NCBI GenBank assembly: GCA_017614715.1
Contig: JAGABI010000020.1
Location: 1 to 53,179, forward strand
Reading direction: 5' to 3'
From: Bacteroidales bacterium
GTDB taxonomy: Bacteria > Bacteroidota > Bacteroidia > Bacteroidales > UBA932
DNA length: 53,179 bases
Position numbers and translations under genes: made by a program. Under the pieces are notes generated by a model. It did not search any database and was not told the origin of the DNA. It was given only the letters and a program-made list of their open reading frames with translations. Below are positions 1-53,179 of the stretch, piece after piece. Every line of letters begins with the position of its first letter. The first letter of the stretch is position 1.

Positions 1-25
1 AACGGTACCCTGTCAGGGTACCGTT
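1..25. terminator. Perfect hairpin, probable terminator
   Basis: An 11-base stem (AACGGTACCCT at 1-11, AGGGTACCGTT at 15-25) closes on a 3-base loop. It lies just beyond the end of the minus-strand GH97 gene, so it probably ends that transcript. The bases that would follow it on the minus strand lie outside the window, so a U-run cannot be checked. Confidence 0.5.
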
Positions 26-97
26 GGTTTGCGTAATTCGTTGTGTGTCAGCGGGAAAGCAGCCGGTTAGGGTGCAGATCGTTGCCCCCAGCCCTGG

Positions 98-2071
98 CTA
101 GCGGGTGAGGACGATGGCAAAGCCGCCGCCGGAGGCCATGTGGATGTCGAGTTTGTCGCCGGCCTTGACGTCTTTGAACTCGTGTTTGAAGTCGGTGGCG
201 TGGCGGTCGGCATTGGCGCCGTCGCGGTAGATCTCGGCCTTCCAGGAACCGCTATCCAGGAAGCCCAGGTCGATGGAGACGTCGCGGGGATCCCAGTTGG
301 TGGTGCCGCCCACGTACCAGGTGTCGCCGCTCCGCTTAGCCATTATTACCGATTCGCCGACCTTGCCGTCAATGCCAAGGGTTTCGTCGAACACCGTGGG
401 GATACGGGAGATAAACGAAAGGCATTCGGGTTCTTTACGATAGGCAGAAGGTCCGTCGCATAACATACATAAGGGCGAGTCGAATATGACATATTCGCCC
501 AGCTGGTGGCAGCGGGTGCCCTGGCTCATGGGCTCGCGGCTCTTGAGGTAGGTGCTCTTGGAGCCGTTGCGCATTGCGCCCTGGGTGTAGTCCACTACGC
601 CGGAGGCCATACGGATATAGGGGAAGGTGACGTCGTTCAGCGGCATGTCTATCTCTATGCCGCTCCACTTCATATTTTCAAGGCCGAATACACCCTCATA
701 GTTCAGCACGTTGGGATAAGTGCGGTTGAGACCGTGGGGTTTGAAAGCACCGTGAAAGTCGAGCACCAGATGATATTTTGCAGCAATCCCGGCAGCCTCC
801 GTGAAGAAGTTCACCATAAGCTGGTCGTCACGGTTCATGAAATCGATTTTGAAGCCTTTGATACCCATCTTTGAGTAGTGGCTGCATACGTGCTCCATGT
901 CGCGATGGAAAGCGTAGTAGCCGACCCAGAGAATGATGCCCACACCCTTTTCATTGCCATAGGCTACGAGCTCTTCAAGGTCGATTTCCGGTACTATGTG
1001 GAAGAGGTCGGAATAGCCGCCCTGGCTCCAGCCGTCGTCCATGATAATGTATTCTATATTGTTTTCGGAGGCAAAGTCGATAAAGTGCTTGTAGGTGTCG
1101 TTGTTGATGCCGGCCACGAAGTCAACGCCGGTTACATAGAAACCGTTCCACCAGTCCCAGGCAACCTTTCCGGGCATTACCCAGCTGAAGTCAGAACCCT
1201 TTGCCGGGGCATCTCCCAGCCGGTAAACGATGTCGTTGGTTGCCATATCGATGTCCCGGGTAGTGACGGCAACGATTCTCCAGGGGAACTTTTCACCTGC
1301 CTTGCACTCTGCCAGATAATCGTAGCGGCTCTTGACAACCTCCTGGATGTTGTTGTATCCGCCCATTTCCAGCTCTTTGGGCCGCTGTGGCCATACGCCG
1401 TGCAGCGTGCTGCTGCCGTCGCCCTGAAGATACAATCCTGGGTAGTCATATAGTGCCGACTCCATGATGTTGATCTTGACACCGTTCGGTGCATCTATCA
1501 TCTGCGGCAGGAAGGCGAGCTTCTCCGGGTGGATTGCGCTCAGTGCAGAGTACTCATAGATATTCTCAAAGGACGATTCAAACTCGTTCCATGAGAATCC
1601 GGCCCAGGTGTTCCAGTCCCCTGCAAAGTTGAACTCCGCAGTCTCGCTCTTAACTTTGAAGGGCTTTTTGCTCTTGGAGACAAAGCGGTATGCGATGCAA
1701 TCGTCGTAAGCGCGGAAAATGACGTCGCAATCTTTATAGCTGAGCGTCAGTTCATTATAATGGTCGCGAACCTCGGCGCGCTTGTATGCTACAGGCCTGA
1801 AGGTTTCATTTGCGCTGCGTCGTGAGAACTTTTGCAATTTGCCGCCCCCATACACCGTGCCGTCGGTGAGTTTCATCTCTATGCGTGAATCCTTCATCAG
1901 GCAGTTCCCGTCGTGGAAAACAGAGTAGGAGAGGGTTTTACCTGCGGTGATGCTGGCCACAATATGGCCGTCTGGCGACATCACCTGAATGTTCTTGTCG
2001 GCCGCAGAAGCGGAGAAAGTGCCCGCCAGTACAAAGGCGGCCATGCAGAAAAACTTCAGAGTCTTTTTCAT
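98..2071 (-). CDS. Glycoside hydrolase family 97, retaining alpha-galactosidase-like
   Basis: Secreted 657-residue GH97 enzyme, expected to release alpha-linked galactose (or glucose) from glycans in the periplasm or at the surface. The N-terminus is a Sec signal peptide (about 1-23, ending ASA). A beta-sandwich is followed by the family's TIM barrel. GFKIDFMNRDDQ supplies Asp410, the position of the nucleophile in the retaining, alpha-galactosidase branch, and NYEGVFGLE supplies Glu459 as acid/base. The inverting SusB branch uses glutamates instead, so alpha-galactosidase is the better call; substrate remains inferred. Length is normal. It starts 15 bases after the DUF389 gene on the same strand, so the two may be cotranscribed. 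It sits 5 kb from the alpha-GalNAc/Gal locus and could supply it. Confidence 0.9.
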   Translation of the reverse strand: MKKTLKFFCMAAFVLAGTFSASAADKNIQVMSPDGHIVASITAGKTLSYSVFHDGNCLMKDSRIEMKLTDGTVYGGGKLQKFSRRSANETFRPVAYKRAEVRDHYNELTLSYKDCDVIFRAYDDCIAYRFVSKSKKPFKVKSETAEFNFAGDWNTWAGFSWNEFESSFENIYEYSALSAIHPEKLAFLPQMIDAPNGVKINIMESALYDYPGLYLQGDGSSTLHGVWPQRPKELEMGGYNNIQEVVKSRYDYLAECKAGEKFPWRIVAVTTRDIDMATNDIVYRLGDAPAKGSDFSWVMPGKVAWDWWNGFYVTGVDFVAGINNDTYKHFIDFASENNIEYIIMDDGWSQGGYSDLFHIVPEIDLEELVAYGNEKGVGIILWVGYYAFHRDMEHVCSHYSKMGIKGFKIDFMNRDDQLMVNFFTEAAGIAAKYHLVLDFHGAFKPHGLNRTYPNVLNYEGVFGLENMKWSGIEIDMPLNDVTFPYIRMASGVVDYTQGAMRNGSKSTYLKSREPMSQGTRCHQLGEYVIFDSPLCMLCDGPSAYRKEPECLSFISRIPTVFDETLGIDGKVGESVIMAKRSGDTWYVGGTTNWDPRDVSIDLGFLDSGSWKAEIYRDGANADRHATDFKHEFKDVKAGDKLDIHMASGGGFAIVLTR

Positions 2072-2086
2072 TATTGTCTGTGTTGG

Positions 2087-3430
2087 TTATTTAGTTTCTA
2101 TAAAATTGTTTACCACTACGGTGGTGTCCTCCAGACGGAGTTTGAGCCACTGCGTGATCTCTGCCATCTGCTCTGATGAGAGAGCCTCGGACGACTGGAC
2201 GATGGCGCTTGTTACGGGCACCTCTGTGATGCTGTCTGCCGCCATACGGGTGGCGGAGCCGCGGGAAAGGGAGAGACCGCTTACGACGGGGTACTTGTAT
2301 TGGAGCTCTTTGGTAATCTGGGTGCAGGGGATGGCTTCTCCCCGGCTCCGATTAAGCTGGTCTTCCAGTTCGCGGATACGGGCGTCCCTGGAGGCGATAG
2401 TTTCGCTGGCGCGCTCGTAAATCCCTTTCAGCAGTTCGTCTGCCTTGGCGCCGAAAGAGTTGACGCTGATGTCCAGCTTGTCCGGGTCGATGCCATGCCG
2501 GACGGCGGCGCCTCTCAGATATTCAATGTCGCCATCGGTAAGCTCCCCGGCAAAGAAAATCCTGGCTTTGCCGCCGGAGATGCTGTAGTTATAAATGTAC
2601 GCATCGCCAAAGGTCTTGTTCTCCTCTATGAAGTTGTGTACGTTGCGCTCTGTGTTATTGTTGCGGATCATGCCTATTGCGCCAATCACGCTGGGGATGA
2701 TTATGGCCAGCAGGATCAAAGAAGAAACTGTGTGGAACCTGCGGTTTTGCGGCGTGGCTTCGCCCACCCTTTCAAAACGGAGGTGGCGGGCGGTGAAATA
2801 GGTCGCCATCAAGATGAATACCGTGTTGATGAGGAAGAGGTAGAGCGCCCCCATCGCGTAGCGGAAGTTACCGCTGGCAAGCCCGAAGCCGACGGTGCAC
2901 AGAGGAGGCATCAGGGCGGTGGCGATTGCCACTCCGGAGATTACCGTGCCACGGTCCTTGCGGCTTAACTCCAGGGTGCCGGCAATACCGCCAAAGAAGG
3001 CGATGAACACGTCGTAAATAGTGGGGGAGGTGCGGGCAAGCAACTCTGTGGGGTTTGCCATCCTGAGCGGGGAAATCAGGAAATATACGGTCGCGGCCAG
3101 CAGGCTTACCACTACCATCACCAGATAATTCTTTAGGGCGGCTACGAGCAGATTCTGGTCGTTTATATACAGGGAAAGCCCCATCCCGAATATGGGCCCC
3201 ATCAGGGGAGAGATGAGCATCGCACCAATGATGACCGGGATAGAGTTTATGTTCAGGCCTACGGAGGCGATGATTATCGAGCAGGCCAGAATCCAGACGT
3301 TGGCTCCGCGGATATTTACTCCGCCACGGATTTTCTCTGCCGCCGCAACTGTGTCCAGCTGGTCTCCCACGGACGTAATGGCCCTGAAGCTAAGTCTTAT
3401 GGTATCCCATAACGATCTCTTTTCTCTCAT
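2087..3430 (-). CDS. DUF389 family inner-membrane protein
   Basis: A 447-residue membrane protein of the DUF389 (TIGR00341-like) family, whose function is not established. The N-terminal part (about 45-255) has six or seven hydrophobic helices, including the conserved stretch IIGAMLISPLMGPI (about 67-80) and an ATALMPPLCTVGFGLASG segment, both hallmarks of the family. The C-terminal 190 residues are soluble and contain a short coiled-coil stretch (near RDARIRELEDQL). A TATATTTG box on the minus strand at 3456-3463 gives a plausible promoter 26 bases before the start codon. The GH97 gene follows after 15 bases. No enzymatic motif is visible. Confidence 0.85.
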   Translation of the reverse strand: MREKRSLWDTIRLSFRAITSVGDQLDTVAAAEKIRGGVNIRGANVWILACSIIIASVGLNINSIPVIIGAMLISPLMGPIFGMGLSLYINDQNLLVAALKNYLVMVVVSLLAATVYFLISPLRMANPTELLARTSPTIYDVFIAFFGGIAGTLELSRKDRGTVISGVAIATALMPPLCTVGFGLASGNFRYAMGALYLFLINTVFILMATYFTARHLRFERVGEATPQNRRFHTVSSLILLAIIIPSVIGAIGMIRNNNTERNVHNFIEENKTFGDAYIYNYSISGGKARIFFAGELTDGDIEYLRGAAVRHGIDPDKLDISVNSFGAKADELLKGIYERASETIASRDARIRELEDQLNRSRGEAIPCTQITKELQYKYPVVSGLSLSRGSATRMAADSITEVPVTSAIVQSSEALSSEQMAEITQWLKLRLEDTTVVVNNFIETK

Positions 3431-3524
3431 GTCGTCATAGTGTTTGTGGCACTCACAAATATAGAAATTTTATGTTATCTGGGGAACATTCATTATATTC
3501 GCATAAAGGTGTTTGAAACTGTTT

Positions 3525-4226
3525 ATGGAACTAAAAGAATCGGTCAGGATACAGAATTCTATTCTGAATACTCTGGAAAAGAGGGCTTTGGTGTATATGG
3601 CGGGCAAGATGCCGGCCTGGGTCACCAGCGATATGATGACGTTTGTAGGGTGCATCGGTTCAGTGATGATTGGCCTGGGCTTCATCCTTACTAAGTTCAG
3701 TATTAACTGGCTCTGGCTCTCCATAGCGGGGCTGGTGGTCAACTGGTTCGGCGACTCGCTGGACGGCACCATCGCCCGGGTCAGGAAGGCGCAGCGCCCC
3801 GTGTATGGCTACTATCTGGACCATACGATGGACGTGGTAAACGAAATCATGATGTTCGTGGGGCTGGGCTTCTCCCCCCTGGTGCACCTGAATTTGGCCC
3901 TGGCCGCCTTTATCTGCTATCTGGCCCTCACCCTTAATGTGAGCATGAACAGCCACCTGCGCGGAGAGTTCAAGCTGACATACGCCAAGTTTGGCCCCAC
4001 CGAGTTCCGCCTGGTAATTATCATCGTTTGCCTGCTGTTCATCTTTGTGCCGGCTATAAGGAATTATGCCTGCCCCATTCACGTGATTGGCAACGATTTC
4101 GTGTTTGGCGTGTTTGACTGGATTGCGCTCTTCCTGGTAGTGGTGCTGGGTATTATCTGGGTCGCTACAATTATCTCGGACATACGTTATTACGCAAAGG
4201 CCGACCCGCCCAAGAACAATAATTGA
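3525..4226 (+). CDS. CDP-alcohol phosphatidyltransferase family protein
   Basis: Integral membrane enzyme that would transfer a phosphatidyl group from a CDP-alcohol to an acceptor alcohol in phospholipid synthesis. The metal-binding signature of the family, DG-x2-AR-x9-G-x3-D-x3-D, is complete around residues 80-104 (DGTIAR, then GYYLDHTMD). Five or six hydrophobic helices surround it. The acceptor (inositol, glycerophosphate or other) cannot be told from the motif. The ATG at 3525 is preferred; an in-frame TTG at 3513 would add four residues. The next gene, a PlsC-like acyltransferase, begins six bases after the stop, so the pair forms a small lipid-synthesis operon. Confidence 0.88.
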   Translation: MELKESVRIQNSILNTLEKRALVYMAGKMPAWVTSDMMTFVGCIGSVMIGLGFILTKFSINWLWLSIAGLVVNWFGDSLDGTIARVRKAQRPVYGYYLDHTMDVVNEIMMFVGLGFSPLVHLNLALAAFICYLALTLNVSMNSHLRGEFKLTYAKFGPTEFRLVIIIVCLLFIFVPAIRNYACPIHVIGNDFVFGVFDWIALFLVVVLGIIWVATIISDIRYYAKADPPKNNN

Positions 4227-4232
4227 TGCACT

Positions 4233-5117
4233 ATGGCTGCAGAACTTCTCCCGGTTTCTGAAATGGAGAAGGCCTCCCCCCTGCTGCGGGGGCGGTGTGG
4301 CAACGCTTTTGCCCGGTTTCTGCTGAATATATCTGAAATCACCGCCGTGCAGCACCTCTACGACGGTGCAGAGAGCTCCACCGGCCCCGATACCGCAGCG
4401 GGCCTGGTGAACGGGCTCAACCTTAAATATACCGTGAGCGGCCTGGAACGCCTTGAGCATCTCAAGGGGCCCTTTATCACCATAAGCAACCACCCCATCG
4501 GGAGTATGGACGGGGTGATACTGGTGGATCTGATGGGGCATCTTTATCCCGATTACAAGCTGCTGGTGAATCAGTTCCTGATGCGTGTGGAGGGGTTGCG
4601 CCCAAGTTTCATATCGGTGATGCCGACTCTTGACGAGCGTACCGGTCCGCAAACAGAGAGCATAAACGGCATCCGGCTGGCGATGCGCCATCTGCATGAC
4701 GGCCACCCGCTGGGATTTTTCCCCTCCGGCGCGGTGTCCGACTTCCTGTTTGGCACACCCCCCACGGTAACAGTGCCCTCCTGCGGCTATTTCCCCGACG
4801 GCTTTTCATACCGGGAGCCAAAGGTCCGGGACCGCGAGTGGCAGATGGCAATAATCAAACTGATAAAGAAAGTAAATGTGCCGGTGGTGCCCATCCGTTT
4901 TTTTGACGGCAATTCAATATTTTTCTACTATCTGGGAGCTCTTCACGGCTGGAAAGTACGTGTCACAAGGCTGCCTCACGAGGTGATGAACAAGCGGGGC
5001 AAAACCATCCGGATGGGGGTGGGGCCCGTAATTACCCCGGAGCAACAGGCTGCCTGCCAAACTCTTTCTGATTTGCGTACGTTGCTCCGCGCATCTGTAT
5101 ACGGTCAGCAGCCGTAG
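4233..5117 (+). CDS. PlsC-like glycerophospholipid acyltransferase
   Basis: A 294-residue acyltransferase of the lysophosphatidate-acyltransferase-like superfamily, expected to move an acyl chain to a lipid acceptor at the inner face of the membrane. The catalytic block is SNHPIGSMDG at 85-94; His87 and Asp93 are five residues apart, as in Bacteroidota relatives, rather than the classic HX4D. A second block, FFPSGAVSDF, matches the FPEG-type substrate motif. No clear transmembrane helix is seen. It follows the CDP-alcohol phosphatidyltransferase after six bases, which fits a shared lipid pathway. An ornithine-lipid or haemolysin-type acyltransferase is an alternative reading. Confidence 0.8.
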   Translation: MAAELLPVSEMEKASPLLRGRCGNAFARFLLNISEITAVQHLYDGAESSTGPDTAAGLVNGLNLKYTVSGLERLEHLKGPFITISNHPIGSMDGVILVDLMGHLYPDYKLLVNQFLMRVEGLRPSFISVMPTLDERTGPQTESINGIRLAMRHLHDGHPLGFFPSGAVSDFLFGTPPTVTVPSCGYFPDGFSYREPKVRDREWQMAIIKLIKKVNVPVVPIRFFDGNSIFFYYLGALHGWKVRVTRLPHEVMNKRGKTIRMGVGPVITPEQQAACQTLSDLRTLLRASVYGQQP

Positions 5118-5183
5118 TCTATTTCTCCCCGTAAATCAGGACTGAATCCGCCACGCCCTTGTACTTCTGCAGGGCATTTACTG

Positions 5184-6434
5184 TTACAGCATGGTCCGTT
5201 TCAGGTCTTCCCAGCGGTAGTAGGGGCCGCCGGGGAGGGTGGTGAGGCACACTTCGCGCTCGTTGACGTAGAGTTTTACAAGTACGTCGCCAGCTTTGTT
5301 GCGGTAGAATACCATCTGCAGGTTGCCGGCAAAGGGGCTGAACATCCAACCGCGCCAATGGGCGCTCTGCTCTATGTTGAGGCGCTCGCCGATGCCCTCT
5401 ATGCCCAGGCGGGCCAGAATGGCCAGCAGGTGGGTGTCGTGGCCAAAGCGCAGGTCTGCGCAGTAGTCGCCGCCTGCAATTGCCTCATCGGCCTTATCCA
5501 CGAAGTCTTTCATTGCAGCCGGTACCTCCGGCAGCGCCATGCGTCGGTCGCCGAATTCCACTGAATTGCACTCGCGCAGATAGAGAATCATAGCTGAATA
5601 CTCTGCATGCCAGTAGAGGTCATCCATGCTGAAAAGTCGCAGCAGGGTGTCGTCTTTCTCATAAGCGCCGCTGGCAATGGCCGCCTCAAATGTGCGCTTT
5701 GCAAAGTCCTGTGCCGAGCCAATCAGGGCGCGGCCCGCTTCGGGGTCGGTGAACACATTGGCCATGAATGTGACGGTGTCCAGCGGATGGGCCTCGGCGT
5801 GTGCGCGCAGGCAAGGCTCGGTGTCCTGTCGGATGTCGGGGGTGTCGCCGCCGCTCACATAGCGCATCAATTTCTCGCCGGTATCCCAGCCAATCTTAAG
5901 TTTAGGGTCCATGGCCCGCAGCTCGCTGGTAAAGGCCGCCATGCTGATTATGCAGCGCTGCGATGTGCTGGAGACGGCCCGGATGCGGCGCGAACCGTTG
6001 CGGAAAAGCTTCTTCTCGCGCAGGTACATGCGGTGTGCGATGCCGCTGTGCTCCTTAGCCCCCAGCGGGGTGAGGCGGCCGCCCATGTCGTCGTACAGGC
6101 GCACTATGTCGGCAAGAGTCACCCATGCTTTTTCGCCTTGGGCGGTGAGCAGACCAGCGTTGTGGGCGCGGGTGAACATGTCGAGGGCGCCGCGATAGCC
6201 GTCGGCTGGCCAGTCGCTGCGGGAACCGTGACGGCCATAGTGGCTTATGTAGAACGCTTTGTAACCTTTGGGCACGGGCGTCTCGGAGGCAGGAATCACC
6301 TCATAGGGGTCCAGCACCACGCTGCAACGAAATGGGTTCTCACAAATATCGGCCATCAGCCGCTCATCTTTCTCCTGCGCCATAGCCATCAAGCTCACCA
6401 GCGCAGATACAATAATCAGTAGGTATCTTTTCAT
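5184..6434 (-). CDS. Secreted histidine acid phosphatase (phytase-like)
   Basis: Periplasmic or secreted phosphomonoesterase of histidine phosphatase clade 2. The start at 6434 is chosen because it opens a clean signal peptide (MKRYLLIIVSALVSLMAMA, cut near residue 19-20); the frame stays open 35 codons further upstream but those residues look non-coding. The catalytic SHYGRHGSR motif is at 64-72 with the phospho-accepting His69, and FGHDTHLL supplies the later His-Asp pair used as proton donor. About 416 residues, normal for the clade. Substrate (phytate, sugar phosphates or others) cannot be decided. A minus-strand CAAATGTA (TACATTTG box) at 6440-6447 lies very close to the start codon. Confidence 0.85.
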   Translation of the reverse strand: MKRYLLIIVSALVSLMAMAQEKDERLMADICENPFRCSVVLDPYEVIPASETPVPKGYKAFYISHYGRHGSRSDWPADGYRGALDMFTRAHNAGLLTAQGEKAWVTLADIVRLYDDMGGRLTPLGAKEHSGIAHRMYLREKKLFRNGSRRIRAVSSTSQRCIISMAAFTSELRAMDPKLKIGWDTGEKLMRYVSGGDTPDIRQDTEPCLRAHAEAHPLDTVTFMANVFTDPEAGRALIGSAQDFAKRTFEAAIASGAYEKDDTLLRLFSMDDLYWHAEYSAMILYLRECNSVEFGDRRMALPEVPAAMKDFVDKADEAIAGGDYCADLRFGHDTHLLAILARLGIEGIGERLNIEQSAHWRGWMFSPFAGNLQMVFYRNKAGDVLVKLYVNEREVCLTTLPGGPYYRWEDLKRTML

Positions 6435-6488
6435 ACTTACAAATGTATATAAAAAGTTAAACATCGGATACGGCGGGCAGAAGCCTTT

Positions 6489-6852
6489 CGCTTGCAAATG
6501 GTTTGTTGCTAACTCTGCGTTCGGCTCCCCTCCATTCAAAAACGCCTATGCTCGGGGACTCGCTTCGCTCAGACATCCCTCGCATGGCCGGCGTTTTTTT
6601 CGATGCGGGCCGCTTCGCATCCGCTCAGCAACGCCTCACTCCGAAAATCGCACAAACCATTTCAAGCTACGGCTATTTCTGCCCGTCGCGCAGTCGGAGG
6701 TCGGCACTTGCCTCAAAGAAACCGTGGGCGCCCGTGCCCTCGTAAAACGGGAGGGGCCCGCAAGATGCTAGTTATCGCGCAGCGATGACGTAGCAGATTG
6801 TGGGAGGGATGGAGTGAGCGTAGCGAACGGAAGTTTCTGGAGGCAAGTGCCG
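6489..6852. repeat. Gene-free stretch with nested inverted repeats
   Basis: The interval 6435-6954 has no convincing gene. Three imperfect inverted repeats are visible: GCTTG(C)AAATGGTTTGT at 6490-6506 with ACAAACCATTTCAAGC at 6652-6667; AAAAACGCC at 6538-6546 with GGCGTTTTT at 6590-6598; and CGGCACTTGCCTC at 6702-6714 with GAGGCAAGTGCCG at 6840-6852. Smaller hairpins sit inside them, for example GTTATCGC/GCGATGAC near 6770-6789 and GATGCG/CGCATC near 6602-6621. GCCCGTCGC occurs at 6681-6689 and again at 6892-6900. Transcribed, this would fold extensively. It may be a dispersed intergenic repeat, a decayed mobile element or a structured RNA. Confidence 0.5.
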
Positions 6853-6907
6853 CCGCAGCATAGCGACGATGCCTTTACAAGCGGAGGCTAAGCCCGTCGC
6901 ATAACGA

Positions 6908-6933
6908 AAATGCCCGGCGGAAACCGGGCATTT
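6908..6933 (-). terminator. Rho-independent terminator of the GH109 operon
   Basis: AAATGCCCGG (6908-6917) and CCGGGCATTT (6924-6933) pair as a 10-base stem around a 6-base loop. Read on the minus strand, the hairpin lies just beyond the GH109 stop codon and ends in TTTTCGTT. It would end the minus-strand operon that starts at the PfkB kinase gene. Confidence 0.8.
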
Positions 6934-6954
6934 CGATTGGAATGGGTGTGAACC

Positions 6955-8394
6955 TTACTCTGCAGCGGGTTCTGCCTCAGACTCGGCTTCTGCCTTTGCA
7001 AAAGCGAAGGTTATGCCGTCGGTCTTGTCCCACTCGCCGCGGGTAAAATCGGGCATTACTACGGGCATAGAGCCGTGCTTGATGGATACCTCAGTGAGTT
7101 CTACCAGCGAGCTCCACTCAGCTGCATCGTAAACGTCCTGGTCCAGGGGGAGGCCGTAGTGGAGGCAGTAGAAGAGACGGTAGTCCATAATGAAGTCCAT
7201 TCCGCCGTGGCCGCCCACCTTGCGGGCAACCTCTTCCAGATCGGCCAGGATGGGGTGCTTGTAAGCCTCCATTATGGCATCGCGCTCAGCTTCGCTCATA
7301 TATTGCTCCGCATCAAGATTGTCGTATGCAACTTTTCCGACATCTTCACTGCCCAGTGCAAGCCCCTCGTTGGGATACTTGTTGGCAAAGCCCTTCGTGC
7401 CCACAACCTGATACATACGGCTGTATGGACGCGGGGTAACTACGTCATGCTCAACCAAAATGGTTTTGCCCTTCCTGGTGCGGATCATAGTGGTGGTATG
7501 GTCGCCGTTTGCATACTGGTATGCGCCCTCTCCGTAACGCTTGTCGGCAATTGCCTGCCCTGCAAAGGCATCGCTGTCCATTGCAACCAGCACATCCATC
7601 TTGTCGCCGCGGTGGATATTGATATCCTGGCAGATGGGGCCGATGCCGTGGGTGGGGTAGACGTCACCATGGTGTGCGCGGTTGTAAATCATGCGCCAGT
7701 CGCCCTGATAGCCGTCCCAGTAAGGGTCCAGATTGTGGCAGTAAGAGCCCTCTACGTGAACAATGTCGCCAAAGAGACCCTGCTGAATCATATTCAAGCA
7801 GTTGAGTTCAAAGAAGTCATAGCAGCAGTTCTCGAGCATCATGCAGTGCTTGCGGGTCCGCTCAGAAGTGTTTACCAGATCCCAGCACTCCTGGATGCTG
7901 GTGGCTGCGGGAACCTCGATTGCCACGTGCTTGCCGTGTTCCATGGCATAGACTGCGATGGGGGTGTGCAGCTGCCAGGGCACTGCCAGATATACCAGGT
8001 CGATATCGTCGCGCTCGCAGAGCTGCTTGTAGCCTTCTTCGCCGCTGAATTCATAAATTGCGCGGGGGGCGCCGAGCTCTTCAAGAACCTTCTGGGCCCT
8101 CTCCACCCTCTCCGGGTAAAGGTCGCAGAGGGCAACTACGGTTGCAAACTCCTGATAAGGCATGCGCCATACTGCGCCGGTACCGCGATCGCCGAGGCCT
8201 ACGAGACCTACGCGGACATTCTCTATCGGTTCAGCCGCAAAACCGAGCATGCTCTGCTGGTCTGCAGGGCGAGCAGGGGTGTTATAGACAATCTGGTTGT
8301 CCTTGATGGTATAGCCGTACGGGTCGGCAGGTTGTTTCTGGCATGCGCATGCAATAAGTGCAACAGCCGTGAGTGCAAACAGAATTCTTTTCAT
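6955..8394 (-). CDS. GH109 alpha-N-acetylgalactosaminidase (Gfo/Idh/MocA fold)
   Basis: NAD-dependent glycosidase that removes terminal alpha-GalNAc, as in blood-group-A-type glycans, by a transient oxidation mechanism. A lipoprotein-like signal is followed by a Rossmann domain with GLGDRG at 66-71. The family blocks are clear: AVPWQLHTP, LENCCYDFFELNCL, THGIGPICQDINIHRGD and KVGGHGGMDFIMDYRL, typical of GH109 rather than of ordinary sugar dehydrogenases. 479 residues, normal length, with an acidic Ala/Glu tail. It is the last gene of a minus-strand operon with the phosphatase lipoprotein, GH36 and PfkB kinase (gap 16 bases upstream). Together with agaS it is the main evidence that the locus targets GalNAc. 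Confidence 0.92.
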   Translation of the reverse strand: MKRILFALTAVALIACACQKQPADPYGYTIKDNQIVYNTPARPADQQSMLGFAAEPIENVRVGLVGLGDRGTGAVWRMPYQEFATVVALCDLYPERVERAQKVLEELGAPRAIYEFSGEEGYKQLCERDDIDLVYLAVPWQLHTPIAVYAMEHGKHVAIEVPAATSIQECWDLVNTSERTRKHCMMLENCCYDFFELNCLNMIQQGLFGDIVHVEGSYCHNLDPYWDGYQGDWRMIYNRAHHGDVYPTHGIGPICQDINIHRGDKMDVLVAMDSDAFAGQAIADKRYGEGAYQYANGDHTTTMIRTRKGKTILVEHDVVTPRPYSRMYQVVGTKGFANKYPNEGLALGSEDVGKVAYDNLDAEQYMSEAERDAIMEAYKHPILADLEEVARKVGGHGGMDFIMDYRLFYCLHYGLPLDQDVYDAAEWSSLVELTEVSIKHGSMPVVMPDFTRGEWDKTDGITFAFAKAEAESEAEPAAE

Positions 8395-8410
8395 ATTGTG
8401 TTACTAATGA

Positions 8411-9658
8411 TTAATCGGTGAGCATCATTGTGCGGAAATCATCAATATCCTGCTGGGAAACTTTTGCAATGTTGAGAAGGTATGCTTCAGCCCCCTCTGC
8501 GAGGGTTCCGCCGGCGGCCCTGATCCAAAGATAAGGAACAACGTCGTTGTAAACCCACTCCATGCGGGTGTTCTTGAAAATAGGTTCCGGGTTTTTGGGT
8601 TTTTCAGAAGAAGAGACACTGTAGCCTACAGGTGCAAAATAGGTCACCTCGTATGCCTTGCCGATGTCGCCTTCGCGTACGCCCAGCAGGGCGAGCAGCA
8701 GGATATCCAGGGTACCGGTACGGTCGCGGCCCAGCGAGCAGTGGAAAAATACCGGCTTGCCGGCGCGCAGGCTGTTCACGATAAACTCAAAGCACTGTTT
8801 TGTTTTCTCCTTGTCTTTGGTGAGCATGGTTCGGCCGCCCTGCTCTATGATGGGAGCACAGTGATCAAGCCCTTCAACAGCGGGGACGCTCATTGCGTCA
8901 GATGTGCCGCGAAGGTCCAGCTGTGCGCCGATGCCCTCTATCAGAACCTCCTTCTTGCCCTCTTCGTTAAGCATTACCTCCCACGGGTCGTTCATGCGGC
9001 CGCCCCTGTAGAGCATGCGGTACTTCACCGTTTTGCCGTCCAGGGTTTTCCATCCGCCCAGGTCGCGCACATTGCGCACACCGCCGCCATCACCCTGGAA
9101 ATGAACCTGATGCAGGAGACCGGTGGTGCTGAAGCCACCCTCCTTGATGATTTTCCCTTTTGCCGTGGTTACTTTATAGGTGTACTGGTCGTTGGGAACA
9201 AGGTTGCTTATGTTTATAAAACATGCGCCTTCCGGAACAGGGATATCGGCCTTCCACGCTAGCTTGTCTTCCAGATGCAGCGTAAGGGCGCCCTTGCTCA
9301 GGGCTGCCTGGCTCCAGCGGATACTGTAGGACGGCGGGATATCTGAGTCGGGCTCCTTGGTCCAGCTGAAAGCAACTCCGTTAGGGTCTTCTACGCCGGC
9401 TTCGTTATAGAGCTTTCCGTTGAAACCGCCATAGTAATCCAGCACTTTGGTAAAGGAATAATCTTTGTCGGGGTATTCCACCTCAGCGAGGAACTTCTGT
9501 ACGTTAGAGTTGGTTACCAGTACCACGTCGCCGTTCTTAAGTTCGGTCGCAGCACCTTCGTATGAGGTTTGGTCATCGGGCTCATAATTGATATTCCCTT
9601 CGCAGAATGCCAGCAGGGGGAGGACCAGCAGCAGGGAGAGCAGTTTATTTGTTTTCAT
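8411..9658 (-). CDS. Tyrosine-phosphatase-like surface lipoprotein
   Basis: Secreted phosphatase of the Y_phosphatase3 (PF13350-like) type. The signal ends in LPLLAFC (Cys19 as lipidation site), so the protein is probably membrane anchored and outside the cytoplasm. Residues about 40-180 form a fibronectin-like beta module; the catalytic P-loop is HCSLGRDRTG with Cys307 and Arg313 (CX5R). VRNVRDLGGWKT is the conserved N-terminal block of the phosphatase domain. Its paralogue, with an added Big2 domain, is encoded at 31916-33319. It lies between GH36 (6-base gap) and GH109. The location suggests a phosphorylated glycan or sugar as substrate, not protein tyrosine; this is inference. Confidence 0.85.
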   Translation of the reverse strand: MKTNKLLSLLLVLPLLAFCEGNINYEPDDQTSYEGAATELKNGDVVLVTNSNVQKFLAEVEYPDKDYSFTKVLDYYGGFNGKLYNEAGVEDPNGVAFSWTKEPDSDIPPSYSIRWSQAALSKGALTLHLEDKLAWKADIPVPEGACFINISNLVPNDQYTYKVTTAKGKIIKEGGFSTTGLLHQVHFQGDGGGVRNVRDLGGWKTLDGKTVKYRMLYRGGRMNDPWEVMLNEEGKKEVLIEGIGAQLDLRGTSDAMSVPAVEGLDHCAPIIEQGGRTMLTKDKEKTKQCFEFIVNSLRAGKPVFFHCSLGRDRTGTLDILLLALLGVREGDIGKAYEVTYFAPVGYSVSSSEKPKNPEPIFKNTRMEWVYNDVVPYLWIRAAGGTLAEGAEAYLLNIAKVSQQDIDDFRTMMLTD

Positions 9659-9664
9659 TGGCCG

Positions 9665-11485
9665 TTATTTTACTTCTATGAGATAGTTGCCTTCAAAAGT
9701 AGGAAATATTACTGGATTGTTGCCACTAATAGTGTAACTGGATTTCTCTTCAGTGGCGTATTCGGTGACGGTGTATTCCCTGTTGCCCTTGAGTCCGCGC
9801 AGCGTAATGGGATCACCGTTCCATTCTGGAGCGTAGAAGGCATAGTACATGACGCCGTCTTTCTCAATAACGTGCGCCTCCGGCTTGTCAAAGCCAAAGT
9901 CGTAGAGGTTGAGGTAGTTGCCGCGCGAGAGCATCTTCTCAGAATAGATAGGGACCCATTTGCGCAGCAGGGCCTCCTTCTCTTCTGTGAGGAGGCTGCC
10001 GCCGCACTCGGTGGCGTCGGGATTAGCCTTGGGCCAGGTAAATTTGGTGCCGATAACGCCGCCCACGCCCACCTGGGAGGGGAAATCCAGCCCGCCGTCG
10101 CTAAGCTCCACATGGTCGGCATAATATGCCAGTTCCGGGCACATAGCTGCATAGGCCTTGCGCTTCATGCGGATTTGTGCGCTGGAGGTAGGGTCGGAGG
10201 CCACCGCCTGGTTAAAATAGGGGAGGGTGAAAAAGTTGATGGCGCAGCCGCACGGGCAGAGCTGCACCACGGCGCCCGGTTTGTCTTTGAAGGCCCGCTC
10301 GCTCACCCCTTTGAAAAACTCGGGTAAACGCTCGCACGCCTCCTCCGGATAAGCTATATCGCTGGTGGGGTTGTAGTCAGGGGCACACATATTAAGATAC
10401 TGGCCGTCCAGCTTGAAGCCGTCAAAGTTCCACTCTTTAAGGAAACGGTCAACCAGATTCAGTGTGTAATTCATTGTCCCCTTGTTGATGGGGGAGAGGT
10501 ACCAGCTGTCCCACCAGCTGATATCCTCGTGGGTGCCGTCTTTCTGCACCAGCAGCAGCTCCGGTTTGTTCTGGGCGAGGTTGCTGCCGGGGTCGGCGCA
10601 CATCGGGGCCCACCAGAGCTTTGCCAAAAGGCCCGCCTCATGGATGGCGTCGGTCATCCGGCGCATTCCGTCGGGGCCAATGCGGTCGTTGGCCTCCCAG
10701 TCGCCTTCGCAAATCTGGTAGCCGTCGTCCACATCCACCCATTTGAAACCGAGTTCCACAACCTTGGGCAGGGTGCCGATCACCTCATCTACCGTGAAGG
10801 TGCGCTCGTAACCCCATGCACACCAGACGGGTTCAAAAGCCTGTTCTGGCGAAACCGGCGGCTCAAAGCCATAAGCGGCCTGCATATATTGGGCGAACAT
10901 GCGCAGAGGGTTGAAGAAGTCGCCGCTGCTGGTTATTATAAACTGGTCGTAGGCCTTGAGGGTGTCGCCAACCTGCAGGATTACCGGCTCATCAAAGTCC
11001 TGGCGGATGCAGGCTTCTGCCCGGTTGCCCCTGCGCCTTACCGGCATCGATACCAGTTTTAACACCGGCTCTGCCAACCCTACGCTGAGATTGGTTTCCG
11101 GGGTCCAGAGAGACACCATGGGGATGCCTCCGCCATAGTCGGAACCGTTCATCCCCAGGTAATTACGTTTATTGAAGCGCTTCCCCACGGGCATGGCCCA
11201 ATCCAGGCGGTCGCCGGAAGAGGTGGGCTGGAAAGACCAGATTGTTTTCCCTTCCACCACTATGCGAGACGTTTCTATGGCGGTGACCTCGACCGGTTTG
11301 GAGCCATTGTTTACGAAAGCTACGGAGCGGACTGTTAGGCCTTCGAACCCTTCCGGGCTCTGTGTGGAGACGATGGGGGTGATATTGCCGGCAACCTTGC
11401 CGTCAAATATCACGCAGTCGGTGGGCTTGGGCGCGCAGCTGGCAATGAGCAGCGACGAGACCGCAATGGCTATTATAGTTTTCAT
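9665..11485 (-). CDS. GH36-type alpha-galactosidase / alpha-GalNAcase lipoprotein
   Basis: Glycosidase of clan GH-D, expected to cleave terminal alpha-Gal or alpha-GalNAc. The signal ends LLIASC with Cys17 as the lipobox residue, so the enzyme is probably anchored in a membrane. After an N-terminal beta-sandwich, the barrel contains GYERTFTVDEV, WVDVDDGYQ, the nucleophile motif FDGFKLDGQY (Asp360) and the acid/base motif VASDPTSSAQ (Asp431). Length 606 residues fits GH36. It is the second gene of the minus operon, starting three bases after the kinase gene. In this context alpha-GalNAcase and alpha-galactosidase are both possible; motifs do not separate them with certainty. Confidence 0.88.
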   Translation of the reverse strand: MKTIIAIAVSSLLIASCAPKPTDCVIFDGKVAGNITPIVSTQSPEGFEGLTVRSVAFVNNGSKPVEVTAIETSRIVVEGKTIWSFQPTSSGDRLDWAMPVGKRFNKRNYLGMNGSDYGGGIPMVSLWTPETNLSVGLAEPVLKLVSMPVRRRGNRAEACIRQDFDEPVILQVGDTLKAYDQFIITSSGDFFNPLRMFAQYMQAAYGFEPPVSPEQAFEPVWCAWGYERTFTVDEVIGTLPKVVELGFKWVDVDDGYQICEGDWEANDRIGPDGMRRMTDAIHEAGLLAKLWWAPMCADPGSNLAQNKPELLLVQKDGTHEDISWWDSWYLSPINKGTMNYTLNLVDRFLKEWNFDGFKLDGQYLNMCAPDYNPTSDIAYPEEACERLPEFFKGVSERAFKDKPGAVVQLCPCGCAINFFTLPYFNQAVASDPTSSAQIRMKRKAYAAMCPELAYYADHVELSDGGLDFPSQVGVGGVIGTKFTWPKANPDATECGGSLLTEEKEALLRKWVPIYSEKMLSRGNYLNLYDFGFDKPEAHVIEKDGVMYYAFYAPEWNGDPITLRGLKGNREYTVTEYATEEKSSYTISGNNPVIFPTFEGNYLIEVK

Positions 11486-11488
11486 AGG

Positions 11489-12442
11489 TTAGAGGTTGAG
11501 CTCTTGTCCAAAACGGCTGAGGCACACCTGGCGGACTGCCTCAAGTGATGCAAATGCGCCTGTGCCGCCGGCGGCGGTGGTGTTCACGGCGCCGGTGAGA
11601 TTGCCGGTACGCTGGCACTGTTCAAGCGGCAGCCCCTTTACAAAGGCGCTTACGAAGCCGGCATTGCAACTGTCGCCCGCACCGATAGCGTCCACCACAT
11701 CCTTATTGAGGAATGCGGGCAGGGTGGTGCGGCTTCCGTCCTTCTTAATCAGTAACGACCCCTTGCTGCCGCACTTGAGCATCATTGCAAAGCCCAGATA
11801 TGGCTGGACCTCTGCGATGGCGCTCTCCAGATTGTCCTTGCCAGTGAGGCACTGGAGCTCCTTCTCGTTGGGCATGAAAACCGTAATCTTTGGGAGGAGC
11901 CGCTTATAATCGAATGACCACTTCTCAACAGGGTCCCATTGGGTGTCCAAAGAAACCGTAATGCCCTTTGCTGCAGCTTTGTCAAGGATTTTTTCCAGGT
12001 CGCGGAGCACGCCCGACTGCATAAAGATGGAGCTGAGGTGGATGTGTTTCGTTTCTTCAAAAACTTCCGGATTGATATCACCGATGCCCATCACGTCCAT
12101 CGCTCCCTGGTATGTGAGCACTGCGCGATCCTCCCCGTAGCTCATGCAGATGGAGGCTCCGGTGGGGACGTCCCCCTCTACCAGATAGCGGGTGTCGACA
12201 CCGCGCGCCTCCAGCGAAGTGCGTACAAGTGAGCCGAATGAGTCGCGTCCAATCATCCCCACGAAGCATACCCTGCTCCCCAGGGAGGCGGCGTTTGCGG
12301 CAAAAATAGCGGTGGAACTACCCAGTGTGACGGTCATGTCCCGGGCAAATTTTTCTTTCCCGATTTCTGGTTCTGATTCTATCCTGTTGAGGATGATATC
12401 TACGTTGAGCTCCCCTATGGCAGCGATGTCGTACTTTTTCAT
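11489..12442 (-). CDS. PfkB-family sugar kinase
   Basis: Cytoplasmic kinase of the ribokinase/PfkB family, 317 residues. The N-terminal block AAIGELNVDII and the glycine-rich substrate lid GSSTAIFAANAASLG are present, and the C-terminal signature DAIGAGDSCNAGF carries the catalytic Asp of the anion hole. It is the first gene of the operon with GH36, phosphatase and GH109 and is divergent from the DeoR-type regulator. Two roles fit: GalNAc or galactosamine kinase (no PTS genes are seen, so the sugar probably enters unphosphorylated), or tagatose-6-phosphate kinase acting after AgaS. The sequence alone does not decide. A TAATTTTG box on the minus strand at 12469-12476 is a likely promoter element. 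Confidence 0.85.
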   Translation of the reverse strand: MKKYDIAAIGELNVDIILNRIESEPEIGKEKFARDMTVTLGSSTAIFAANAASLGSRVCFVGMIGRDSFGSLVRTSLEARGVDTRYLVEGDVPTGASICMSYGEDRAVLTYQGAMDVMGIGDINPEVFEETKHIHLSSIFMQSGVLRDLEKILDKAAAKGITVSLDTQWDPVEKWSFDYKRLLPKITVFMPNEKELQCLTGKDNLESAIAEVQPYLGFAMMLKCGSKGSLLIKKDGSRTTLPAFLNKDVVDAIGAGDSCNAGFVSAFVKGLPLEQCQRTGNLTGAVNTTAAGGTGAFASLEAVRQVCLSRFGQELNL

Positions 12443-12500
12443 AATGTTTCGGATTTACCTCTTGGATACAAAATTAATCTTTTTTTCGAAAGTTTTTGCA

Positions 12501-12536
12501 TTTCGTTTGGTTTCATTTGAAAAAATATTATCTTTG
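12501..12536 (+). promoter_or_regulatory. deoR-type gene promoter with tandem operator-like repeats
   Basis: TTTG at 12506-12509, a 19-base spacer and TATCTTTG at 12529-12536 match the Bacteroidota promoter. Two copies of TTTCRTTTG lie at 12501-12509 and 12511-12519, exactly ten bases apart (one helical turn), and the first contains the -33 element. This fits autorepression by the DeoR-family protein encoded downstream. The same region also serves the divergent kinase operon. Confidence 0.65.
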
Positions 12537-12572
12537 TTGTAAAAGAAACAAAATCACAAACAAAACACCGTT

Positions 12573-13364
12573 ATGGATATTTACGATTCTGCGCAGGGAC
12601 GGCGTTCTGCAATACTGCAGCGGCTGCGCGAAGATTCCTCGGTTAATGTATCGGAACTGAGCCGTGAATTTGGCGTGTCGGAAGTCACCATACGAAAAGA
12701 CCTCCGCATCCTCAAAGAGCGCAAGCTGCTTATCCGCGTCCACGGCGGCGCAATAGTGGGGGCATCTCCCTCCGTGAGCGATGTGGAAGAGGACGACTTC
12801 AATTTCAAGCAGATGGTAAACTCCCGCGAAAAGGAGGCTATCGGCCGTGCCGCCGCCGCTCATATAAAGAATGGCGACACAATTATGATTGACTCCGGCA
12901 CCACAGCTCTGGAGGTGGCCAAGAACCTGCATAAATTCAGCGAGTTGACCATAATAACCAACTCCGTCAACGCCATGGCGGAGGCGCTCAAATACCGGCG
13001 TTTCAGGGTGATTCTGCTGGGCGGTTCGGTGCGTGAGTCCAGTAATTCGCTGGTGGGTCCGTTGGCGGAATCCAACCTCAAACTTTTCTATTGTGACAAA
13101 CTCTTCCTGGGGGTGGACAGCTTCAGTATGGAAGACGGTCTCTCCACCCCGAGCATGGAGGAGGCCAGCACAAACCAGGTGATGATCTCTCGCGCGCGCG
13201 AAGTAATAGCGGTGTTCGACTCCTCCAAGGTAAACAAGCGTTCCCTGGCTTTTATCGCGATGCCTGAAAAGCTGAGTACCGTTATTACAGATAACCGGAT
13301 GCCAATGAGTGTCCGCAACCAGCTTACCGCGATGAATATCAACGTGGAAACGGTTACCGTTTAA
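12573..13364 (+). CDS. DeoR-family regulator, AgaR-like
   Basis: A 263-residue DeoR-family transcription factor. Residues about 8-60 form the winged helix-turn-helix (VNVSELSREFGVSEVTIRKDL is the recognition region), followed by the family linker RVHGGA. Residues 75-255 are the sugar-phosphate-sensing domain with IDSGTTALEVAKNL, TNSVNAMAEAL and ILLGGSVRESS. DeoR proteins usually repress and are released by a phosphosugar. Because it is divergent from the kinase-GH36-GH109 operon and lies before agaS, the likely effector is an intermediate of GalNAc breakdown. Repeated TTTCRTTTG elements before this gene, agaS and the phosphatase pair at 33.4 kb are candidate binding sites. Confidence 0.88.
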   Translation: MDIYDSAQGRRSAILQRLREDSSVNVSELSREFGVSEVTIRKDLRILKERKLLIRVHGGAIVGASPSVSDVEEDDFNFKQMVNSREKEAIGRAAAAHIKNGDTIMIDSGTTALEVAKNLHKFSELTIITNSVNAMAEALKYRRFRVILLGGSVRESSNSLVGPLAESNLKLFYCDKLFLGVDSFSMEDGLSTPSMEEASTNQVMISRAREVIAVFDSSKVNKRSLAFIAMPEKLSTVITDNRMPMSVRNQLTAMNINVETVTV

Positions 13365-13408
13365 TAAATCGAAACCCTTCGAAGCCTTTTTTTCGATAAG
13401 AATAGCAA

Positions 13409-13445
13409 CAAAACGAAACATTTTGATTTGGTTCTATTAACTTTG
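13409..13445 (+). promoter_or_regulatory. agaS promoter with operator-like element
   Basis: TAACTTTG at 13438-13445 is a good -7 box, 22 bases before the agaS start codon. The -33 position has no TTTG, but CAAAACGAAAC at 13409-13419, the reverse complement of GTTTCGTTTTG, covers it. This matches the elements found at the deoR-type gene and at 33.4 kb, in inverted orientation. Confidence 0.5.
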
Positions 13446-13467
13446 TAGGGATTCATAATAGAAAATC

Positions 13468-14583
13468 ATGATACAGTTACAAGATTTACACACGTACAAA
13501 GAGATTCGTCAGCAGCCCAGGGTTTGGAAAGAGGCTTACGAAATCATTCTCCGTCAAAAGGGAGAGATAAAAGCGTTTGTTGATAAATACCTCTCAGAGG
13601 GTTTCGAAATCGTCATGACCGGCGCCGGCACCTCTGCATATATAGGTGACGCGCTGGAGCCTGCGCTTTTTGACACCAGGTTCCGCGGCGCGCGTGCAAT
13701 CGCCACCACCGATATCCTTACGGCTCCTGAGTTCTATTTTAACAAGGATAGCAAGGTGCTGCTCATCTCCTTTGCCCGCAGCGGCAACAGCCCTGAGAGC
13801 ATTGGCGCAGTAAAGGCCGTGGAGGCCACAGCCGGGCAGATAGCACACATTTTCATAACCTGCAACGCAGAAGGCGAACTGGCAAAGAGAAAGGGTGACA
13901 ACGTGCTCTGCATCCTCCTTCCCCCCGAAACAAACGATATTTCGCTGGCAATGACCAGCAGCTACTCCACCATGCTGCTCTCCTGCTCCCTGGTGGCAAA
14001 TATTGATAAGATTGAGCAGCAGAAGGAGTTTATCTACACCCTGTCCGACTGCGTGGCGGCTGCCATGGATAAGTATCAAGATAAGATAGAGCAGATAACC
14101 AAGCGCGATTTCAAGCGTGCCATCTTCCTGGGCAGCGGTCCCCTGCAGGGCGTTGCCGAGGAGTGCCGACTCAAGCTTCAGGAGCTCACAGACGGCGGCG
14201 TTATGTGCGCCTTTGACTCTTTCCTCGGCTTCCGTCACGGCCCCAAGGCGCTGGTTAATCCGGAATCGCTGCTGGTTTATCTGGTCTCTCCCAAAGAGAA
14301 GATCCGCCGTTACGAACTGGACCTGATACGCCAGATACAGTCCAACAACAAGGTGCAGGCACATGTCGTGGTTTGTCTCAATGCTCCCGACGTCCCCTGT
14401 GACCTTTGCGTAGAGCTTGGCTTCACCGAGGATATGCCGGCCTGCTACGGCTGCGTGGCGTATGTTTTCGTGGGCCAGTTGCTGGGTATGTTCAAATCCA
14501 TCGACCGCGGGCTGTGCCCCGACACCCCTTCGGTTTCCGGCAACATCTCCCGCGTGGTAGAAGGTGTTACACTGTACATATAA
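13468..14583 (+). CDS. agaS: Galactosamine-6-phosphate deaminase/isomerase AgaS
   Basis: Cytoplasmic enzyme that converts galactosamine-6-phosphate to tagatose-6-phosphate and ammonia. The protein has two SIS sugar-isomerase domains (about 35-180 and 205-350). It carries blocks I recognise from E. coli AgaS: RQQPRVW, MTGAGTSAYIGD, LLISFARSGNSPES, LAMTSS, FLGSGPLQGVA, GFRHGPKALVNPE and DTPSVSGNISRVVEGV. Length (371) is normal. It follows the DeoR-type gene by about 100 bases with its own promoter and is followed after 18 bases by the GatZ/KbaZ-type gene. GlmS- or NagB-like roles are unlikely because the amidotransferase domain is absent and the motifs are AgaS-specific. Confidence 0.93.
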   Translation: MIQLQDLHTYKEIRQQPRVWKEAYEIILRQKGEIKAFVDKYLSEGFEIVMTGAGTSAYIGDALEPALFDTRFRGARAIATTDILTAPEFYFNKDSKVLLISFARSGNSPESIGAVKAVEATAGQIAHIFITCNAEGELAKRKGDNVLCILLPPETNDISLAMTSSYSTMLLSCSLVANIDKIEQQKEFIYTLSDCVAAAMDKYQDKIEQITKRDFKRAIFLGSGPLQGVAEECRLKLQELTDGGVMCAFDSFLGFRHGPKALVNPESLLVYLVSPKEKIRRYELDLIRQIQSNNKVQAHVVVCLNAPDVPCDLCVELGFTEDMPACYGCVAYVFVGQLLGMFKSIDRGLCPDTPSVSGNISRVVEGVTLYI

Positions 14584-14601
14584 TTTTTATACCGAGATAT
14601 A

Positions 14602-15828
14602 ATGCCCAAGACAGAACAATTGCTCCGCCGCATAGACGCTCTCGAGAAGCAGACAGGAGTGCGCCGCACCATCTTTGCTGCGTGCCCCAACTCTCCGGCG
14701 GTTATCTCCGCCTCGCTGCGGGCGGCCAAGAGAAACAACGCCCCCATCTACTTTGCAGCCACCCTCAACCAGGTTGACTGCGACGGCGGATATACCGGCA
14801 TGACCCAGGAGGCATTCTGCCGCACGGTCCGTTTTGAGACTGAAAAGATTAATTTCACCGGTCCGGTTATCATAGCCATTGACCATGGCGGTCCCTGGCT
14901 CAAAGACAAACAGCGCACGGAGCGCTGGTCTGTAGAGGATGCCATGAACGGCGTAAAGCGCTCTTTTGAGGCCGCTGTCCTGGCCGGTTACGACCTGATC
15001 CATGTGGATCCCACCGTGGATATCAACGTCCCCAAGGGTGAAATTATAGATATCCGCCTGGTGGCTGCGCGCACCGTGGAACTCATAGCTCACGTGGAGA
15101 ACTTCCGCAAGCAGCACGGCCTGCCGGAGATATCTTACGAGGTGGGTACAGAAGAGGTTCACGGCGGCCTGGCAGACGAGACCACCTTTGACACCTTTAT
15201 CAGTGAACTCAAGCGCGGGCTCAGCGAGGTTGGTCTGGGTAACGTGTGGCCCTGCTTTATTGTTGGCAAGGTGGGCACCGACCTGGACACCACCATTTTC
15301 GACGGCGAAGTTGCCCGCCGGCTCACGGCAAAGGTCCGTCCGCTGGGTAGTTACATCAAGGGACACTATACCGACGATGTGGCCAACCCGGAGGAATATC
15401 CGCTGTGCGGCATGGGCGCCGCCAATGTGGGCCCCGAGTTCACCATGAGCGAGTATCGCGCCCTCTGCGAGCTGGAAGAGCTTGAAAAGCGCCACGAGGC
15501 GGAGGGCCGTGTGGCAGTCCTCTCCAATATGCGGGAGGTGCTGCTTGAGGCGGTCCGCGACTCCCACCGCTGGGAAAAGTGGCTGCATGAAGATGAAAAG
15601 GGCAAGGATCTGCCGGAGCTCACGCTGGAGCGCCAGGACTGGATTGTTGCCACCTGCTGCCGCTATATCTGGCAGCAGCCCCGCCCCCTGGCAGCCCGTG
15701 GCCAGCTCTACGCAAACCTTGGCCGCCTCGGCATCGATGCAGAAGAGATAGTGCTCGGCCGCATAGAACGCGATATGGACAAATATTTCCGTGCGTTCAA
15801 CCTCATAGGACTCAATGATTTGTTGTAA
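14602..15828 (+). CDS. GatZ/KbaZ-family protein (tagatose-bisphosphate aldolase subunit family)
   Basis: A 408-residue member of the GatZ/KbaZ family (PF08013). In enterobacteria these are described as non-catalytic partners of the class II tagatose-1,6-bisphosphate aldolase KbaY/GatY; some relatives have been reported as tagatose-6-phosphate 4-epimerases. The family block NQVDCDGGYTGMTQEAF is clear at about 53-69. Candidate metal ligands are retained: IDHGGPW, IHVDPTVD, YEVGTEEVHGG and KGHYTDD. No KbaY/GatY gene is in the window, so it may act alone, for example by epimerising tagatose-6-phosphate to fructose-6-phosphate; that is inference. It is coexpressed with agaS and is followed 47 bases later by susC. 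Confidence 0.85.
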   Translation: MPKTEQLLRRIDALEKQTGVRRTIFAACPNSPAVISASLRAAKRNNAPIYFAATLNQVDCDGGYTGMTQEAFCRTVRFETEKINFTGPVIIAIDHGGPWLKDKQRTERWSVEDAMNGVKRSFEAAVLAGYDLIHVDPTVDINVPKGEIIDIRLVAARTVELIAHVENFRKQHGLPEISYEVGTEEVHGGLADETTFDTFISELKRGLSEVGLGNVWPCFIVGKVGTDLDTTIFDGEVARRLTAKVRPLGSYIKGHYTDDVANPEEYPLCGMGAANVGPEFTMSEYRALCELEELEKRHEAEGRVAVLSNMREVLLEAVRDSHRWEKWLHEDEKGKDLPELTLERQDWIVATCCRYIWQQPRPLAARGQLYANLGRLGIDAEEIVLGRIERDMDKYFRAFNLIGLNDLL

Positions 15829-15875
15829 TCCTGTTAGATTTTGGTCAGATATTCATTTTAATATATAATAACCAG

Positions 15876-18800
15876 ATGAAAAAATCCATCCGTATTCTGA
15901 CGATAGCGCTGGCAATGCTGGCCGCTTCGTCTCAGATGTTCGCTCAGACGCATCAGGTTACCGGAAAGGTGCTCGACGCATCTACCGGGGAGCCTGTGAT
16001 TGGCGCCGGAGTGGTATCTTCAACAGGTGGCGGTACGGTTACCGATTACGACGGTAACTTTGTCATCCAGGCGGCTCCTTCTACATCGCTGACATTCTCC
16101 AGCATCGGTTACAAGTCTGTAACAGAGCAGGTAGGGGAGCGTACCCGCATCGATGTTAATCTCACGCCCGACAATCTGCTTTTGGACGAGGTCGTGGTGC
16201 TGGGTTACACTTCCCAGAAAAAGGCCGAGCTCTCCAGCTCGGTGGTTACGATGAGCGGCGAGAAGCTCCGCGACGTCAGCACTCCCGATGTCGGCAATAT
16301 GCTGCAGGGTAAGGTGGCCGGCGTGGTTGCGATGAACGGCTCCGGCCGTCCGGGCGAGACTGCCGACATCCGCATCCGCGGTACCGGTTCCATCACCGCA
16401 GGTGCAGGTCCGCTCTATGTGGTGGACGGTATTGCCGGCGGTTCTTTCAACCCCAACGATATCGAAACCCTTACAGTCTTGAAAGACGCTTCCGCTACAG
16501 CCCTTTACGGTGCTGCAGCTTCCGGAGGTGTAATCGTCGTCACCACCAAGAGCGGCCAGCAGGACAAGACCTCTGTTGAATTCAAGGGCAGCGGCGGTAT
16601 CAAACGTGCCCTTTACGGCCGTTTCCACCCGATGAACTCCGCACAGCTCTATGAGTTCACCCGTTCCATGACCGATCCGGGCGCATTTGCATCCAACTAC
16701 CCCGAGTCGCTTCTGAGCCAGGATTTTGACTGGCTGGGCAACTGCTTCAAGACAGGTGTGGTACAGGACTACTACGCTTCCGTATCGGGTAAGGCCGGCA
16801 AGGTCAACTACTTCTTGAGCGCCGACCACTACAACGAGAAGGGAACGGCGGTCAATACCTCTTACCGCAAGACTTCTGCCCGCATGAACCTCTCGGCACC
16901 CATCACCGACCGCCTCACCATGACCATGCGTTTGAGCTATGCCAAGAGTCACGACCGCACAGAGAATTCTTACCGTCTGGTGGAATACTCTTACTACGCG
17001 ATGCCTTGGGATATCCCGTATGAGATGGATGCTGATGGCAACTATACCAATAAATACGTGTATAACGGCGGCAATATCCGTCCCGACAACGGCCAGAAGT
17101 GGTGGACCCAGAACCCCGCCAACATCCTCTACGAGGAACAGTACAACTACGGCAAGGGCTGGGGCGAGAGCCTCACGGGCGACTTCCAGCTGGTGTGGAA
17201 CGCTACCGACTGGCTGACACTCGTCTCCATGAACCGTTACGACTCTTCCAACTCATTCTGGGAGCAGTATGTCGATCCCCGCACCTATGAGGGTGGTTCC
17301 ACCAACGGATCGTTGAGCAATACCGATTCAGAAAGCAACGGCTGGGGTACCACCAACCTTGCAAAACTCCATCGCACTTTTGGCGACCATGACCTGAACG
17401 GAACCCTGGGTTGGGAATATGGCGAAGGCTATTCCCGCCATCTGGGAGCATCCGGTACCAGCGTCATGCAAGGCAAGCGCGCCCTCAACAATGTAGATGT
17501 TCCCGACAATCCGGAAGGCTACGATTATATGACCCGCGCATGGGCTGCACTGGCCCAGGCTCAGTATTCCTACCTGGGCAAATATATAGTTACGGCATCT
17601 GTCCGTTACGACGAGAGCTCCAAGTTCGGTCCCAAGAACCGCGGCGGTTTCTTCCCCGGTGCATCTGCAGCGTGGATCCTCTCCCGCGAGAGTTTCCTGG
17701 AGGGCAATCCCACAATCTCTTTCCTGAAACTGCGTGCAGGTTACGGTAAGACCGGTAACGACAATATCCCCAACTTCCAGTATCAGGAGACCTACTCGCC
17801 CAGCGAAAGCGGCGACGGTGCATACACCCTTGACCGTATGGCCAACCCTTACCTCGGTTGGGAAGAGGCCCTGATGGCCAGCGTTGGTGTTGACGCTACA
17901 TTCAAGAATAACTGGAACGTTACCCTTGACCTGTATCACACCATCAACAGCAAGATCCTCCTCCAGTCCCCCATGCCCCCGTCCACAGGCTTCTATGCAG
18001 TGATGGACAATGTCGGCAAGGTTCGCAACATGGGTGTCGAGCTTGCAATTGACGGAGCAATTGTCCGCACCAAGGATTTCGGATGGAACATCGGCTTCAA
18101 TATGGGCTTCAACAAGAACACCGTTCTTGAGCTCCCCGAGCATCAGGATATCGTGATGACACGCGGCGACGTGAACCAGCTCCTCAAAGAGGGTCAGGAT
18201 GTTTATTCCTGGTATATGCCCATGTGGGCCGGCGTCAATCCCGACGACGGTACCGCACGCTGGTACAAGAACTTTGACAAGGACGGCAAGCCTGTCGTTA
18301 CCGGCGATCCGGATGAGGATTATGTAACCAAATGGGATGCCGCTCCCAGTACGATAGTAGGCAGCGCATCTCCCTGGTTCAGCGGCGGTCTCAACACCTC
18401 CCTGCGCTGGAAAGGCTTCACCTTGAGTGCCAACGGCAACTTTGTAGTGGGCAACACCATCTACAACAAGACACGCGAGAGCATGGACCACGACGGTGCC
18501 TATATCGGTATGAATCTGATGTCTCACGACAACGGACTCGGTTGGACCCGCTGGCAGCAGCCCGGTGACAACGCTACACATCCCCAGCCCATCAGCGGCC
18601 GTAAGGATGGTGCAGAGAAGACATCTTCCCGTTACCTTGAGAACGGCAGCTTCTTCCGTCTGAGAAATGTCACCCTGGCATACAATCTCCCTCAGACTTT
18701 CCTCCAGAAGATCAGGATGACCGATGCCCGCGTATATGTATCGGCCGACAATCTCTGGACTCTCACCCGCTTCTCCGGTATGGACCCGGAGGTTCGTCTG

Positions 18801-18890
18801 GACGCAGACACCTATCACCACGCCGGTATGTATTCGCAGAACTATCCAATCCCGATGACGGCAGTGTTTGGTATTGACATCACCTTCTAA
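15876..18890 (+). CDS. SusC-like TonB-dependent transporter 1
   Basis: Outer-membrane porin of a SusCD glycan importer, 1004 residues. A signal peptide (about 1-23) is followed by a carboxypeptidase-regulatory-like domain (VTGKVLDASTGEPVIGAGV), the TonB-box region near DEVVVLGYTSQKK, the plug (IRIRGTG, PLYVVDGIAGG, ATALYGAAASGGVIVVTTKSG) and a 22-strand barrel ending in aromatic GIDITF. It has no STN domain, so it is not of the anti-sigma-coupled kind. It follows the GatZ-type gene directly and is followed by susD after 13 bases. The second SusC at 26942-30019 is a clear paralogue, similar in plug and barrel. Confidence 0.95.
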   Translation: MKKSIRILTIALAMLAASSQMFAQTHQVTGKVLDASTGEPVIGAGVVSSTGGGTVTDYDGNFVIQAAPSTSLTFSSIGYKSVTEQVGERTRIDVNLTPDNLLLDEVVVLGYTSQKKAELSSSVVTMSGEKLRDVSTPDVGNMLQGKVAGVVAMNGSGRPGETADIRIRGTGSITAGAGPLYVVDGIAGGSFNPNDIETLTVLKDASATALYGAAASGGVIVVTTKSGQQDKTSVEFKGSGGIKRALYGRFHPMNSAQLYEFTRSMTDPGAFASNYPESLLSQDFDWLGNCFKTGVVQDYYASVSGKAGKVNYFLSADHYNEKGTAVNTSYRKTSARMNLSAPITDRLTMTMRLSYAKSHDRTENSYRLVEYSYYAMPWDIPYEMDADGNYTNKYVYNGGNIRPDNGQKWWTQNPANILYEEQYNYGKGWGESLTGDFQLVWNATDWLTLVSMNRYDSSNSFWEQYVDPRTYEGGSTNGSLSNTDSESNGWGTTNLAKLHRTFGDHDLNGTLGWEYGEGYSRHLGASGTSVMQGKRALNNVDVPDNPEGYDYMTRAWAALAQAQYSYLGKYIVTASVRYDESSKFGPKNRGGFFPGASAAWILSRESFLEGNPTISFLKLRAGYGKTGNDNIPNFQYQETYSPSESGDGAYTLDRMANPYLGWEEALMASVGVDATFKNNWNVTLDLYHTINSKILLQSPMPPSTGFYAVMDNVGKVRNMGVELAIDGAIVRTKDFGWNIGFNMGFNKNTVLELPEHQDIVMTRGDVNQLLKEGQDVYSWYMPMWAGVNPDDGTARWYKNFDKDGKPVVTGDPDEDYVTKWDAAPSTIVGSASPWFSGGLNTSLRWKGFTLSANGNFVVGNTIYNKTRESMDHDGAYIGMNLMSHDNGLGWTRWQQPGDNATHPQPISGRKDGAEKTSSRYLENGSFFRLRNVTLAYNLPQTFLQKIRMTDARVYVSADNLWTLTRFSGMDPEVRLDADTYHHAGMYSQNYPIPMTAVFGIDITF

Positions 18891-18903
18891 AAGAGATTGC
18901 ACT

Positions 18904-20871
18904 ATGAAAAAGATATTTTTATTAGCAATTGCCATGGTGGCATTGGTATCCTGCGAGATGGATCTCTACCGTTCCGACGCCCTTACCGCAGAGGAGCTCG
19001 CAAAGAATCCCGATGCACCCCTGCTCACCACAAACGGCATCTATACCCTGTTCCAGGACAGGATTGCATATAAAGGACAGAGCGGCGGAGAAAGCGGCAA
19101 CTATTATATCCGCCATATCTTCCAGCTCAACGAGCTCCGTGGAGACAATGTGACTGTTTCCGGTATCACAGAGGACCCGTTTATCAATCCTTACCGTTAT
19201 ACCGACGACAACACGGCCAAGAATATTTATTATACCTGGTGGATGGCCTATAAGATTATCGATACGGCCAACAGCGACCTCATCATTCTCAACAACTCTG
19301 AGGAGAACGATTTGAACAACCACCTCAGGGGCGAGAACTACTTCTTCCGCGCTCTCTGCCATTTCCAGATGGTTACCCTGTTTGCGCAGCCTTACGTTGA
19401 AGGCCGCGACAATATGGGTGTCCCTTTGAGAAAAGAGGACTCGGATAAGAAGATTACCACCCGCGCAACTGTGGGTGAGGTCTATGACCAGGTGGTAGCC
19501 GACCTTATCGAAGCCAAGAAGTATATGGCAAAAGATAAGGAAGGGACCCTCATCAGGGGTAACGACAAGGGTTATGCATCTTACAATGCAGCTACCGCCC
19601 TCCTTGCAAGAGTATATCTCTATATGGGAGAGAACCAGAAGTGCGTGGATGAGTGCAACGAGCTGCTGGCCAACCCGTCCACCTCTCTCAGCGGCTATGA
19701 CTATGCAGATTACCCCACCCACACTTATGACCACCCCGAGACAATCTGGTGTGTTCACCTCAAGGATACTCACGAGTGGGCTATTGACCACGGCGAGGCT
19801 TCAATCGCATCTATGTACATCAAGGCTCCCCTGGACGGAGGCAAGACCATCGGTTGGGGTGAGCACTACTGGCGTGAGGATCTGATTGACCTGTTCCGCC
19901 GTTATCCGCAGGACAAGCGTTTCGTGGCCTATTTCCGTATGATTGACCCCCGTCCCGCAAAAGATGGTAACGACAAGGCCCAGAAGACATACGAAGAGAT
20001 GCAGGCTGCAATGAACGGTACCCTTTCTGTAATTTATCCTATCCCCGGCGGCGCAGGTGACTATTGCACCGGTGCAGTTTGCATCGCCTGCAAGGCCAAT
20101 AAGGACGGCAGTGTAAACTTCCAGTCCCAGGGTGAGCAGATAGGGGAGGAAGAGTATCCTGCCGGCAGCGGCAAGACGGTTCCCGTGTTCAAGTATTACG
20201 ATCACGTTGCAAAGATGAAGATCGAGCACGGTCGCGACACCATCTATTATGTTGAGAATTCTGATACGAAATTCCCCGGTAAGGATATCGACGGCGTGAA
20301 GCGCGTATGGGTGCGTCCCGGTCCGGATCATGCGACTCCCGGCAAGAAGACCAATCCCGACACCGGTGAGAGATATCCGGAAAGGCAGTCCGATGCCGAC
20401 GCCCGCTACAAAGCAGCCATCGGCCGTACCGACAACGGCGGCTTCTACATGCGTTATTACAACACTAAGTTCTGCGGACAGGGTGGCCAGCCTATGATGA
20501 CATCCCCCGTATTCCTCCGCTGGGGCGAAGTTGTGCTGAACCGTGCCGAGGCATACGCAAAGCTTAACAAGAATGGAGAGGCGCTTGCTGACATCAACAC
20601 CATCCGCCGTCGCGCCGGTGTTCCGGAAATGAACAACTACGCTGCATTCGGATACAACAATGTCCTGGACGTGGTTCTTGACGAGCGCCGCATGGAGCTT
20701 TGCTTTGAAGGTCACCGTTTCTTTGACGTGTTCCGCAACAAACTCCCGATGGACCGCCGTTACGTAGGTTACCACACCTGGGAGATAATCCAGCCCGGTG
20801 ACCCCAGGATTGCCCTGCTGATTTCTCAGGATGAAATCAACTCTGCCGCAATCCCCCAGAATCCCAGATAG
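18904..20871 (+). CDS. SusD-like glycan-binding lipoprotein 1
   Basis: Surface lipoprotein that forms the lid of the SusC porin and binds the glycan. The start at 18904 gives MKKIFLLAIAMVALVSC with Cys17 as the lipid anchor; an upstream in-frame start overlapping susC would spoil the signal. RagB/SusD hallmarks are visible: FFRALCHFQMVTLF, the TPR-like helices, LRWGEVVLNRAEAYAKL, INTIRRRAGVP and DERRMELCFEGHRFFDVFR. Length 655 is at the long end, with an inserted stretch in the middle (about 380-500) that lacks a counterpart of the same length in SusD 2. Paired with SusC 1. Confidence 0.95.
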   Translation: MKKIFLLAIAMVALVSCEMDLYRSDALTAEELAKNPDAPLLTTNGIYTLFQDRIAYKGQSGGESGNYYIRHIFQLNELRGDNVTVSGITEDPFINPYRYTDDNTAKNIYYTWWMAYKIIDTANSDLIILNNSEENDLNNHLRGENYFFRALCHFQMVTLFAQPYVEGRDNMGVPLRKEDSDKKITTRATVGEVYDQVVADLIEAKKYMAKDKEGTLIRGNDKGYASYNAATALLARVYLYMGENQKCVDECNELLANPSTSLSGYDYADYPTHTYDHPETIWCVHLKDTHEWAIDHGEASIASMYIKAPLDGGKTIGWGEHYWREDLIDLFRRYPQDKRFVAYFRMIDPRPAKDGNDKAQKTYEEMQAAMNGTLSVIYPIPGGAGDYCTGAVCIACKANKDGSVNFQSQGEQIGEEEYPAGSGKTVPVFKYYDHVAKMKIEHGRDTIYYVENSDTKFPGKDIDGVKRVWVRPGPDHATPGKKTNPDTGERYPERQSDADARYKAAIGRTDNGGFYMRYYNTKFCGQGGQPMMTSPVFLRWGEVVLNRAEAYAKLNKNGEALADINTIRRRAGVPEMNNYAAFGYNNVLDVVLDERRMELCFEGHRFFDVFRNKLPMDRRYVGYHTWEIIQPGDPRIALLISQDEINSAAIPQNPR

Positions 20872-20920
20872 AAAACAATAACTATTAACCCAATTACTAA
20901 CCAATTTTAATTACAGTTTT

Positions 20921-21880
20921 ATGAAGAAAGTTTTATCAATTCTTGCAATCTTTGCAATGGTTGCTCTCGCTTCTTGCTCCACAAAGAAGGATCCCGTTCA
21001 GGCAACCATCACCGCAAGTGACGTAACCGTAGAAGAGGGCAGCACTGTAAAGATCAATGCTACCACCAATTCTAGCGCAAAAATCACCTTTGCTTCTGAC
21101 AACACAGCTGTTGCTACCGTAGCTGCTGACGGTACCGTTACCGGCGTCGCTGCAGGTACAGCAAATATCACCCTCAAGGTGGCTGCCGTAGCTGATGAAT
21201 TTACCGCTGCCGAGAAGGTTATCAAGGCTACTGTTACTGCTAAAGCCGCTCCCGAACCGCCGGCAAATTCTCTCGCTATCGACGGTGACTTCGCCGACTG
21301 GGCAGCTCTCCCTGCCGGCTCTTTCTCCAAGACATTCGGCGACCCTGAGGCAACCCACCCTGCACTGACCCACTGCAAGGTTTATGCTGATGCAGAGAAG
21401 ATTTATGTTTACTTCGAGTGGGATACCGATATGATCGCTGCTGAGGAGGGTAAAGAGCATGTTCCTTTCCACTGCTACATCAACACCGATGGTAAAGCTG
21501 ATACCGGTGGTTATGCAGACGAGTTTGCAGACGCTTGCACAGACGTGCTGCTCGAGGGTTCCATTTTCCCTGATGGCGTCCTGGGTTCCTATGATCCCGG
21601 TGCATATTCCTGGGCAGGTGAAGTAAACGGTTCCGGCTGGAGCTGGAATAACCTTGGCGCAGAGGGTCTTTGCGAAGGCGCAGGTGTAGAGGGCAAATAT
21701 GAGTTCAGTATCGACCGTGCCGGTCTCAAGGATCTTGGCTTCCCAGTTGCTGACGTATTCTCCATCGGTTTCGATATCCAGCAGAGCTGGGAATCCGTTG
21801 GTATCCTTCCTAACGCTGCTCCCAGTGAGGACAACGCATCTGGCGTAGTTGCTTCTCTGCAGGTTACCACCCAGAAATAA
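20921..21880 (+). CDS. Big2-domain surface lipoprotein with CBM9/DOMON-like C-terminus
   Basis: A 319-residue lipoprotein (ALASCS lipobox, Cys19) in the place usually held by SusE/SusF-type glycan-binding proteins. Residues about 27-110 are a bacterial Ig-like (Big2) domain with TASDVTVEEGSTVKI and the ending GTVTGVAAGTANITLKV. From about 118 a second domain begins with SLAIDGDFADWAAL, the IDG-x-DW opening of CBM9/DOMON-like sugar-binding beta-sandwiches, and continues to the end. The Big2 module recurs in the proteins at 23381, 25072 and 31916. It is preceded by a 49-base leader after susD and followed by a strong hairpin. Function as a binding protein is inferred. Confidence 0.75.
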   Translation: MKKVLSILAIFAMVALASCSTKKDPVQATITASDVTVEEGSTVKINATTNSSAKITFASDNTAVATVAADGTVTGVAAGTANITLKVAAVADEFTAAEKVIKATVTAKAAPEPPANSLAIDGDFADWAALPAGSFSKTFGDPEATHPALTHCKVYADAEKIYVYFEWDTDMIAAEEGKEHVPFHCYINTDGKADTGGYADEFADACTDVLLEGSIFPDGVLGSYDPGAYSWAGEVNGSGWSWNNLGAEGLCEGAGVEGKYEFSIDRAGLKDLGFPVADVFSIGFDIQQSWESVGILPNAAPSEDNASGVVASLQVTTQK

Positions 21881-21897
21881 TCCTGATGATTAATATA

Positions 21898-21939
21898 ACC
21901 CATAGGCGGATTCCCTTAGGGACCTGCCTATGGGTTTTT
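21898..21939 (+). terminator. Intra-locus terminator or attenuator
   Basis: ACCCATAGGC (21898-21907) pairs with GCCTATGGGT (21926-21935), with an inner stem TCCC/GGGA, and is followed by TTTT. It is a textbook intrinsic terminator, yet the next gene starts only 14 bases later on the same strand with no clear promoter between. It probably reduces rather than stops expression of the downstream genes. Confidence 0.8.
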
Positions 21940-21952
21940 AAAAAACAAACCC

Positions 21953-23347
21953 ATGAGAAGAATCAGCAGAATCCTTTTTGCCAGCGCCATACTTCCGCTT
22001 TTGGCTGCATCTTGCGATAAAATACCCGACAACCCGGATCCAATCCCCGAAGAGGTCCTGGAAACCGTCACATATACAGCCTCAGAAGAGAATTTCCCTA
22101 ATCCTGAACGGGGATTCTACGTTGGCGACGAGGTCCACCAGGCCAATATCAGGGGGATAGCCGATGCCAGCCTCAGGGCTGCACGCCTGCAGGGCCGCAC
22201 CCTGTTTCTGCTGGAATTCTATCTCACAGATTATGTTGCAACGGATATTGCCGACGATTATCTGCAGACCATCCGTGCAAGATTCCAGTCGCTCAGGAAC
22301 GGCGGCTGCAAATGTATTCTCCGTTTCTGCTATTCCAACGGCATGGACGTGAGTGACAAGCCCTGGGATGCCCCTTTAGAGCAGGTGCTCAGGCATATAG
22401 AGCAGGTTAAACCACTCATCCAGGAATTCTACGATGTCATTATGGTAGTTCAGGCCGGATTTATCGGCAGTTGGGGAGAGTGGTATTATACCGATAATTT
22501 CAAGGACAATGCTTCCCGCAAAACTTTAATGGAAGCACTTTTGGCGGCGGTGCCTGAGCAACGTCAGATCGAGCTCCGCACCCCGTCATATAAAATGAGA
22601 CTTTACGGCCTTACGCTGGCCGATACAATTACGCGTGCAGAGGCCCATCTGCCCACCACCAAGGCCCGTCTGGGCGGTCACAACGACTGTTATGTTTCCA
22701 GTGCTAACGACTGGGGAACTTTTAACAACAAAAATGAACGTGCATACTGGGGGGCAGAAACCCTGTATACCATAATGGGCGGCGAGTCATGCGACGTAAC
22801 CGAATATTGCCACTGCGAAGGGACCGAAAGGTATAATGGCGCCCTCAAGGATCTGGCTGTCTATCATCTCACATACCTCAACAACGGCTACCACCAGGGA
22901 GTTCTCAAGCGCTGGCGTGAGGAGGGTTGTATGGATGAGATAAAGATTAGGCTGGGTTATCGTTACCGCCTGGAAGAGGGGCAGTTTACAAAGGCGCCGG
23001 CAGCCGGGAAGCCCTTCCAGGTGATTCTCAAGATGAGCAACGACGGCTTCTCACCCGCCCAGAACCCCCGCGATGCGGAGCTTATACTTGCCGATGCATC
23101 GGGGAAGGTGGTCAAGACATGGCCGCTGGAGAGTGATCCCCGCTTCTGGATGCCGGCCCAGACCACTACCATAAATCAGACAATCACGCTTCCGGAAGGA
23201 TTGTCCGGAAAGATGACATTATATCTCAACCTTCCCGACCCTTGCGCAACGCTGCGCAGCGACCCCCGTTTTTCCATCCGTCTTGCAAACGAAGGGACCT
23301 GGCAGGAGGAGACGGGCTTTAACACCCTTTACAGTTTTACCATATAA
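21953..23347 (+). CDS. DUF4874/DUF4832 lipoprotein, possible glycoside hydrolase
   Basis: A 464-residue lipoprotein (LLAASC, Cys21). The N-terminal half (about 40-200) matches DUF4874, with the opening NFPNPERGFYVGDEV and a barrel-like region including IMVVQAGFIGSWGEWYYTDN. The second half (about 210-450) matches DUF4832, with IKIRLGYRYRL and a terminal beta-sandwich. I know of no settled activity for this pair. The GEW motif with acidic and aromatic residues after a predicted strand looks like a TIM-barrel active site, so an endo-acting hydrolase on the same glycan is a reasonable guess. It lies between two Big2 lipoprotein genes and behind a hairpin that may lower its expression. Confidence 0.7.
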   Translation: MRRISRILFASAILPLLAASCDKIPDNPDPIPEEVLETVTYTASEENFPNPERGFYVGDEVHQANIRGIADASLRAARLQGRTLFLLEFYLTDYVATDIADDYLQTIRARFQSLRNGGCKCILRFCYSNGMDVSDKPWDAPLEQVLRHIEQVKPLIQEFYDVIMVVQAGFIGSWGEWYYTDNFKDNASRKTLMEALLAAVPEQRQIELRTPSYKMRLYGLTLADTITRAEAHLPTTKARLGGHNDCYVSSANDWGTFNNKNERAYWGAETLYTIMGGESCDVTEYCHCEGTERYNGALKDLAVYHLTYLNNGYHQGVLKRWREEGCMDEIKIRLGYRYRLEEGQFTKAPAAGKPFQVILKMSNDGFSPAQNPRDAELILADASGKVVKTWPLESDPRFWMPAQTTTINQTITLPEGLSGKMTLYLNLPDPCATLRSDPRFSIRLANEGTWQEETGFNTLYSFTI

Positions 23348-23380
23348 CAGCATATAATCATTAATTATAGTTATATCGTT

Positions 23381-24352
23381 ATGAAAAGAGTTTTTGCATT
23401 TTTGGCAGTTATTGCCATGGTCTGCATGGTTTCTTGCAAAAAAGAAGACCCTACAGTCACTGCAACCATTACTGCCGGTGACGTGACAGTAGATGTTGGC
23501 CAGACCGCAGAGATTGGCGCATCTACCAACTCCACCGCTGCTATTACCTATGCATCGGCCGACGCATCAGTTGCAGCTGTATCTGCAAATGGCACCGTGA
23601 CGGGCATGAAGGCCGGCAGCACCACCATCACCCTTAAGGTTGCAGCAGTAGAGGGCAAGTTCACTGCTGCAGAAAAGACCATCAATGTCAAGGTTAATGA
23701 AGTAGTAGTTCCTCCAACCAGCGCAATCACGATAGACGGTGACTTCTCCGACTGGTCCAAGCTTGAGGCAGGTACTTTCAAGAGGGCGTTCAACGATCCC
23801 GATTCACCGTGGGAGGGCGTTCAGGAAATCCGCTGCTTTGCAGATCCCGACCATGTTTTCTACTACATAAAGTACAATGCCGAGTATCTTGCAGAATTGC
23901 TGGACAATGAGGCTGAGATCCTTCCCATCCGTCTATGCATCAACACTGATGGCGAGTTTACTTCGGGTTATACAAGCTATTTCCTTGAGGGCTATGACTT
24001 CATCATTGAGGGAGCCCTTGCAGAGAATAAGGCATTTACCACCTATTCTGGTGAGATGCACCAACGTATCGGCAGCTGGGTTAGCCTTGCCAAGCCAGAG
24101 GATGGTGTAGTTACCGGCAAGGGCGCAGGTTCGGAGTATGAGATTATGCCTGACCGAGCACTTTTCAATGAGTTTGCAGCCAAAAGTTCCGTGCCTATGC
24201 TGATGGGAGATGAGTTCCAGACCGGTATCCGTTTCTACTTTATCAACTCTTCCGGTAAATGGGATGAGCTTTCCAATATGCCTAACTCATCTATCGACGA
24301 AGAGGCTGGTAACGGTTGGGGTTACCTTATGAGAATTTCTACCAATAAGTAA
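23381..24352 (+). CDS. Big2-domain surface lipoprotein, second CBM9/DOMON-like member
   Basis: A 323-residue lipoprotein (CMVSCK, Cys19) with the same architecture as the protein at 20921: a Big2 domain at about 27-108 (TAGDVTVDVGQTAEI, then GTVTGMKAGSTTITLKV) and a C-terminal beta-sandwich beginning AITIDGDFSDWSKL. The two are paralogues, but the C-terminal halves have diverged strongly outside the IDGDF-DW opening, so they may bind different parts of the substrate. It is probably surface exposed. The following gene starts 9 bases after the stop. The binding role is inferred from context. Confidence 0.75.
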   Translation: MKRVFAFLAVIAMVCMVSCKKEDPTVTATITAGDVTVDVGQTAEIGASTNSTAAITYASADASVAAVSANGTVTGMKAGSTTITLKVAAVEGKFTAAEKTINVKVNEVVVPPTSAITIDGDFSDWSKLEAGTFKRAFNDPDSPWEGVQEIRCFADPDHVFYYIKYNAEYLAELLDNEAEILPIRLCINTDGEFTSGYTSYFLEGYDFIIEGALAENKAFTTYSGEMHQRIGSWVSLAKPEDGVVTGKGAGSEYEIMPDRALFNEFAAKSSVPMLMGDEFQTGIRFYFINSSGKWDELSNMPNSSIDEEAGNGWGYLMRISTNK

Positions 24353-24361
24353 TCCGGCAGG

Positions 24362-25060
24362 ATGAAGTATGCCGCTCAAATGATACTGTGCCTGGCATTC
24401 CTTACGGGATGCCGGGCATCGGGTATCGGCGGCTATTGGAACAATTGTCCCCTGCTGGACAATAATCTCAGCATTTGCGAAGAGCGGTTTGCCGACTTTG
24501 CTGAGTTGGCGGTCGCTGCTCCCCAGGCCGATGCCATTGATGCCATGGATGCTTTGTTTGACAGGCTCAAACAGGACACCGTGGCTTATTATATCTATTC
24601 AGAATGGATGGACGGGGCTTTTTACAATCTGCTTTCCCCTTGCCGTAATGCTATCCTTTACACCAAAGCAGTGGATAGAATTGTTGCAGACTCTGTACTT
24701 TCTACCGCAGAGTGCGACCCTTTCTTGAAGAAGCGGCAATGGATAGGGTATAACCTGCCGGGAGAGCGGGCTGTAGTTCCCGGTTATCCATCCTTTACCG
24801 ACCGGACCCTTGTCCTCGTATTGGACCTGAGCTGCTCCTCTTGCAGACAGGCTCTTGAAAAACTCTCTTCCGACCCGCAATGGGCCGGAATCCGCCACCT
24901 GGCCGTTTGCTGCGGGTATGGCCCGCATCCCGATATTCCAGACTGGGATTATTTGTGTCCAGAAAATCCTTCGTCTGTCTTTGATCCCGACCTAACCCCC
25001 ATTTACTTTATTGTAGCTGCCGACGGGACTGTTGAGAGTGGCTACTTGCCGGCATTATAA
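24362..25060 (+). CDS. Thioredoxin-like lipoprotein with CSSC motif
   Basis: A 232-residue lipoprotein (LAFLTGC, Cys17). The N-terminal half is helical and has no motif I recognise. The C-terminal half looks like a thioredoxin fold: a strand LVLVLDLSC leads into CSSCRQAL (a CxxC pair near 159-162), and the later TPIYFIVAADGTVESGYLP resembles the cis-proline strand and beta-hairpin of TlpA/DUF5106-like proteins. It may act in disulfide exchange outside the cytoplasm, perhaps for the Cys-rich DUF4832 protein encoded nearby, but that is a guess. It is tightly packed between the neighbouring genes (9 and 11 bases) and clearly part of the operon. Confidence 0.6.
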   Translation: MKYAAQMILCLAFLTGCRASGIGGYWNNCPLLDNNLSICEERFADFAELAVAAPQADAIDAMDALFDRLKQDTVAYYIYSEWMDGAFYNLLSPCRNAILYTKAVDRIVADSVLSTAECDPFLKKRQWIGYNLPGERAVVPGYPSFTDRTLVLVLDLSCSSCRQALEKLSSDPQWAGIRHLAVCCGYGPHPDIPDWDYLCPENPSSVFDPDLTPIYFIVAADGTVESGYLPAL

Positions 25061-25071
25061 TTAGACTGAAG

Positions 25072-26931
25072 ATGAATAAAGTCATAATCACCTTTATTAT
25101 GGCCTTTTCGGCTGTATTATGCTCTTGTTCTGAACCTGTACCGGACCCCGCGCAGGCTACCATCTCTGCAGCAGATGTGACCGTTGAAGCGGGCCAGACC
25201 GCGCAGATTTCTGCATCCACCAATTCCACCGCCACCATAACCTACACCTCTGCCGACGATGCCGTTGCCACCGTCTCTGCTACAGGCGAGGTGACGGGTG
25301 TAAAAGCCGGCAGCACCACTGTCACTCTGAGTGTGGATGCGGTGGAGGGATTGTTTACATCTGCCCAAACCGCCATCAACGTTACGGTGACGGACGACGG
25401 CAAGCCCAAACCGGGCGTCTATACCTTTACCGTTTCTCCAATGAAAGGGGAGTGGGAAGCGGGCGACCAGATACTGGTCCAGGGTGGCTATGGCCCCGCT
25501 GCACAGGTAATAACGCTCACTGCGGGCCAGATATCTGCCGACGGCAAAACAGCCAGCGCAGAACTTGGCGGAGACCTTTTCAAGTATCTTACCGACCCGG
25601 ATCCCTTGTATGCCGTATGGCCGGCCAGCGCCGTAAAAAAGGAAGACGGGCTCACGAGTCAGATCATTGAATTCGAGAAGTATGATATAATGCTTGCTCA
25701 AGCTTATCTTAAAGAGGGCAGTTTTGCCTTTAAAGATATCACTTCGTTTATCTCCTTTACCGTTTCCGGCGGTTATGACCGCTTTATCATAGCAGGCACG
25801 CAGTGTCCGGGGCTGCGCTATACCGGTGAATACAAAAATGAGTATTCTTCCGCAAAGATAACGCCCAGCAAGCCCAAGGACGACGGTTATCCTTTCCGTG
25901 AAGAGGCCCTGGCTGCGGACGGAGGTCTCAATACCATCTATTTCCCCGGCGGAGTTAATTTCAAGGGTGGGTTTACGATTTATCTTGCAACAGGTGACAA
26001 CTGGACGGCATCCTATACATATTCTGATGATGCAACCCTCAAGGCCGGTAATAAGCTGGAACTGGGAGATATAACATCCAAACTTGTCCCGTACGAAGGC
26101 GGCAAGCCGCACATGCCCCAGATGGGCAAATACACAAAGTATGCAGTCCAGTTCAACGAACTCTCCGGCTTGTGCGTGAACCCCGGCGGAGAATTCCTCT
26201 GGTGTGTTGGTGACGGGAGCGAAATTGCCAAGATCTCCGTCTCGGGAGAACTCCTTGGCTATACGGATATCTACACTTATGACGGCGACAAGCAATATGC
26301 CTATACCATCGACTCCGAGGGTATCTCTTTCAACTATGACACCGGAGATCTCTTGATCAGCGGCGAGCCCAATGTCGCGTGCAGAATCCCCTCTGCCGAT
26401 TTGGATTTGCTGTTCAACTGGAGTTTCTATGCCGTCAGGGCCGGCAATAAAAACGTCAACGGAGATGTAGATGGATACAACAATGTCCAATCCCTCTTCA
26501 ACATTGAAGATGCCAAAAATTTTGGCAACGACGGCGCCGAGGGATGTACCTACTACAAGGACAATCTTGTGTATATCGGCACCCAGTCCGGCTCTTACCT
26601 CTATCTCTGCGACCTGTCCACCGGCGAGGTAATCTGGCGGAAAGGGCTGAGGGAGATGCATACCGTTATTACCGAGATTGCCGGCCTCTGCTACGACCCT
26701 CTCACCGACTGGCTGTGGGTGATAGATTCCGAATCACATAAGTTCTTTGCGCTCTCCGGCGATGCCGAGCAGCTGCTGGGAGCCTATGCCCTTAAGACCA
26801 GATCCAACGAAGAATCCATCTGTGTGGACCATGTGAACAGCTGCGTTTGGGTCGGCGACGATTACGGCTCTACCTCGTATATCTACAAATACGAGATGTC
26901 GGACCTGGATGATTTCATTATCAAAGACTAA
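25072..26931 (+). CDS. Big2 plus beta-propeller (SdiA-regulated-like) lipoprotein
   Basis: A 619-residue lipoprotein (AVLCSC). The order is Big2 domain (about 28-105, SAADVTVEAGQTAQI), a middle beta-rich domain (about 110-340) that resembles fimbrillin-like surface domains, and a C-terminal propeller (about 350-615). In the propeller, repeated blades such as LSGLCVNPGGEFLWCVGD, EGISFNYDTGDLLISGEP and IAGLCYDPLTDWLWVIDS match the SdiA-regulated/esterase-like propeller type. No hydrolase residues are evident, so recognition or scaffolding is more likely than catalysis. It is followed directly by the second SusC gene (10 bases), so it may work with SusCD 2. Confidence 0.7.
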   Translation: MNKVIITFIMAFSAVLCSCSEPVPDPAQATISAADVTVEAGQTAQISASTNSTATITYTSADDAVATVSATGEVTGVKAGSTTVTLSVDAVEGLFTSAQTAINVTVTDDGKPKPGVYTFTVSPMKGEWEAGDQILVQGGYGPAAQVITLTAGQISADGKTASAELGGDLFKYLTDPDPLYAVWPASAVKKEDGLTSQIIEFEKYDIMLAQAYLKEGSFAFKDITSFISFTVSGGYDRFIIAGTQCPGLRYTGEYKNEYSSAKITPSKPKDDGYPFREEALAADGGLNTIYFPGGVNFKGGFTIYLATGDNWTASYTYSDDATLKAGNKLELGDITSKLVPYEGGKPHMPQMGKYTKYAVQFNELSGLCVNPGGEFLWCVGDGSEIAKISVSGELLGYTDIYTYDGDKQYAYTIDSEGISFNYDTGDLLISGEPNVACRIPSADLDLLFNWSFYAVRAGNKNVNGDVDGYNNVQSLFNIEDAKNFGNDGAEGCTYYKDNLVYIGTQSGSYLYLCDLSTGEVIWRKGLREMHTVITEIAGLCYDPLTDWLWVIDSESHKFFALSGDAEQLLGAYALKTRSNEESICVDHVNSCVWVGDDYGSTSYIYKYEMSDLDDFIIKD

Positions 26932-26941
26932 TATACATACG

Positions 26942-29900
26942 ATGAAAAAATTGTTTTCAATTATTATCCTGGGCTTGATTGCCACGACTGCCCTTGCGCA
27001 GAGTGTGGTGTCCGGTTCGGTAAAAGACGCCGCCACGGGAGAGCCCCTGGTGGGCGTCGGGGTGCTTGTCTCCACCGGCGGAGGTGTCGTTACCGACATT
27101 GACGGTAACTTCTCCGTAAAGGCGGGCAAGGATGCCACCCTGACCTTCAATCTACTCGGCTATGCCGATGTTGTGGAGGCCGTTGACGGCCGCAGCAAGA
27201 TAGAGGTCTTTATGAAAGAAGACGTCCACTATCTTGACGAAGTCGTGGTTATGGGTTATACGACCCAGAAAAAGAACGAGCTGTCCAGCTCCGTGGTTTC
27301 TCTCAAGAGCGAGGAACTCCTCGACAACTCTACCCCTGACCTGGGTAATATGATCCAGGGCAAGGCTGCCGGCGTCGTGGTTATGAACGCCAGCGGTATG
27401 CCGGGCGAATCCGCCCAGATACGTATCCGCGGTACAGGTTCCATCTCTGCCAGCGCCGACCCCCTCTACGTGGTGGACGGCATCGCCGGCGGTACATTCA
27501 ACCCCAATGACGTGGAGACGGTGACCATCCTCAAGGATGCATCAGCCACCGCACTTTACGGTGCCTCCGCAGCGGGCGGCGTTATTGTGGTCACCACCAA
27601 GAGCGCCAAGGAACGCGGCCGCACCGAGGTCAACTTCAAGGCCAGCGCAGGTATCAAACAGTCCCTTTCCGGCCGCTACCATCCGATGGACAGCAAGGAG
27701 CTCTACGAGACCCAGCGTATGATGATGAGCGAGAAGAACTTTGCGGCCCAGCGTCCGGAGAGCCTGCTGGAGCAGGATTATGACTGGTATGGCAATATCT
27801 TTAAGAAGGGTATAGTCCAGGACTATTATGCATCCATCTCTGGCATATCCGACCGCGTGAACTACTTTGCAAGTATAGACCACTACGACGAGCAGGGTTC
27901 TATGATAGGCACCGCTTTTGACCGCAACTCGGCCAGGTTGAACCTCTCTGCCCCCATAGGCGACAAAGTGACCGTCAATACCCGCCTGGGTTATAACCGC
28001 AGCCACAGCACCTCCTACACCGACTGGAAGGATATCGCAACTGCGTATAACGGTATGCCTTGGGACAATCCGTTCGATGAAAACGGCAGGCCCCTGGCAA
28101 TCGGCCTGCCGGAAGGCGCCGGCGCAACCTGGTATGGGAAGGAGCAGTACAACCCCTTCCACTCCCTGCTTTATAACAGCAGCCAGAGCTGGGGAGAAGA
28201 CATAGTGGCCGATGTCCAGCTGGTATGGAATATCACCGACTGGCTCTCCTTTACCAGCAACAACCGCCTGGGCTCTTCCAACTGGAACAGCCGCACATAT
28301 CTGGACAGCCGCACCAACACAGAAGCCAAAAATATAGGTAAACTGTCACAAGATAACGGCCGTGGCTGGAGCGTGGGCCTCACTGAGCTGCTCAAGTTTC
28401 ACAAGAACTTCTCCGGGCACGACATCAGCAGTATCGTCGGCTATGAAGTTGGATGGGGCTATACAGAAGGTATGGGCGGCGGCGGTATCAATATGCCCAC
28501 CGGTATGCAGGCCCTCAACAGCGTAGCCGCCACCGGTATGAGCGTATGGGGCAATGACTACCGCTCTGCAGCCTGGGCCGTCCTTGCACAAGCACAGTAT
28601 TCCTATCTGGAGAAATATGTGGCCACCGCATCCATCCGTTACGACCGCACATACAAGTTTGCACCAAAGGCACGCGGCGGTTTCTTCCCCGGCGTGTCGG
28701 CGGCCTGGATCATCAGCAAGGAGCCCTTCATGGCAGACCTCAAGGCAGTTGACCTTCTCAAGCTCCGCGTCGGATACGGTGTCACCGGCAACTCTGACAT
28801 TGAGCCATTCCTCTACCAGGACTCTTTTGCCACCAGCAACACCTATAACGACAAGGTGGTGGCCGTTGCAGAAAGGATGCCCAACGATTATCTCGGTTGG
28901 GAATCGGCACATATGGCCAGCATCGGTCTGGATATGCGCCTGTTAGACCGCATCAACCTGTCGCTGGACGTGTACAGCACCAACAACACAAACCTGCTGC
29001 TGGATGTGCCGCAGGCACCCTCCACCGGCTTTACCAAGTATACGGCCAATGTCGGCACCATCAACAACAAGGGTATTGAAATCGCCTTTGACGCAGACAT
29101 CATAAAGACCAGGGATCTCCGCTGGAATATGGGGCTGAACTTCGGTCTGAACCGCAACACGGTCAAATACCTGCCAAACGGCGCTTTCCGCCGCGGACAA
29201 GGCACCCCGACGGTAGAGCAGATCGTATGCGAAGGATATGATATCTACACCTGGTATATGCCTGAATGGGCCGGTGTGGATCCGGCAAACGGAGAACCGC
29301 TGTGGAAGGTGTTCAACAAGCAGACCGACGAAGCGGGCAATATTCTCTACTACAAATTGGACCAAAGGGGTAATCCCACAAAAGAAACAACTACCGAGGA
29401 GACTCCCTGGCCCGCATTTACAGAGGACGGCTCGTATGAAACCACCAATGTATACGGCCAGGCAGACTACCGCATGGTTGGTTCCGCCACCCCCAAGTTT
29501 ACCGGAGGTGTTACATCCTTCCTGGCCTGGAGGAACTGGAGCCTCAGTGCAAACCTCTATTGCGTGTACGGCAACAAGATTTACAACGCTGCGCGTAACA
29601 CCATCGATGCCGACGGCTCTTACATAGATTACAATATGATGAGCATCAACAACGGTCTCGGCTGGGTCCGCTGGGATCCTCAAGACGAGAGTACGCACGA
29701 TATCGCGACCCACCCCAGACCCACCCAGAACGGCAACAAGAAGAGTAACAGCGTATCTACCCGCTACCTCGAAGACGGCAGCTTCCTCCGCCTGAAGAAT
29801 GTCACCCTGGCATACAATATCAACAAGCCGCTGCTGAAGAACTTCATACAGGGCGGCCGCGTCTATTTCACCGCAGATAACCTGCTTACCCTCACCAAGT

Positions 29901-30019
29901 TCTCCGGTGCAGACCCCGAGGTACGTCTGGAAGGTACTTCCTGGTCGCTGGCCGGTATGTTCAACGACAATTATCCGGTGCCCAGATCTTTCGTCTTTGG
30001 CATAGACCTTAAATTCTAA
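26942..30019 (+). CDS. SusC-like TonB-dependent transporter 2
   Basis: Outer-membrane SusC porin of 1025 residues. The ATG at 26942 is chosen because MKKLFSIIILGLIATTALAQ is a clean signal; an upstream in-frame start inside the preceding gene is unlikely. The same domain order as SusC 1 is seen: VSGSVKDAATGEPLVGVGV, DEVVVMGYTTQKKNELSSS, the plug with LYVVDGIAGGTFNPND, and a barrel ending GIDLKF. The plug regions of the two SusC proteins are nearly the same while extracellular loops differ. It is followed after 13 bases by susD 2. The tandem arrangement suggests duplication and then specialisation for different products of one substrate. Confidence 0.95.
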   Translation: MKKLFSIIILGLIATTALAQSVVSGSVKDAATGEPLVGVGVLVSTGGGVVTDIDGNFSVKAGKDATLTFNLLGYADVVEAVDGRSKIEVFMKEDVHYLDEVVVMGYTTQKKNELSSSVVSLKSEELLDNSTPDLGNMIQGKAAGVVVMNASGMPGESAQIRIRGTGSISASADPLYVVDGIAGGTFNPNDVETVTILKDASATALYGASAAGGVIVVTTKSAKERGRTEVNFKASAGIKQSLSGRYHPMDSKELYETQRMMMSEKNFAAQRPESLLEQDYDWYGNIFKKGIVQDYYASISGISDRVNYFASIDHYDEQGSMIGTAFDRNSARLNLSAPIGDKVTVNTRLGYNRSHSTSYTDWKDIATAYNGMPWDNPFDENGRPLAIGLPEGAGATWYGKEQYNPFHSLLYNSSQSWGEDIVADVQLVWNITDWLSFTSNNRLGSSNWNSRTYLDSRTNTEAKNIGKLSQDNGRGWSVGLTELLKFHKNFSGHDISSIVGYEVGWGYTEGMGGGGINMPTGMQALNSVAATGMSVWGNDYRSAAWAVLAQAQYSYLEKYVATASIRYDRTYKFAPKARGGFFPGVSAAWIISKEPFMADLKAVDLLKLRVGYGVTGNSDIEPFLYQDSFATSNTYNDKVVAVAERMPNDYLGWESAHMASIGLDMRLLDRINLSLDVYSTNNTNLLLDVPQAPSTGFTKYTANVGTINNKGIEIAFDADIIKTRDLRWNMGLNFGLNRNTVKYLPNGAFRRGQGTPTVEQIVCEGYDIYTWYMPEWAGVDPANGEPLWKVFNKQTDEAGNILYYKLDQRGNPTKETTTEETPWPAFTEDGSYETTNVYGQADYRMVGSATPKFTGGVTSFLAWRNWSLSANLYCVYGNKIYNAARNTIDADGSYIDYNMMSINNGLGWVRWDPQDESTHDIATHPRPTQNGNKKSNSVSTRYLEDGSFLRLKNVTLAYNINKPLLKNFIQGGRVYFTADNLLTLTKFSGADPEVRLEGTSWSLAGMFNDNYPVPRSFVFGIDLKF

Positions 30020-30032
30020 ATAAGCAGAAGCT

Positions 30033-31820
30033 ATGAAAAAGATACTCTCAATATTATCCATTTCCCTGCTTCTTGCAGGTTGTGTGAATCTTGACTACGT
30101 GGCGTCCGATTCCCTCACCAGCGCCGCGCTTGAAAGCAACCCCAGTGCCGCAGTGTACACCACCGACGGTATCTATGCCCTGATGAAGGACTACACGGAA
30201 TATCATACCAGCGAGGCAAACACCTTTATAAGGCAGTATGTCCTGCTCAACGAGCTTAAAGGCGACAATATCTGTTATTCCAATACCAGTACCGATGCTT
30301 TCTGGACCTCTGCCACCTATATGGACGGTGCAGAGACGGAGAATTCCGACTATATGTGGTATATCTGCTACAGGCTGATATATGCCGCCAATTCCAACAT
30401 TGAAGGCCTGGACGAGGAGACAAGTGCCAACAGGCAGCTCAAGGGGGAGAACTATTTCCTGCGCGCCTTCTTCCATTTTACCCTCTGCAACCTGTTTGCA
30501 AAACCGTACTGCTTTGGCGCTGACAATCCGGGTGTGGTAATGCGCATCGGAAAGAGCAGCTATGAGACTACCGAGCGCTCTACCATAGGCAAGTGTTACG
30601 ATGACATCGAGGCCGACCTTTTAGAGGCCATCCGCCTCATGAGTCCGGAGGCAAGGCGCGGCAACAACGGCTATGTTGGCAAAGAGGCGGCACAGGCCCT
30701 GCTGGGGAGACTCTATCTCTACAAGGGCGAGTGGCAGAAATGCGTTGATGCCTGCAGCGAAATTCTTGGCTCCGATCCCGGCAGCCATCTTGAGGCTGAG
30801 GTCACCGATCTCTATTCCGACTCCCAAAACTCCAAGGAGGTCCTCTGGTGCGTGAACGTTACCGACAGCGACATGGCAAGCCGCAACCCCAAGGGCAACG
30901 TGGCCAGCATGTTTGACTCTCCCGACGGTACCCAGCTCACCGGATGGGGAGAACTATACGTGGCAGATCCCCTGCTGGATCTGATGGAGCGCTTCCCGCA
31001 GGACAAGCGTTACAAGGATCTGGTCCGCCTGCATCTTTCACAGCCCGGTCTGATGGTGACATGGGGCGAGCTGGATGATGTAAACAACTGTCTCACCCAG
31101 GTAATTGCACTACCCGATGTCAACAAAGAGACCAAGGAGATATCTTCCAGCGTTACCGATAACGGAGACGGCACTTATTCGTTCACCAAGGACAATAAGC
31201 AGTACAAGGCAATCCCGGACAACACCTCCACCAAGATTTGTGACGAGTTCCCCGGTTACATACTGAACGATAGCGCCCATACCCGTTGCTACGTCCGCAA
31301 TGTGATGCCAACTCCGCAGATAATGAAGAGCGGCGCGGTAATCTGGGCGCAGAATGGCTACAGCATCCGCCCCGGCGGCTATCCCACCTGGTTCTGCAAC
31401 AAGTTCAGCAACCAGAAGGGTTGCACCTTCCCCTTGACCGCATCCATCATCATGCTCCGTTACGGAGAGGTGGTCCTGAACAGGGCGGAGGCTTATGCGC
31501 ACCTTGGCAAACAGACTGAGGCGCTGGCCGATATCAATGTGGTCCGCAAACGTGCCGGTCTTGACGGCAATGCACTTATCACTGCCGGCAATATGGCTCG
31601 CCGCGGCTATGCCAACGTGCTGGACGCAGTGCTGGACGAGCGTCGTCTGGAGCTCTATTACGAGGGATTCAGGATTACCGACCTGCTGCGCAACGGAAAG
31701 GACATTGACCGTCGCTTCCCCAGCCGCACAGTGTGCGAGATTATCCCTTATACCAGCCCCAAGATTCAGTATCAGATCCCTACATCCGAAACAAGCATAA
31801 GCGGTATACCTTCTAACTAA
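30033..31820 (+). CDS. SusD-like glycan-binding lipoprotein 2
   Basis: A 595-residue surface lipoprotein (LLLAGC, Cys16), partner of SusC 2. RagB/SusD blocks: GENYFLRAFFHFTLCNLFAK, ALLGRLYLYKGEWQKC, IMLRYGEVVLNRAEAYAHL, INVVRKRAGL and DERRLELYYEGFRITDLLR. The N-terminal region (SDSLTSAALESNPSAAVYTTDGIYALMKD) parallels that of SusD 1, showing common descent, but the middle is shorter. It is the last gene of the long plus-strand series and is followed by a perfect terminator hairpin. Confidence 0.95.
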   Translation: MKKILSILSISLLLAGCVNLDYVASDSLTSAALESNPSAAVYTTDGIYALMKDYTEYHTSEANTFIRQYVLLNELKGDNICYSNTSTDAFWTSATYMDGAETENSDYMWYICYRLIYAANSNIEGLDEETSANRQLKGENYFLRAFFHFTLCNLFAKPYCFGADNPGVVMRIGKSSYETTERSTIGKCYDDIEADLLEAIRLMSPEARRGNNGYVGKEAAQALLGRLYLYKGEWQKCVDACSEILGSDPGSHLEAEVTDLYSDSQNSKEVLWCVNVTDSDMASRNPKGNVASMFDSPDGTQLTGWGELYVADPLLDLMERFPQDKRYKDLVRLHLSQPGLMVTWGELDDVNNCLTQVIALPDVNKETKEISSSVTDNGDGTYSFTKDNKQYKAIPDNTSTKICDEFPGYILNDSAHTRCYVRNVMPTPQIMKSGAVIWAQNGYSIRPGGYPTWFCNKFSNQKGCTFPLTASIIMLRYGEVVLNRAEAYAHLGKQTEALADINVVRKRAGLDGNALITAGNMARRGYANVLDAVLDERRLELYYEGFRITDLLRNGKDIDRRFPSRTVCEIIPYTSPKIQYQIPTSETSISGIPSN

Positions 31821-31850
31821 GGTAAACGCGCTTGTAAACTGTAATTAATA

Positions 31851-31882
31851 AACCCCGGAAGTCGTGACTGACTTCCGGGGTT
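31851..31882. terminator. Bidirectional terminator between susD 2 and phosphatase gene
   Basis: AACCCCGGAAGTC (31851-31863) and GACTTCCGGGGTT (31870-31882) form a perfect 13-base stem with a 6-base loop. It sits between two convergent genes and has A/T-rich flanks on both sides, so it may serve both strands. Confidence 0.85.
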
Positions 31883-31915
31883 CATTATTATAATTATATT
31901 CGGATGCCGCAGCGA

Positions 31916-33319
31916 TTACTGAAGCATATTTGCCTTGAACTTGTCTATATCATCCTGGGAAATGCCGATCTCGAGCAGATAAGCATTGACGCCGTCCTGG
32001 AAGCTTCCTTCGCCGGCGTAGCCCCAGATAACGTTTGCAGCGCCGTCATAATCGGCCAGACGGGTCATCTTGGTCTTCTCGCCGTTTGAGGTTGCATATC
32101 CGTGAGGTGCGAACTGGGTGATTTCGTATTCCTGCGAGATGTCGCCTTCAGGAACACCCAGGATGCCGAGTGTCAGCATGGCAACCGTACCGGTGCGGTC
32201 GCGGCCCAGAGAGCAGTGGAAATAAACTGGTCTGTTCTGGTCCACCATGTCCATGATGAACTGCATGCACTGACGGGTCTTTTCCTTGTCGTCCTGAAGC
32301 ATCTGTGAATAGCCCTCCTCGATAACGGGGGCGCAGAAAGAGTAATCGTCAACAATGCCCTTGAGAGAGCTGTCGGAATCCACATCGCTATGGCCGCGCA
32401 GGTCAAGTTCTGCTTTGAGGCCCTCTGTCTGGATGGCCACCTTGCCGCTCTTTGCCAGACCGTCGAAACGGCCGCCACGATATACCATGCGGTATTTGAT
32501 GGTTTTGCCGTCTTCTGTCTTCCAACCGCCAAGGTCGCGGCTGTTGCGGACGTTCTTGAAGTAAACCATATGGCATTTTCCGGTAGTGCTGAAGGAACCA
32601 CGTTTGATCTCCTTGCCGCCGGCCGTTACACTGAATGTGTATTGGGTGTTGGGAAGCAGGTTGGTGATGGTAACGTAAGAATTGTCGGCAGACGGGGTGT
32701 AGGTCCAGTCGCGTGTCGGCTCAGAAACGGTTACGGTAACACTTCCGTTGGCATCGGCTGCATTCCACCTGATGGAATACTCCTCGGGTTTGTCGCTCTT
32801 GCCGGGGCACACGCTTACATTGTTGTCAGCTGCCCAGGTGAGGAGGCTGGTGAAGGAGTAATCGTGTGTAGGGTAATGTACGTCGGTGAGGAACTTCTCT
32901 ACGTTTGCATTGGTAGACAAGACAACGTCGCCGTCCTTGATTTCGGTAGGAAGGTCATCTTCAGGAGCCGGAGGTACCTCTACCGCGGTAACAGTCACTT
33001 TAATGGTTGTTTCTGCCGCTGTAAAAGTGTCTTCTACCGCATCTACCTTAAGGGTTACGGTGGTGTTGCCGGCCTTGACACCAGTTACCAGACCGGTTTC
33101 AGATACCGTGGCTACTGCGGCATCGGCGGAGGCGTAGGTAATGGGCGCGGAGGAGTTGGTCACAGCCATAATCTGTGCTGTCTGGCCCTCCTCTAGAGTA
33201 ACGTCAGATGCCGTAATGGAGGCCTGGGTAGGCTCCGGCTGAGGTTGAGGTGTGGGTTTTTCCTGGCAGCCCAGAAAGAACGGCACCAGAAGCGCTAAAG
33301 CAAAGAGTCTGAATTTCAT
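31916..33319 (-). CDS. Big2 plus tyrosine-phosphatase-like lipoprotein
   Basis: A 467-residue lipoprotein (FFLGCQ, Cys18). Residues about 33-113 are the same Big2 module that heads three other lipoproteins of the locus; the rest (about 125-467) is a paralogue of the phosphatase at 8411-9658, with the shared blocks DGDVVLSTNANVEKFL, NVRNSRDLGGWKT, YRMVYRGGRF and the P-loop HCSLGRDRTG (Cys369, Arg375). The two paralogues thus sit near opposite ends of the locus, one with and one without the Ig-like module. It is divergent from the alkaline phosphatase gene and shares an operator-rich promoter region with it. An extracellular phosphatase acting on a phosphorylated carbohydrate is inferred. Confidence 0.85.
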   Translation of the reverse strand: MKFRLFALALLVPFFLGCQEKPTPQPQPEPTQASITASDVTLEEGQTAQIMAVTNSSAPITYASADAAVATVSETGLVTGVKAGNTTVTLKVDAVEDTFTAAETTIKVTVTAVEVPPAPEDDLPTEIKDGDVVLSTNANVEKFLTDVHYPTHDYSFTSLLTWAADNNVSVCPGKSDKPEEYSIRWNAADANGSVTVTVSEPTRDWTYTPSADNSYVTITNLLPNTQYTFSVTAGGKEIKRGSFSTTGKCHMVYFKNVRNSRDLGGWKTEDGKTIKYRMVYRGGRFDGLAKSGKVAIQTEGLKAELDLRGHSDVDSDSSLKGIVDDYSFCAPVIEEGYSQMLQDDKEKTRQCMQFIMDMVDQNRPVYFHCSLGRDRTGTVAMLTLGILGVPEGDISQEYEITQFAPHGYATSNGEKTKMTRLADYDGAANVIWGYAGEGSFQDGVNAYLLEIGISQDDIDKFKANMLQ

Positions 33320-33356
33320 ATTTGTATCGATTTGTGATTAATAATTCAACGTCTTA

Positions 33357-33436
33357 CAAATATAATCAAAAAAGTTTCATTTGAGTGTTTCGTTTGCTTT
33401 CGTTTTGATAATAATTACAAATATTGCGTATATTTG
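33357..33436. promoter_or_regulatory. Divergent promoters with three operator-like repeats
   Basis: On the minus strand TATATTTG (33357-33364) is a -7 box for the phosphatase lipoprotein. On the plus strand TTTG (33404-33407), a 21-base spacer and TATATTTG (33429-33436) form a promoter for the alkaline phosphatase, whose start codon follows so closely that the leader would be almost absent. Between them lie TTTCATTTG (33375-33383), TTTCGTTTG (33388-33396) and TTTCGTTTTG (33398-33407), the same element as before the DeoR-type gene. Confidence 0.6.
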
Positions 33437-33441
33437 GAACT

Positions 33442-34590
33442 ATGAAAAGGACAATTTTATTCACACTTGCGGCCGCAACCATTGCGCTCGTATCTTGTAA
33501 ACCCAAACAGGCAGAAGAACAGGGGCCTGAGCTGAAGTATTACACAACCCCGAACCCATACGAAATTGTATCGGTGGCCTCTCCCGCGCAGGATGCCGAA
33601 ATTCGCAATGTCATCTTTATGATTGGCGACGGCATGGGCCTGGAGCAGGTGAGCTGCGCATGGATCCTGAACCACGGCAAGCTGAATCTGGATAACATGC
33701 CATATATCGGCATTTCGCGCACCTACAGTGCCAGCGACCTTATTACAGATTCTGCGGCGGGCGGCACGGCCCTGGCATCGGGGCAGAAGACCGACAACGG
33801 CTATGTCGGCCTCGCCTCAGATGGCGAACCGCTCTATTCGATGCTGGTTAAGGCGGCGGAGGCCGGCAAGAAGACCGGTGTCGTGACCACCTGCCATCTG
33901 GCAGACGCCACTCCGGCCGATTTCTGCTGCCACGATGACTACAGATATCATTATGACGCAATAATTGCAGATTATGCAGAGTGTGGCGTGGACTATATTG
34001 CAGGTGGCGGACGCGACTATTTTGGCCCCAAGCGGGAAGATGGCCGCGACATTGTGGCCGAGATGAAAGCTAAGGGCTACAACTACGCAACAACTGGCGA
34101 TGAATTGATGGACGCTCAGCTTCCGGTGTTGGGACTTATGTCAGATGACAACCTGCCGGTGGCACAGGAGAGGGGAGACCTCTTCCGCAAAATGGTTGCC
34201 CGTGGTATCGAAACCCTTTCCGCTGCAGCGGCAGGGAAGGGCTTTGTGATGATGATTGAGGGTTCTAACATAGACGACTGGCAGCACGAGAACGATATAG
34301 AGAAGGCCATGGAGGAGTTGCTCGATTTTGACCGTACTCTGGGCGACGTGCTGCAGTGGGCGGCTGCCGACGGACACACGCTGGTGGTTGTCACCGCAGA
34401 CCATGCCACCGGCGCCTTGACTCTTCAGGATGGTGATTTAAAGGAGGGGCGCATAGGTGTCGCCTTCGGCAACGACAGCCACAACGGCATAGCCGTCCCG
34501 GTTTATGCATGGGGTCCCGGCTCACAGTATTTCACAGGTATCCGCGAGAATGCAGAATGGGGCAGACTCGTGGCATCGTTTGTAAAATAA
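33442..34590 (+). CDS. Alkaline phosphatase lipoprotein
   Basis: A 382-residue alkaline phosphatase-superfamily monoesterase, secreted and probably lipid anchored (IALVSC, Cys19). The ATG at 33442 is preferred to an upstream TTG because it opens the signal peptide. Metal and catalytic motifs are present: VIFMIGDGMG (Asp63), TDSAAGGTALASG with Ser104 as the nucleophile, and VTADHATGAL near the C-terminus; TTCHLADATPADFCCH is also typical of the PhoA/IAP branch. It is divergent from the phosphatase lipoprotein and shares its operator-like repeats, which suggests control by the GalNAc regulator rather than by phosphate; no Pho box was recognised. Confidence 0.9.
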   Translation: MKRTILFTLAAATIALVSCKPKQAEEQGPELKYYTTPNPYEIVSVASPAQDAEIRNVIFMIGDGMGLEQVSCAWILNHGKLNLDNMPYIGISRTYSASDLITDSAAGGTALASGQKTDNGYVGLASDGEPLYSMLVKAAEAGKKTGVVTTCHLADATPADFCCHDDYRYHYDAIIADYAECGVDYIAGGGRDYFGPKREDGRDIVAEMKAKGYNYATTGDELMDAQLPVLGLMSDDNLPVAQERGDLFRKMVARGIETLSAAAAGKGFVMMIEGSNIDDWQHENDIEKAMEELLDFDRTLGDVLQWAAADGHTLVVVTADHATGALTLQDGDLKEGRIGVAFGNDSHNGIAVPVYAWGPGSQYFTGIRENAEWGRLVASFVK

Positions 34591-34596
34591 TTCAAG

Positions 34597-37047
34597 TTAC
34601 AGGTCGAAACCGATGGATGCGTAGGCTGTAACGCCCACTACGTTACACCATTGTACCGCAAGCCTCAGCGGCCCGAACATACTCCGCCGGGAATACTCTG
34701 CGCCAAATGCATAGATCGGGTCAGTGTGGATGAACTCCTTTAATGTGTATTCATCCTTGAAATAGCCTCCCCTCACCGTAACGAAATTCTTGGCGGAGAA
34801 CTGATATCTCAAGTCCAGTTGTCCCACACCGGTGAACGGCCGGCAGTTAAGGTAGCCGTTGGGGAAACCGAAAAACGGGATCTGCCGCTCTGTGAAGCGG
34901 TTAGGGATGAATCCCCCGATTGTGTTGATGTGCATGGGACAGAGAGTGTTGTCGTCATAACTGTCCTCAAGGCGCAGGGGATACCATGCCAGATATAAAC
35001 TGGGAAGGATGGTGAAGCGGTTACCAATGGATAAGGCCCCATGGGCAGAAGCAATTGCCGACAGATAGCCCGGAACCTGCCCGTCTTCTGTGTGAGCCAT
35101 GTGACCATAGCTCGATAAACTCGATGGATCCAGGTCTATAGAGTATCCTTTGAATACATAGCGGCCGTCCAGGGTAAGCCGGACGCCACTGGTGGGGAAA
35201 TAGCCGTCGTTGAAAGAATCAAACTTCAGTGTTGCGAACGCCGACAGCCAATAACTCTTCCAATCCCAGCCTATCCACTCTTCTGTTGAGGAGAGGTAGT
35301 GTTCATAGGGCTCCATCTCTGCCGAGAGGCCGGCTCTCATCGAGCCAAAGTGCATGTGGGAGTCCTCAATGTATGCGTCAAGTGCTGTGTGCAGCAGCTT
35401 TTCATAGTTGCTGTACATATATCCGGAAGGGGTGTTGATAAGCTTGGCGCGGGCAATCAGGCCAAATGTAGGCATTCCGGTCATGCTCTTATGGGCAAAG
35501 TCTATGGAGAGGGCCGGGCTGGTACCCAGCTTTAGCTCCGTGGTGAGCCTGGGGCCGGCCAGCCTGCGGGTGCCAAGTCCAAACCTTACCCCCACGGATA
35601 CCGCCTCGTCGGTATCGGCGTGGATGCCCATGGCGACCTCGTGGACCTGCCCTTTCTGGCAGTCGAACACCAGTGTATATGGCTCATGCTGCCCCTCAAG
35701 ATGATAGGTGATGGCTTCGAACGCGTTGGTACCATATATATAGTTCAGCATCATCTCTATCTCTTGACTGCCAAACATGTTATCTTGCGGGATTGCCCGC
35801 TTGTAAAGCAGTATCTTCTGCTCCTGCTCCGTAATGCCGGTGAACTTGATATCATCAACAAGTACCTTGGTTTGCGCGAGGTTTATGGCAGGGGCCGGGT
35901 GTGAGACAGGTGTCTGGGGCTTGTCCGCCACCATCGCGGCTACAGCCTCGAAAGCCTCTTTGTTATCCAGCGCATTCTGATAGCCCTGGTTTATTATGTC
36001 GTCCACGCTCTTCTCGTCAAATGATAGCATATTGTAACCCTTGAGCGCGTGGTGGACATTGATGTCCATCATCTCCTTTGTCTTGGACGCAGCCTCCTCA
36101 GAAAGCAGCCCGATGGTCTGGAACAGGAAATCTACGGGAGAGTTCAACTCGTCGAGGTTGCGCTTCGAGTTCATTTCAGAACCTATGACGATGTCGGCAC
36201 CCATCTCCCTGGCCAGGTCAAGGGGGTAGTTGTTGCGCATGCCGCCGTCCAGAAGTATCTCGCCGTCGGAGCGGACTGCCCTGAAATAGAATGGGATCGC
36301 CATGGTGGAACGCATCGCCTTTGTCAGGCTGCCGCTGGTCCAGTATTTGGGCGCCTTGGTGTACATGTCGGTGGCGACGCAGGCATAGGGGATGGGGAGG
36401 TTTGCAAAGCTGATGCTGTCCTGATACCCCACGCTCACAGAACTGAGGGTGTTGCGCACGTTCAGTCCGTACAAGTATCCGTCGGGCATGCCAATCCCGA
36501 CTTTCCTCATTGCATCTTTCAATGCATCGTTGGTATCGTGTCCCGCCTCCTCCGCCATGGTGTCGATAACCTTCTGCTGGTCAAGGCGGTAAACAAGATC
36601 CTCGTTGTCGTAATGGAACGGGACGTTGATTAGATAATGGTTGGCCCTTTGCTTAATCTTGTAGGGGATATATTGTTTGGGGACGTTGTCCGACATCATT
36701 ACCGGCCAGTTTATGCTCCTAACCAGGGAATCCAGCTGGTCGTGCTTATATCCGAGGGCATACAGGCCGCCGATGAGACCGCCCATGCTGGTGCCCGTGA
36801 CAATGTCCACCGGAATCCCGAGCTCCTCAATGTATTTGATGACTCCCAGATGGGCCAGGCCCCTGGCGCCGCCGCCCGCCAGCACAAGCGCCACCGTCGG
36901 CCGATACTGCCGTATGGAATCCATCCTTGCCCGGACCTTGGCAAACGCCAAAGAATCGGCCTGGGGTTGCGCACTCGGCATCACCTGTGCCGCCGCCCCC
37001 AAAGCCATCGCCCCGATGAGGCATATAGTTAGAAGAAGCTTTTTCAT
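34597..37047 (-). CDS. Patatin-like phospholipase fused to Omp85-type barrel
   Basis: An 816-residue PlpD-like protein. A signal peptide (about 1-21) precedes a patatin domain with VALVLAGGGARGLAHLG (about 52-68), the nucleophile elbow GTSMGG (Ser87) and the dyad motif LLDGGMRNNYP. A POTRA-like region (about 395-470, DDIKFTGITEQEQKIL) leads to a C-terminal 16-strand-type barrel ending in an aromatic-hydrophobic strand (ASIGFDL). The architecture is common in Bacteroidota and is thought to place the lipase domain at or through the outer membrane. It faces away from the TIR gene; its start region is part of a divergent promoter that recurs at 40.8 kb. Confidence 0.9.
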   Translation of the reverse strand: MKKLLLTICLIGAMALGAAAQVMPSAQPQADSLAFAKVRARMDSIRQYRPTVALVLAGGGARGLAHLGVIKYIEELGIPVDIVTGTSMGGLIGGLYALGYKHDQLDSLVRSINWPVMMSDNVPKQYIPYKIKQRANHYLINVPFHYDNEDLVYRLDQQKVIDTMAEEAGHDTNDALKDAMRKVGIGMPDGYLYGLNVRNTLSSVSVGYQDSISFANLPIPYACVATDMYTKAPKYWTSGSLTKAMRSTMAIPFYFRAVRSDGEILLDGGMRNNYPLDLAREMGADIVIGSEMNSKRNLDELNSPVDFLFQTIGLLSEEAASKTKEMMDINVHHALKGYNMLSFDEKSVDDIINQGYQNALDNKEAFEAVAAMVADKPQTPVSHPAPAINLAQTKVLVDDIKFTGITEQEQKILLYKRAIPQDNMFGSQEIEMMLNYIYGTNAFEAITYHLEGQHEPYTLVFDCQKGQVHEVAMGIHADTDEAVSVGVRFGLGTRRLAGPRLTTELKLGTSPALSIDFAHKSMTGMPTFGLIARAKLINTPSGYMYSNYEKLLHTALDAYIEDSHMHFGSMRAGLSAEMEPYEHYLSSTEEWIGWDWKSYWLSAFATLKFDSFNDGYFPTSGVRLTLDGRYVFKGYSIDLDPSSLSSYGHMAHTEDGQVPGYLSAIASAHGALSIGNRFTILPSLYLAWYPLRLEDSYDDNTLCPMHINTIGGFIPNRFTERQIPFFGFPNGYLNCRPFTGVGQLDLRYQFSAKNFVTVRGGYFKDEYTLKEFIHTDPIYAFGAEYSRRSMFGPLRLAVQWCNVVGVTAYASIGFDL

Positions 37048-37104
37048 GATGATTTCATATTATTTCTACAAAATTGTTTTTTTTTTGTAAATTTGCAAAG
37101 CGTA
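37041..37104. promoter_or_regulatory. Divergent promoter, copy A of a duplicated segment
   Basis: Runs from the first codons of the patatin gene toward the TIR gene. On the plus strand, TAAATTTG at 37088-37095 is a -7 box for the TIR gene. On the minus strand, TTTG, a 19-base spacer and CAATTTTG form a promoter for the patatin gene. The segment aligns with 40802-40866 almost without gaps: shared runs include TTTTCATGATGA, ACAAAATTG versus GCAAAATTG, a T-run, and GTAAATTTGCAAAG versus GTAAACTTGCAAAG. Confidence 0.65.
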
Positions 37105-37119
37105 GCACGTTTATAGCGT

Positions 37120-38091
37120 ATGGCATATGATGTTTTTATCAGCTATTCTCAAAAAGATTCGATAATAGCTGAAGAGATTAGTTCGGCACTCAGCGATGCC
37201 GGCATTTCTTTTTTTATAGACAAGGAAGGTATAGACGGGGGGCAGAATTTCCCTCAAGTTTTAGCTCAGGCCGTGGATGACTCCACCATCTTCTTATTTC
37301 TGGCGAGTAAGAATTCTTATAATTCTAAATTCACGCGCAGCGAAGTAACGTATGCATTCAACCACAAAGAGAGTGGTGCGATTATTCCATATATCATTGA
37401 TGACAGTGAGACGATGCCGCCAGATCTGGAGCTTATGCTTGGCAATTTCAATTGGCGACATAAATCGAGCTGCCCTATCCGTCCTGCCTTGATTGAAGAC
37501 ATTCGCAAGGCCATCGCTAACCCGGATAAGGGCACAATAGGTGGACGAACAAATGTTTCATCGCGAAAGAATAAAGTATTCTTTTGGACAATAATCTGCG
37601 TTGTTTCCTTATTACTGGTTGTTGCTGCGTTGTTTGCTATTTCATCCACTCGAAATCACAGAATCAATCAAGAAGCCCTATCGGCATCCAGTCAGTATGA
37701 ACAACTGATAGCACAGGCAGATTCTCTTGTTAATTGTGCAGAGGCAATAAAAGAATCAGAAAACTCAATCGAGAAGACTTCTGAACAAATATCATATTTA
37801 AAGCAGGCATACTCTGTCCTTGATAGTGCTGATGCAGTGAGGCACTCTTTCGATAATAGCCAGTTTAAGGGCTTGTTTGTCAAGGATATAGATAATAATC
37901 AATCATCAATAAAAGCCCGGCTTGACTCCATCCACAATGTCTGGGCCTCGTATGCATTTGACTCATATAATCTCTATAAGGTATCCCACCGCGACTCAGA
38001 ACGGGAAAACGTCTTGACTTGTATAGAGTACGCTTTATCTATTAAATCAAACAAAGAATTAGAATCTTTAAAAGAAGTATTAAACCAATGA
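37120..38091 (+). CDS. TIR-domain protein with transmembrane helix
   Basis: A 323-residue protein. Residues 1-130 form a TIR domain: YDVFISYSQKD (box 1), a middle region with FFIDKEG, and the segment ASKNSYNSKFTRSEVTYA, where Glu75 sits at the position of the catalytic glutamate of NAD-cleaving TIR proteins. One hydrophobic helix (about 153-174, FFWTIICVVSLLLVVAALF) follows, then about 145 residues of mostly helical sequence predicted outside the cytoplasm. The stop codon overlaps the next start by four bases, so TIR and the PEGA protein are translationally coupled. NAD hydrolysis or signalling is inferred; a purely structural TIR role is possible. Base composition is AT-richer than the genes to the left. 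Confidence 0.88.
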   Translation: MAYDVFISYSQKDSIIAEEISSALSDAGISFFIDKEGIDGGQNFPQVLAQAVDDSTIFLFLASKNSYNSKFTRSEVTYAFNHKESGAIIPYIIDDSETMPPDLELMLGNFNWRHKSSCPIRPALIEDIRKAIANPDKGTIGGRTNVSSRKNKVFFWTIICVVSLLLVVAALFAISSTRNHRINQEALSASSQYEQLIAQADSLVNCAEAIKESENSIEKTSEQISYLKQAYSVLDSADAVRHSFDNSQFKGLFVKDIDNNQSSIKARLDSIHNVWASYAFDSYNLYKVSHRDSERENVLTCIEYALSIKSNKELESLKEVLNQ

Positions 38092-40412
38092 AAAGACTAA
38101 TCTCCATCTTTCTGTTCCTTTTTTTTGCGATAGTCCCTTCTTTTGCGCAGAAATCGTTTGATATGCGTTATAGTGAGGCAGTAGAGTATTACACAAGTAA
38201 ACAATATGACTTGGCTGTTAAAACACTTGAAGCTGCAAAAAAGGCCCCCGGTGCCACAGAGAGTCAAAAAACACGAGCCGACCAGCTCATACGGCAATGT
38301 CGCTCTGCAATAACCAAACTAGGAGATTTGAATCTTTCTAAAGAAGTGATTATGGCTCCAGGCTCAGGAATGCGCGACAGCATCTATGTAACAGCAGGGA
38401 AAAAATGGAGTATTACTTCCAAGCCTGCATGGTGCTCAACTGAAGTTGAATCAGATGTTATTTTCATTTCTGTCGCCCCAAACCAGGAAGATGAGTCCCG
38501 TAAAGGCGTAATAGAAGTATCTATGGGCAAGGAGCGTACTGCATATCTTCTTGTTACTCAAGATAGTCGTCAAACCATAACAAAGCCGGTTACAATCCGT
38601 ACGATACCATCACGCGCTATGATATATGTCGATCAGAACAGTGGTATGCTTACAGAGCAGTTCCATCTTTCTGAGGGTAAGCACAATATTCGCATAGAGA
38701 AGAACGGGTTTGAGCCCATAGACACCGTTCTCTACGTTCCAAGAAATGCTAAAGAGGATGATCTGGTCCACTTTATTGAACTTAAGCCAACCTTTTCTTT
38801 AATATCCATCAATATCAAACCTGAAGAGGGCTTGTATTTTAACTCAAGCACTACGGTGGATATCAGCGGCAATAGTGTAGACCTGCATCCCAGTCAACTT
38901 AGGACCTTCAATGTAGATCAGGATATTCGCTACTACGAATTATACGAAGGCAATCTTATCCCTCTGCATCCAGGTCAATATGTAATCCGGGCAGAATCGA
39001 ATGGATTCAAATTTGAGGTCAAGCAAATTAAGATTGAAAAAGGCGAGACCATTAATTTGGATTTCACATTATCGGCAATTTATGGAATGTTACGGGTAGT
39101 AGACACGGGGAATGCTCAAGGTGCAAAGGTGATTGTTGATGACAAAGAGATTGGTGTGGTTCCATTTTACGGCAAGATGATGACAGGCCACCATTCCTTG
39201 CGTATTGATAAGTCTGGCTTCCTGCCCGAGTATGAGAGCTACGAATTTGATGTTGAGGAGGGTAAAGAGGTTGTCGCCAACGTTTCTATGAACCGCTATG
39301 CTACATATCGTTTTACATCAAACCCTGAATACAGCCAAATTTTTGTTGACGGTGAACCTATGGGAGTCACTCCGATATCGGTTAAATTAAAAGAGGGTGT
39401 CCACCAACTCTCATGTCAGAAACAAGGCTATCGTGCAAACGATGAGGAAATAGCCACAGACTTATCGTCAGAAACACACGACTTCACGTTCAATATGGAG
39501 AAAACCTACCCGCTTCTCATATCCAGTGATGTTGATAGCCTAAAAGTCACCATAACAAAAGGTCAAGGCAAAAAGAGAGTGGTTTATGTTGATGACGTCA
39601 AGACGCCTGCTACAGTTGAGATTCCGGCAAGCAAAACCATGTATCACGTGCTTTTGACACGAGGCAATTTGTCCAAGGCTTACGATGGATATTTCTGGTT
39701 CCGTGACGGTAATCGCAAACATCTAAAATTGCTGTCCTATCCCATAGAAAACACGTGCTTGCTTGGAGTGAACTATTATCTTAAGAAACCCAAGCCTTTT
39801 TTAGGGGATACTGCGTTTGAGAAGGAGTTCCAACGACTTGGCGAGGTTACCTTTGCTGAAATACAGCTTTTCCCAGGCTTTACCTCAAGCGTTGCCAAAG
39901 GGGCATTCTTCTGGCCCACACAGTCTCAACAAATTGTTTACCCTGCGAACGACAAGGGTCGTTATGGCCTGAGACCTGGTGATGATTTATATAGAGACGT
40001 ATCGTTTATTCCTGCACTGACATTACTATTCTTAAACGATGAATTCCGTATCGGCGGTGCCCTTCACCACAACGTTGACCTTGACTTCCTTGCTTCATAC
40101 GCGTGGTATCCCAGCCTGGTTAGGATTATGCCGTTCAATCACATGTCAGGGCACGACATATTCGTGGGTGGCGAAATATCATCGCGTATACCTATCTTTA
40201 CTGCAAGTATAAGGGTTGGGGTACAGGCCTTCTACGGTAATGTTAACATTTGTCGTCCCAGTGGAGTTATGCCAAACTCCGCAACAACAGAAGACCGTTA
40301 TATTTCAGAACCGTATGTTATCCCGTACAATCAAGCTCAAGGTGTCGTTTCTCTTTGTATGAAACTTGGCTCCAAGAACTTTAAAGGCAATAATATTCTT
40401 CGTGTATTTTAG
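38088..40412 (+). CDS. TPR/BACON/PEGA-repeat protein, outer-membrane-like C-terminus
   Basis: A 774-residue secreted protein (signal about 1-21, ending FAQ). Then a TPR-like helix pair (about 25-72), a BACON-type domain (about 98-158, KKWSITSKPAWCSTEV), and at least three PEGA repeats (about 166-235, 333-402 and 405-470) with the typical form of a small strand, a D/N-G turn and a GxHxLxxxKxGY ending, for example VDGEPMGVTPISVKLKEG. The last 200 residues are rich in alternating aromatic and polar residues and resemble a small outer-membrane barrel. PEGA and BACON domains are taken to bind surface polymers. Four-base overlap with the TIR gene indicates that the two proteins act together, perhaps with the PEGA protein as the external sensor. 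Confidence 0.8.
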   Translation: MKRLISIFLFLFFAIVPSFAQKSFDMRYSEAVEYYTSKQYDLAVKTLEAAKKAPGATESQKTRADQLIRQCRSAITKLGDLNLSKEVIMAPGSGMRDSIYVTAGKKWSITSKPAWCSTEVESDVIFISVAPNQEDESRKGVIEVSMGKERTAYLLVTQDSRQTITKPVTIRTIPSRAMIYVDQNSGMLTEQFHLSEGKHNIRIEKNGFEPIDTVLYVPRNAKEDDLVHFIELKPTFSLISINIKPEEGLYFNSSTTVDISGNSVDLHPSQLRTFNVDQDIRYYELYEGNLIPLHPGQYVIRAESNGFKFEVKQIKIEKGETINLDFTLSAIYGMLRVVDTGNAQGAKVIVDDKEIGVVPFYGKMMTGHHSLRIDKSGFLPEYESYEFDVEEGKEVVANVSMNRYATYRFTSNPEYSQIFVDGEPMGVTPISVKLKEGVHQLSCQKQGYRANDEEIATDLSSETHDFTFNMEKTYPLLISSDVDSLKVTITKGQGKKRVVYVDDVKTPATVEIPASKTMYHVLLTRGNLSKAYDGYFWFRDGNRKHLKLLSYPIENTCLLGVNYYLKKPKPFLGDTAFEKEFQRLGEVTFAEIQLFPGFTSSVAKGAFFWPTQSQQIVYPANDKGRYGLRPGDDLYRDVSFIPALTLLFLNDEFRIGGALHHNVDLDFLASYAWYPSLVRIMPFNHMSGHDIFVGGEISSRIPIFTASIRVGVQAFYGNVNICRPSGVMPNSATTEDRYISEPYVIPYNQAQGVVSLCMKLGSKNFKGNNILRVF

Positions 40413-40481
40413 CAACAACAAGGTGGCTCGCACCTGCCTGTAGTCATAGTGTTATTGCTTTTGTTAAAAAAAGGAAATCAT

Positions 40482-40808
40482 TCAAGTTTCATCGTAAGGA
40501 GTCACTATCGAATAACCCAGCTTGACCATTAGGCGGATTGCATTCATTGCCGTTAGCCGGTCATATTCCTTGTCTTCTTCGCTTAATTCCTCATATGGAA
40601 TCAAGTTAGGGTGCAGTTTGTTCTCTTCATCGCGTTGCGCACCGTAACGCCACCCCTCATCTATTCTTTTTCTGGCCCATACCTCGTGAGTATTGCGAGA
40701 TATAACTTCTGTCAGATCCAGTAATGAGGAGGGTAAAGCAACATCACTTGTATCTACCGGAGCTGGTATGTAACGTGCGTGAGGTGAGGTATTTTGCTCA
40801 TTTTTCAT
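40482..40808 (-). CDS. Stand-alone RyR-domain protein
   Basis: A 108-residue protein that is almost entirely one RyR domain (about 12-100), the module found repeated in ryanodine receptors. Typical blocks are YIPAPVDTSDV, NTHEVWARKRIDEGWRYG, the acidic NKLHPNLIPYEELSEEDKEYDR and AIRLMVKLGYSI. No signal or membrane segment. Bacterial RyR domains are proposed to sense small nucleotide-type ligands, but I know of no proven ligand. It is divergent from the MscS gene and convergent with the PEGA gene; its promoter resembles that of the patatin/TIR pair. Confidence 0.88.
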   Translation of the reverse strand: MKNEQNTSPHARYIPAPVDTSDVALPSSLLDLTEVISRNTHEVWARKRIDEGWRYGAQRDEENKLHPNLIPYEELSEEDKEYDRLTAMNAIRLMVKLGYSIVTPYDET

Positions 40809-40866
40809 GATGACCTATAATAATATCTGCAAAATTGTCTGTTTTTTTGTAAACTTGCAAAGGGTA
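40802..40866. promoter_or_regulatory. Divergent promoter, copy B of a duplicated segment
   Basis: Covers the first codons of the RyR gene and the region toward the MscS gene. It matches 37041-37104, with the start codon of the minus-strand gene, the AAAATTG box, a T-run and the TTGCAAAG box at the same spacing (one-base difference in the T-run). TAAACTTG at 40850-40857 is the plus-strand -7 box; TTTG, 20 bases and CAATTTTG serve the minus strand. Confidence 0.65.
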
Positions 40867-40952
40867 ACGTATGTATTGGGATTTAGTATACGATTTCCTC
40901 AAAATCTGCCTCCAAACATCTATTGATGTAACATCGAAACGAATACACGAAT

Positions 40953-42086
40953 ATGGGTTTATTCAAAACAATATACAAGAAAAACATATCTTCTGATAAA
41001 TTGGGCAGGCAGTTGATTGGGGCAATAGCAAAGCACTGGGTGCTGACCATGCTCTTTGTGCTTGTGTTTGCAATAGGTATAGTCACAGTTGTGTCGCATT
41101 TATTTCCAAAGCCATACTTTTGTCAAATATGGAATGGGTATACATCGGTACCTGTTATTAAGTGTGTTGCTTTGGTATGCCTGACCTTTTTTCTGGTGGC
41201 CCTCATCCGGATCTGTAACACGCTCACAGAAATCAACAGCCTCCTCCGAAAAGAAAACAGGATAACATGGTGTCAGATATGGATTCTGATTGGCATTGGA
41301 CTTTGGGCCCTTGGTTTTATCTTTATACTGGGCATCCAAAAAGAGATGAGTTCCTCTATAGGCTTCGGCCTGATTGGGAGTGTCTTGGCATGGATATTCC
41401 AAGATAAAATCAAAGGTGCGGTTTCCTTTATTCATTTTAGGAAGCACAACCTTCTTAATATTGGAGACTGGATTAAAGTTCCCAAACTGGGCGTAGACGG
41501 TGAGGTAAAAAAAGTAACACTAACCGCCGTGACACTGTATAATTGGGATACAACGACATCTACAATTCCTATTAATGCCCTTCAGTCGGAACATTTCATG
41601 AACCTTCAGAATATGGTCGATGGCAAGACCTATGGGAGAATGATGCGGAAAGACTTCACGATTGATACTGGGTGGATTCGACCTGTAACTGAAAAAGAAA
41701 CAAGGGCTCTTATGTCGGGTGGCCATGGTGTTGGAGTGTATCTCCCTGAGGATGAGATAAAAGACGGTGCAAATAATGCTCAACTATACAGGCTTTATTT
41801 GTACCATTGGCTGATGAACAATCCGAGCATTTCCCATCAGCCGTGCCTTATGGTCCGATGGCTAGGGCAGAAAGATAGTGGATTGACATTGCAGGTATAT
41901 GCTTTTATCCTAGAAAGCGAACTTGTTTCCTTTGAGTGGCAACAGTCGCAAATCATTGAGCATATTATCACATCAATGGGGTGGTTTGGACTTAGGCTCT
42001 ATCAGAGTCCATCTGCTTATAACGTAAGCAATGGCAATATTCATATCGATAACACGGAGATTATCATCAAGGAGAATACGAAATGA
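40953..42086 (+). CDS. MscS-family mechanosensitive-type channel
   Basis: A 377-residue membrane protein. Four hydrophobic helices (about 28-50, 68-90, 106-128 and 135-155) precede the MscS beta domain. The pore helix region GFGLIGSVLAWIFQDKIKGAVSFIHF and the following NIGDWIKVPKLGVDGEVKKVTLTAVTLYNWD with STIPINAL are typical of the YbdG/MscM-like branch. The C-terminal cytoplasmic part is larger than in small MscS channels. It overlaps the next gene by four bases, so channel and Rossmann/RyR-like protein are coupled. Osmotic protection is the default role; a gated effector channel in a signalling system is the alternative suggested by the neighbours. Confidence 0.88.
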   Translation: MGLFKTIYKKNISSDKLGRQLIGAIAKHWVLTMLFVLVFAIGIVTVVSHLFPKPYFCQIWNGYTSVPVIKCVALVCLTFFLVALIRICNTLTEINSLLRKENRITWCQIWILIGIGLWALGFIFILGIQKEMSSSIGFGLIGSVLAWIFQDKIKGAVSFIHFRKHNLLNIGDWIKVPKLGVDGEVKKVTLTAVTLYNWDTTTSTIPINALQSEHFMNLQNMVDGKTYGRMMRKDFTIDTGWIRPVTEKETRALMSGGHGVGVYLPEDEIKDGANNAQLYRLYLYHWLMNNPSISHQPCLMVRWLGQKDSGLTLQVYAFILESELVSFEWQQSQIIEHIITSMGWFGLRLYQSPSAYNVSNGNIHIDNTEIIIKENTK

Positions 42087-43222
42087 AAAGACCTATGAGA
42101 GAGCGCCCATTTGAATACCTTAGGCGTATGGATACGAATGAGGCCTTTTCGGAGGAAACGGTTAAGAACTGGTATATCGCGCGAGCATTTGTGCTAGACA
42201 AACTGAGGAATGTCTCTTTCACACCGTGTGCAAACAAGCATCTTCATGTAGACATTGACGGGGACAGCCCTGTAATGTTGGCAATTCTCAGGCAGGTGGC
42301 ATTATTGGCACACTATCCAAACTTTGTGGAATATGACCAGTTCAATAACCTTGTGTGCAAAAACCGTACGGTCATTACGCTGATTAGCGACAAGGCTTCC
42401 GATGAAATCGTCCATGAACTTGAAAGAGAAGAGTATTTATGCAATTTGCTGAAATACTGCAAACATGTTGTGTATGGTACTGTATTTAACGACGATTCAT
42501 TCATAGATGTCGAATTGGATATTGCGCACGAATTAAGCAAAAGGTCAGATAGCATTTACATATGTGAGAATGACATTTCAGCTTTTTTGGAAGGCAAGTC
42601 ACCTGATGATGTTTATACTATTGATACTCGTAAGGCCGTATATGCCGGCAGGGCATATGGCCTGGGTGCAATCATAGATAATCTCCCTTATGAGGACATC
42701 AACAGCGCCGGACGATATAACCGGGCTCTTGACGCTTTTCAATATAAGGTCCTCCAAGATAGAAAAGGATTACAACTAATTACACCTAATTGGTGTGAAG
42801 ACCTTACGGCTGTAAAGAGTGGGTTGTCAAATGTTTTTTGCGCCGATTCTTTTGAGTTCCGGGAACTTGCCATCAAGCACCAGTATCCTCGATATGATAT
42901 GTTAAGCGAGCTAGAGAAAAAGGAGGCCTGGGCGGACAATAACCATGCTTTGTCGATAAGTGAACATGGCCGATGGATTGTGGAGAAGCTTATCCTGGGT
43001 TTTCGTCCCCTTAATGATCAAGAGCGCAGAGAATATGAGGATTTGTTCGATAAAAGAAGGGAGGCATATATTTCACTGCTAAAAAACAATCCTTCTTCTC
43101 CTACGCACATTGATTTATGTTCATACAAGGAGCTTCGGCGCATAGATCCCGACAATATGAAGTACGACAGTTTCCTGATGCTGGCGATTCCGCTTATTTT
43201 GGAAAAGATTCGAAAAGGTTGA
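42083..43222 (+). CDS. Divergent Rossmann (TrkA-N-like) plus RyR-like protein
   Basis: A 379-residue soluble protein without signal or membrane segment. The N-terminal region (about 48-230) resembles the Rossmann part of TrkA-N/RyR proteins of Bacteroidota: the stretch MLAILRQVALLAHYPNF followed by NRTVITLISDKASDEI fits their AHFPNF and RITFID blocks, but the glycine-rich nucleotide loop is not preserved (LHVDIDGDSPVM instead). The C-terminus (about 290-375) reads as a degenerate RyR module: SEHGRWIVEKLILGFRP, then HIDLCSYKEL and YDSFLMLAIPLIL. The start codon overlaps the MscS stop. The domain reading is by eye and should be regarded as moderately sure. Confidence 0.6.
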   Translation: MKRPMRERPFEYLRRMDTNEAFSEETVKNWYIARAFVLDKLRNVSFTPCANKHLHVDIDGDSPVMLAILRQVALLAHYPNFVEYDQFNNLVCKNRTVITLISDKASDEIVHELEREEYLCNLLKYCKHVVYGTVFNDDSFIDVELDIAHELSKRSDSIYICENDISAFLEGKSPDDVYTIDTRKAVYAGRAYGLGAIIDNLPYEDINSAGRYNRALDAFQYKVLQDRKGLQLITPNWCEDLTAVKSGLSNVFCADSFEFRELAIKHQYPRYDMLSELEKKEAWADNNHALSISEHGRWIVEKLILGFRPLNDQERREYEDLFDKRREAYISLLKNNPSSPTHIDLCSYKELRRIDPDNMKYDSFLMLAIPLILEKIRKG

Positions 43223-43294
43223 TGGCGAATAGGAGATACCTGTTGCAGGGTTTTTTGTCGTGTGAGTGTGTGTAAAGAAACCAGGTTATTTTTC

Positions 43295-43516
43295 TTAATG
43301 CCCGGGAGGACAGTAGTCTTGGTACAAGGCAACAGGGCCTAAGTTCCAGTACTTTGTTTCTTCTCGCTCTAAGCGGCGGTAGGTTTCAGAAGAGTAGAAT
43401 TTAGTAAGAGCCTCCAGCGGGCTGATGTGTTCGTCTTCGGCAATAAAGGCCGCCACAGCTGCCGCCTTGCCGGCTAAAAGCAGATATAGGTTCTGTTGTG
43501 TGATATCTGCTCTCAT
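43295..43516 (-). CDS. Small protein of the DUF3990/DUF3791 set
   Basis: A 73-residue protein that overlaps the stop codon of the DUF3990 gene by four bases and so belongs to the same operon. It is rich in helix formers, with SPLEALTKFYSSETYRRLE and a tail WNLGPVALYQDY. Proteins of this shape commonly accompany DUF3990 genes in Bacteroidota and Firmicutes. It may be an antitoxin component. There is no signal or membrane segment. Function not demonstrated by sequence. Confidence 0.65.
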   Translation of the reverse strand: MRADITQQNLYLLLAGKAAAVAAFIAEDEHISPLEALTKFYSSETYRRLEREETKYWNLGPVALYQDYCPPGH

Positions 43517-43995
43517 AGCCTTATCTCCTTTGCACTAATGAAGGTTAGGAGTTTCAGCGCCTCTTCCGAGTGGAAGACAATCTGGTCAATAAGCCTGTAG
43601 GTTTTGAGCTCAACGATGAGTTCCTGTTTGCTCAGAAGTCCTTGCTCATAAAGGGCAAAGGCGGCATATACACGGTCGTTGGCAACCGGGCCATAAACAA
43701 GGTCATTGTCGTGCGTGAAACCACGCCGATTACGGTTGGCGTAAACGAAATCTATCCAATCCTCGCCAGGCGGGTTGGGGAAGATAAGGCGTTTAAGGCT
43801 GGCCGCAGCAACCTCGTCAAATCGATAAACGTTTACATACCCGCTTTGGCCCGTTGAGATTCTGCGGAGCGACCAATCGCGTGCCTGTTGCTCGGAGGTT
43901 GTGGTATAAAACCCAACCCCATAATCCAGAGTCCTCTTGGGAGTCAGGATGTGGGGGTCGCGTACGATTTGAGGACTGCCGTGAAAGAGTATCAT
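43513..43995 (-). CDS. DUF3990 protein, ADP-ribosyltransferase-like toxin candidate
   Basis: A 160-residue DUF3990 protein. The opening LFHGSPQIVRDPHI, the central DYGVGFYTTTSEQQARDW and the later DLVYGPVANDRVY are family marks; the HGS and GFYTT blocks resemble the NAD-binding strand and STS-like motif of ADP-ribosyltransferases. The DUF3990 family is usually encoded with small DUF3791 proteins and is considered toxin-antitoxin-like. Here it overlaps both neighbours by four bases, which gives a compact three-gene operon on the minus strand. Targets unknown. Confidence 0.75.
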   Translation of the reverse strand: MILFHGSPQIVRDPHILTPKRTLDYGVGFYTTTSEQQARDWSLRRISTGQSGYVNVYRFDEVAAASLKRLIFPNPPGEDWIDFVYANRNRRGFTHDNDLVYGPVANDRVYAAFALYEQGLLSKQELIVELKTYRLIDQIVFHSEEALKLLTFISAKEIRL

Positions 43996-44198
43996 AGGCC
44001 AATCTTTTCTTCAATTTCTTCCAGAATCCAAGGCATACCTTGTGTGTGGAGAACATCGAAATAATCAGACAGATACTGTTTGATTTCGTGCCGGTCAAAG
44101 AGTTTTGATACATCTTCTCCGGTAAGACCATGCTTATTCTTGTAGCTCTCTATGCAAAAAGCCACAAAATAGAGTATGTCGGCATCTCGTTTACTCAT
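43992..44198 (-). CDS. DUF3791 small protein, probable antitoxin partner
   Basis: A 68-residue DUF3791 protein and the first gene of the three-gene operon with DUF3990. The pattern LYFVAFCIESYKNKHGLTG, VSKLFDRHEIKQYL, then YFDVLHTQG is typical of the family. It is acidic and helical, as are many antitoxins. No DNA-binding motif is evident. It starts about 36 bases before the guaA stop region on the same strand, but the intervening bases have no obvious promoter box that I can name. Confidence 0.75.
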   Translation of the reverse strand: MSKRDADILYFVAFCIESYKNKHGLTGEDVSKLFDRHEIKQYLSDYFDVLHTQGMPWILEEIEEKIGL

Positions 44199-44250
44199 TA
44201 CACATTAGCATGCTTTACAAAGCTACGAAATAGGGGCTGAATTGCAAAAC

Positions 44251-45234
44251 CTATTCCCACTCGATGGTTCCGGTCGGCTTGGGTGTGAGGTCGTAAAGTA
44301 CGCGGTTCACTCCCGGCACCTCCTTTACGATGCGCTGGGTGATGTGGTGCAGCAGCGGGTAAGGAATCTCCTCTATGGTAGCGGTCATGGCGTCGCGTGT
44401 GTTGACGGCGCGGATAATTACGGGCCAGTCCCAGCTGCGTTTATTGTCTTTTACGCCGGTGGATTTATAGTCGGGCACCACGGTGAAGTATTGCCAAACC
44501 TTGCCTTCCAGGCCGTTCTTTGCAAATTCCTCGCGGAGTATCGCGTCGCTTTCGCGGAGGGCCTCAAGACGGTCGCGGGTGATGGCGCCGGTGCAGCGCA
44601 CACCCAGCCCGGGGCCGGGGAACGGCTGGCGGAACACCATGTTGTCGGGCAAGCCCAGTTCCTTGCCCACCACGCGCACCTCATCCTTGAACAGTAGTTT
44701 GATGGGCTCTACAAGCTCAAACTGAAGGTCTTCTGGCAGTCCGCCGACATTGTGGTGGGATTTTACCGGACCGGATTCGATGATGTCGGGATAGATGGTT
44801 CCCTGTGCCAGAAAACTGATTCCCTCCAGTTTGCGGGCCTCTTCCTCAAACACGCGGATAAACTCCGCGCCTATGATCTTGCGCTTCTGCTCCGGGTCCG
44901 CAACGCCGGCCAGCTTGTCAAGAAAGCGGTCGGTTGCGTCAACATAAATCAGGTTGGCATCCAGCTCGTCGCGGAAAACGCGTACAACCTGCTCGGGCTC
45001 GCCTTTGCGGAGGAGTCCGTGATTGACGTGTACAGATACCAATTGTTTGCCCACCGCCTTGATAAGCAGCGCTGCCACAACAGAAGAGTCAACACCGCCG
45101 GAGAGGGCGAGCAGCACCTTCTTGTCGCCAATCTGTGCGCGCAGTTCGTTAATCTGTTCTTCAATGAATTTCTTGGCCAGAGCGGAGGTCGTGATGCGCT
45201 CCATAGTTGCCGGACGAACGTTACCTGTAGTCAT
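44251..45234 (-). CDS. guaA: GMP synthase, ATP-pyrophosphatase subunit only
   Basis: Converts XMP to GMP by way of an adenylated intermediate. The 327-residue protein has the pyrophosphatase loop [13 protein letters not shown], the blocks [63 protein letters not shown], and the C-terminal dimerisation domain ending TGTIEWE. The glutamine amidotransferase domain that normally occupies the first 190 residues is absent, as in archaeal two-subunit enzymes. A TAACTTTG box (45256-45263, minus) directly before the start shows that the short form has its own promoter, so this is not simply a broken gene. Ammonia use or a separate amidotransferase subunit encoded elsewhere is expected. Confidence 0.92.
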
Positions 45235-45255
45235 AGTATGTACAATTTTTTATTA

Positions 45256-45263
45256 CAAAGTTA
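45256..45263 (-). promoter_or_regulatory. guaA -7 promoter box
   Basis: CAAAGTTA on the plus strand reads TAACTTTG on the minus strand, a full match to TAnnTTTG, 21 bases before the guaA start. No TTTG is seen at the expected -33 position. It overlaps the stop codon of the integrase remnant. Confidence 0.5.
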
Positions 45264-45764
45264 GGTTTTTTTGAGGATAAACAATAATGACTTGACATCT
45301 GACTCCAAATACTTTGCGAAAGCCCTTATTGACATCTCGTGATTGTAACGCGTCTTCTCGGTAATCTCTTGAGATTCATAGCGACGTTCATTATATTCAA
45401 GAGCATAAGCGACGATATCCATCTTCTTCGCCGTGTCTTTAGTTGAGAACTCGCCGGCCATCATCTTTTTTAGAATGGCCGCTGTTAGGATATGGTTCCC
45501 CTGTAGATAGTCTGCAATCTGTATGTCTACCTTTCTTTTGATGTCTTGTATTTGGGCATTAAGCCGGGGGGCGTCTTTGACCTTACGCTTGATTACTTGA
45601 TTTACTGGGTCCCACTCATCCTCATGAAGCAATATACCGGTGGTGCGAAATATTGCCTTAGAGTTGATAACATACTGGAGATATATACTCCGTTTACCAC
45701 TAGCGTTCGCTTTTGCTTTGAAGAGAAATTTACCTTGCGGTATTGAATAAGATTTGGCGTGCAT
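45261..45764 (-). pseudogene. Truncated tyrosine recombinase (integrase N-terminus)
   Basis: The 167 residues match the start of Bacteroidota phage/transposon integrases: an arm-type DNA-binding domain (KFLFKAKANASGKRSIYLQY, then GILLHEDEWDPVNQVIKRK) and the beginning of the core-binding domain (YNHEMSIRAFAKYLES). The sequence then ends in LLFILKKT just before guaA; the catalytic domain with the R, H and Y residues is missing. It is a remnant left by an element that once integrated here. The cut point is about 30-50 bases from the guaA start. Confidence 0.8.
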
Positions 45765-45862
45765 ACAAATACTCTAAAACTGGTTTCATTCCTTTATATA
45801 TTTTGGGAGTACAAATTTGTAAGTATTTTATAAGCGAATACGCCGTAAAAAGCCCCAAAACG

Positions 45863-45894
45863 ACAAATCGCAGCCCTTGCGGACCGCGATTTGT
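45863..45894. terminator. Hairpin downstream of the DUF2795 gene
   Basis: ACAAATCGC (45863-45871) and GCGATTTGT (45886-45894) form a 9-base stem with a 14-base loop. Read on the minus strand it follows the DUF2795 gene and is trailed by CGTTTTGGGGCTTTTT, so a weak terminator is likely. The nearby integrase remnant leaves open that it is part of an old attachment site. The remaining bases between 45765 and 45930 show no gene. Confidence 0.45.
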
Positions 45895-45930
45895 AAGCGC
45901 TAAATTATTGATTTTCAGCGGGTGTGGCGA

Positions 45931-46152
45931 TTAGTACTCCTCCTCATTCCAGAAGAAATCTTCTTTTGTGGGGTAGTCGGGCCAGATGTCCTCTATGGAT
46001 TCGTAAACTTCGCCGTCATCTTCTAGGTCGGAGAGGTTCTCGATGACTTCGAGAGGGGCGCCGCTGCGGGTAGCGTAATCTATCAGTTCGTCTTTGGTTG
46101 CAGGCCAGGGGGCATCGTCCAGTTTGGAGGCCAACTCAAGTGTCCAGTACAT
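45931..46152 (-). CDS. DUF2795 small protein
   Basis: A 73-residue acidic protein of the DUF2795 family, found very widely in Bacteroidota. MYWTLELASKLDDAPWPATKDELIDYA at the start and the C-terminal EDIWPDYPTKEDFFWNEEEY are almost invariant in the family. No function is established. It is probably transcribed alone and ends at a hairpin. Confidence 0.9.
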   Translation of the reverse strand: MYWTLELASKLDDAPWPATKDELIDYATRSGAPLEVIENLSDLEDDGEVYESIEDIWPDYPTKEDFFWNEEEY

Positions 46153-46229
46153 ATCAAAAATGGATAATAATTATAACTCTGTTTGCTAAAAGGGCTGCAA
46201 AGATATAATAAAAATGATATACTCCTAAA

Positions 46230-46760
46230 TTATTTTTGCAGAATAATTTCCACTACTCTGGCGAGAGTGAAAAGGTAGTCGGAGAGGCGGTTAAGATATC
46301 GCGCGCAGATGGGGTCTGAGGCGGTTTTCTGCTCAATTGCGACCACCTTGCGCTCGCAGCGCCGGCATATAGTGCGGGCAACATGACATTCTGCCACCGC
46401 GGCCGGCGGGCCGGGGATGATAAATGAGAATTTGGCGGGGAGGAGGGTGGTCATCTTGTCTATTCTCTCTTCCAGCCATGCCAGCCACTCGTCGCCCTTG
46501 AGAGGCCTGAGCCACTCCTGTTCGCAGTCGCTTGCCAGATGTGCGGAGATGTCCATCAGATGGCTCTGAATAGTGAATAGCTCATCGCAATACTGTTTCA
46601 GCGGTTCGCTCTTCTGAAAACGGGCCCGTACCACTCCCAGATAGGATATGAGTTCGTCGGCATCGCCGTAGGCCTCTACCCGGCTGTCACATTTGGAAAC
46701 TCGGCGCCCTCCCACAAGGCTGGTGGTGCCATCGTCACCCTTTTTTGTGTAGATTTTCAT
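46230..46760 (-). CDS. PduO-type cob(I)alamin adenosyltransferase
   Basis: Transfers the adenosyl group of ATP to cob(I)alamin to make coenzyme B12 in the cytoplasm. The 176-residue protein carries the PduO/MMAB signatures: [16 protein letters not shown] (about 3-18), [15 protein letters not shown] (about 28-42) and the C-terminal four-helix core with [19 protein letters not shown] and [13 protein letters not shown]. Normal length. The gene begins four bases inside the end of the ABC ATPase gene, so it lies in the same operon. Other B12 genes are not present. Confidence 0.93.
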
Positions 46761-47443
46761 TGTCTTATGTCTGATTCTATCTTACCGTCACGTATGCAAA
46801 TAACACGCCGTGCGTGAGCTGCTATCTGCTCCGAGTGTGTTACAAGTATCACTGTGTTCCCTGCGGCGTGTACTCTGTCAAAAAGGGACATTATCTCCTC
46901 TGATGTGGCGGAATCCAGATTGCCCGTCGGCTCGTCGGCAAGTATCAGAGAGGGGTTGGTGACAAGGGCGCGGGCCAGCGCCACGCGCTGCTTCTGGCCG
47001 CCGGAGAGTTCCCCGGGGTCATGGTCTATCCGCTCTCCCAGGCCCACCGTCTCCAAAGCCTTGCGGGCGCGTGACAGCCTCTGTGAGCGGGATACGCCTG
47101 CATACAGTAGCGGCAATGCCACATTCTCCAGCGCGCTAAGGCGCGGCATGAGGGCGAACGACTGGAACACGAAACCGATTTGCCGGTTGCGAACCTCCGC
47201 CTGGGCGTCGTCGTCCATATTGCTGACATCTTCGCCGCATAGCAGGTATCGCCCGCTGTCGGGGGTGTCCAGGCAACCCAGTATATTCATAAGTGTGGAT
47301 TTCCCGCTCCCGGAAGGGCCCATAATCGCCACATACTCGTTTTTCTCTATGGTCAGCGAGGCTCCGTCCAGAGCCCTGACCTCCACGGCGCCTACCCGAT
47401 AGGTCTTGCGCACCTCCTCAATCTTTATAATCTCTTCGCTCAT
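46757..47443 (-). CDS. LolD/MacB-like ABC transporter ATPase
   Basis: A 228-residue ATPase of the MacB/LolD/FtsE class, which energises lipoprotein release or efflux by a partner permease. Walker [10 protein letters not shown] (about 42-50), Q-loop [18 protein letters not shown], signature [15 protein letters not shown], Walker [13 protein letters not shown] and the switch histidine in VTHSEQ are complete. The ATG at 47443 is chosen; a start 21 bases upstream is also in frame. No permease gene is next to it; the pduO-type gene follows with a four-base overlap. Confidence 0.92.
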
Positions 47444-47521
47444 ACGCAACCAAAGATAATCCAATAATCGGGATAATTTGAATTATAATACTTAATTTTG
47501 TCATTTGTAAAAACGTACAAA

Positions 47522-48118
47522 ATGGCATACAAGGATATAGAGCAGTACGATGCACAAACTACCGCGGAGCTCCAAAAACACTATTCGGAAATTCTTCGGT
47601 TACTTGGAGAAGATCCGGGCCGCGAGGGGCTTTTGAAAACTCCGGAGCGGGTGGCCAAGGCGATGCAGTTCTTTACCAAAGGGTACAACGAGAGTGGTGA
47701 GGAGATCCTTAAGCAGGCTATGTTCAAGGAGGAATACCGGCAGGTGGTACTGGTGAAGGACATCGAGTTGTACTCCATGTGCGAGCACCACATGCTTCCG
47801 TTCTACGGCAAGGCGCATGTGGCCTATATCCCTGACGGCTACATCACCGGCCTGAGCAAGATTGCCCGCGTGGTGGAGACCTACGCCCGCCGCCTGCAGG
47901 TGCAGGAACGCCTGACGGTCCAGATACGCGACTGTATCCAGCAGACCTTGAATCCCCTCGGGGTGGCGGTGGTGATTGAGGCGGCCCACATGTGCATGCA
48001 GATGCGCGGCGTGAGCAAGCAGCACTCTGTAACCACCACATCGGCCTTCACCGGCGTATTCCTTAGTGATATGCGCACCCGCAGCGAGTTTTTACGCCTT
48101 ATTGGACTTGACAATTAA
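47522..48118 (+). CDS. folE: GTP cyclohydrolase I
   Basis: First enzyme of folate (and pterin) synthesis; converts GTP to dihydroneopterin triphosphate. The 198-residue protein has the family blocks [43 protein letters not shown] with the zinc Cys-His ligands, [13 protein letters not shown] and [16 protein letters not shown]. The ATG at 47522 is preferred; a TTG at 47498 in frame would add eight residues. It is divergent from the ABC ATPase gene, and trkA follows after 11 bases. Confidence 0.96.
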
Positions 48119-48129
48119 ACGACACTGAT

Positions 48130-49479
48130 ATGAAAATCACTATCTCTGGAGCAGGGGAGGTCGGTTGCCATCTGGCAAAACTGCTGGTTGACGACAACCA
48201 CGACATCACCATGATTGACAAGAGCGCGGAGCGCCTGGCAAAGGCCAGCGAGATTGCGGACATCCTGACTGTGTGCGGGAATCCTACATCTATCAGCGTA
48301 CTTCAGGCGGCCAAGGTAGACAAGACCGACCTGTTTGTGGCGGTGTTCCCGGACAAGGACCAGAATGTGAACATAGTGTCGGCCCTGCTGGCCAAAGAAC
48401 TTGGGGCCAAGAAAGTTACCGCGCGCGTCAATACGTCGGAATATCTCTCTTACGAGAACAAGTCGCTGTTCACCCAGCTGGGCATCGACATGCTCTTCTA
48501 TCCGGAGCGGATGGCTGCATACGAGATTGCCGACATAGTGCGCGAATCGGGCATGACAGAGTTTGTGCAGTTCGGCCACGGCAAACTCCAGCTGATAGAG
48601 ATAAAGTTGGACGAGGAGTCTCCGCTCATAGGGCGCGAGATATCGGATTTTGTATATCCGATAGAGAATCTGCCATTCCGCATTGTTGCAATCTCCCGTG
48701 GAGAAGGGACCCTGATCCCCAAGCGCGACTCAAAGATGCGTCTCGGAGACCTGGTGTACGTGATGGCGCTGCGCGATACAGTGAACGACGCACTCAAGGA
48801 GGCGGGCAAGCGGGAAAAGATAGTGAAGAGCGTCTTTATTGTTGGCGGGGGCCCGATGGGCGAGATGCTGGCCGCAAAGCTGGAGAAGACAATCCCTTCC
48901 ATAAAGATTATAGAGAAGGACCGCCGGCGTTGCGAGGAGTTGTCACAGATTCTGGAGAAGACCATGGTGATAAACGGCGACTGGCGCAACACCGACTGGC
49001 TGTATGAAGAGGAGATACAACGCTGCGACGTGTTCGTGGCAGCTACAGACGACTCCGAGACCAATATCATGACTTGCGCCGCAGCCAAGAAGATGGGCGT
49101 GCCCAAGACCATTGCGGAGGTGGAGAATATCGAGTACATAAAGCTGGCAGAAGGGATGGGCGTGGATGCGGTAATCAACAAGAAGATACTCTCCGCAAGC
49201 CGGATTTTCCGCTTCACACTCACCGACAAGATTCGCTCCATCAAATATCTCAGCGAGAGTGACGCGGTGGCACTGGAGTATATCGTACACCCAGGATGCC
49301 CGGTTACCAAAGCCAAGGTAAAAGAGCTCCCCATACCCCCCGATGCAATTATCGGAGGCGTCATCAGGGGTAACGAGTCGTTTATTGCTTACGGCGACAC
49401 GCAAATCGCCGCATACGATCACGTTGTCGTATTCACGCTGCCTGCGTCGCTTAAGGAGATAGATAAGCTCTTTATGTAG
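48130..49479 (+). CDS. trkA: Trk potassium uptake regulatory protein TrkA
   Basis: Cytoplasmic NAD(H)-binding subunit that gates the Trk potassium channel. A 449-residue protein with two TrkA-N/TrkA-C repeats: the first nucleotide loop GAGEVGCHLA (about 7-16) and the second VGGGPMGEMLA (about 239-249), each followed by a beta-rich RCK-C domain. Complete. The membrane partner TrkH is not in the window; folE is 11 bases upstream. The next gene is convergent and starts right after the stop codon. Confidence 0.95.
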   Translation: MKITISGAGEVGCHLAKLLVDDNHDITMIDKSAERLAKASEIADILTVCGNPTSISVLQAAKVDKTDLFVAVFPDKDQNVNIVSALLAKELGAKKVTARVNTSEYLSYENKSLFTQLGIDMLFYPERMAAYEIADIVRESGMTEFVQFGHGKLQLIEIKLDEESPLIGREISDFVYPIENLPFRIVAISRGEGTLIPKRDSKMRLGDLVYVMALRDTVNDALKEAGKREKIVKSVFIVGGGPMGEMLAAKLEKTIPSIKIIEKDRRRCEELSQILEKTMVINGDWRNTDWLYEEEIQRCDVFVAATDDSETNIMTCAAAKKMGVPKTIAEVENIEYIKLAEGMGVDAVINKKILSASRIFRFTLTDKIRSIKYLSESDAVALEYIVHPGCPVTKAKVKELPIPPDAIIGGVIRGNESFIAYGDTQIAAYDHVVVFTLPASLKEIDKLFM

Positions 49480-49866
49480 CTACAGCCCCCGGGCAATCAC
49501 ATCCATATACTCCGTAGGTGTCATTCCGAACATTTTTTTGAGATATCGGTGAAACGATCTTACGTCGCCGAATCCGCATCTCTGCGCGATCTCGGCGGTG
49601 GAGAGGCCAAGGAATTCAGGCGCCTTCTCAATAAAGTACCTGATCCGGAATTGTCCCATGAATTCCTGAAACCCCAGGCCGCGCCAGCGGAGTGCCTCCC
49701 ATATATAAGTGCGGTTGGTGCCGATGGCTTTGGCCACGTCTATGCAGCGTGTCCGCGGATTCAGATAGAGCCTTTTGGTGAGAATCGCATCGGTGGCATC
49801 TTTGATTATAGTTGCCTTTACGGGCCTTTTCAGGACCCATTTGCGACGCTTGAACAGCGGTGACAT
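49480..49866 (-). CDS. Short AraC-type HTH protein
   Basis: A 128-residue protein that consists almost only of the AraC helix-turn-helix pair (about 25-125): RCIDVAKAIGTNRTYIWEAL, then FLGLSTAEIAQRCGFGDVRSFHRYLKKMFGMTPTEY. There is no effector domain. It follows the second AraC-type gene with a gap of five bases, so the two probably form one operon. It may act with the membrane-anchored neighbour. The basic N-terminus may help DNA contact. Confidence 0.85.
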   Translation of the reverse strand: MSPLFKRRKWVLKRPVKATIIKDATDAILTKRLYLNPRTRCIDVAKAIGTNRTYIWEALRWRGLGFQEFMGQFRIRYFIEKAPEFLGLSTAEIAQRCGFGDVRSFHRYLKKMFGMTPTEYMDVIARGL

Positions 49867-49871
49867 GATGC

Positions 49872-50417
49872 TTATCGGCTGGACATCTTTTTAAAGTACT
49901 CCGCGGGCGTGCAACCGGTAAAACGGTAGAATGATGTCGTGAAAGTACTTACGGAGTTGAATCCCGATGCCGCCCGCAACTCGTCCATGGTGAGGCTGTT
50001 GTCTTTGGAATACAGGTCAATGGCCTCCTTTACACGGTACGAGTTGATCAGCTGCCTGAAGTTCATCCCGAAACGGTCGTTAATTAATTTGGAAAGGGTA
50101 GATTTGTTGGTGCCCAGGTTAACCGCCACCGCTTCAATGGAGAGCTTGCAGTTCAGGTAAGGCTTTTTCTCTGCCATCAGAGCCTTGAAGCGCTCCAGAT
50201 GTTCTCCCGCCTTTTTCTCGGCGATGTTGTACACTACTACCTCACCATCTTCAAGGGTCCGTCCCGTTTCCGGGGCGGTCTCTTCCCCGGGAACCGGGTA
50301 CCTGAATGGAGGGGTTTTCTGAAAACGGCGCCGGCTTAACACTAAGCCCAAAAGACATACGCAAGCTGTTACTATAACAGCGGATGTCACAAGCAAGATA
50401 ATCATAAAATTGCTCAT
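49872..50417 (-). CDS. Membrane-anchored AraC-type regulator
   Basis: A 181-residue protein with an N-terminal hydrophobic helix (about 5-28, MIILLVTSAVIVTACVCLLGLVL), a short cytoplasmic linker and an AraC DNA-binding domain (about 85-178, CKLSIEAVAVNLGTNKSTLSKLI and MDELRAASGFNSVSTFTTSFYRFTGCTPAEYF). No periplasmic sensor is present. It resembles the C-terminal part of hybrid two-component regulators cut down to helix plus HTH. The second, soluble AraC protein is encoded immediately after it. Confidence 0.85.
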   Translation of the reverse strand: MSNFMIILLVTSAVIVTACVCLLGLVLSRRRFQKTPPFRYPVPGEETAPETGRTLEDGEVVVYNIAEKKAGEHLERFKALMAEKKPYLNCKLSIEAVAVNLGTNKSTLSKLINDRFGMNFRQLINSYRVKEAIDLYSKDNSLTMDELRAASGFNSVSTFTTSFYRFTGCTPAEYFKKMSSR

Positions 50418-50466
50418 AATTTTGGCTGATTACGACTGCTAAATTGTTGATTAAAAATAAAATAAC

Positions 50467-50495
50467 AATGCCCCGGAACCATTGGCCGGGGCATT
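50467..50495 (-). terminator. Terminator of the leuS-yitT transcript
   Basis: AATGCCCCGG (50467-50476) pairs with CCGGGGCATT (50486-50495) in a 10-base stem with a 9-base loop. On the minus strand it lies just after the YitT-family gene and is followed by a T-rich run (GTTATTTTATTTT). Confidence 0.8.
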
Positions 50496-50524
50496 CTTTC
50501 TATTTTTAAAAATACCGTTTCCGT

Positions 50525-51436
50525 TTACGATTTCTTCATGGCCTCAAAACCTTTGCCGTAAACCTCTGTGACATTACCTATGGAAACAAAGGCATCGGGA
50601 TCGACATCCTTTATAAGTTTGAGAATATTGCTGGTTTCTGTACGTTTTACTATAACCACAACCAACTTTCCGCGATGGTGGGAGTAGCCGCCCTCACTCT
50701 CAAGCAAAGTGACACCGCGATGGATCTCGTTGCAGATGCGGTCGGTGAGCACATCGTAGTGATCGGTGAATATGAACAGCTGTACGGACTGCCGCTTGCC
50801 GTTCAGAATCAAATCCAGGGTGTAGTTGGTTACACCGGTAAGGACATAGCCATATATAACAACAAGCAACTTTTCGCTGAATGGAGCGGCATCGGGTATC
50901 AGCAGTGCAGAGCCAATGATGACAAAGTCCAGCACAAGCATTACCGTACCCGGGGAAACACGGTAGAATTTGGTGATTATCAAGGCTATGATGTCGGTGC
51001 CGCCCGTGCTGCCACCCTGGGTGAAGGTGAGGGCGATGCCCAGCCCGACCATGGCACCGGCAAATATTACACACATCAGCTTACCGTTTTCTGCGGTGAA
51101 CTCCTGGACAAAATCCTGCGGTATCATGCCCGGCAGGAACCTCAGGAACAGGGTGGTGGCAACCAGTGCATAGATTGTCTTTGCACCGAAGCCGGTCCCC
51201 AGCACTTTCATGGCTATCAGCACCAGTATGGCGTTGATGATGATATAAGAGTAGGCAATGTTGAAGCCGGTGCTGTACTGGATTACGGAACCCAGGCCAG
51301 TGATGCCGCCGCCAACCAAATTGTTGGGCAGCAGGAAAATGGACCATGCGAGGGTGTACAGCAGCAGCCCCAGGGTAATCAGCAGATACTCTTTGATGGT
51401 GACAAGCACCTTGCCCGCTGTCGTCTTGGGGGTCAT
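50525..51436 (-). CDS. YitT-family membrane protein (DUF161/DUF2179)
   Basis: A 303-residue inner-membrane protein. Residues about 12-215 contain five or six hydrophobic helices with the family's repeated glycine-rich segments (LPNNLVGGGITGLGSVIQY, FTQGGSTGGTDIIALII). The C-terminal 75 residues are a soluble DUF2179 domain (YDVLTDRICNEIHRGVTLLESEGGYS). The function of the family is not settled. It starts two bases after the leuS stop codon, so it is cotranscribed with leuS. Confidence 0.88.
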   Translation of the reverse strand: MTPKTTAGKVLVTIKEYLLITLGLLLYTLAWSIFLLPNNLVGGGITGLGSVIQYSTGFNIAYSYIIINAILVLIAMKVLGTGFGAKTIYALVATTLFLRFLPGMIPQDFVQEFTAENGKLMCVIFAGAMVGLGIALTFTQGGSTGGTDIIALIITKFYRVSPGTVMLVLDFVIIGSALLIPDAAPFSEKLLVVIYGYVLTGVTNYTLDLILNGKRQSVQLFIFTDHYDVLTDRICNEIHRGVTLLESEGGYSHHRGKLVVVIVKRTETSNILKLIKDVDPDAFVSIGNVTEVYGKGFEAMKKS

Positions 51437-51438
51437 TG

Positions 51439-53179
51439 CTAGCAGACTACGTTGATTATTTTGCCCTGGACTACAACCACCTTGCGGATAGTGCCGGAGG
51501 GAAGATATTTGGGCGTACGCTCATCGCCCCTTACGGCAGCCTCAACCTCAGCGGCGGGCATATCCTTGGGGAGTGAAAGTTTGAAGCGCAGCTTGCCGTT
51601 GAAAGATACCGGATATTCGAACGATGACTCTACGGTATACTCTTCGTGATAATCGGGGAAGGTGGCGAAGCTGATGCTCTCCGTGTGGCCCATCAGGCTC
51701 CAGAGCTCCTCTGCGATATGGGGTGCGAAGGGTGAAATCAGGATAGCCAGCGGCTCCAGGATTGCCCTCTTGTTGCACTTGAGGTCGGAGAGTTCTCCCA
51801 CGGCAATCATAAATGCGCTCACCGAGGTGTTGTAAGAGAAGTGCTCTATATCCCACTGCACCTTGCCAATCAGGCGGTGCAGGCTCTTGAGTTCGTCTGC
51901 GGTGGGTGCCTCTTCGCTCACGTTGCAGCCGTCTTCGCTGCAGAACAGGCGCCAGAAGCGGCGGAGGAAGCGGTGGACACCGTCAATGCCCTGGGTATCC
52001 CACGGCTTGCTCTGCTCGATGGGGCCGAGGAACATCTCGTACAGGCGGAGGGTGTCGGCGCCATAGCGTTCGCAAATCAGGTCGGGGTTGACCACGTTGA
52101 ACATGGATTTGCTCATCTTCTCTACCGCCCAGCCGCAGATGTATTCGCCGTTCTCGAGCACGAACTCAGCGGTGGCGTATTCCGGACGCCATGCCTTGAA
52201 TGCTTCGCAGTCGAGGCGGTCGTTGCGTACCAGGCTGATGTCCACGTGGATTTCTGTGGTTTCGTACTGGTCTTTGAGGCCGAGCGAAACAAAGGTGTTG
52301 GTGCCGTTGATGCGGTATACGAAGTTGGAACGGCCCTGGATCATACCCTGGTTGATGAGTTTCTTGAAGGGCTCCTTCTCGCAAACGTATCCGAGGTCGT
52401 AGAGGAACTTGTTCCAGAAACGGGAGTAAATCAGGTGGCCGGTGGCGTGCTCTGTACCGCCCACATAGAGGTCCACGTTGCGCCAGTAGCTGTCGGCTTC
52501 GCTGCTTACGAGGGCTTCGTTGTTGCGGGGGTCCATGTAGCGCAGGTAGTAGGCGCTGCTGCCCGCAAAGCCCGGCATGGTGCTCTTCTCAAGCGGGTAG
52601 CCGTTGTAGGTCCAATCCTTGGCGCGTGCCAACGGCGGTTCTCCCGTCTCGGTGGGGAGGTATTTGTCAATCTGGGGCAGGCGGAGCGGAAGCTCGCTCT
52701 CAGACAGGGGGGTCGCTACTCCGTCCTTGTAATAAATGGGGAAAGGCTCGCCCCAGTAGCGCTGGCGCGAGAAAATCGCGTCGCGCAGGCGGTAGTTGAT
52801 TTTGCGGCGGCCAAGGCCGTGCTGCTCGATGTAATCGATAGCGGCGGGAATGGCCTCCTTCACGGTCATGCCGCTGAGGAATCCGGAGTTGCACATGATG
52901 CCCTCCTTGGCGTCAAAGCTCTCCTGCGATATGTCGCAACCCTCAATCAAGGGGATGATGGGGAGATTGAACTGCTTTGCAAAGGCGTAGTCGCGGGAGT
53001 CGTGAGCCGGTACCGCCATGATGGCGCCGGTGCCGTAACCAGCGAGTACATATTCAGAAATCCAAACCGGGACCTTGTCGCCGGTGAGGGGATTGATTGC
53101 GTAGGAGCCGGAGAATACGCCTGTGACTTTGCGGGTCTCGGCAATGCGCTCGCGCTCTGTCTTCTTGCGGGCTGCAGCC
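51439..53179 (-). CDS. leuS: Leucyl-tRNA synthetase, partial (5' end outside window)
   Basis: Joins leucine to tRNA-Leu. The reading frame continues without stop to the right edge, so an apparent internal start at 53019 is not the true one. The visible part includes the end of the editing domain ([19 protein letters not shown], then [16 protein letters not shown]), the catalytic core with [13 protein letters not shown]-like [13 protein letters not shown], the KMSKS loop ([11 protein letters not shown]), the anticodon-binding helices and the C-terminal domain. About 580 codons are visible; the N-terminal HIGH region is missing from the window. Confidence 0.96.

Follow-up and report, generated by a model that had tools for sequence, protein, structure and literature searches.

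The window analyzed here, meaning the whole stretch of DNA at its full length of 53,179 nucleotides, is one contig (C64) of a Bacteroidales genome (2.0 Mb, 69 contigs, 92.9% complete) whose relatives in our collection are Bacteroidales-type MAGs, many of them listed with a ruminant-gut source. A preliminary description had placed five genes at one locus in this window, encoding TIR, PEGA/BACON, RyR, MscS, and Rossmann/RyR-like proteins. All five reading frames proved to be open and correctly placed, and Pfam assigned the families of all but the fifth, which we call ROSS. The features of the locus are as follows.

37040..37104, no strand: copy 1 of a 65-bp sequence, before the TIR gene; holds TTTTTTTGTAAATTTGCAAAG at 37080-37100
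37048..46229, no strand: variable segment holding the set (9.2 kb; mean G+C 44.2% versus 54% in the flanks)
37120..38091, plus strand: TIR enzyme (Pfam TIR_2, 4.5e-20; profile matches; E75; hydropathy)
38088..40412, plus strand: PEGA/BACON protein, candidate partner of the TIR protein as a periplasmic sensor (PEGA, 2.6e-26; signal-peptide-like N terminus)
40482..40808, minus strand: stand-alone RyR-domain protein, 108 aa (PF02026, 4.2e-33; pocket residues H41, W44, H66, and D83)
40801..40866, no strand: copy 2 of the 65-bp sequence, between the divergent RyR and MscS genes; 21-mer at 40842-40862
40953..42086, plus strand: MscS-family channel, YnaI-like (MS_channel_2nd, 4.2e-09; YnaI, 8.7e-06; hydropathy)
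42083..43222, plus strand: ROSS, a soluble Rossmann-type domain with an RyR-like C terminus (H295, W298, H342, and D362)

Two ATGA overlaps, at 38088-38091 (TIR/PEGA) and 42083-42086 (MscS/ROSS), couple the genes into pairs as previously proposed. The RyR gene does lie between these pairs, but because it is encoded on the minus strand, the layout is one of two plus-strand pairs with an oppositely transcribed gene between them. The preliminary description had missed this strand, as well as the relation of ROSS to the gating domains of RCK channels and the variable segment.

Several features of this segment suggest that the five-gene set was acquired. G+C content is 40 to 45% in the five cluster genes; the segment also holds a guaA-like gene (57%), a DUF3990 gene (51%) that matches the PADLOC candidate defense family PDC-M13B (1e-53), and an integrase arm-domain fragment. 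To look at the corresponding site elsewhere, the patatin neighborhood was fetched from seven genus-mates (G021, G019, G018, G023, G020, G005, and G008), of which only G019 (locus L171; listed with 8% contamination) keeps both flanks. There, only 1.1 kb, with two small open reading frames, separates the homologs of the flanking genes; therefore, approximately 8 kb was gained or lost. The other six neighborhoods are without the flank pair and are uninformative on an empty site, and the second contig of G256 (L177) added nothing usable.

The two 65-bp copies, when compared, align as a pair of adjacent repeats (79% over 47 nt and 92% over 25 nt). The 21-mer within them occurs exactly twice in the 2.0-Mb genome, upstream of TIR and of MscS. 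A third copy with one mismatch lies upstream of another gene, so the 21-mer is probably a promoter type; given this third copy and the negative result for the G001 and G004 operons (see below), we rejected the 21-mer as a mark special to the system. Inspection by eye of the DNA ahead of RyR-MscS-ROSS in G001 and G004 did not show the 65-bp sequence; any coregulation by it would therefore concern this genome at most.

The TIR protein consists of an N-terminal TIR domain (residues ∼3 to 112), one transmembrane (TM) helix (153 to 171), and a C-terminal tail of ∼150 aa that is predicted from hydropathy to be extracytosolic. The best solved matches of its profile were tir-1 (9.2e-14) and SARM1 (1.4e-13), and E75 was kept in 10 of 10 homologs; these data support the earlier suggestion that the TIR protein is the likely signal maker. 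It is also the only one of the five proteins to match a defense model in PADLOC. These matches (ThsB; best, 2.6e-07) cover the TIR domain only, as does that to the NCBIfam Thoeris ThcB4 model, which scored 40.6 bits against a cutoff of 220.

In the neighboring PEGA protein, the PEGA domain covers four stretches, and a BACON match (6.9e-05) fell just below the Pfam cutoff (23.2 versus 25 bits). The profile of this protein (A3) matched a solved cellulase chain, 3zmr, over residues 80 to 158 (1.4e-05), a region that we take to be the BACON domain. A hydrophobic segment at residues 4 to 22 is of the signal-peptide kind by hydropathy, and the protein ends in a conserved C-terminal region with LRVF as its last residues. 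Given this segment and the TM helix of the TIR protein, the TIR domain should face the cytosol, with its tail outside, beside a secreted partner. The pairing itself recurs: full-length PEGA homologs (E < 1e-50) were found in 13 of 299 genomes of the family, with TIR the next gene upstream in 11 of these and an RyR-domain or ROSS-like gene nearby in 10 (all but G312, G085, and G218). A parallel is seen in four of the MscS-ROSS loci described below (L102, L108, L110, and L088), where a single-TM TIR adjoins a protein with a signal-peptide-like N terminus; the partners scanned, from L102, L108, and L071 (on one contig with L088), contain TPR repeats in place of PEGA. Together, the topology and this parallel suggest that the PEGA protein may sense an envelope event.

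The stand-alone RyR protein passed the PF02026 cutoff with 113.9 bits (versus 27.4), and a profile search matched it to solved RyR repeats and to bacterial structure entries named "putative ryanodine receptor." Four residues (H41, W44, H66, and D83) were kept in 19 of 19 aligned sequences. According to a 2026 preprint (PMC13232231), the phage PF02026 protein RyDEP cleaves 2'/3'cADPR; the TIR product 3'cADPR is bound by the phage RyR protein via four residues (H75, W78, H100, and D117), of which the His and Asp are named as catalytic. Six of eight phage homologs bound such signals, degradation was confined to RyDEP, and conserved RyDEP homologs may bind only. The preprint also describes an adenine-ligand pocket in animal RyR repeats. 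The pocket spacing (3, 22, 17) is identical in RyDEP and in the bacterial protein of the window, and the His/Asp pair is likewise present in all 19 sequences. The conserved pocket and the phage work favor the proposal that the RyR protein could read a TIR-type nucleotide. A term search of the preprint found neither "MscS" nor "bacterial RyR."

Members of the MscS superfamily serve in osmotic release. The channel protein at this locus matched MS_channel_2nd, the beta domain, with 36.8 bits against a cutoff of 20.2, and its profile matched YnaI. Hydropathy indicated three strong TM segments and a pore helix region in this protein and no TM segments in the RyR and ROSS proteins. These data support the MscS protein as the likely output, as the preliminary description had it.

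ROSS had no Pfam match, and two matches to PDB sequences at E 0.4 were taken as chance. In an AlphaFold2 model (pLDDT, 90.2), residues 22 to 180 of the N-terminal half resembled NAD(P)-binding Rossmann folds at a middling best Z of 6.5, with the helical C-terminal half barely tested by this comparison. Its relationships emerged from a group of fused proteins of ∼645 to 825 aa (A6 type), encoded next to an RyR gene in 16 of the 36 RyR genomes of the family. These proteins have N-terminal TM segments (two checked) and an RCK-like region; a Slo-like_RCK Pfam match was below the cutoff in L014 and L015 and above it in L119, and a match to DMI1 was weak (E 0.025). Residues 47 to 375 of ROSS align with the C-terminal half of these pore-plus-RCK proteins (hhalign, 99.6%; E 8.9e-25). 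This alignment makes ROSS a homolog of the cytosolic C-terminal half found in RCK-type channels, and the protein looks like a gating subunit that has lost its own pore and joined MscS. We propose that it is the gating subunit of the MscS channel.

For the C terminus of ROSS, a relation to RyR, as its first naming implied, was seen stepwise only. When the profiles of ROSS and stand-alone RyR were compared directly, the match was not significant (0.1% for the C terminus alone) and failed as a link. Through intermediates, the ROSS C terminus matched the fused-channel C terminus (99.5%), the latter matched divergent RyR ends (95.5%), and these matched stand-alone RyR (98.3%), whereas reversed controls gave at most 0.3%. 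Compared with a first set of 11 divergent RyR ends, the ROSS C terminus itself scored 95.7%. This set included three A6-like C termini (L124, L133, and L081), so the test was partly circular; in a second set of seven, without these members and without L047 (a near duplicate of L051), the scores were lower, and the link for ROSS itself weakened to 75.4% with the divergent ends and to 51%. Two proteins carry a C-terminal RyR domain above the Pfam cutoff: L119, with an A6-like front half, and L120, a TrkA_N protein. ROSS has a motif similar to the four-residue RyR pocket, with H295, W298, Y361, and D362 in 25 of 25 sequences and H342 in 23 of 25; in the fused channels, the corresponding H707, W710, H752, and D769 are present in 10 of 10. 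The original name holds in part, its Rossmann half at a middling Z and its RyR half in steps through intermediates but not directly. RyR membrane proteins of the D676 type (G098, G230, G145, G081, and G294) were not supported as relatives of ROSS (3.6%; weak to A6, 45%).

We then asked how often these genes occur together. ROSS is present in 4 of 26 genomes of the genus. Among the genus members sampled, full-length PEGA and RyR occur in the same four genomes, and TIR_2 occurs in these and in G008. Three genus-mates (G001, G004, and G015) have all five genes, in another order and at another site than in the window: RyR-MscS-ROSS faces PEGA-TIR in G001 and G004, and the same holds across two contigs in G015. 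All three sets are found at a common site, next to a gene that by eye is RNase Y-like, and may stem from one event. Across the order, few genomes (3 of 393) carry ROSS, and no relatives were found in plasmids (tblastn) or in viral contigs (pattern-based search).

A scan of the genome collection gave 31 MscS-ROSS loci (32 with the window). In 30 of the 32, MscS is the gene directly upstream of ROSS and shares its strand, and in the other two the contig starts at or in ROSS; in L117, the gap between the two genes is 61 bp. L104, L105, L106, and L111 appear closely related, and L114 and L116 belong to one genome. Within the DNA stretches examined, RyR was present in 13 of the 32 loci and a TIR gene in 19, leaving 13 without TIR. 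The TIR proteins outside the window clade have 20 to 30% identity to that of the window and come in several builds, namely, single-TM, macro-TIR (L098), SIR2-TIR (L107), TIR-NACHT (L117), and TIR with WD40 repeats (L112); by eye, the Glu is kept in all 19 loci with TIR. Of the genomes that gave the 32 loci, 28 were searched whole (leaving out L105, L106, L111, and L116, the last being the same genome as L114); TIR_2 was found in 28 of 28 and RyR (PF02026) in 17, being absent from 11. At E 0.001, TIR_2 was found in 70 and RyR in 36 of the 299 family genomes (66 and 33 above the Pfam cutoff), a background that does not fit all 28 ROSS genomes, since some lie outside the family.

Within the family sample, ROSS genomes had TIR in 9 of 9 cases (P 1.4e-06, with related genomes counted as independent), RyR in 8 of 9 (P 1.7e-07, ignoring phylogeny), and PEGA in 5 of 9 (0.39 expected; P 7.7e-06, ignoring phylogeny). 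TIR was found in 29 of the 36 RyR genomes (8.4 expected; P 6e-15, again ignoring phylogeny). RyR and TIR lay less than 10 kb apart in 12 of 36 genomes, compared to 0.44 expected under uniform placement in 2.3 Mb; seven TIR rows below the Pfam cutoff were left out of this count. Local HMMs built from the matches of this analysis were used for ranking only. The neighborhood survey suggested in the preliminary description therefore gave a positive result, and the arrangement exceeds chance in both co-occurrence and the common 65-bp upstream sequence. The idea that the five genes form one functional set is likewise supported. All five together are not universal, and MscS-ROSS often occurs with other TIRs and without PEGA. 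TIR and RyR genes may both also simply gather in accessory islands.

Taken together, these data lead us to consider it fairly probable that the locus encodes a membrane second-messenger system in which the TIR protein produces a messenger that is read by RyR-type pockets, with MscS as the output; our confidence in each detail is lower. The data establish the genes with their families, the co-occurrence, and the conserved catalytic and pocket residues; we infer the ligand, the gating, and the benefit (phage defense or envelope stress) as follows. Sensing of an envelope event would fall to the secreted PEGA partner and to the TIR tail outside the cytoplasm. The cytosolic TIR domain would then be activated and convert NAD to a cyclic ADP-ribose-type messenger, which would bind to the RyR-type pocket in ROSS, to that in stand-alone RyR, or to both. 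ROSS, a gating half freed from an RCK-type channel, would open the pore of the MscS protein encoded with it, and the resulting leak of ions would arrest or kill the cell, most likely against phage. Stand-alone RyR, with its His/Asp pair kept, could be a second receptor subunit or an off-switch that binds or hydrolyzes the messenger. In its most specific form, about which we are close to evenly divided, the system would be a bacterial counterpart of cADPR-ryanodine receptor signaling, in which a periplasm-triggered transmembrane TIR makes a cADPR isomer that opens MscS via RyR-type pockets.

It is possible, though on the unlikely side, that stand-alone RyR is mainly the off-switch (a cADPR-isomer glycosidase or sponge) and ROSS the sole receptor, which would be compatible with the membrane messenger system. 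The conservation of the catalytic His and Asp of RyDEP, the divergent transcription in the window, and the occurrence of MscS-ROSS without RyR in the 11 genomes are in keeping with such a role. Against it, RyR and ROSS share a strand in 12 of the 13 loci with both, mostly at most 1.1 kb apart, and RyR stands beside an RCK-channel gene in the 16 genomes noted above, as a channel subunit would. Binding in most of the phage homologs, with degradation by RyDEP only (PMC13232231), also speaks against it.

The same wiring could instead serve an envelope or osmotic stress circuit, in which PEGA senses damage to the cell wall or outer membrane, MscS relieves turgor, and the cell survives. We regard this as rather unlikely. 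The signal-peptide-like N termini of the PEGA and TPR partners, the likeness of MscS to YnaI, and the match of TIR, alone of the five, to a defense model fit a stress circuit. However, presence in only 4 of 26 genus members is patchy, as in defense and not housekeeping; the variable segment also holds the PDC-M13 candidate defense gene; and the TIR partners elsewhere include SIR2-TIR, macro-TIR, and TIR-NACHT. Since the segment is variable, presence is patchy, and other TIRs serve as partners, phage defense is the more likely benefit of the messenger system and relief of envelope stress the less likely one.

That TIR-PEGA and RyR/MscS-ROSS are two independent modules brought onto one island by chance seems improbable. 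Full-length PEGA is absent from 4 of the 9 ROSS genomes of the family, ROSS is absent from 8 of the 13 PEGA genomes, and TIR-PEGA-RyR and MscS-ROSS lie on separate contigs in G225, all of which would be expected of separate modules. Nevertheless, five family genomes have both, in differing arrangements and well above the expected number given above; the two share an upstream sequence in the genome of the window; and an RyR-bearing or ROSS-like protein lies beside TIR-PEGA in 5 of the 8 PEGA genomes without ROSS (G081, G098, G145, G230, and G317). Equally doubtful is a TIR acting as a stand-alone toxic NADase effector with MscS-ROSS adapting the cell to NAD loss, even though many bacterial TIRs deplete NAD and the Rossmann half of ROSS, which would read NAD(H), matches NAD(P)-binding domains.

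The membrane messenger system, as proposed, resembles several known systems. It would work in a Thoeris-like way, with a TIR enzyme and a separate effector reading an ADP-ribose-type messenger; here, in contrast, the TIR is membrane anchored with a secreted partner, and an MscS channel with RyR-type readers would serve as the effector. None of the Thoeris effector models (ThsA: SIR2-SLOG, macro, and other) matched the other four proteins in PADLOC (E up to 0.1) or NCBIfam, and with no ThsA found, the cluster is not a Thoeris system. CASTOR/DMI1- and Slo-type RCK channels are related through the pore-plus-RCK proteins, which match Slo-like_RCK and, weakly, DMI1, and to whose C-terminal half ROSS is homologous; unlike these, ROSS is without a pore and first RCK, and its partner pore is MscS. 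As in animal ryanodine receptors, RyR domains would sit on the cytosolic assembly of an ion channel, here as a separate small protein with an MscS pore and not one giant Ca channel. In bacterial cyclic-nucleotide-gated MscS channels (bCNG), a cyclic-nucleotide domain is fused to the channel, whereas the Rossmann/RyR-like regulator proposed here would be a protein of its own. Both would place an MscS-superfamily pore under nucleotide control, to judge from titles in the reference list of PMC4560390. RyDEP, as described in PMC13232231, shares the PF02026 domain and the four ligand residues at identical spacing, but it is a viral counterdefense protein that degrades or soaks up the signal, whereas the gene here is bacterial and belongs to a set with TIR and a channel.

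If such a bacterial counterpart of ryanodine receptor signaling exists, RyR domains would be native bacterial receptors of TIR messengers that phages copied as sponges and enzymes, which suggests a reason for their presence in phage proteins. An unrelated MscS pore would have taken over the gating half of an RCK channel, a regulator moving between channel architectures. TIR signaling would act on an ion channel, bacterial RyR domains would have a native role, and the question of what RyR domains sense would become directly testable in a small bacterial system.

The 2015 work of Burroughs et al. on nucleotide-centered conflict systems reportedly predicted RyR domains to be nucleotide sensors and TIR to be a nucleotide enzyme; we know of no MscS-ROSS-RyR-TIR-PEGA set in it. 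The literature searched, which did not cover that work, held no description of the five-gene set or of such a signaling route. A term search of PMC9503650 and PMC7159879 gave no occurrence of RyR, ryanodine, or MscS, and among the papers searched only PMC13232231 and one review mentioned Thoeris and RyR together. The PEGA and TIR domains appeared together in one paper, on sponge-associated archaea.

Domains of Thoeris-type chemistry, SIR2-TIR and macro-TIR, occurred in the neighborhoods of the MscS-ROSS gene pair on two contig stretches from relatives' genomes:

L107, 11415-12800: SIR2-TIR fusion, directly after RyR and MscS-ROSS
L098, 12938-14029: macro-TIR fusion, 1.8 kb from MscS-ROSS

RyR domains were also carried by larger proteins. 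In a family of 665 to 738 aa, the domain lies at the C terminus (L046, L047, L049, L051, and L122); the genes adjoin TIR-PEGA or a stand-alone RyR gene on these stretches, and the two members checked have N-terminal transmembrane segments. This family is a candidate for another RyR-controlled membrane effector. Proteins of ∼320 to 380 aa contain RyR within their C-terminal part (L081, L085, L125, L131, L132, and L133), several of them preceded by a gene resembling, by eye, a sigma factor. Among phages, 218 of 50,697 records in the collection matched the window RyR protein (tblastn; identity below 60% in all), including two unannotated fecal records at 50 to 53% identity.

The variable segment also holds the following, all three on the minus strand:

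43295-43516: small ORF, 73 aa, 4-base overlap with the DUF3990 gene
43513-43995: gene with a DUF3990 domain (Pfam, 1.9e-42) and matches to the PDC-M13 candidate defense families of PADLOC
45261-45764: integrase fragment, arm DNA-binding domain the sole domain matched (2.4e-13)

The first two perhaps form a toxin-antitoxin pair, and the integrase fragment is possibly a relic of the segment's entry. Elsewhere in the same genome (L141, G000:C58), a third copy of the 21-bp upstream element, with one mismatch, precedes a gene whose product, on visual inspection, resembles a sugar-phosphate transferase.
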